Assembly (NCBI GenBank): GCA_023248535.1
Contig: JAHFEJ010000006.1
Coordinates: forward strand, 1 to 39,022
Direction: 5' to 3'
DNA: 39,022 nucleotides
From: Nitrospinales bacterium
GTDB taxonomy: Bacteria > Nitrospinota_A > UBA7883 > JACRGQ01
Of the stretch, positions 1 to 39,022 are shown one piece after another; positions within the stretch are counted from its first letter, which is position 1; every line of letters begins with the position of its first letter. The notes under the pieces were generated by a model. It saw only the letters and a program-made list of their open reading frames with translations, did no database searches and was not told the DNA's origin. The translations under genes and the position numbers were made by a program.

Positions 1-133
1 GATGCCGGGCGACAACGTGACGATGACGGTCGAGCTCATTCACCCCATAGCGATGGAAAAGGAACTCCGGTTCGCCATCCGCGAAGGGGGCCGCACCGTG
101 GGCGCGGGCGTCGTCACCGAGATTATAGAGTAA
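1..133 (+). CDS. tuf: Elongation factor Tu, C-terminal end (partial)
   Basis: The window opens inside this gene, and only the last 43 complete codons before the TAA stop are present. The residues (start MPGDNV, then [14 protein letters not shown], end IIE) are the very conserved end of domain 3 of EF-Tu, the GTPase that delivers aminoacyl-tRNA to the ribosome. The RTVGAGVV stretch is a family hallmark. The next gene, rpmG, starts four bases after the stop, so the two are probably co-transcribed. The order tuf-rpmG-trnW-secE-nusG is the standard bacterial arrangement and supports the call. Confidence 0.95.
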
Positions 134-137
134 GACA

Positions 138-290
138 ATGAGAGAAGTGATTGGATTGCAGTGCGAGCCGTGCAAGCAGAAGAACTACACCACGACGCGC
201 AACAAGAAGCTGAAGCAGGAGAAATTGCAGACGAAGAAGTTCTGCCCTTTCTGCAGGGTGCATACGGTTCACAAGGAAACCAAGGTTTAA
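138..290 (+). CDS. rpmG: 50S ribosomal protein L33
   Basis: This 50-residue basic protein matches L33, a small component of the large ribosomal subunit. It has two CxxC pairs (Cys9/Cys12 and Cys36/Cys39), so it is the zinc-binding (C+) form rather than the cysteine-free paralogue that zinc-starved bacteria use. The start ATG lies four bases after the tuf stop. The conserved NYTTTRNK segment and the length agree with the family. Confidence 0.95.
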
Positions 291-303
291 GGCGAAGACA
301 GAT

Positions 304-380
304 AGGCCAGTAGCTCTAACGGCTAGAGCACCGGACTCCAAATCCGGGTGTTGTGGGTTCGAATCCCTCCTGGCCTGCCA
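304..380 (+). tRNA. trnW: tRNA-Trp (CCA anticodon)
   Basis: A full cloverleaf can be folded. The acceptor stem AGGCCAG (304-310) pairs with CTGGCCT (370-376), the D arm is GCTC/GAGC, and the anticodon stem CCGGA/TCCGG encloses the loop CTCCAAA with anticodon CCA at 348-350. The T arm has the GTTCGAATC loop. The 3' CCA is encoded at 378-380. Placement of tRNA-Trp between rpmG and secE is common in bacteria. Confidence 0.97.
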
Positions 381-406
381 TATAACAAGGGAAAGGCGGA
401 TACGAA

Positions 407-613
407 GTGGCGGTAATGAAGACCAATCCGGTCCAGAGTGCGATGCAGTTCGTCAACGAGGCGAAGGGCGAACTCCGGAAAGTGACGTGGCCGACTAAAA
501 AGGAGACAACGGGGATCACCAGCGTGGTGATCATCGCGTGTGCCATCATGTGCGTATACCTCGGGGTGGTCGACTGGCTCCTCGCGGAATTGATTAAGTA
601 TCTGATCAGGTAG
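407..613 (+). CDS. secE: Preprotein translocase subunit SecE
   Basis: This 68-residue protein is the short, single-membrane-span form of SecE, which clamps SecY in the inner-membrane protein export channel. An amphipathic N-terminal part contains the conserved KGELRKVTWPT motif (about residues 20-30). One hydrophobic helix follows (about residues 39-66). The GTG start at 407 has purine-rich AAAGG about ten bases upstream. An in-frame ATG three codons downstream (416) is a possible alternative. nusG begins eight bases after the stop. Confidence 0.95.
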   Translation: MAVMKTNPVQSAMQFVNEAKGELRKVTWPTKKETTGITSVVIIACAIMCVYLGVVDWLLAELIKYLIR

Positions 614-620
614 GTGAAAA

Positions 621-1148
621 GTGGGTTTTAAATGGTATGTCATTCACACGTACTCGGGATTTGAGCACAAAGTGAAGACTTCCCTGAAGGAACAGTTTGC
701 CATGCATGGCATCAGCGACCGTTTGGGCGACATTCTGGTGCCGATGGAGGACGTGAAGGAATTTCGTAACGGCAAACAGCGGGTGACCTCGCGCAAGTTT
801 TTCCCCGGCTATGTGCTGATACAGCTTGATCTTAATGAGAAGGTGTTGATGGCGATCAAGGAGTCGCCGCGGGTTACCGGCTTTTTGGGCGGATCGACCC
901 CTACCCCGCTTTCCGACAAGGATGTTAAGAATTTGATGGACCAGATGGCTGGCACGGTGGAGAAGCCGCGGCCGAAGGTCGAGTTCTCGGTCGGCGATTC
1001 AGTCCGCGTGACCGATGGTCCGTTTACCCATTTCTCCGGCAGAATCGAGGAAGTGAATGCCGAACGCGGCAAAGTGAAGTTGATGGTATCCATCTTTGGG
1101 CGTGCGACGCCGGTGGAGCTTGATTTCCCCCAGATAGAGAAGGTGTAA
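621..1148 (+). CDS. nusG: Transcription termination/antitermination protein NusG
   Basis: The 175-residue protein has the two NusG domains. The N-terminal NGN domain starts with the typical WYVIHTYSG and binds the RNA polymerase clamp, suppressing pausing. The C-terminal KOW domain (about residues 120-175, with [12 protein letters not shown] and [13 protein letters not shown]) binds Rho or ribosomal protein S10. The gene starts with GTG shortly after secE, and secE-nusG is a near-universal pair. Length and domain order are ordinary. Confidence 0.97.
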
Positions 1149-1152
1149 CAAT

Positions 1153-1581
1153 ATGGCTCCCAAGAAAATAAAGGCCTTTATCAAGTTGCAGGTTCCCGCC
1201 GGCGCGGCGAATCCGGCCCCTCCCGTGGGACCGGCGCTTGGCCAGCACGGCGTGAACATCATGGAGTTCTGCAAGCAGTTTAACGCCGCCACGCAGGGTA
1301 AGGAAGGAATGATCATTCCGGTGGTGATTTCGGTGTACGAGGATCGCACGTTCTCGTTCATCATGAAGTCGCCGCCCGCCGCGGTGCTGCTTAAACGCGC
1401 CGCGGGGATCGTCAAAGGTTCCCCCGAGCCGCACAAAATTAAAGTGGGCAAAGTGAACCGGACTCAGATACGGGAAATCGCCCAAATGAAGATGCAGGAT
1501 ATGAATAGCTCCTCGGTGGAATCGGCAGCCCGCTGCATCGAAGGAACGGCGAAAAATATGGGCTTGGTAGTGGAGGAATGA
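1153..1581 (+). CDS. rplK: 50S ribosomal protein L11
   Basis: At 142 residues this is a full-length L11, which binds the GTPase-associated region of 23S rRNA at the base of the L7/L12 stalk. The proline-rich N-terminal region ([25 protein letters not shown]) and the C-terminal rRNA-binding domain ([13 protein letters not shown]) are clear. The start ATG is five bases after nusG. The rplA start follows one base after its stop, so translation is probably coupled. Confidence 0.98.
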
Positions 1582-1582
1582 A

Positions 1583-2290
1583 ATGCCCACAATAACCAAA
1601 AACAGGAAAAAAGCGGAAACGCGCCTGACGACGTTGAACAAAAAATGCTCCCTTGAACAGGCGATTGCCTTGGCCAAGGAGATAAAGTTTGCGAAGTTCG
1701 ACGAGACGGTCGATCTGGCAATCCGTCTTGGCGTGGATCCGAGCAAGGCAGACCAGATGGTGCGCGGCTCGGTGGTTCTTCCGGGCGGCACCGGCAAGAA
1801 GGTGCGGATTGTCGTGTTTGCCAAGGGCGAAAAAGAGATTGAAGCCAAGAATGCGGGCGCCGATTTTGTCGGCAGCGATGATCTTGTGCAGAAGATACAG
1901 GGCGGCTGGCTGGATTTCGACGTGGCCGTCGCCACGCCGGACATGATGGGCGCCGTCGGTAAAGTGGGTAAAGTGCTTGGACCGCGCGGCCTGATGCCGA
2001 ACCCCAAGTCCGGCACTGTAACATTCGATCTCAACAGGGCCATCGCCGAAATTCGGTCGGGCCGGGTTGAGTTCCGCGCCGACAAGGCCGGGGTGGTTCA
2101 TGCGCCTATCGGCAAGTCGAGCTTCGACAAAGACGCCTTGCTTAAGAACGCGATGGCGGTGCTTGAAACAATCGTCCGTATGAAACCGTCCACGGCGAAA
2201 GGAACCTATGTCAAGTCCATTTCCCTCTCCACCACGATGGGGCCGGGAATCAAGGTTGACGAGGCCGTCGCTGTCGGGTTGGCTGGTTAA
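1583..2290 (+). CDS. rplA: 50S ribosomal protein L1
   Basis: The 235-residue product is full-length L1, the protein of the mobile L1 stalk near the E site of the large subunit. In many bacteria it also represses translation of the rplK-rplA mRNA. The family signature around residues 120-150 ([25 protein letters not shown]) is intact. It lies one base downstream of rplK and is followed by rplJ, the conserved order. Confidence 0.98.
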
Positions 2291-2305
2291 ACGAGAGGTG
2301 GTGTC

Positions 2306-3223
2306 ATGCCTACAATGGAAAAAGAGAAACAGGTAGCCGAGCTTAGGGAACGGTTTTCCCGCGCGGTGAGCGTGGTGGGGGCCGAGTTCCGCGGCGTGAA
2401 GGCGGGCGATATGGATGCCATCCGCGCGAAGCTTCGCGTGGAAAAGGTGGAGATCAAGATCGCGAAAAACAGGCTTGCCAGGATCGCGGCCAAGGGAACG
2501 CCGTTCGAGGTTATGGCCGAGAAGTTCACCGGGCCGATGTCGCTGGCGTTCAGCTATGAAAGCGAAGTGGCGGCGGCGAAACTGGTGAGCGAGTACGCCA
2601 AAAAGGAAAATTCCCTTGTGTTGGTTGGCGGCGTCGTTGGCGGTCAGTACTACGGCGCGGATCAGATCAAGCGGATCGGCGCTTTACCCGGCAGGGATGT
2701 GCTGCGCGCCATGCTGTTGAGCACGATGCTGGGGGGACCCCGCAGTTTCGTCAGCGTTCTCAATGGCGCATTACGGAAATTTGCGTATTTGCTAAATGCG
2801 CTTAAGGAAAAGAAAGAAAATAACCCGGATTCCATAGGAGGTCAGGAAATGTCCAACGTAACATCAGAAGATATCAAGAGCTATCTCAACAACCTTTCGG
2901 TCCTGCAACTCGTCGAGTTGACCAAGTCGCTTGAAGAAGCGTGGGGCGTGAGCGCCGCCGCTCCGGCAGCCGCCGTGGCAGCTCCGGCAGCCGCCGCCGC
3001 CGCCGAGGAGAAGACCGAATTCAACGTCGTTCTTACCAACGCGGGCGACAAGAAGATACAGGTGATCAAGGTTGTGCGCGAAGCCACCGGACTTGGCCTG
3101 AAAGAAGCCAAGGATCTCGTTGATGGCGCTCCGAAAAACGTCAAGGAGAAGATCAAGAAGGACGAAGCCGAGAAGTTGAAAAAACTTCTGGAAGAGTCCG
3201 GAGCGACTGTTGAGATTAAGTAA
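2306..3223 (+). CDS. rplJ: Ribosomal protein L10 fused in frame to L7/L12 (no rplJ stop)
   Basis: The reading frame that opens with L10 (MPTMEKEKQ, about residues 1-172) never meets a stop. It continues through a short linker, [10 protein letters not shown], into a complete L7/L12 beginning at Met182, for 305 residues in all. L10 anchors several L7/L12 copies on the ribosome stalk, and the two are normally separate proteins from adjacent genes. A TAA triplet sits one frame off at 2821-2823, directly after the A-rich run that ends L10. One extra A there would end L10 at about 172 residues, a normal length. The open frame is certain from the sequence. Whether it is a real fusion, a recent one-base deletion or an assembly error cannot be told here. 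Confidence 0.85.
2849..3223 (+). CDS. rplL: 50S ribosomal protein L7/L12 (internal start within the fused frame)
   Basis: A complete 124-residue L7/L12 can be initiated at ATG 2849. It has a perfect AGGAGG at 2836-2841 with seven bases of spacing, the strongest ribosome-binding site in this block. The N-terminal dimerisation domain (about 1-32) binds L10. An Ala/Pro-rich hinge follows, then the C-terminal domain that recruits translation factors ([27 protein letters not shown]). Because the ribosome needs several free copies, independent initiation here is probably essential even if L10 is translated into it. Confidence 0.9.
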
Positions 3224-3260
3224 CCCGGCAACCCGGATACTTAATTTCAATGCTGTCTGT

Positions 3261-3303
3261 GACGCGGGGCGCTCTCGGTGCGCCCCCGCGTCTATTTTTA
3301 TTT
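3261..3303 (+). terminator. Hairpin with T-rich tail between rplL and rpoB (attenuator candidate)
   Basis: GACGCGGGGCGC (3261-3272) pairs with GCGCCCCCGCGTC (3280-3292), leaving one bulged C. The T-rich tail TATTTTTATTT follows. This fits a partial terminator that sets rpoBC expression below that of the ribosomal genes, as the rplL-rpoB attenuator does in E. coli. The function is inferred from position. Confidence 0.7.
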
Positions 3304-3332
3304 AAATAACCAGAGCCGGGAGGCGTGTGCTT

Positions 3333-7388
<4,056 letters not shown>

Positions 7389-7402
7389 GGAGGAACTAGC
7401 AA

Positions 7403-11506
<4,104 letters not shown>

Positions 11507-11528
11507 GTTCGCGTTATGTTATAAATCA

Positions 11529-11566
11529 CGGCCCCTTGGAGCGATCCAAGGGGCCGTTTTCTTTTT
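11529..11566 (+). terminator. Rho-independent terminator of the rpoBC operon
   Basis: A perfect 12-bp stem, CGGCCCCTTGGA (11529-11540) with TCCAAGGGGCCG (11545-11556), closes on a GCGA tetraloop. TTTTCTTTTT follows. It ends the long ribosomal protein/RNA polymerase transcript. It lies between convergent genes, but its T tract serves the plus strand. Confidence 0.95.
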
Positions 11567-11601
11567 AATGCGGCGGAAATATCCCGGTAAAATCCGGTTT
11601 C

Positions 11602-12216
11602 TTATTCCTGCGCGAACTGCACGCGCCGATTTAAGGCCCAGGCATTTTCGTTGTGGCCGGTATCCGCCGGCCGTTCCTCGCCATAGCTTATGGTGTGAAG
11701 CTGTGCCTCGCTCACCCCCAGGGACACCAGATATTTTTTTACCGACGCGGCCCGGCGTTGACCTAAGGCCAAATTGTATTCCTCGCTGCCGCGCTCATCG
11801 CAATGGCCTTCCACCACCACGTTGGTTGATGTGTGGTTCTTTATTGCGGCTGCATCATGTTCAAGCGGTGCGCGGAAATTCGGCTTGATGTCATATTTGT
11901 CAAAGTCGAAATAAGCCTTTCCAAACTTTTCTGGATGCAGGGCATTGGCGGTTGCGATTTTGGCAGCCTCTTCCACCTTCAATTTATCGAGTTCCAATTG
12001 TTTCTGACGCTCGGCCTCCGCGGCTTCTTGACGCTTCATATCCTGCATATCCGGGGCTTGCGCCGTTGCGGCTTTTTCCGCGTCTGGGCTGGCTTCAGCG
12101 GCGCGGTTTGCGCTGGGGCCGACGGCAGCTTTTTCCTTTGATGCGCACGCGGTCACACCGCCTATCATCAAAAGGGTTAATGAAATGGCGTAGAGATTCC
12201 TGCTGAAAGGATGCAT
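11602..12216 (-). CDS. pal: Peptidoglycan-associated lipoprotein Pal (OmpA domain)
   Basis: The 204-residue product starts with a lipoprotein signal peptide (MHPFSRNLYAISLTLLM) and a lipobox ending VTAC. An Ala/Lys/Glu-rich coiled linker follows. The C-terminal OmpA-like peptidoglycan-binding domain has YFDFDKYDI, VVVEGHCDERGSEEYNLALGQRRA and SYGEERP. Pal ties the outer membrane to peptidoglycan within the Tol-Pal system. The ATG at 12216 is chosen because GGAGAT lies just upstream and the signal peptide begins there. A longer in-frame start nine codons upstream would spoil it. No tol genes are adjacent. Confidence 0.93.
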   Translation of the reverse strand: MHPFSRNLYAISLTLLMIGGVTACASKEKAAVGPSANRAAEASPDAEKAATAQAPDMQDMKRQEAAEAERQKQLELDKLKVEEAAKIATANALHPEKFGKAYFDFDKYDIKPNFRAPLEHDAAAIKNHTSTNVVVEGHCDERGSEEYNLALGQRRAASVKKYLVSLGVSEAQLHTISYGEERPADTGHNENAWALNRRVQFAQE

Positions 12217-12500
12217 AAACACATCTCCAATAAAAATTGCCAATAAATGCGGTGCCGGCTTGAACGCACCAAACCGACAACATGGGCTCCGTAGAATTTG
12301 TTTAGGAGGAGGAACGGGGCGGGATTACGGTCCGAGGGCGAACCAGAGGGGGCTTTCGGGGCGGTGGAAACCCGCTTCGTTCAAAAGAGTTTTTCTGAAA
12401 AACAGTACGGCCCGCCCCACCACTTTGCCGTTAAAAGAGCGAAGCGTTGCGGCGAAAGTGATTAAAATGACGACGGGAAAAACAGCAAAAAGAGCTTGCA

Positions 12501-12581
12501 GCAAGTCAATGTCCAGAACCGCCTGGAACCAGTCAAAGTCCAAAAGTGCCTGTAACCAGTCAAAGTCCAGAAGCAACGGCA
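12501..12581. repeat. 27-bp tandem repeat, three copies
   Basis: Three diverged 27-base units occupy 12501-12527, 12528-12554 and 12555-12581. They share the core AGTCAAAGTCCA. The unit length is a multiple of three, and the minus strand reads LDFDWLQAL, LDFDWFQAV and LDIDLLQAL across them, so a coding role is possible but unproven. Confidence 0.75.
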
Positions 12582-12702
12582 GGTCACACATTGCAAACTT
12601 AATCATACGGGCGATTCTATAACAGCGCCTGCAGACCCGCAAGCCCATCCGGAAGAAATGCGGGTGAAATAGGGAGAAATACATTGCGGCGGTCATGTTC
12701 AA

Positions 12703-12731
12703 TTGATTATCATGACAGTTCCACACAGAAT
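12703..12731 (+). promoter_or_regulatory. Possible sigma70 promoter for the CLC gene
   Basis: TTGATT (12703-12708) and CAGAAT (12726-12731) are separated by 17 bases. The start codon of the CLC gene lies 36 bases downstream. The -10 match is only moderate. Confidence 0.3.
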
Positions 12732-12766
12732 CTTGCCCATACCGGGACGCAAAGGCTGGGAGGCAA

Positions 12767-14530
12767 ATGTTTCGTCATACACTGAAACGGGTTGCGCGAG
12801 GGGCGCTGGAATCGCTCCGGCGGGTGTTCATGCAGGAACACGTCTTCATGGTGGTGGTGGCGTGTGTGATCGGCTATTTCACCGGCTTATGCGCCGTCAT
12901 TTTCAAATGGATGATCCAAGGGGTGCATCTGGTATTTCTCAAGGAATTTTTCAACCGGGCTTCCACCGGTTCTTCGCTCTGGTTGTTGCTGGTTCCGGTT
13001 TCCGTGGGGCTGGGAGGCCTGATTGTCGGCCTGTTAAACCATTATTTCAATCCCAGCCGTGAAGGGGGCGGCCTGGCCGAACCGATGAAGTGGGCCGCCG
13101 TCGATCAGGGGCGGGTGCCGAAACACATAATCTGGTTCCGCCCCATCGCTTCCGCCTTCACCATCGGCAGTGGCGGCTCGGCGGGGCGCGAAGCCCCCAC
13201 CGTGCAGATCGGCGCCGCGGTCGGCTCACTGGTAAGCGGCATCATGAAAGCATCGTCGGAACGGCGGCGGCTTCTGATGGGATGCGGCTCGGCCGGGGCC
13301 ATCGCGGCGTCATTCAATGCCCCCCTCGGCGGCATTGTCTTCGCCCTCGAAGTCGTGCTCGGCGATTTCAACATTAAAGTCTTTTCGCCGCTTATTTTCT
13401 CGTCGGTGATCGCCACTGTCACGGCGCGCCATCTGGAGGGGGATGTTCCCGCGTTCAAATTGCCCGCCTACACGCTGGTGTCCACGGTGGAAATCCTTTT
13501 TTTCATCATCTTGGGCCTGGCCGCGGGCCTTGTGGCGGCGTTGTTTTACAAAACTTACCTCGATATTGGCGACAAATTCAAAAAGCTGAAAATACACCCG
13601 ATCCTGCTGCCGGCCGTGGGCGGAGTGCTGGCCGGATCGTTCGGCATTTTCTATCCCGATGCGTTGGGCAGCGGGTATGACGGTATGAACAAGGTGTTGA
13701 ACGGCCAGATGCTGTGGCATATGGCGCTGCTTTTGGTATTCGTGAAAATATTGCTCTCCGGCCTGACGCTCGGATCGGGCGGATCGGGGGGGTTATATGG
13801 CCCCTCCCTTTTCATCGGCAGCATGGTGGGGGGCGCGTTCGGGGCGCTGCTCAATTACTTTTTTCCCGGTTTGACGGGCTCCGCCGGCTCCTACGCATTA
13901 GTCGGGATGGGAGCCGTGATGAGCGCCGTTGGCCACATGCCGATGACGAATATCCTGATGACGTTCGAGCTCACGAACAGTTACCAGATCGTTGTGCCGA
14001 TCATGGTCGCTTGCATCTCAGCCACGGTGGCGTACGCCTTTTTCTGCAAGAACTCATTGGACGTGGAGATCCTGAGGCGGATGGGGATCAATATCTGGCA
14101 GGGGCGCGAATCATCCATCATGGGCTCGCTTTTTGTGCGCGATGTCATGAATACGGAGTTCGACGTTCTGCGGGAAGATACCTGCTTTCGCGACATTCTC
14201 GGCATCATGGCCAAATCGAAGGCGTATTATTTCCCCTGTGTAAATGCCGAAGGGCGGATGACCGGCATTATCTCGGTGCAGGACATCCGCCAATTCATGC
14301 TGGATGAGGAATTGGCCGACGTGGTGGTGGCCAAAGACATGGCGGCGCAGAAGGTGCTCTTCCTCATGCCGGATGACAACCTTAACGATGCGCTGGAAAA
14401 GTTCTCGCTACGCGATCTTGACGAATTGCCGGTGGTGGCGGACCCGGAAAAGAAAATCGCGGTGGGCATGCTCCGGCGCAAGGACGTTATCACCGCTTAC
14501 AAGAAGGCGGTGATACAGGCTTCGGCATAA
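12767..14530 (+). CDS. CLC-family chloride channel or antiporter with C-terminal CBS pair
   Basis: The 587-residue membrane protein has the CLC fold signatures. GSGGSAGREAPTVQIG carries the gating glutamate (Glu142, equivalent to Glu148 of E. coli ClcA). GSGGSGGLYGPSLFIGSMVGG supplies the second pore-lining loop. About ten hydrophobic segments cover residues 25-440. Two CBS domains (about 455-585, starting MGSLFVRDVM) probably sense nucleotides. The first chloride-selectivity loop, GSGIP in classic members, reads GGGLAEP here, so ion preference and mechanism are uncertain. GGGAGG lies a few bases before the ATG. It is not obviously linked to the fumarase operon downstream. Confidence 0.88.
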   Translation: MFRHTLKRVARGALESLRRVFMQEHVFMVVVACVIGYFTGLCAVIFKWMIQGVHLVFLKEFFNRASTGSSLWLLLVPVSVGLGGLIVGLLNHYFNPSREGGGLAEPMKWAAVDQGRVPKHIIWFRPIASAFTIGSGGSAGREAPTVQIGAAVGSLVSGIMKASSERRRLLMGCGSAGAIAASFNAPLGGIVFALEVVLGDFNIKVFSPLIFSSVIATVTARHLEGDVPAFKLPAYTLVSTVEILFFIILGLAAGLVAALFYKTYLDIGDKFKKLKIHPILLPAVGGVLAGSFGIFYPDALGSGYDGMNKVLNGQMLWHMALLLVFVKILLSGLTLGSGGSGGLYGPSLFIGSMVGGAFGALLNYFFPGLTGSAGSYALVGMGAVMSAVGHMPMTNILMTFELTNSYQIVVPIMVACISATVAYAFFCKNSLDVEILRRMGINIWQGRESSIMGSLFVRDVMNTEFDVLREDTCFRDILGIMAKSKAYYFPCVNAEGRMTGIISVQDIRQFMLDEELADVVVAKDMAAQKVLFLMPDDNLNDALEKFSLRDLDELPVVADPEKKIAVGMLRRKDVITAYKKAVIQASA

Positions 14531-14690
14531 CATCCGAATCGGAGGGAGGCGCGCATGTGCCGTGGAAGTGGGATCATTTACCGCCTTTCTCCGCAGCGGG
14601 CGCGGCGAAAAAACACTCGACTTCCCTTGCTGGTTTGGGGATAATAACCCCTTCAAGTCCAACGACTTTAATGTTTTTTGGGAGCCGATC

Positions 14691-15530
14691 TTGAGAACGA
14701 TTCATTCAAATGCCATCATCGCCGTGGTTAAAAAGATGGTGATGGGGGCCAACTACGATCTCGGTGATGATGTCATCCGCGCCTTTGAAAAAGGGCTTAA
14801 ACAGGAGGCCTCGCCGGTCGGCAGGGCGGTTCTTAACACCCTTATCGAAAATGCCCGCATCGCCCACGACGAGCAGGTGCCGATCTGCCAGGACACCGGT
14901 ATGGCAGTTTTTTTTGTGGAGATGGGGCAGGATGTTCATATTGAGGGAGCATTGCTGCAGGACGCAATCGACGAAGGGGTACGGCAAGGCTATAAAGACG
15001 GTTACCTCCGCAAGTCGATCTGCGACCCGTTCACGCGGAAGAACACCGGCGACAATACCCCCGCGGTTGTGATTCTTGACGTGGTGGCTGGGGATGCGCT
15101 GAAAATAACCGCCGCGCCCAAGGGGGGCGGCAGCGAAAACATGAGCCGCCTGACGATGTTGGCTCCCAGCGCTGGCAAGAAGGGGATCGTTGATTTTGTA
15201 GTGAAGCGTTGCGAAGAGGCCGGCAGCAATCCCTGTCCGCCGGTCATCGTGGGGGTGGGCATCGGCGGATCGGCCGAGAAGTGCATGATTTTGGCGAAAA
15301 AGGCGTTGCTCCGCCATGTGGGGGAGCCGAGTCCCGATCCGGAGCTGGCGGCGCTTGAGGCGGAAATGCTGGAGAAGATCAACGCCCTGGGCATGGGTCC
15401 GCAGGGGCTTGGCGGTACGACCTACGCGTTGGCGGTGCACGTTGAAAAGCACCCGTGCCATATCGCCTCGCTCCCGCTTGCGGTAAACATCTGCTGCCAC
15501 GCCAGCAGGCATAAAGAGGCGGTGCTCTAA
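14691..15530 (+). CDS. Fumarate hydratase class I, alpha subunit
   Basis: The 279-residue protein is the N-terminal half of the two-subunit, oxygen-sensitive [4Fe-4S] fumarase, which interconverts fumarate and malate. The three cluster cysteines lie in the motifs CQDTGM, CDPFTRKNTGDNTP and, toward the end, the stretch between CPPVIVGVGIGGS and EKC. APKGGGSEN is also typical. TTG at 14691 is chosen as start because the family begins (M)RTIH and GGGAGC lies five bases upstream. A GTG at 14562 would add 43 residues with no family similarity. Its stop overlaps the start of the beta subunit as TAATG. Confidence 0.93.
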   Translation: MRTIHSNAIIAVVKKMVMGANYDLGDDVIRAFEKGLKQEASPVGRAVLNTLIENARIAHDEQVPICQDTGMAVFFVEMGQDVHIEGALLQDAIDEGVRQGYKDGYLRKSICDPFTRKNTGDNTPAVVILDVVAGDALKITAAPKGGGSENMSRLTMLAPSAGKKGIVDFVVKRCEEAGSNPCPPVIVGVGIGGSAEKCMILAKKALLRHVGEPSPDPELAALEAEMLEKINALGMGPQGLGGTTYALAVHVEKHPCHIASLPLAVNICCHASRHKEAVL

Positions 15531-16090
15531 TGGCGAACGAAATCAAAATCACGGCCCCGCTTGATGACGCCGCGGTGGCGAAGCTCAAGGCGGGGGATCA
15601 AGTATCGATCACCGGGGTTATTTACACCGCGCGGGATACGGCCCACAAACGTCTGGTGGACGCACTCGACGCTGGACAGCCGCTGCCGTTTGACATGAAT
15701 GGACAGGTTATCTATTATGTCGGCCCATCTCCGGCGAAACCGGGCAAAGTAATCGGTTCCGCCGGTCCCACCACGAGCTACCGTATGGATCTTTATGCCG
15801 AGCGGCTTATGGAAAAAGGGATGAAGGGGATGATCGGTAAAGGAATGCGGGACAAAAAGGTCATTGAAGCGATGAAGAAACACAAGTGCGTCTACTTCGC
15901 CGCCATCGGCGGGGCCGCCGCGCTCATCGCCCGTTCCATCAAAGCCGTCGAAATTATCGCGTATGAAGACCTCGGCCCCGAAGCGGTGCGCCGCATGGAA
16001 GTCGAGGATTTCAAAGCGGTGGTCATCAATGACATTTACGGCAACGACCTATATGATATAGGAAAGGCGCAATACAGGGTGGCTAAATGA
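15530..16090 (+). CDS. Fumarate hydratase class I, beta subunit
   Basis: The 186-residue product is the C-terminal, substrate-binding half of the split class I fumarase. It contains [17 protein letters not shown], the GPTTSYRMD loop and [13 protein letters not shown], all typical of the beta subunit. The start overlaps the alpha stop by one base, and its own stop overlaps the next start as ATGA, so the five genes from 14691 to 19666 are probably translated as a coupled operon. In single-chain fumarases these two parts are fused. Here they are separate, as in many anaerobes and archaea. Confidence 0.95.
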
Positions 16091-17802
16091 GAAAACATGA
16101 TGTGGTTATAGTTGGCGCGGGTCTGGCTGGCCTGCGCGCGGCGCTGGAACTGGCCGGCAAAGTGGATGTGGCGGTCGTCTCCAAAGTCTATCCTTCCCGC
16201 TCCCACTCGGGCGCGGCGCAGGGGGGCGTGGCCGCGGCAATGGCCAACGAAAGCGATGACAGCCCCGAACTCCACATGTACGACACCGTCAAGGGTTCGG
16301 ACTATCTGGGAGACCAGGACGCGATAGAGATAATGACCCATGACGCGCCCATCACCATCACCGAGATGGAACATCTGGGCTGCGTTTTTTCCCGCGACGC
16401 CGAAGGGCGCATCGCCCAGCGCGAGTTCGGCGGCCACAGCAAGCCGCGCGCCTGCTATGCCGCGGACCGCACCGGTCATGCGATGCTGCACACGCTGTAC
16501 GAGCAGTCGTTCAAGTATAAAAAGGACATCACCTTCTACAACGAGTGGTATCTGCTCGACCTGATATATCAGGATGGCAGCGCGCGCGGCATCGTTGCGA
16601 TGGACATGAAGACCGGTGACATCGAAGTGATTCACGCCAAGGCGGTGCTTTTTGGAACCGGCGGGTATGGCCGCGCCTACAAGATTACCTCAAATGCGTT
16701 CGCCAACACCGGCGACGGCATTATGGCCGCTTACCGGGCGGGGTTGCCGCTGGAAGACATGGAGTTTGTCCAGTTCCACCCGACCGGCCTTTACCAGCAG
16801 GGAATATTGATGAGCGAGGCGGCCCGCGGCGAAGGGGGCTATCTCCTCAACGGCAACATGGAACGATTCATGGAGCGCTATGCCAAATCGCGCATGGAAC
16901 TGGCCCCGCGCGACATCGTTTCCCGCGCCGAACAGTCTGAAATCAACGAAGGGCGCGGTGCCGGGCCCAACAAGGACTATATCTACATCGACCTCCGCCA
17001 TCTCGGCCGCGAGAAGATTCTGGAAAAGCTGCCGCAGATACGCCAGCTCGCCATCGATTTCCTCGGCGTCGATTGCATCGACAACCCGATACCGATCCAG
17101 CCGACCGCCCACTACAGCATGGGCGGCATACCGGCCAGCAAGGATTGCGAAGTGTATAGCGACGAAAAGGGAACCATTGTGAAAGGTTTCTATGCCGCGG
17201 GTGAATGCTCCTGCATCTCGGTTCACGGCGCAAACCGCCTCGGCACCAATTCCCTTTTGGATGCCACCGTGTTTGGCCGCCGCGCCGGCAAGAGCATTCT
17301 CAATTATCTTGTGGGGGCGAAACACGAACCGGTCAATGAGGCGGAGGAAAAACGTAAAGCCCGCAAGCGGATCGACGATCTGCTGTATACCCCCTCGACC
17401 GAATCGGCCAACAACATCCGCAATGAGTTGAAGGAGGCCATGACCACTAACGTCGGCGTCTACCGCGACAAGGAAAGGTTGGCCGCCGCCCACAAAAAGC
17501 TGAAGGAACTGCAACAGCGCTTCACCAAGGTCCGCGTGGAGGACAAAGGGAAGGTCTTCAACACCGAGATCATCGAAGCGCTGGAACTCGCCAATATGCT
17601 TGCCTACAGCGAGCTGATTATCGCCGGCGCCGAGGCCCGCACTGAAAGCCGCGGCGCCCATGCCCGCGTCGATTATCCAACACGCGATGACGTGAATTGG
17701 ATGAAACACACCATGGTCTCCGCCGGCGCGGATGGGGCCATCCAGCTTAAGTACAAACCGGTGGTCGTCACGAAGCACCAGCCGGAAGAAAGGAAGTACT
17801 GA
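16087..17802 (+). CDS. sdhA: Succinate dehydrogenase/fumarate reductase flavoprotein subunit
   Basis: This 571-residue flavoprotein oxidises succinate to fumarate or the reverse. The FAD-binding Rossmann motif [14 protein letters not shown] opens the protein. His40, in [11 protein letters not shown], is at the position of the covalent FAD attachment. Substrate-site motifs include [31 protein letters not shown] and [16 protein letters not shown]. There is no twin-arginine signal, so it faces the cytoplasm, unlike the periplasmic 8-methylmenaquinol:fumarate reductases that share its partner subunits. It overlaps fumarase beta by four bases and sdhB by one. Confidence 0.95.
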
Positions 17803-18788
17803 TGGCCAAGACGAAATTCCTTGTTTCACGCTATGACGCGGCGCGGGATACAAAGCCATACCTGCAGGAATTCCGGCTTGAAATCCCCCAAGGGGCGACG
17901 CTGCTTGACTGCATCAACCTTATCAAGTGGACGCAGGACGGCACCCTGACCTACCGCATGTCCTGCCGCAGCGCCATTTGTGGCTCCTGCTCCATGAAGG
18001 TGAATGGGCATGCCCGGCTGGCGTGCAAAACGCAGGCGGCGGATGTCGTTATCGACGGCGCGGTCACCATCGAGCCGATGGGGAACCTGCCCCTCATCCG
18101 CGATTTGGCCGTGGATCTCGAACCGTTTTTCGATTCCATCGACCGGGTGAAGCCTTACCTCGTCCCGGACGAAAGCAGACAGTGGAAACGCGAAATGCTT
18201 CAAAGCCACGACGATTACCGGAAGATCGAGGATGCCAGCACCTGCATCATGTGCGCCTCCTGCTGGTCCGATTGCAATGTGCTGGAGGTTGATCCCCGCT
18301 TTCTCGGGCCGGCCGCGCTGGCCAAGGCGCAACGCTTCGTCCACGATTCGCGCGATAGCGATACCATCGGCCGTATCGAGTTTTTAAGCCGCGTTACCGG
18401 CATGTGGGATTGCACGCACTGCGCCGAGTGCGCCACACGTTGTCCCACCGACGCCAAACCGCTCTTCCGTATCAAGGAGCTTCGCACTGCGGCGATGACC
18501 CACAAGATCACGAACAACAACGGCGCGCGGCACGTGCTTGCGTTTCGCGAATCGGTGGGCGGCACGGTGCCCGGCATTGGCGGCGGCATGCTCAACGAGA
18601 ACTACATACCGGTGCGTTCCGTCGGGTTCTTCAACCTGGATGGGATATTGAGCATCATCCCCGTGGGCGTCCGCATGATCATCCGCGGCAAGAATCCGCC
18701 GATTCTACCGCACATCATTGACAAATTCGGCGAGGTGCGCGCGATGTTCCGCCGCTTCAACGACTATCGCAAGGAGTACCGGAAATGA
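17802..18788 (+). CDS. sdhB: Succinate dehydrogenase/fumarate reductase iron-sulfur subunit, long form
   Basis: The 328-residue protein carries electrons from the flavin to the quinone side. A [2Fe-2S] ferredoxin domain uses CRSAICGSC and a downstream Cys. The [4Fe-4S] and [3Fe-4S] clusters use CIMCASCWSDC and CTHCAECATRCP. Usual SdhB proteins are about 240 residues. This one has roughly 90 extra residues at the C-terminus, including a hydrophobic patch (FFNLDGILSIIPVGVRMII) that might touch the membrane. Long forms are known from type E complexes. It overlaps both neighbours by one to four bases. Confidence 0.95.
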   Translation: MAKTKFLVSRYDAARDTKPYLQEFRLEIPQGATLLDCINLIKWTQDGTLTYRMSCRSAICGSCSMKVNGHARLACKTQAADVVIDGAVTIEPMGNLPLIRDLAVDLEPFFDSIDRVKPYLVPDESRQWKREMLQSHDDYRKIEDASTCIMCASCWSDCNVLEVDPRFLGPAALAKAQRFVHDSRDSDTIGRIEFLSRVTGMWDCTHCAECATRCPTDAKPLFRIKELRTAAMTHKITNNNGARHVLAFRESVGGTVPGIGGGMLNENYIPVRSVGFFNLDGILSIIPVGVRMIIRGKNPPILPHIIDKFGEVRAMFRRFNDYRKEYRK

Positions 18789-19666
18789 AGTACGCCCTGT
18801 ATACCGGCTGTGTCGCCAAAGGCGCGGGCCGTGAACTGATGAGCGCCACCGTATATGCCGCCGAACGCCTCGGCATACAGATCAGGGAGATGAAAGACGC
18901 CTCCTGCTGCGGCGCGGGGGCCATACAGGAAGACAACCCGCTGCTCGCCGATGCCCTTAACGCCCGCACTTTTTCACTGGCGGAAGAGCAGGGGTTGGAC
19001 ATTATGACCATCTGCGGCACCTGCCAGGGGGTCATGCGTACCGCCCAGATAAAGATGGAGCACAACCCGGCCCACAAGGAACGGGTCAATGCCGCCCTTA
19101 AGCGTGATAGCGGCCGCGAGTATCAGGGCAAGGTAAAGGTGAAACACTTTTACCAGATCGTGGAGGAAGACTACGGGTTGGAGAACCTCGTCAAGCGGGT
19201 CACCCGCAAGCTTACCGGCCTCAAGGTGGCTCCGTTCTATGGCTGCTATGTTCTCCGTCCGCATGAATACAGCGACACCAAAGTGCCGGATCGCCCGGAT
19301 TACCTTGAAAAACTGATCGCGGCGGTGGGGGCCACGCCGGTTGATTACGCGGAAAAACAGAAGTGTTGCGGTTTCCCGATTCTCATGCCGAATAAGGCCA
19401 ACGCGCTTCAGCTATCGGGCAACGCCATGATCGGCGCGTTGAAGGCCGGTGCCGATGTGATCGTCACGCCGTGTCCGCTTTGCCATCTGAACATGGACAG
19501 CTATCAGCCGGAGATCGAGGAGATGCTTGACCGGAAGATCAATATGCCGGTGCTCCACTATCCGCAACTGATCGCACTGGCGTTGGGGGCGAACCTCGAC
19601 GAGTTGAAGATGAATACCCATGTGGTGTTGCCGAACGAAAAACTGCTGGAGGTCGTCAACCGCTAA
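18785..19666 (+). CDS. SdhE-type subunit with two cysteine-rich CCG domains (HdrB-like)
   Basis: The 293-residue protein has two copies of the CCG motif of heterodisulfide reductase subunit B. The first runs from YTGCVAKG to SCCGAG and TICGTCQG, the second from YGCYVLRPHE to KCCGFPI and TPCPLCHLNMD. In type E succinate:quinone oxidoreductases this subunit replaces the haem-containing membrane anchor, binds an unusual iron-sulfur cluster and attaches through amphipathic helices. No sdhC or sdhD-like membrane protein lies nearby, which supports a type E complex. It is the last gene of the operon and is followed by a terminator. Calling it SdhE, SdhC or an HdrB-like protein is a matter of naming. 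Confidence 0.9.
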   Translation: MKYALYTGCVAKGAGRELMSATVYAAERLGIQIREMKDASCCGAGAIQEDNPLLADALNARTFSLAEEQGLDIMTICGTCQGVMRTAQIKMEHNPAHKERVNAALKRDSGREYQGKVKVKHFYQIVEEDYGLENLVKRVTRKLTGLKVAPFYGCYVLRPHEYSDTKVPDRPDYLEKLIAAVGATPVDYAEKQKCCGFPILMPNKANALQLSGNAMIGALKAGADVIVTPCPLCHLNMDSYQPEIEEMLDRKINMPVLHYPQLIALALGANLDELKMNTHVVLPNEKLLEVVNR

Positions 19667-19683
19667 GGGGATTTTCAAGTGAT

Positions 19684-19720
19684 AAAGGGCGCGGTGGATG
19701 CCGCGCCCCTTTTTTATTTT
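19684..19720 (+). terminator. Terminator of the fumarase-succinate dehydrogenase operon
   Basis: GGGCGCGG (19687-19694) pairs with CCGCGCCC (19701-19708) around TGGATG, and CTTTTTTATTTT follows. The upstream AAA also pairs with part of the T run. It sits between convergent genes and overlaps the last codons of the minus-strand transporter. Confidence 0.9.
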
Positions 19721-20631
19721 CCGCGCCTGAGAGTGGTGAGCAGCACACCGGCGATGACCAGCACGGTCCCCCCCGCTTGTGCTACCGATACCTGTTCACC
19801 CAAAAAATACCATGCCAGCGCGATGGTGCTCACCGGCCCGATTGAATTGATGATGGAGCTTCGGCTTGCGCCGATCCGTTTCATCCCTTCCGACATCAGG
19901 AACGCCGGGATCACCGTGGAGAAAAATGCCATCACCGCGGTGAGTTGGTAAACCGGTTGCGGCTGCACAAAAGCGGAGAACGGGCGCGTCACAAAAAAGT
20001 GCGCCGTAATCGCCGCCGTGGAAGAAATCATGGCGTATGCGGTGAATCGGGCCGATCCGGCCTTTTTTATCAGTTCGCCGCCTCCCACAAGATAGATCGC
20101 GTAGGTAAGCGCACTGGTTAAAACAAGCGCTCCGCCCAACCATGCTTGGCTGCCGTTGAAAGAAATATCGTGGAACACCGCCAGCCCCACTCCGGCGTAG
20201 CTGAGCAGCAACGACATCACATCGGTTCCGGTGACGGGGCGTTTCAGAAACGCGGCGGAGATCAGCACCACCATCGTGGGGTAGAGAAAAAGTATCAGCC
20301 GTTCCAGCCCCGCCGAGACGTACTGCAGGCCGATGAAATCGGTAAGCGCCGCCAGGTAAAAACCGAGCAGGCCGATAGCGGCAATCATGCCCAGTTCACG
20401 CCGCGTCGTTTTTTGTTCGCTTTTCCATTCACCCCACGCCGCCAGCGCCGCGAAGAAGGGGAGGGCCATCAGCATTCGCAGGGCCAGCAGCGTTGTGGCG
20501 TCCACGCCGTGACGGTATGCCAGCTTGACAAGCACCGCTTTGCCGGAAAAACTCACCGCCGCGATAAGCACGGCAAGCGCCCCCAGCAGGGCGTTTCTCA
20601 GCCCGGTTGATCGATCGTCTTCGTCCGCCAT
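19714..20631 (-). CDS. EamA/DMT-family transporter
   Basis: The 305-residue product has about ten hydrophobic segments arranged as two repeats of five, the pattern of the drug/metabolite transporter superfamily. The repeat pattern is visible as VSFSGKAVLVKLAYRHGVDATTLLALRM in the first half and INSIGPVSTIALAWYFLGEQVS in the second. Members export amino acids, metabolites or drugs across the inner membrane, and the substrate here cannot be read from the sequence. The ATG at 20631 is preferred because AAGGAG lies eight bases upstream. A longer frame reaching to 20775 adds a basic stretch that is not transporter-like. Confidence 0.88.
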   Translation of the reverse strand: MADEDDRSTGLRNALLGALAVLIAAVSFSGKAVLVKLAYRHGVDATTLLALRMLMALPFFAALAAWGEWKSEQKTTRRELGMIAAIGLLGFYLAALTDFIGLQYVSAGLERLILFLYPTMVVLISAAFLKRPVTGTDVMSLLLSYAGVGLAVFHDISFNGSQAWLGGALVLTSALTYAIYLVGGGELIKKAGSARFTAYAMISSTAAITAHFFVTRPFSAFVQPQPVYQLTAVMAFFSTVIPAFLMSEGMKRIGASRSSIINSIGPVSTIALAWYFLGEQVSVAQAGGTVLVIAGVLLTTLRRGK

Positions 20632-20828
20632 GACACATCTCCTTGGATAATATGCGGACACCGGAACCGCGAACCGCCGCGGCCCGATGGCCGCGGTGTT
20701 GCGTGAACTATTGAATGAACGCGACCGCAGCCGATCCCTTTTTGGCCCATAGCATTTTGGATGCACCAAGGGCATTGCGGGAAATAATGGCGGTCGCTTT
20801 CGATCTGTGCATTGACGGATACTACTTC

Positions 20829-22406
20829 CTAGGGTCTCACGTTGTCAATATTTTCGGGTAACGGGAGGCGGACTATCTGGCCGATGGCAGACGGGAGCGC
20901 CGCCAGCAGCGAAGAGGCGGTGAGGGAGTAGGGATCGTGTTCCGCCGTGTAGTTATCAGCGGCGCGCCCATGCAAATAGACTCCCAGCACGGCGGCGTTC
21001 AGCGGTGTGAGCCGCTGTGCGATAAATCCGGCGATCATGCCACCCAGCACATCGCCGGTGCCGCCGCTGGCGAGATTTTGGTTGCCAGTGGGGTTGATGA
21101 AGGCGGTGCCGTCCGGCGCGGCGATAATGGTGCGCGCCCCTTTCAGCACGGTGACACAGCTGAACTCTCTGGCGAATCTCTTGGCGCAGTTCAGCCGGTC
21201 GGCGTTGACCGCCTCGGCGGTTGTGCCGATGAGCCGCGCCATCTCCCCCGGATGCGGCGTAACAATGGTTGGGGCTGTACGCTGTTTCAGCAGTTCTTTT
21301 TTTGGAGCGATGTTGTTCAGTCCGTCGGCGTCGATTATCAGAGGAACAGTGCACCCTGCCACAATTTTTTCCGCCAATGTCTCCAGTTCCGTTCCGCGTC
21401 CCATGCCGGGGCCGAGCAACAGCACCGATTTGTTTTCTGTAAAATCCAGAATTTTGCCAGCATTGGCCATATCTCCAAGCCGTTCGGAAAGCGGCAGGCT
21501 CATGACCTCCAGCGCGCCCAGTTCAAGCTGGCGGCTCAATGGCAACCGTGCGGCGGCCGTTGAAAGCCCCGCACCAATTTTGAGCGCCGCCAAGGCGGCA
21601 AGCGTGGCCGCCCCCTCCATCCCTTCGTTGCCGCCAACAATAACGGCATGGCCGTAAGTTCCCTTGTGCGCATGCTCAGGACGGGGCGGAAGCGTGGCGC
21701 GCGCCCACGCATCGTCCGGCAGCCACGCTTCAAAGGGGGAATCGTCCAACAGTTTTTGGGGAAAATTGATATTGGCGATATGCAGCGCGCCAACCGCACC
21801 GGTTGCCGGGTACGACATCATTCCCACCTTTGGCAGGCCGAAGGTGACGGTGGCGTCGGCATGCACGTAAAGCGGTTGCGTGATCCCCTTGTCCGCATCA
21901 AGGCCGGAGGGAATGTCGAGCGCGAGGCAGAAGCGTTTCCATCCATTGATAGCTTCAACTGCCGTTTTATATATCCCTTTGAGTTCCCCGCCGAATCCGG
22001 TGCCGAGGATTGCGTCCACCAGCACCTCGGCATGGCGGATGGCCGGTTCATGTTTAAGCAGATCGGCTTCGTTCACGCATTCCAGAATGCGTCCGTCCAT
22101 GGCGGCGTAGGCCTCCATGTTTATTTTGGCGCTTCCTTTCAGGCTTTCCCGCGCGGCCAGCAGGTAGACCGCCGGATCGTAGCCTCGGACATGGAGTTGG
22201 CGGGCCAGCACAAAACCATCGCCACCGTTGTTTCCCTTGCCGCAGAATATGCAGATGCGCCGGGCACGCCGTCCGGCGAACTGTTCAAGGAGCAGCATTG
22301 CCTGAATGCCGGCGTTTTCCATCAGAATTAATTCGGGCACGCGGTACTGTTCAATGACCGTGCGGTCGATTTCCCTCATCTGCGCGGCGGAAACGATTTT
22401 AATCAT
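20829..22406 (-). CDS. nnr: Bifunctional NAD(P)H-hydrate epimerase / ADP-dependent NAD(P)H-hydrate dehydratase
   Basis: The 525-residue enzyme repairs damaged NADH and NADPH hydrates. The N-terminal YjeF_N epimerase domain (about 1-215) shows CGKGNNGGDGFVLARQL, GTGFGG and LDIPSGLDAD. The C-terminal YjeF_C/CARKD dehydratase domain (about 225-515) shows YGHAVIVGGNEGMEGAA, LGPGMGRG, IIDADGLN, TPHPGEMARL and NQNLASGGTGDVLGG. The fused two-domain form is the usual bacterial arrangement. It lies downstream of HU, separated from it by a terminator. Confidence 0.95.
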   Translation of the reverse strand: MIKIVSAAQMREIDRTVIEQYRVPELILMENAGIQAMLLLEQFAGRRARRICIFCGKGNNGGDGFVLARQLHVRGYDPAVYLLAARESLKGSAKINMEAYAAMDGRILECVNEADLLKHEPAIRHAEVLVDAILGTGFGGELKGIYKTAVEAINGWKRFCLALDIPSGLDADKGITQPLYVHADATVTFGLPKVGMMSYPATGAVGALHIANINFPQKLLDDSPFEAWLPDDAWARATLPPRPEHAHKGTYGHAVIVGGNEGMEGAATLAALAALKIGAGLSTAAARLPLSRQLELGALEVMSLPLSERLGDMANAGKILDFTENKSVLLLGPGMGRGTELETLAEKIVAGCTVPLIIDADGLNNIAPKKELLKQRTAPTIVTPHPGEMARLIGTTAEAVNADRLNCAKRFAREFSCVTVLKGARTIIAAPDGTAFINPTGNQNLASGGTGDVLGGMIAGFIAQRLTPLNAAVLGVYLHGRAADNYTAEHDPYSLTASSLLAALPSAIGQIVRLPLPENIDNVRP

Positions 22407-22427
22407 GCCATTCGCCTTATGTAAGGA

Positions 22428-22460
22428 AAATAAAAAAGGCCTCCGTATAACCGGGAGGCC
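22428..22460 (-). terminator. Terminator downstream of the HU gene
   Basis: On the minus strand GGCCTCC pairs with GGAGGCC around an eight- to nine-base loop, followed by TTTTTTATTTT. It separates HU from the NAD(P)HX repair gene. Confidence 0.9.
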
Positions 22461-22484
22461 AGCGGTTGATTCCGTAACCGGAAG

Positions 22485-22778
22485 TTATTTCTTTTTCGCA
22501 CCCAGCACGGAGTCCTTGGCCGCCTTGGCGACGCGGAACTTCAGAACTTTCTTGGCCGGGATTTTGATCGCTTCGCCGGTCTGGGGATTGCGGCCCATGC
22601 GGGCTTTGCGGTTCACGAGAACCAGCTTGCCGAGGCCGGGGATGGTGAAGCCGTTTTTCGATTCTTTGTACGCAAGCTGCACAACGGTTTCGAGAACCGC
22701 CACGGCGGCCTTCTTGGTCAGCCCATGGGCCTTCGCTACGTGATCGGCGATTGCGGACTTGGTCATCTGTTTTGCCAT
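22485..22778 (-). CDS. HU-family DNA-binding protein
   Basis: The 97-residue basic protein is a histone-like HU/IHF family member that bends DNA and compacts the nucleoid. It shows the N-terminal dimerisation helices (TKSAIADHVAKAHGLTKKAA), the conserved IPGLGKL turn and the arm GRNPQTGEAIKIPA, in which the proline intercalates into DNA. A lysine-rich tail ends the protein. AAGGGGAA lies upstream of the ATG. It has its own terminator, so it is probably a single-gene unit. Confidence 0.95.
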   Translation of the reverse strand: MAKQMTKSAIADHVAKAHGLTKKAAVAVLETVVQLAYKESKNGFTIPGLGKLVLVNRKARMGRNPQTGEAIKIPAKKVLKFRVAKAAKDSVLGAKKK

Positions 22779-22872
22779 TAGTATTCCCCTTTTAAAAAGT
22801 TTTTAGTTTCCCACTCTTTTATTTCGCTTAGTCCTAAAATTGCTTCGGATAATTTAACCAGAATCGGTTTGC

Positions 22873-22897
22873 AAAAGCAAGCATAATGCTTGCTTTT
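22873..22897 (-). terminator. Palindromic hairpin between acpS and HU, probable terminator
   Basis: AAAAGCAAGCAT and ATGCTTGCTTTT form a perfect 12-base inverted repeat around a single base. It folds as a 10-bp stem ending in TTTT on either strand. It lies 58 bases after the end of acpS and would stop that transcript before the HU promoter region. Confidence 0.6.
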
Positions 22898-22954
22898 CGC
22901 GGCTCAAACGGGGGTTGCCGCTTCATGTAACACTTAAGGGGCAGAAATTGGTTG

Positions 22955-23335
22955 TTAGTATTTTCCCGATCGGATCACGGAGGCAACGGCGAATTTCTTT
23001 TCATGGGTGAGGGAAAGGATAAAGTCACCGCCTCCCTTCGCCGCGATGAGCGATTGCAACGGTTGGCTAAAGGCAAGCGCGGGCGGTTCCCTGTCACCGC
23101 GGATCACCCAGACATCTTTGGGGCCAAACCCATGAAAGCCGGTTCCCAACGCTTTGGCGAACGCTTCCTTCGCGGCGAAGCGGGCGGCGTAGTATGCGGC
23201 CGGTTCCTTGAGGCTCGCGGCGCCGACGATTTCATCCGGGGCGAATACGCGGGTGATGAATGCGCCGCTATGGCGTGAGATGGCGCGGCGCATGCGCGCC
23301 ACTTCAACGATGTCGATACCGTGACCCAGGATCAT
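22955..23335 (-). CDS. acpS: Holo-[acyl-carrier-protein] synthase
   Basis: The 126-residue enzyme transfers phosphopantetheine from coenzyme A to acyl carrier protein, activating it for fatty-acid synthesis. The magnesium ligands are visible as Asp8 in GHGIDIVE and Glu57 in RFAAKEAFAKALG. LSLTHEKKFAVASV is the typical C-terminal strand. The length is standard. The coiled-coil gene upstream ends three bases before this start, so the two are probably one transcript. Confidence 0.95.
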   Translation of the reverse strand: MILGHGIDIVEVARMRRAISRHSGAFITRVFAPDEIVGAASLKEPAAYYAARFAAKEAFAKALGTGFHGFGPKDVWVIRGDREPPALAFSQPLQSLIAAKGGGDFILSLTHEKKFAVASVIRSGKY

Positions 23336-23338
23336 CGG

Positions 23339-24184
23339 TTATTGAAGCGGCCCGGCCCGGCGGGGGCTTCCGGCCCGGTTGTTCAGCGGCAGGATCCGCG
23401 CCGTCTTTTCCAGCGGTACGCCCAACTCCAGAAAGCCGCCGTCCGGCAGTTTTGTTTTCACGGCTTCGCGGAAAATCTTTTCCCCCCATTCTGAAAGGGA
23501 GGGGATTTTTTTCATCAGCTCCGTCAGCTTCGCATAGTCTTCCGCCAGTGACTGTTCGTTGCGCATCTGGCCGTTGAGGTCGAGGATGATATCCCGAATG
23601 TCCTTTTGGTATATCGCCAGCTTGGTTTCCAGCAAGCCGGCCCGTTTGGCCAGCTTGACCGACCGCGCTTTGAGTTTTTTCCGTTCCTCGGCCAGTTGTG
23701 TTTGTTCCACCTCGGCGGTATCGGCCTGCCTTTGCAGACGATCCATTTCGGCGGAAAGGCGTTCCATGAATTTCACTTTCTTATCGGCCAGGCTGCCGCC
23801 GTTTTCTTCCGGGGCGAAGGAACAGGGAAATTTTCCTTCCATCAGTCCCGTGTACTGTGCCACGAGGGTTTTGGCCGTCTGCCGCGCCGCCTCGTGGGCC
23901 GATATGCTTTCTTTCAGCTTGTGCTGGGTGAGGGTGATCTTGCCCCGCAATGCCGCAAGGGCGGTGTTGCATTCGTCGCGGTGGGTGGTAATCAGCGTCA
24001 GGCGTTCATTAAGGGTTTTTGTGCGGTCGAACATAAAAGGGAGGGCAAGCCGGTATTTGTGAATGACATCCTTCAGCCGTTCCAGGGCTTCTTTTTCAGT
24101 GCGCATCGTTCGCGCAACGCGCCGGCGCAGTTCTTCAGCGGATTCCTGCATGTCTTTCTTATCGTCATGTCCCCGCTCTTTCAT
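23339..24184 (-). CDS. Unrecognised coiled-coil protein
   Basis: I do not recognise this 281-residue protein. It is strongly charged, and heptad-like patterns suggest long coiled coils over about residues 10-60, 75-115 and 135-215. There is no signal peptide or membrane span. The C-terminal 60 residues are not coiled-coil and include PSLSEWGEKIFREAVKTKLPDGGFLELGVPL. It overlaps no domain family I can name. It sits directly upstream of acpS and is divergent from enolase. An extended -10 promoter lies only a few bases before the ATG (see 24193-24201). Confidence 0.8.
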   Translation of the reverse strand: MKERGHDDKKDMQESAEELRRRVARTMRTEKEALERLKDVIHKYRLALPFMFDRTKTLNERLTLITTHRDECNTALAALRGKITLTQHKLKESISAHEAARQTAKTLVAQYTGLMEGKFPCSFAPEENGGSLADKKVKFMERLSAEMDRLQRQADTAEVEQTQLAEERKKLKARSVKLAKRAGLLETKLAIYQKDIRDIILDLNGQMRNEQSLAEDYAKLTELMKKIPSLSEWGEKIFREAVKTKLPDGGFLELGVPLEKTARILPLNNRAGSPRRAGPLQ

Positions 24185-24192
24185 TACCCCCT

Positions 24193-25630
<1,438 letters not shown>

Positions 25631-25639
25631 CGCCGCAAC

Positions 25640-25987
25640 ATGTGGAAGCAGGCGGCACTGAAAATTTTGTGGGGCGGCGGCGGCCGCGCGCGGCCGCTCT
25701 TCTTTTTCAGCCTGCTGTTCCTCGCCATCGTGTTCCTTGCTTCATGGTTCAAGGCGGACGGCATCAAGAGCGTGTTCGAGTACGACAACAAGCTGGCGGC
25801 GGATATGGAAGGGCTGAAAAAGCTCCAGGCCGAGAATGAGGTTTTGAGGGAAAAGATACGTTCCGTGCGCGACGGTACTTATTTGATGGAAAAGTACGCG
25901 CGAGAAAAATTACTGATGGCCCGCCAAAACGAAGTGGTTTTCCGCTTCAGCGAAGAGCAGCCATCGGCGGGGGATAAACACCCGTAA
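25640..25987 (+). CDS. ftsB: FtsB/DivIC-family septum formation protein
   Basis: The 115-residue protein has a short basic cytoplasmic start, one membrane span (about residues 20-36, FFFSLLFLAIVFLASWF) and a coiled coil (about 48-80). The motif KLQAENEVLREKIRSVRDGTYLMEKYAREKL is typical of the FtsB/DivIC family, which links cell-division proteins FtsL and FtsQ/DivIB at the septum. Its position right after eno supports the call. The C-terminal 20 residues are unremarkable. Confidence 0.88.
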   Translation: MWKQAALKILWGGGGRARPLFFFSLLFLAIVFLASWFKADGIKSVFEYDNKLAADMEGLKKLQAENEVLREKIRSVRDGTYLMEKYAREKLLMARQNEVVFRFSEEQPSAGDKHP

Positions 25988-26002
25988 TAAAGGAGCTGCA
26001 AG

Positions 26003-26224
26003 GTGGGTGACGGAACGGGGCCTGTGGACCTTACCGGCCAGGATTCAATCTGGGTGTGCACCTGCATGCAGTCGGAGATGTGGCCGTATTGTGATGGCGC
26101 GCATCACAGCTTTGGCGGTGCGGGCCCGGAAGAAGTGAAGCTCGATCCCCAAAAGACCTATAAGATATGCCAATGTTACAGGACTAAAACAAGACCTTTC
26201 TGCGACGGAACCCATCTCAAGTAA
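26003..26224 (+). CDS. Tandem CDGSH iron-sulfur protein
   Basis: This 73-residue protein holds two CDGSH-type [2Fe-2S] motifs. The first is CTCMQSEMWPYCDGAH, the second CQCYRTKTRPFCDGTH. Each has three cysteines and a histidine in the pattern C-x-C-x2-S/T-x3-P-x-C-D-G-x-H. Eukaryotic relatives are mitoNEET and Miner2. Bacterial tandem forms are thought to transfer clusters or electrons, but their role is not settled. GTG at 26003 has AAGGAG about nine bases upstream. It is placed 15 bases after ftsB and may share its transcript. Confidence 0.92.
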   Translation: MGDGTGPVDLTGQDSIWVCTCMQSEMWPYCDGAHHSFGGAGPEEVKLDPQKTYKICQCYRTKTRPFCDGTHLK

Positions 26225-26255
26225 GGGAGCATTCCCTCCGCTTTATCCCTCGATG

Positions 26256-26277
26256 AAAGAGGTTATGCTCCTCTTTT
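26256..26277 (+). terminator. Weak terminator-like hairpin after the CDGSH gene
   Basis: AAAGAGG (26256-26262) pairs with CCTCTTT (26270-26276) across a seven-base loop, with one more T after it. It overlaps the last codons of the convergent minus-strand gene. Confidence 0.4.
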
Positions 26278-26463
26278 AGGGCGCGGCGGGCGGAACGCGC
26301 GGGCAGTTGCCGCTTCCTCTTCCATGCCGTGCATGATTTCCTCCATTAGGGCTTCGGCCCTTTCCTTATTGTTATGCTCCAGCCGCATCGCTTCATCCAG
26401 CAGGATGTTTTTCAGGCCCGCTATCGAAGAGCCGCCGATCTGAAGTTTTTTTACTGTTGCCAT
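26263..26463 (-). CDS. Small hypothetical protein
   Basis: I do not recognise this 66-residue protein. It starts MATVKKLQIGGSSIAGLK and continues into a charged helix with many Glu residues (LLDEAMRLEHNNKERAEALMEEIMHGMEEEAA), ending in a basic, proline-rich tail. There is no signal peptide or membrane span. The ATG at 26463 is chosen because GGTGAG lies about six bases before it. In-frame Met codons at 26475 and 26511 are alternatives. The helix pattern and start signal make a real gene likely, but no function can be given. Confidence 0.6.
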   Translation of the reverse strand: MATVKKLQIGGSSIAGLKNILLDEAMRLEHNNKERAEALMEEIMHGMEEEAATARAFRPPRPKRGA

Positions 26464-26734
26464 GTCGCTCACCATACTTATCGGTTGTGCATAAGGTGTG
26501 CCCAAGGACAATAAGAAAAACCGGCCGCAACTATCGAAAATACCGAGTGTTCAAATCGGCATGGTTAAGCACGGCGATGAAAGGTGAACTTTTTTGCCGG
26601 TTGCGGGAAAATTATGACGTTTTTTTCTGGCGTATCGGGGATGTACCCAGGTTCCCTGAACACGGCAAAACAAGATACAATAATTATGTTGCGACGCGGT
26701 CATGGAGATGGCTTGGTTATCAATGGAGGAATGG

Positions 26735-27136
26735 ATGAAACAGGGACGGCTGAATATTATTCTTGGTTCCGCGGTAATCATCGTGGCCGGCATTGGCGGG
26801 TTTGCCCTCGGCTTTACGGTGGAGCATCATTTTGTGCTGGGGCATTATTCCCCCGGCCTGGCACGCTTTCTCACCAAAGCCGGACATTCCCACGGCATGC
26901 CGATGGCATTTTACAACCTTATCGTCGGCGGATTGATTGACCGTTTCGGACTGGGCGAGGGGGAAATGAAGTGGTGTTCGTGGCTGGCCGCCGGCGCGTT
27001 TTTAATGCCGTTGGGGCTTCTGTTGCGCGGGCTTGACGGCGGTGCGCTTACGTTCGCGCCGGTGACGCTGGTGGGCGGGTTGTCGTTCATGGCGTCGGCG
27101 GCGCTGATCCTGAAGGGGGCGTTGGCCGCCCGCTGA
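26735..27136 (+). CDS. Small membrane protein with conserved-looking histidines, unknown function
   Basis: The 133-residue product has three to four hydrophobic segments (about residues 7-27, 52-64, 75-92 and 100-130). Histidines cluster between the first two segments (VEHHFVLGHY and AGHSHGMPMAFYNLI), a pattern that could bind metal or haem, though this is only a suggestion. I cannot assign a family. The ATG at 26735 is preferred because GGAGGA lies five bases upstream. Met codons further upstream at 26702 and 26723 lack such a signal. TACAAT at 26676-26681 may be the -10 box of its promoter. Confidence 0.72.
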   Translation: MKQGRLNIILGSAVIIVAGIGGFALGFTVEHHFVLGHYSPGLARFLTKAGHSHGMPMAFYNLIVGGLIDRFGLGEGEMKWCSWLAAGAFLMPLGLLLRGLDGGALTFAPVTLVGGLSFMASAALILKGALAAR

Positions 27137-27143
27137 TCCGGGC

Positions 27144-27172
27144 TTGCGGCACGGCGCGGCCGCGCATACAAT
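27144..27172 (+). promoter_or_regulatory. Sigma70-type promoter giving a leaderless mRNA
   Basis: TTGCGG (27144-27149) and TACAAT (27167-27172) are separated by exactly 17 bases. The ATG of the next gene begins at 27179, seven positions after the -10 box, which is where transcription should start. No ribosome-binding site precedes the ATG. Confidence 0.65.
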
Positions 27173-27178
27173 CGGGGC

Positions 27179-27646
27179 ATGGCGAAGCTTTTTGATTCCC
27201 TGAACCAGTCGCACCTTGATTTTATCGCGGCGCAAAAGGTGTTTTTTATCGGCTCCTCCGCGCCGGGGAAGGATACCAACATATCCCCCAAGGGGATGTT
27301 CGATCTGAAGAACGCCGGCCCCAACCGCTTGGCATACATCCACACCTCCGGCAGCGGCAACCGGACCGCGGAAGACATTGCGGCGGGGAGCGGGGTGACG
27401 CTGATGTTCTGCAGCTTCGGCGAAAAACCGCTCATCCTGCGTCTTTATTGCCGGGCCGAGGCGCTGGCCTCCGGCGATCCCCGCTTCGAGGAATTGCTTC
27501 CGTTGTGGAACGGTTTCACCAGCGAACGGATACGGAACATTTTTATATTTGATGTTTACCGCGCGCAGGAATCCTGCGGGTGGGGAGTGCCGCTTTTTTC
27601 GTATACCGGTGAGCGGCCCGAGGGGAACCGTTTGCGTCACGGCTAA
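27179..27646 (+). CDS. Pyridoxamine 5'-phosphate oxidase-family protein
   Basis: The 155-residue protein has the split-barrel flavin-binding pattern of PNPOx-like proteins. FFIGSSAPGKDTNISPKGMFDL and LAYIHTSGSGNRTAEDI are the characteristic segments, and VTLMFCSF follows. It is a relative of, not necessarily the same as, the vitamin B6 enzyme PdxH. Such proteins bind FMN, haem or F420, and the substrate here is unknown. No signal peptide is present. The start is set by the promoter geometry just upstream, since there is no Shine-Dalgarno sequence. Confidence 0.85.
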   Translation: MAKLFDSLNQSHLDFIAAQKVFFIGSSAPGKDTNISPKGMFDLKNAGPNRLAYIHTSGSGNRTAEDIAAGSGVTLMFCSFGEKPLILRLYCRAEALASGDPRFEELLPLWNGFTSERIRNIFIFDVYRAQESCGWGVPLFSYTGERPEGNRLRHG

Positions 27647-27699
27647 ACATGCCGGTCCCGGGGCCTCGATTTCCTTTGGTAGTGAATTCAGGCCGACAT

Positions 27700-27708
27700 T
27701 GCTATAAT
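27700..27708 (+). promoter_or_regulatory. Perfect extended -10 promoter giving a leaderless mRNA
   Basis: TGCTATAAT is a complete TGn-TATAAT extended -10 element. The ATG of the lipoprotein gene starts at 27715, six bases after the box, which is the expected transcription start. No ribosome-binding site is present between them. Confidence 0.7.
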
Positions 27709-27714
27709 GCCCCG

Positions 27715-28005
27715 ATGCAGACCAAAAAAATATTGATGTTAACCGCCGTCATGGCGTTGTTGTCGGCGTGCAGCGTGGAACACCTTAATCTACCGGTGCC
27801 GAACGCATTGTCGCGGGAGAAGGTGGCGCAACTGGTCGTCGGCAAGTCAACGAAGGCGGAAACCGAAGGGCTGCTTGGCAAACCGCTCGACGTGCTGGTG
27901 ATTGATGGCGTTGAACGCCACTTCTACAAGGATTTCAATCTCCGCGCCCTTCATGTGGAGTTTGGCAAGGACGGCGTGGTGTCTGGGTATAAATACAGCG
28001 ACTAG
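27715..28005 (+). CDS. Small BamE/SmpA-like lipoprotein
   Basis: The 96-residue product begins with a lipoprotein signal (MQTKKILMLTAVMA) and the lipobox LLSAC. The mature part has the BamE/SmpA-type pattern: LVVGKSTKAETEGLLGKPLDV is followed by two short beta strands and ends VEFGKDGVVSGYKYSD. BamE proteins help the outer-membrane barrel assembly machine, but many lipoproteins of this fold have other roles, so the exact function is open. Met at 27715 is chosen because the signal peptide starts there and the promoter ends just before it. Confidence 0.8.
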   Translation: MQTKKILMLTAVMALLSACSVEHLNLPVPNALSREKVAQLVVGKSTKAETEGLLGKPLDVLVIDGVERHFYKDFNLRALHVEFGKDGVVSGYKYSD

Positions 28006-28046
28006 TCCGCCGCCCGCGGCCGGGCGGGGCGGCGGCGGAAAGGGAA

Positions 28047-30008
28047 ATGCTGTTTCGTAAAAAGACCGTGGCCGCGGCTTTGCTGGCGGGGGCGCTGGCG
28101 GGCGGATTGGTGGGATCCGTCTTTGTGCGTTTCTCCGATATTCCCTCCGTCCGGGCGTTGCAGAATTACACGCCGCCGACAAGCACCAAGATTTATTCCG
28201 ACGACGGACGGATCATCGGCGAGTTTTTCCAGGAGAAACGGGAGCTGCTCGGTTTTTCCCAAATTCCCAAAGACGCCGTCAACGCCGTGCTTGCCGCGGA
28301 AGATGCGCATTTTTACAAACACCGGGGGTTCCGCGTCTATTCCCTTCTCCGCGCGCTTGCCGCCGATATACGCGCCCGCCGTTTCGTGCAGGGGGGAAGC
28401 ACTCTTACCCAACAGCTGGCCAAAACGCTGTTCCTCAGTTCCGAAAAGACGTTTAGCCGCAAGTTGAAAGAGCTCATGATAGCCCTGCAACTGGAAATCA
28501 ATTACAGCAAGAGCGAAATCCTGACGTTTTACTTCAATCAGATTTATTTCGGCTCTGGCGCCTATGGGCTGGAAGCGGCGGCGGAGGTGTATTTCGGCAA
28601 ACACGCCGCCGATCTCACAGTCGCCGAATGCGCCTTGATCGGGGCGCTGCCGCGCGGCCCCAGCATCTACTCTCCCTATAACGATATGGCCAAAGCCCGC
28701 GCCCGCCGGGCTTGGGTGCTGGGGCGGATGGCGCGGGAAGGATTCATAACCGAAGAGCAGCGCGCCGCGGCCGAGGTGGAACCGATCACGCTGTCGCCCC
28801 ATAAAAAGCCGGAGGTGGCTCCGTATTTTGTGGAGATTATCCGTCAGGCGCTGGAAGAAAAGTACGGCGGCGAGACGATGTACCGCCAAGGACTTGCCGT
28901 TCATACAACCCTGAACATCGAGATGCAATTGGCCGCCACGCAAGCGCTTGCCGCGGGGCTGAAAGAAGCGGAAGGGCGGATCGGGCGCCGCGGCGGCAAT
29001 CCGGAGGGGTTGCCGTTGCAGGGGGCGCTGATCGCCATCGACCCTGCCACCGGCGCCGTGAAAGCCATGGTGGGCGGGCGCGATTTCACCGAGAGCCAGT
29101 TTAACCGCGCGCTGCAGGCCAGGCGCCAGCCCGGTTCCGCCTTCAAACCGATTGTGTATGCCGCCGCCATCCGCGACGGCCTCACCCCTTCCACATTCCT
29201 CATCGATTCCCCCATAGAGATGGACGACCCGTCCTTTGGCGGTAGCTGGAAACCGAAGAATTACGAAAACCGTTTCTACGGCAAAGTAACGTTGCGCAAG
29301 GCGCTCACCCATTCCATGAATGTGGCGTCGGTGAAACTCTTTATGCAGATCGGCCCCGATAAAGTGATCCGTTTTGCCCGTGATGCCGGGATACGGAGCG
29401 ATATCAAGCCGTATCCTTCGACGGCACTGGGTGGAACGGAAGTGACATTGGCCGAAATGACTTCCGCCTATGCGCTATTCGCCAACAAGGGACAGCGGGC
29501 CGAACTGGAAATGATCCGGAGCGTGGACAGGAAAGGGGGGCGTGGCGATGCCTACTTCCCGATTCTAACCGAGGTTATGAGGGCGCCGAAGGCGTTCTTA
29601 ATGACCAGCATGCTTAAAAGTGTCGTGGATGAGGGGACTGGAAAGGCTGCCCAGGAGGTGGGCCGTCCCGCCGCCGGCAAAACCGGCACCACTGATGATT
29701 TCACCGATGCATGGTTTATCGGGTACACCCCGCAGCTGGCGGCCGGGGTTTGGGTTGGGTATGACATAAAGAAATCAATGGGTGAAGGGGAAACCGGCGG
29801 ACGGGTGGCCGCCCCCATCTGGAGCGCCTTTATGAAGAGCGCGTTGGCGGGGAAGGAATCACGGGATTTCAGGGTCCCAGACGGCATTGAGGAAGTGGCG
29901 ATAGACGATGCCACCGGCCTGCTCGCCGATACCCGATGCGGCAAAAGCCACACGGAATATTTTGAGGCCGATTCGGTTCCGGATCAAAGTTGTCTCGACG
30001 CCCGATAG
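28047..30008 (+). CDS. mrcA: Class A penicillin-binding protein 1A
   Basis: The 653-residue enzyme both polymerises and cross-links peptidoglycan. A single N-terminal membrane anchor (about residues 8-27) is followed by the glycosyltransferase domain with catalytic Glu85 in EDAHFYKHRG and the GGSTLTQQLAK motif. The transpeptidase domain has Ser364 in PGSAFKP, Ser423 and Asn425 in SMN, and Lys545 in KTG. It is shorter than E. coli PBP1A (about 850 residues) and lacks its large inserted domain, as in many other phyla. The ATG has AAAGGG upstream. It lies 41 bases after the lipoprotein gene and may be co-transcribed with it. Confidence 0.93.
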   Translation: MLFRKKTVAAALLAGALAGGLVGSVFVRFSDIPSVRALQNYTPPTSTKIYSDDGRIIGEFFQEKRELLGFSQIPKDAVNAVLAAEDAHFYKHRGFRVYSLLRALAADIRARRFVQGGSTLTQQLAKTLFLSSEKTFSRKLKELMIALQLEINYSKSEILTFYFNQIYFGSGAYGLEAAAEVYFGKHAADLTVAECALIGALPRGPSIYSPYNDMAKARARRAWVLGRMAREGFITEEQRAAAEVEPITLSPHKKPEVAPYFVEIIRQALEEKYGGETMYRQGLAVHTTLNIEMQLAATQALAAGLKEAEGRIGRRGGNPEGLPLQGALIAIDPATGAVKAMVGGRDFTESQFNRALQARRQPGSAFKPIVYAAAIRDGLTPSTFLIDSPIEMDDPSFGGSWKPKNYENRFYGKVTLRKALTHSMNVASVKLFMQIGPDKVIRFARDAGIRSDIKPYPSTALGGTEVTLAEMTSAYALFANKGQRAELEMIRSVDRKGGRGDAYFPILTEVMRAPKAFLMTSMLKSVVDEGTGKAAQEVGRPAAGKTGTTDDFTDAWFIGYTPQLAAGVWVGYDIKKSMGEGETGGRVAAPIWSAFMKSALAGKESRDFRVPDGIEEVAIDDATGLLADTRCGKSHTEYFEADSVPDQSCLDAR

Positions 30009-30077
30009 TCCGCCCGCGCCCTTGTGATGGCGCAGCCCCCTTGCGTCATGAAGCGCCGGCAAGTGGATAAGCTGGCC

Positions 30078-30108
30078 AAAAAAAAGGGAAGGTCTGAAAG
30101 ACCTTCCC
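30078..30108 (-). terminator. Terminator of the rplU-rpmA operon
   Basis: On the minus strand GGGAAGGTCT pairs perfectly with AGACCTTCCC across a three-base loop, followed by eight T residues. Confidence 0.95.
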
Positions 30109-30129
30109 AGTGGATGCGTTGGGAAACGG

Positions 30130-30384
30130 TTACTGGGGGAGTACGTGAACGTACTTCCGGTCGCGTCCTTTGTGCTTGAAAGTAACGATGCCCGTGGCAA
30201 GCGCGAACAGGGTGTGGTCGACCCCCATGCCGACGTTCTGCCCCGGATATATCTTGGTGCCGCGCTGGCGGAGGATGATGTTCCCCGGCTGAACCGTGCT
30301 GCCGCCCGCCGTTTTCAGGCCAAGCCGGCGGCCAATACTGTCGCGGCCGTTGGAAGTGCTGCCCTGTCCTTTTTTATGTGCCAT
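30130..30384 (-). CDS. rpmA: 50S ribosomal protein L27
   Basis: The 84-residue protein is L27, whose N-terminal tail reaches the peptidyl transferase centre. It begins [16 protein letters not shown] and contains [28 protein letters not shown]. No cleavable N-terminal extension of the Firmicutes kind is present. rplU ends 15 bases upstream, the usual rplU-rpmA pair. Confidence 0.97.
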
Positions 30385-30399
30385 TTCGTCTCCTTGCGC

Positions 30400-30711
30400 T
30401 CAAGCGTCTTTGATGGCGGTAATGCGCACCGCAGTCAACCGTTGCCGGTGGCCGGTGCGGGTCTTGCTGTCTTTGCGGCGGCGGAATTTCTGGATGTAGA
30501 GCTTTTCGCCCTTCTTCTGTTCCACGATGGTGCCCAACACCTTCTTCTTGAGGGTCGGCGCGCCTATCTCCACCGAGTCTCCTTCGCCCGCGGCCAGCAC
30601 GGTGTCAAAAGTGATGCTGTCTCCGGCCGCGCCAGTCAATAGATCAACATCGATCACGTCATTTTCTTTCACGCGGTATTGCTTCCCGCCGGTCTTGATA
30701 ACGGCAAACAT
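30400..30711 (-). CDS. rplU: 50S ribosomal protein L21
   Basis: The 103-residue protein starts MFAVIKTGGKQYRV and ends with RTGHRQRLTAVRITAI, both hallmarks of L21, which binds 23S rRNA in domain I. The ATG at 30711 has GGAGG six bases upstream. The open frame extends further upstream, but those codons are not L21-like. Together with rpmA it forms a two-gene operon on the minus strand. The obgE gene that often follows is absent here. Confidence 0.97.
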   Translation of the reverse strand: MFAVIKTGGKQYRVKENDVIDVDLLTGAAGDSITFDTVLAAGEGDSVEIGAPTLKKKVLGTIVEQKKGEKLYIQKFRRRKDSKTRTGHRQRLTAVRITAIKDA

Positions 30712-30888
30712 TGATTCCTCCGTTTGGTAACTTTTCATTATGGAAAGGGATATTTTGCCCATTTATGGGGCCGCTGTCAACATTTTTCATCCATATGAAA
30801 AAAAATCGCCCTTGCCGCCCATCAAAAGGGGAAAAGGGGTAAAAAGGTCTTCAAATCAGGTATTGCCTCTGGCCCCCGCAACGCATTA

Positions 30889-30906
30889 GAATAACAACTG
30901 TTATTC
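30889..30906 (+). promoter_or_regulatory. Perfect dyad upstream of the pilus cluster
   Basis: GAATAACA and TGTTATTC form a perfect 8-base inverted repeat with a two-base centre, ending 30 bases before the pilT-like start codon. The size and position suit a repressor or activator site, but no regulator can be named. Confidence 0.4.
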
Positions 30907-30936
30907 ATGGTGGAAACGGCATAGGAGGCAAGGGAT

Positions 30937-32136
30937 ATGATTAGGCAGGCTGATCTCGACTATATCCTTTCCACGATGCTTGAGTCATTTTCCAACACTT
31001 CCGATCTCAATATGACCGTTGGCAAACCGTTGCAGGTGGAAAATTCCGGCGAACTGACCGAAGTAGCGATCATCCCCAAAATAACGAAGCTGACCCCATA
31101 CCAGAATGAGATGATGGCGCTGGCGCTGATCAACAGCGACCGCCGCCTGACCGAGACGCTGATACGCGAGGGGTCATGCGACTCTTCATATCAGATACCC
31201 GGCAAGGCCCGCTTCCGTGTGAACATATTCCAGCAGCGTGGCACCTATTCCCTGGTGTTGCGCAAACTGGCCACCCGTATCGCCACCATTGAGGAACTGC
31301 GTCTGCCGGCCATCTGCCACGAAATACCCAAAGAGAAAAACGGCATCATTTTCGTCACCGGCGCGACCGGGAGCGGAAAGTCGACCACCCTGGCCGCCAT
31401 GCTGGACGGGGTAAACCAGTCCCGCGCCGTCCATGTGGTTACGCTGGAAGACCCGGTGGAATTTGTCCACCCCCACAAAAAAGCGACATTCAACCAGCGT
31501 GAGCTGGGATCCGATTTCGACCAGTTTTCCACCGGTCTGCGCGCCGCGTTGCGGCAGGCCCCGAAAGTCATTTTGGTGGGCGAAATGCGCGACCGCGAGA
31601 CCGTTGAAATCGGCATGTCAGCCGCCGAGACCGGCCACTTGGTGATGAGCACCCTGCATACCGTCGACGCAGGGCAGACCATCAGCCGCATCATCGGCAT
31701 GTTCGATAAGGATGAGGAAAAGCTTATCCGCATCCGGCTGGCCGAAACGGTGCGGTGGATCATCGGCCAGCGGCTGGTGCCTAAGATCGGCGGCGGGCGC
31801 GTGGCCATCCTTGAAATCATGGGGAATTCACTGCGCACCAAGGACACCATCCTCAACGGCGAAAGCGAAGGGAAGACGTTTTATGAGATCATCGCCGCCT
31901 CCGAGGCGTTCGGCTGGCGCACCTTTGACCTGAGCCTCATCCAGGCTTTCAAGGCCGGTGAGATCACCGAAGAGACCGCTATCGCCTACGCCAGCCGCAA
32001 GGCCATCGTCAACCGCGGCGTGGACATGGTGAAATCCTCGCGTGGCGAGAAGACAACCGACATCGACTCGCTTGCCATCGACGATGGCTATGGCAAAGAC
32101 GACGATCCGAGCGCACGGCCGCGGAAAAAGAAGTAA
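30937..32136 (+). CDS. pilT: Type IV pilus retraction ATPase, PilT/PilU-like
   Basis: The 399-residue protein is a hexameric secretion-type ATPase that powers pilus retraction. The Walker A motif GATGSGKST begins near residue 142, the Walker B region VILVGEMRD lies near 211, and the His box GHLVMSTLHT near 233. The canonical PilT AIRNLIRE motif is not seen, so it might be a PilU-type or other paralogue. A charged tail (about residues 370-399, ending RPRKKK) extends past the usual end. AGGAGG lies upstream. It leads a cluster of five same-strand genes that ends with pilS. Confidence 0.88.
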   Translation: MIRQADLDYILSTMLESFSNTSDLNMTVGKPLQVENSGELTEVAIIPKITKLTPYQNEMMALALINSDRRLTETLIREGSCDSSYQIPGKARFRVNIFQQRGTYSLVLRKLATRIATIEELRLPAICHEIPKEKNGIIFVTGATGSGKSTTLAAMLDGVNQSRAVHVVTLEDPVEFVHPHKKATFNQRELGSDFDQFSTGLRAALRQAPKVILVGEMRDRETVEIGMSAAETGHLVMSTLHTVDAGQTISRIIGMFDKDEEKLIRIRLAETVRWIIGQRLVPKIGGGRVAILEIMGNSLRTKDTILNGESEGKTFYEIIAASEAFGWRTFDLSLIQAFKAGEITEETAIAYASRKAIVNRGVDMVKSSRGEKTTDIDSLAIDDGYGKDDDPSARPRKKK

Positions 32137-32147
32137 GGGGGCCGGAC

Positions 32148-32774
32148 ATGCAAGTTACCTGTAATTCCTGCAACAAAGTATTGAGCATTCCCGACGAGAA
32201 AATTCCGAAAGGGCAGGTCTTCAGTTTCAACTGTCCCGCATGCAAAAACAAGATAACCGTTAACGCCGAGGGAAACGCCCCGGTGGTTCCCATGGATGAC
32301 ACTGGGCGCACGGCCCCGCTGGGGGAGAGTTTTTCCGGCTCAACCGACCAACCGGGGGCGATGGTCTGTCACACCGAACCGGCGGGCTTCAAGGCCCTGC
32401 TCGAAAAAATGGGGTACCGGGTGCATACCCCTTCACATCACATCGAAGCGGTGAACAATCTCCGCTTCAACGATTACCGGCTGGTGACCGTCACGGACGA
32501 CTTCGTGAAAAAACCGGCCGAGCAGGCGAATATCCTTGAGCATCTGCAAAATATGGACATGTCGCAACGGCGCCGTATTTACCTCGTGTATGTGGCCGAC
32601 AAGGCGCGGAGCTTCGATCCGATGGAGGCTTTCGCCAAGAGCGTGAATATGATTGTCGCCAGGGAAGACGCCGCGAAGGAGAACTTTGGCGAAGCGCTTG
32701 CCCGCGGTATCCGCGATGGTGACCGCTTCTATAAAGTTTATTTTGAAGTTATGGAAAAACTGGGGAAAGCTTGA
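32148..32774 (+). CDS. Zinc-ribbon protein of the pilus cluster
   Basis: The 208-residue protein opens with an MJ0042-type zinc ribbon, CNSCNKVLSIP followed by CPACKNKI, about residues 5-35. A low-complexity linker follows, then an alpha/beta domain (about 85-208, with VTVTDDFVKKP and RRIYLVYVADKARSFDPMEAFAKSVNMIV). I cannot name the second domain. It may be a receiver-like or Rossmann-like fold, but this is a guess. It lies 11 bases after the pilT-like gene and seven bases before the cyclic-nucleotide-binding gene, so it probably helps control the pilus apparatus. Confidence 0.8.
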   Translation: MQVTCNSCNKVLSIPDEKIPKGQVFSFNCPACKNKITVNAEGNAPVVPMDDTGRTAPLGESFSGSTDQPGAMVCHTEPAGFKALLEKMGYRVHTPSHHIEAVNNLRFNDYRLVTVTDDFVKKPAEQANILEHLQNMDMSQRRRIYLVYVADKARSFDPMEAFAKSVNMIVAREDAAKENFGEALARGIRDGDRFYKVYFEVMEKLGKA

Positions 32775-32781
32775 GGATGGC

Positions 32782-33213
32782 ATGGCCAATAAGATAAAAA
32801 CGCCGATTATTGAACGGTTTTCAGACGGGCAGGTGATCATCACCGAAGGGGTCGTCAGCACCAAGGCGTATATCATCCAAAAAGGGAAGGTCCGCATCGC
32901 CAAGAAGATCGGTAACAAGACGGTCACCGTGGTCACCCTGTCGGAGGGGGATATTTTCGGCGAGATGGGACTCTTTCAGGAAACCGTCCGCTATGCCACC
33001 GCCATCGCCGTGGGGGAGGTTGAGGTGGGGGTTATCGATAAAAAACGTTTCGACGAACTCATTCTGCATTCCCCCGACGAAATGAAGATAATCATCAACG
33101 CGGTGATCGACCGTCTGCGGATAACCACCGACAAGCTTACAGTGCTCGGCCTGCAATGGGAAAAGGCGCGCAAGGTTCTTGACGCCATCTCCACCAAGGA
33201 AAAACAGCTGTAA
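32782..33213 (+). CDS. Cyclic nucleotide-binding domain protein
   Basis: The 143-residue protein is a single cNMP-binding domain of the CRP/PKA type. The phosphate-binding cassette reads FGEMGLFQETVRYATAIA and keeps the Glu and Arg that bind the cyclic nucleotide. No DNA-binding helix-turn-helix is present; a C-terminal helix (about 105-143) follows instead. It is therefore more likely to act by protein contact than as a transcription factor. It overlaps the pilC start by one base (TAATG), which ties it to the pilus apparatus. Which nucleotide it binds is unknown. Confidence 0.9.
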   Translation: MANKIKTPIIERFSDGQVIITEGVVSTKAYIIQKGKVRIAKKIGNKTVTVVTLSEGDIFGEMGLFQETVRYATAIAVGEVEVGVIDKKRFDELILHSPDEMKIIINAVIDRLRITTDKLTVLGLQWEKARKVLDAISTKEKQL

Positions 33214-34412
33214 TGCCTGCTTTTGTTTATAAGTTCAATACCAAGATCGGGGAGCAAACCGGCGAAGTTGAAGCCGATAATCTTGCCCAAGCCGAAGCGA
33301 TAATCAAAAAACTCAAGATCACGCCGACCAGCGTCAAGGAAAAACCGAAAGACCTTTTGGGCGGCCTGGGAGAAGCGCAACCGACCAACAAGGACATCGT
33401 CATTTTCGTCCGCCAGTTCGCTACGATGATCAACGCCGGGTTGCCGCTGGTGCAATGTCTCGACATCCTTGGCTCCGGGGCGACCAATAAAATTTTTGGC
33501 CGCGCCATCGTTGATATCAAGGCGCGCGTGGAGCAGGGCGATACTTTTGCCGACGCGTTGCGCCGCCACCCAAAGATTTTCGATTCCCTTTTCTGCAATA
33601 TGGTGGAAGCGGGGGAAGTGGGCGGTATTCTCGACGTGATTTTGCTCCGTCTCGCTGCGTACATCGAAAAGGCCGCCGCGCTAAAGGGGAAAGTGAAGGG
33701 GGCGATGGTCTACCCGGTTGCCATTATGGTGGTCGCCATCGCGGTCGTCGCCTTCCTGCTGGTGTTCATTATACCCAGCTTTGCCACGATGTTTTCCGAA
33801 ATGGGGGGACGCAAACTGCCGGCCATAACCGTCTCCATCATTTTCCTGTCTGATACGCTTATTCATCAATGGTACATTTTTATCGCCGGCCCGGCAGCGA
33901 CGATTTTTGGTTTGGCGAAGTGGTACAAAACCGACAAAGGGCGCGCGGTGATGGACCGGGTGGTGTTAAAATTACCAGTCGCCGGAATTCTGGTGAAGAA
34001 GGTTGCCGTCGCGAAGTTTACGCGCACCATGGGAACCCTGATCTCTTCCGGCGTTCCCATTATCGAAGGGCTCAACATCACCGCGAAAACAGCCGGCAAT
34101 AACGTGATTGAAACCGCGATTTTTGAGATTATCGACGACATAAAGGCGGGTAAGGGACTCGCGGAGCCTTTGCGCGCGCAAGGGATTTTCCCCCCGATGG
34201 TGGTGCAGATGATCGACGTCGGCGAACAGTCCGGCGCGCTTGAAGTCATGCTCGGCAAGATAGCCGACTTCTACGATCAGGAAGTGGACGACTCGGTGAA
34301 TGCGCTTACCGCCATGCTTGAACCGATGCTGATGGTCTTTTTGGCCATTGTCGTCGGTTATGTGGTTATCGCCATGTACATGCCTATCTTCCAGATGGGC
34401 GCGGGCGCCTAA
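33213..34412 (+). CDS. pilC: Type IV pilus inner-membrane platform protein PilC
   Basis: The 399-residue protein is the GspF/PilC platform on which the pilus assembly and retraction ATPases work. It has two T2SF domains (about residues 65-190 and 270-390), each beginning like FVRQFATMINAGLPL or FTRTMGTLISSGVPI. Three membrane spans lie near 170-190, 210-230 and 365-390. The N-terminal region (FVYKFNTKIGEQTGEVEA) is typical. Length matches the family. Confidence 0.95.
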   Translation: MPAFVYKFNTKIGEQTGEVEADNLAQAEAIIKKLKITPTSVKEKPKDLLGGLGEAQPTNKDIVIFVRQFATMINAGLPLVQCLDILGSGATNKIFGRAIVDIKARVEQGDTFADALRRHPKIFDSLFCNMVEAGEVGGILDVILLRLAAYIEKAAALKGKVKGAMVYPVAIMVVAIAVVAFLLVFIIPSFATMFSEMGGRKLPAITVSIIFLSDTLIHQWYIFIAGPAATIFGLAKWYKTDKGRAVMDRVVLKLPVAGILVKKVAVAKFTRTMGTLISSGVPIIEGLNITAKTAGNNVIETAIFEIIDDIKAGKGLAEPLRAQGIFPPMVVQMIDVGEQSGALEVMLGKIADFYDQEVDDSVNALTAMLEPMLMVFLAIVVGYVVIAMYMPIFQMGAGA

Positions 34413-34451
34413 CCGGCAGGCGCGCCCGCCGTCAAAGGGAGCCGGCTTTCG

Positions 34452-36125
34452 ATGGATAACGAAGCATCCCTTCCCGGCGCACGGGAACAGGCGGTCATTG
34501 TAAAAGCGCTCATCGTTTTTCGCCTCACGGCCATTACCTTCTTCTTCATCACGGTAGTTGTTTTCAAACTTCAATTTTCCGATTTTATTTTTCCCGTGCC
34601 GCTCTCGGCGTTGATCGGGCTTACCTATCTGTTGAATATCGTGTATGCGTTTATGGCGGGGCGCATCCACAGCTTCGTCACTTTTCTTTATTTTCAGCTG
34701 GCGGCGGACCTTGTCATCGAGAGCGGTATCATTTACCAAACCGGCGGGGTCGACAGCCCTTTCACGTTCCTCTATATCCTCACTATCATTTCCTCGGTCA
34801 TCATCATGCAACCGGGGGGGAGCTACGTTCTTGCTTCCGGCGCCACCATCCTGTACGGCCTGTTGGCCACATTTGAGTTTTACGGCATGCTGCATCCCGT
34901 GCCGCTGGTGTACGTCAAGAATCCGGTGCCCCCAACCCAGGAATTTGTTTTTTTTGCCGTGTTGATACACCTTGGGGCTTTTTATCTTGTCGCATTTTTA
35001 AGCGACTTCCTTTCGCGCCGCCTCCGCGGCACGCTGTTGGCTCTCGGCACAAAAAGCCGGGACCTTACCTATCTGCAGGCATTCCACCAGAATGTGGTGG
35101 CGAATATGGGAAGCGGCTTTATCGCCCTCGACCTTGATGGACGTATCGTTTCGGCCAATCCCGCCGCCGAGATGATTTTGGGGATGCGCGCGGCCGATTT
35201 TATGAAAAAGACGCTGCGTGAGGTATTCCCCGCGTTGGAGCACCAGAATGTACTTCCTGAAAACGAACAGCCGAAAAAAACCGAATGGCTCCATGAAGGC
35301 GGGGGCGAAAAAAAAATACTTGCCGCCACATCATCTCTGTTCCGCAATTCCGAAGGCGAAGTACTGGGGGTCATAATCATTTTCCACGACATCACCCATT
35401 TCAAAAAGATGGAAGACGCAATTGCCAAATCCGAACGGCTTGCCGCCGTCGGCAGGATGGCGGCGGGACTGGCCCATGAAATCCGAAATCCGCTTGGCTC
35501 CATCAGCGGCTCCATCCAGATAATGAAGGGGGCTTTGGAGCACGAGGTGAAAGCGCCTCACGACCGGCTGATGGCGATAATCCTGCGCGAGACGGACCGG
35601 CTCAACGGGATCATCACCCGTTTTCTTTCATACGCGCAGCCGAACACCCGCAAAGTGCCGGATGTGCGCCTGGCCCCGCTTATCGCCGACGCCGTGATAT
35701 TGTTCAAAAATGATGATCGTTATGCTGGCACCGTACGCATCGCCACGCAAATCGGAGAGGACATACGGCTGACCTGCGATCAGGAATCGCTCAAGCAGGT
35801 GTTTTGGAATCTCCTGCTGAACGCCGCGCAGGCGATGCCGGACGGCGGCGACATCGCCATTAGCACGGCGGCGGAGGGCCACGGCGCCGCGGCCGGCGAA
35901 TGCGTAATCACATTCGCCGATAACGGCCAAGGGATGGATGAAGCGGAAGTGTCCCGCATCTTCGAGCCGTTCTACACCACCAAAGAGGGGGGAACCGGCC
36001 TTGGCCTCTCAACGGTTCAAAAGATCATCGAAGACCATAACGGCACATTGACGGTGCAGAGCAAAAAAGGGGTGGGAAGCGTCTTCTCAATACGGCTTCC
36101 CATCAACCCGATTCCGGCGAAATAA
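34452..36125 (+). CDS. pilS: PilS-like sensor histidine kinase
   Basis: The 557-residue kinase has six hydrophobic segments over about residues 15-190, a PAS domain (about 205-320) and the catalytic core. The phosphorylated residue is His342 in GLAHEIRNPLGS. The N box FWNLLLNAAQAMPDGG, G1 box DNGQGMDE and G2 box GGTGLGLS are intact. Its place after pilC suggests PilS, which controls pilin expression through PilR. No pilR follows in the window, where 740 bases of noncoding sequence stand instead. The partner regulator must lie elsewhere or has been lost. Confidence 0.88.
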   Translation: MDNEASLPGAREQAVIVKALIVFRLTAITFFFITVVVFKLQFSDFIFPVPLSALIGLTYLLNIVYAFMAGRIHSFVTFLYFQLAADLVIESGIIYQTGGVDSPFTFLYILTIISSVIIMQPGGSYVLASGATILYGLLATFEFYGMLHPVPLVYVKNPVPPTQEFVFFAVLIHLGAFYLVAFLSDFLSRRLRGTLLALGTKSRDLTYLQAFHQNVVANMGSGFIALDLDGRIVSANPAAEMILGMRAADFMKKTLREVFPALEHQNVLPENEQPKKTEWLHEGGGEKKILAATSSLFRNSEGEVLGVIIIFHDITHFKKMEDAIAKSERLAAVGRMAAGLAHEIRNPLGSISGSIQIMKGALEHEVKAPHDRLMAIILRETDRLNGIITRFLSYAQPNTRKVPDVRLAPLIADAVILFKNDDRYAGTVRIATQIGEDIRLTCDQESLKQVFWNLLLNAAQAMPDGGDIAISTAAEGHGAAAGECVITFADNGQGMDEAEVSRIFEPFYTTKEGGTGLGLSTVQKIIEDHNGTLTVQSKKGVGSVFSIRLPINPIPAK

Positions 36126-36374
36126 TCCCTTCCCGCTTTTCGTGCAACTGCGCCCGCCGCCCCCAGGTGCGTCATATCCGCCATCAGCGCCAATAACCCC
36201 CAAAAACGCACCATTTGTTGCATGCGGGGTGATCCGGCAATCCCGGTTCCAAGGAATTCTGAATTGACGCCGGAGCAACTGACCGCCCTTCTGAAAAAAG
36301 CGGGGTTTGCTAGGGCCGAGAGGAAGTCGTTCACCGGGTACCGAACATCCCCCGCAACGGTGAGTCGGCATCCC

Positions 36375-36457
36375 TTGGCGCGTTGCGCCAATGTACACGT
36401 TAAAACGTGTACCCACCGGGAAGGGGGCCAATCGGCGGAGTGTCCGCTACAGCGGAC
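36375..36457. repeat. Row of three perfect short hairpins
   Basis: The three are TTGGCGC-GTT-GCGCCAA (36375-36391), GTACACGT-TAAA-ACGTGTAC (36393-36412) and GTCCGCT-AC-AGCGGAC (36442-36457). Each arm pair is perfect. They have no T tracts, so they are not ordinary terminators. The layout is like that of REP or MITE-type dispersed repeats. Confidence 0.6.
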
Positions 36458-36552
36458 TTCCACGCCGGGTTGTGCGCGGCACGCTCCGCAGGCTTCGCCG
36501 CCGCTTAGCCAATTCCGGCGTTCCTACCGCCGCTACCGGGAGGAGAGGGTGC

Positions 36553-36586
36553 AATATTATCGTATTTAATTGAATTTGATAATATT
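36553..36586. repeat. AT-rich inverted repeat
   Basis: AATATTATC (36553-36561) and GATAATATT (36578-36586) are perfect 9-base arms around a 16-base AT-rich centre, in an otherwise GC-rich neighbourhood. Confidence 0.55.
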
Positions 36587-36865
36587 AGCATTTGGGATGT
36601 CCCGTTCATAAAACCCGATGCTTTTCTAGAATGGAGAGGCGAAAAAATATAGTCGGCGCGCCTTAAGGGCGGCTTGCCGTTTATTTTTTTTATCTGCCCG
36701 AAAGGCGAAAGTTTCGATTAATCATCCTGTTTCGCAAATTTCACACTTCCAGTTGCATCGCCAACGTTCGGCGTCGCGCCACGCCAAAGGATTATGGCGC
36801 GATTATTGCCTCTTTTTTACGGGTTAGGCCCGTTAACTCATAACTCGAAGAGGGGAGATTTCAGA

Positions 36866-37525
36866 ATGACCAGGGAACGAGGGGATATTTTAAAGGATCT
36901 GATGGACGGCGTTTTCCTCATGAACGAGGAGCTTGTCATCAAGGCCGCCAACGAGATCGTGGCCGCCAAGTACGATGCCTACGACGCCATCAACAACGGC
37001 CTGATCGCCGGGATGAATCAGGCGGGGGTGCTGTTCGACAAGGAAGAATACTTTGTGCCGGAGCTGCTCATCTGCTCCGACGCGATGTACACGGGGATCG
37101 AGATTCTCCGCCCGCACCTGAAGAAGAGCGACAAGCGCGAACAGGTCAAGGTCGTCATCGGCGTGGTGGAAGGGGATACCCACGACATCGGCAAAAATCT
37201 GGTGAAGATCATGATGGATGCCGCCGGGTTCGAGGTGCACGACCTCGGCCGGAACGTGCCGCTGGCCAGCTTCGTTGAAAAAGCAAAAGAGGTGGGCGCG
37301 GACCTCATCTGCCTCTCCACCCTCATGACCACCACGATGGACGGCATGGCGACGATTATCGAGATGCTGAAGGAAGAGGGGATCAGGGATTCCTACAAGG
37401 TTATCATCGGCGGCGGGCCTATTTCGCAGGCCTTTGCCAACAAGATAGGGGCGGACGGTTACGCGGATAACGCGGCCGGCGCGATCAAAATATCCAGAAG
37501 CCTGCTGGCGAAAGCCGCGGCGTAA
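36866..37525 (+). CDS. Corrinoid (B12-binding) methyltransferase protein
   Basis: The 219-residue protein belongs to the MtaC/MtbC-like corrinoid proteins, which carry methyl groups on cobalamin between two methyltransferases. The N-terminal four-helix cap (about 1-90) contains LIAGMNQAGVLFDKEEYFVPELL. The B12-binding domain has GDTHDIGKN with the cobalt ligand His106, then LSTLMTTT and IIGGGPIS. The ATG at 36866 is preferred for its upstream GGGGAG; an in-frame start 24 codons earlier (36794) lacks one. The MtaA-type methyltransferase follows after 14 bases, so the pair should work together. Confidence 0.93.
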   Translation: MTRERGDILKDLMDGVFLMNEELVIKAANEIVAAKYDAYDAINNGLIAGMNQAGVLFDKEEYFVPELLICSDAMYTGIEILRPHLKKSDKREQVKVVIGVVEGDTHDIGKNLVKIMMDAAGFEVHDLGRNVPLASFVEKAKEVGADLICLSTLMTTTMDGMATIIEMLKEEGIRDSYKVIIGGGPISQAFANKIGADGYADNAAGAIKISRSLLAKAAA

Positions 37526-37539
37526 CAGGGAGAACAGCA

Positions 37540-38598
37540 ATGACTACCACCGCCGCAATTCCGAAGGATTCGCAAGGTTCGCTCGAACGGGTGATGTGTT
37601 ACCTGCAAGGCAAAAAGCCGCAACGCGTCGCCTGCTTTCCACTGATACTCAACCACGCGGCCCGCGTGCACGGTATCTCCGTGGGAACGTACAACCGCAA
37701 CGGCAAGGCGATGGGGCAATCCCATGTCTCCGCCTTCCGCCGGTACGGCAACGACCTTATCCTCATTTTCTCCACCACGTCCACTCTGGCCGAATCGATG
37801 GGGACGAAGATGAATTTCTTCGAGGAAGACGCCCCGCAGATAGCGGAATCGTTCATCAAACAGCACTCCGATCTTTCCAAGGTGAAGGTTCCCGATTTCA
37901 ACAAAGACGGCCGCCTTCCCGTTTACATGGAAGCGACCGAAGTGGCTGTCAAGGAAGTCGGCAGCGAAGTCTGCGTGAGCACGGTCTTCGGCGGGCCGTT
38001 CACCACCGCCGCCGCGCTCTACCCGGTGGAGCTGCTGACGCGCGAGCTGATAAAGAACCCCAAGTGGGTGCATGAGCTTCTCGAGGTCTGCACGCAGGCT
38101 GGCATCAAGTTCATCGATGAGATTTTGGCGCGGAAGGCGCTGCCGATCATCGTGGAGCCGATCGGGTCGGCCAGCTTGGTCAGCCCGAAGCATTTCCGCG
38201 AATTTGTGACGCCGTACCTGAAGCGCCTTTCAGACCATGTGCACAACGTCGGCGGCGGCATGCCCGCGGTGCTGCACATCTGCGGCAAAACCACGCCGAA
38301 CTGGACGCCGATGCTGGAATCCGGATTTGACATCTGGAGCCTGGATAACGTCGATCTGGGGCAGGCGAAGGCCGCCGCCGGACACCGGGTTGCGCTGGTG
38401 GGGAACGTGGTTCCCGCGAACCTGTTGAAGAACACCCCCGAAGAGATCGACGCGGAAGCGCGCGGCATCTGCGGCAAGATGGGGGACAAGGCGGGCTTTA
38501 TTCTGGGATCGGGCTGCGAGGTGCCGATCAACACGCCGCCGGAGAACATTGACGCCCTCATCAATGCCGCCCGTAAATACGGCAGGTACGACAATTAG
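37540..38598 (+). CDS. MtaA-type corrinoid methyltransferase (uroporphyrinogen decarboxylase family)
   Basis: The 352-residue protein is in the UroD/MtaA/CmuA family. The zinc-binding residues of the methyltransferase branch are present: His246 and Cys248 in HICGKT and Cys326 in GSGCEVP. These distinguish it from true uroporphyrinogen decarboxylases. In methylotrophic pathways such enzymes move the methyl group from a corrinoid protein to a thiol acceptor, or from a substrate to the corrinoid. The acceptor here is unknown, because bacteria lack methanogen coenzyme M in most cases. No substrate-specific MtaB or MttB-like gene lies in the window. Confidence 0.9.
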   Translation: MTTTAAIPKDSQGSLERVMCYLQGKKPQRVACFPLILNHAARVHGISVGTYNRNGKAMGQSHVSAFRRYGNDLILIFSTTSTLAESMGTKMNFFEEDAPQIAESFIKQHSDLSKVKVPDFNKDGRLPVYMEATEVAVKEVGSEVCVSTVFGGPFTTAAALYPVELLTRELIKNPKWVHELLEVCTQAGIKFIDEILARKALPIIVEPIGSASLVSPKHFREFVTPYLKRLSDHVHNVGGGMPAVLHICGKTTPNWTPMLESGFDIWSLDNVDLGQAKAAAGHRVALVGNVVPANLLKNTPEEIDAEARGICGKMGDKAGFILGSGCEVPINTPPENIDALINAARKYGRYDN

Positions 38599-38604
38599 AA
38601 ACCC

Positions 38605-38640
38605 GGCCGGCAACGCTTCACTCCCGGTTGCCGGCCTTAT
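38605..38640 (+). terminator. Hairpin after the methyltransferase gene, likely terminator
   Basis: GGCCGGCAAC (38605-38614) pairs perfectly with GTTGCCGGCC (38627-38636) around a 12-base loop. Only TTAT follows, so the T tract is weak. Confidence 0.6.
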
Positions 38641-38652
38641 TAAAATGAACAA

Positions 38653-38838
38653 TAACCACAGAGGCCCTTGCGGGGCACACCCGGGCCGGAATGTAAAACC
38701 AGTTCCGGCCCTCCTTGGCACGCGAGACACAGAGTGGGGAATACCTTGTATCTAAACCATGCCCCCGCTCTTTTCCCTCCTTCGCAAGGAGGAGACGAAG
38801 AGGAGGTCTTTCTCTGTGACTCTGAGTCTCTGTGGTTA
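38653..38838. mobile_element. MITE-like element with 11-bp terminal inverted repeats
   Basis: TAACCACAGAG (38653-38663) and CTCTGTGGTTA (38828-38838) are perfect inverted ends of a 186-bp stretch. Inside are two more perfect hairpins, GGGCCGGAA/TTCCGGCCC (38683-38711) and CCTCCTT/AAGGAGG around CGC. An internal GACACAGAG echoes the ends. It encodes no protein I can support. The ACCACAGAG...CTCTGTGGT ends resemble a type of dispersed repeat often seen in bacterial genomes. No clear target-site duplication was found, so the mobile nature is inferred. Confidence 0.55.
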
Positions 38839-38889
38839 AAGTAAACATTTTGTTGTACAGGGTATTTTGAGACCCATAAAGTTTGCACC

Positions 38890-39022
38890 ATGAATGAAAA
38901 AATCAGGCTTCTGAACACGCTGCGGAATAAACCCGCCGACCGGGCGCCGTTCATCTGTCCGGGCGGGATGATGAACATGACGGTGACCGAGCTTATGGAT
39001 GCCTCTGGCAGCGCGTGGCCGG
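38890..39022 (+). CDS. Start of a uroporphyrinogen decarboxylase/MtaA-family protein (partial)
   Basis: Only the first 44 residues lie in the window. MNEKIRLLNTLRNKPADRAPFICPGGMMNM matches the usual opening of UroD/MtaA-family proteins, in which an ALNGEKPDRVPF-like stretch precedes the catalytic barrel. It follows a corrinoid protein and an MtaA-type enzyme, so it may be the second methyltransferase of the same pathway. The ribosome-binding site is weak. The identity should be treated as probable until the rest is seen. Confidence 0.6.
   Translation, partial: MNEKIRLLNTLRNKPADRAPFICPGGMMNMTVTELMDASGSAWP

Follow-up and report, generated by a model that had tools for sequence, protein, structure and literature searches.

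Positions 27700-27717 of the forward strand quite probably form a leaderless promoter, and leaderless promoters of this type appear to be a minority but regular strategy of the lineage, seen most consistently within the source organism's own family. The window, that is, the whole stretch of DNA that was analyzed, comprises 39,022 nucleotides of contig JAHFEJ010000006.1 from a Nitrospinales bacterium (assembly GCA_023248535.1; source genome G000, 2.87 Mb in 132 contigs). At the site of interest, TGCTATAAT occupies 27700-27708 and is followed by the six bases GCCCCG (27709-27714) and the start codon of a small lipoprotein gene, and the letters confirm the claim of the earlier note that the gap equals the one in front of the adjacent gene starting at 27179. 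The site comprises the following features:

27700-27702, forward strand: TGC, extended -10 element, present in all four genomes of the genus
27703-27708, forward strand: TATAAT, -10 hexamer in the promoter of the 27715 gene, exact consensus, in all four genomes of the genus
27709-27714, forward strand: six-base spacer GCCCCG between the -10 hexamer and the ATG, identical in all four genomes of the genus
27715, forward strand: predicted transcription start, the A of the start codon, judged from the -10 spacing and the C at -1
27715-28005, forward strand: small BamE-like lipoprotein, 96 amino acids, predicted to be leaderless

The extended -10 element is as perfect as previously claimed, TGnTATAAT being exact in 4 of the 4 genus genomes, and the promoter has no TTG -35 hexamer at a distance of 16-18 bp. 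A consensus promoter scan of positions 23300-28100, with a scanner that demands a -35 match, found neither this promoter nor that of the 27179 gene. In all four genus genomes, TGCTATAATGCCCCGATG of the lipoprotein gene is kept, and the lipoprotein genes of other genera are without the combination of a -10 hexamer and a gap of six. The ATG at 27715 lies inside a longer mechanical open reading frame (ORF) that begins at 27649; it is nevertheless the likely true start of the protein because the lipoprotein signal peptide MQTKKILMLTAVMALLSAC opens there and because, in G005, a relative, the lipoprotein ATG has an in-frame TGA ending 18 bases before it, the six intervening codons including no start codon. 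The mechanical start of this gene thus lies 22 codons too early, which is a warning for gene finders. None of the Shine-Dalgarno (SD) tetramers GGAG, GAGG and AGGA occurs shortly before the ATG, a weak test given that the -10 hexamer occupies that place. Homologues of the lipoprotein were detected in 21 of the 24 genomes of the phylum, the source genome included. Among the four homologues scanned against the Pfam BamE profile, that of G008 scored above the cut-off (1.3e-7), the 27715 protein below it (0.0036) and the two others just below it. The next gene on this strand encodes a transglycosylase-transpeptidase.

The gene immediately upstream, which encodes a PNPOx-like protein, shows the same geometry with a different kind of promoter (TACAAT, spacer CGGGGC and ATG, again with a gap of six bases):

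27144-27149, forward strand: TTGCGG, candidate -35 hexamer of the 27179 promoter, 17-bp spacer
27167-27172, forward strand: TACAAT, -10 hexamer of the 27179 gene
27179-27646, forward strand: PNPOx-like protein, 155 amino acids, predicted to be leaderless (Pfam PNPOx_N, 2.7e-7)

We compared 19 loci of this gene from 18 genomes, and in all but one (G002) the start codon aligned with that at 27179. Within the family, denoted f1, TACAAT or TATAAT is found at a gap of exactly six in six of the seven start-aligned genomes, with five different spacers among the six (CGGGGC twice, CGGCGT, CGCTGA, CGCCCG and TCCCGG). All six also carry a TTG hexamer upstream of the -10, at 17 bp in five and at 18 bp in one, the chance of finding such a hexamer at those spacings being 0.01-0.11 each. 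In the seventh genome, G011, the gene has neither a -10 hexamer nor an SD core. Outside f1, an SD core is present in 10 of the 11 loci, and a -10 hexamer at gaps 3-12 in none. Because the 27179 gene combines a TTG -35 with an ordinary -10, and the 27715 gene an extended -10 with no TTG -35, it is the distance to the ATG that appears to be the fixed feature.

Within the window, the pattern is no more frequent than expected by chance. TATAAT-N6-ATG with one mismatch was seen 3 times, compared to a mean of 3.27 in shuffled sequences, so that the window alone proves nothing, and the observation that two neighboring genes have identical geometry, from which a regular strategy had been argued, carries no weight by itself; the looser pattern TANNNT-N6-ATG was seen 11 times against a mean of 7.17. 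The genome-wide enrichment of this spacing, which the earlier note had named as the way to check its proposal, is detected. TATAAT-N6-ATG occurs 37 times in G000 versus 6.5 times per control gap, a ratio of 5.7, where the eight control gaps are gaps 12-15 (29 occurrences together) and gaps 2-5 (23 together). The reversed pattern occurs 6 times versus 37, but we set this control aside and used the gap controls because its ratios are high even in genomes with little excess over the gap control (47/12 in G040 and 47/9 in G050).

We further scanned 764 kb of G000 with 594 called genes and 393 kb of G004, a genome of the same genus, with 308 genes. The genes were called with a simple purpose-made ORF and hexamer caller rather than a standard program, and the -10 was defined as TATAAT with at most one mismatch, A2 and T6 being fixed. 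For in-frame ATGs in the G000 sample, 16 sites have a gap of six and 13 a gap of seven, compared to 1-9 sites at each of the other gaps between 0 and 25; given that gap seven is nearly as frequent, gap six is not the sole spacing. Out-of-frame ATGs yielded 4, 1 and 3 sites at gaps 6, 7 and 8, respectively, and no more than 6 at any gap. For gaps 6-8 taken together, 37 sites were found versus 13.0 expected in the 594 genes of G000 (P = 4e-8) and 25 versus 4.2 in the 308 genes of G004 (P = 4e-12); for gaps 5-11, the corresponding values are 61 versus 30.3 and 35 versus 9.7. Gaps 9-11 are also somewhat over-represented in G000 (9, 8 and 5 sites versus 4.3), so that, for part of the set, the leaders may be short rather than missing. 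In these two genomes, the excess amounts to about 4-7% of the genes at gaps 6-8 and to about 5-8% at gaps 5-11, short leaders included, which is a lower bound because a near-TATAAT hexamer was required and weaker -10 boxes go uncounted. GTG codons show a small gap-six excess in the G000 sample (6 sites, with 0-5 at the other gaps), hinting at leaderless GTG starts in this genome; no such excess is seen in G004 (1 site).

The candidate sites share a signature that resembles a promoter. We assembled 87 sites from gaps 6-8 of G000 and G004, together with the fetched gap-six sites from G004 and G006 whose frames run for at least 75 codons. In this set, T is found at bases 23 and 22 before the -10 in 48% and 41% of the sites, and G at bases 3 and 2 before the -10 in 49% and 55%. 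The G two bases before the -10 is present at 34 of 62 sites with gaps 6-8. It is rarer in both control sets, namely 21 of 75 sites with gaps 13-25 (P = 0.001) and 19 of 73 sites before out-of-frame ATGs (P = 0.0006). Sites with a gap of six favor G at -14 and C at -1, the latter being present in 17 of 31 such sites versus 163 of 578 ATG starts of longest ORFs (P = 0.0016). Both the spacing and the C at -1 are as would be expected if transcription started on the A of the ATG. Near -35, TT within bases -24 to -21 before the -10 is more frequent at gaps 6-8 (26 of 62 sites) than before out-of-frame ATGs (15 of 73; P = 0.006), but this signal is not specific because TT is also found in 0.36 of the gap 13-25 set. 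A G, often GG, stands in the sites of G000 and G004 where the T-G of an extended -10 would be expected; since the same is seen at gaps 9-11, the G may be a general feature of promoters in this lineage. None of the 62 sites has an SD core, but we do not count this as evidence: with the -10 filling the space in question, hardly any other outcome was possible.

Conservation of the spacing in orthologous genes was further examined using 40 pattern-matching sites picked among the matches listed (24 from G004, 10 from G006 and 6 from G003). Eight of the 40 open no 70-codon frame in the stretch examined (seven are closed and one runs into a contig end), and 33 provided a query of at least 50 codons, 7 of which matched the G000 sample. 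In the four G004-G000 gene pairs with aligned starts, the gap of six is kept in every case; left out of this count were a 74-codon frame that is probably not a gene (gap 6), a 50% identical homologue from another genus (gap 10) and a partial match with an unaligned start. A separate comparison of overlapping genes between the sampled stretches, requiring at least 50% identity and an alignment beginning within 12 residues, gave 4 pairs only, too few to use: between G000 and G004, one pair with an unaligned start and one in which G004 has TATCAT and G000 has TATCGT, these two hexamers sharing a gap of 8; and two pairs with G012 that lack a -10, one of them with an unaligned start.

The search of the phylum returned 24 genomes, 11 of which belong to f1. 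All 11 are enriched for the gap-six pattern, with ratios between 2.0 and 5.8 (309 sites versus 92.8 expected when pooled, and 309 versus 105.5 when gaps 12-15 only serve as the control). Among the 13 phylum genomes outside f1, the ratio is raised in G014 (4.9), G018 (3.4), G015 (2.7) and G012 (2.0), slightly raised in G020 (1.8) and G021 (1.6), and at most 1.4 in the other seven (G013, G016, G017, G019, G022, G023 and G001). The notion that the enrichment is restricted to one family was dropped, given that G014, G015 and G018 are raised as well. A fuller TATAAT was also considered as a hallmark of the lineage and dropped because the search filter itself imposes TATAAT. In the sampled stretches of genomes outside f1, in-frame gap-six sites number 0 in G015 (99 genes), 0 in G019 (82 genes) and 1 in G001 (47 genes), and in G012 (324 genes) there are 7 such sites, with 7 at gap 16 as well; these four samples do not all agree with the genome-wide counts. 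Pooled over 29 comparison genomes, with gaps 12-15 as the control, the pattern shows no enrichment (1020 sites seen versus 1042 expected); these genomes were hand-chosen from the best 80 of 592 enolase matches and may include a distant relative. The enolase matches reach no more than 70% identity and come from many phyla. The 16S rRNA nearly matches the Nitrospina probe NTSPN693 (PMC3600790); an exact match to the probe occurs in none of the genomes, and a match with one mismatch in 5 of the 24 phylum genomes and 1 of the 29 comparison genomes, so that the probe provides no more than a lead to Nitrospinota. Individually, G047 (Anaerolineales) and G050 (Spirochaetales) display a mild gap-six excess (1.6 and 1.7, P below 0.001) and G034 (Acidobacteria) a ratio of 2.0 on 13 sites (P = 0.016); three comparison genomes with 2-3 matches each have higher ratios of little meaning.

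Conventional initiation is well represented in the same genome. The 16S rRNA retains an intact anti-SD sequence (complementary strand, AAAGGAGGTGATCC), an SD core precedes a start within the first 60 bases in 239 of 557 other genes, and the SD rate per start codon is 0.115 in frame versus 0.047 out of frame. With a normal anti-SD and common SD starts, the organism appears to mix the leaderless and SD-led modes. The mechanical ORF of the enolase gene (24236-25630, forward strand) starts 39 codons too early, and its likely start is at 24353, after the SD sequence AAAGGAG, where most of the homologues begin matching. The earlier suggestion that leaderless mRNAs are a regular strategy of this genome stands insofar as the excess is genome-wide, but it extends to a minority of the genes only, SD starts being common, and the third of the examples offered for it differs from the other two.

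That third example, on the minus strand, had been described as near-identical to the two forward-strand promoters, a likeness that does not hold: positions 24201-24193 read TGCTAGAAT, with TAGAAT as the hexamer, eight rather than six bases separate it from the ATG at 24184, and the start codon itself is ambiguous. The features are:

24193-24201, reverse strand: TGCTAGAAT, -10-like element of the divergent gene, a likely promoter with an uncertain leaderless start
24149-24151, reverse strand: alternative start codon (codon 12 of the mechanical ORF), with GATAAG and purines before it, SD-like

The gene (24184-23339, minus strand) has 11 in-frame codons between the near-leaderless ATG and the SD-like ATG. 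TAGAAT is present at gap 7 in 3 of 3 relatives in the genus and TAAAAT at gap 7 in G008; altogether, the upstream ATG is kept at gap 7-8 in 5 of the 9 loci compared, and GATAAG with mostly purines precedes the downstream ATG in 8 of the 9. In G009 and G011, the GATAAG stretch lies in a different reading frame and includes a TAA in frame with the upstream start, so that the start in these two genomes must be the downstream ATG. A leaderless start at the upstream ATG is therefore only one possibility for this gene; an SD-led start at 24151 behind a leader of about 35 bases is another, as are two starts on one mRNA, an arrangement that is possible within the genus, and, if anything, the SD-led start seems to us the older. 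The notion that the gene is plainly SD-led was dropped. The match to this gene on contig C55 of G003 contains one in-frame TAA.

From the position of the element at 27700-27717, its enrichment, its conservation and its promoter-like signature, we infer where exactly transcription starts at 27715 and how the mRNA is translated. The element would be a housekeeping (sigma-70-type) extended -10 promoter from which transcription by RNA polymerase begins at the A of the ATG. The resulting mRNA of the BamE-like lipoprotein would then have neither a 5' leader nor an SD sequence and would be translated by the leaderless route, with the ribosome binding directly at the 5'-terminal AUG. The 27179 neighbor would be expressed in the same way from a -35/-10 promoter with the same geometry.

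A real promoter could also be followed by a protein start further downstream in the ORF, in which case the mRNA would carry a short ordinary leader. This may apply at 24193-24201, and the BamE-like ORF does have a second in-frame ATG, at 27736. A start there would, however, cost the signal peptide its Lys-Lys, and no SD core precedes 27736; for the neighbor, the 27179 start aligns with that of the loci outside the family, and 10 of those 11 loci have an SD-led start at this very codon. We consider this explanation unlikely for the two forward-strand genes, and equally improbable is a scenario in which both are read from an upstream operon promoter, with the -10-like strings as compositional accidents or minor promoters. 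Such an operon would fit the close packing of 27179-27646, 27715-28005 and 28047-30008 on one strand as well as the chance-level frequency of the pattern in the window, but accidents would hardly account for the exact gap that relatives keep while the spacer changes, or for the genome-wide peak at gaps 6-7, and neither gene has the SD core that an internal operon position would call for.

The peak might, finally, reflect not promoters but a sequence bias before ATG codons, for example, an A/T-rich ribosome standby site or binding of S1. A/T-rich stretches before non-SD starts are so discussed for some phyla (PMC5397173), and the -35 signal in our sets is weak and not specific. A bias of this kind would be expected neither to peak at only one or two gaps nor to bring along, with the spaced hexamer, a G at -14 and a C at -1, both of which are rarer in the control sets, and we regard it as very improbable. 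Leaderless transcription from the promoter at 27700-27717 remains the reading that we prefer.

Promoters of the TGnTATAAT class are the extended -10 promoters of sigma-70. The 27715 promoter is like them in its exact TGnTATAAT and in having no TTG -35 hexamer at 16-18 bp, and unlike them in that its predicted transcription start coincides with the start codon. Leaderless expression in bacteria is best known from Actinobacteria and Deinococcus-Thermus, and a survey of 953 bacterial genomes predicted leaderless genes in 207, mainly within a small number of groups, the SD sequence being replaced by a TA-like signal that is TATAAT-like in genomes of medium GC content; switching between the SD-led and leaderless modes among orthologues was measured as well (PMC3160421). 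The genes described here share with that set the TATAAT-like signal in place of an SD sequence and the mode switching among orthologues; compared to the account given there, single orthologous genes are followed here through the switch at a fixed spacing. In Deinococcus-Thermus, a -10 element lies a few bases upstream of the ORF with no ribosome-binding site, transcription starts at or near the start codon, the spacing is required, and an added -35 strengthens expression; leaderless genes make up about 30% of the ORFs on average, and the same study scanned the bacterial domain as well (PMC12340547). The present lineage is alike in the -10 adjoining the ORF, the missing ribosome-binding site and the spacing requirement. 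It differs from what that source describes for Deinococcus-Thermus in the G favored before the -10 and in extent, the excess here being about 4-8% of the sampled genes, as a lower bound. Judged by its sequences, the finding is a further lineage of an already known leaderless kind.

For the phylum as a whole, which is small and has been sampled little, we tentatively suggest, while leaning slightly against rather than toward this broader reading, that leaderless promoters are a standing mode, steadiest in one family and scattered elsewhere, and that genes in f1 have switched between SD-led expression and leaderless expression from a promoter at the six-base distance, often with a G in place of the T before the extended -10. 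Under this reading, the PNPOx-like gene would have switched clearly and the BamE-like gene in one genus. The special value of the system is the clean contrast at one gene, the PNPOx-like one, which is predicted to be leaderless in family members and SD-led in the other genomes; with a family that is enriched throughout, such a contrast allows the loss of a leader to be studied in before-and-after pairs. If this is true, the lineage would be a natural series for watching the switch between SD-led and leaderless expression gene by gene.
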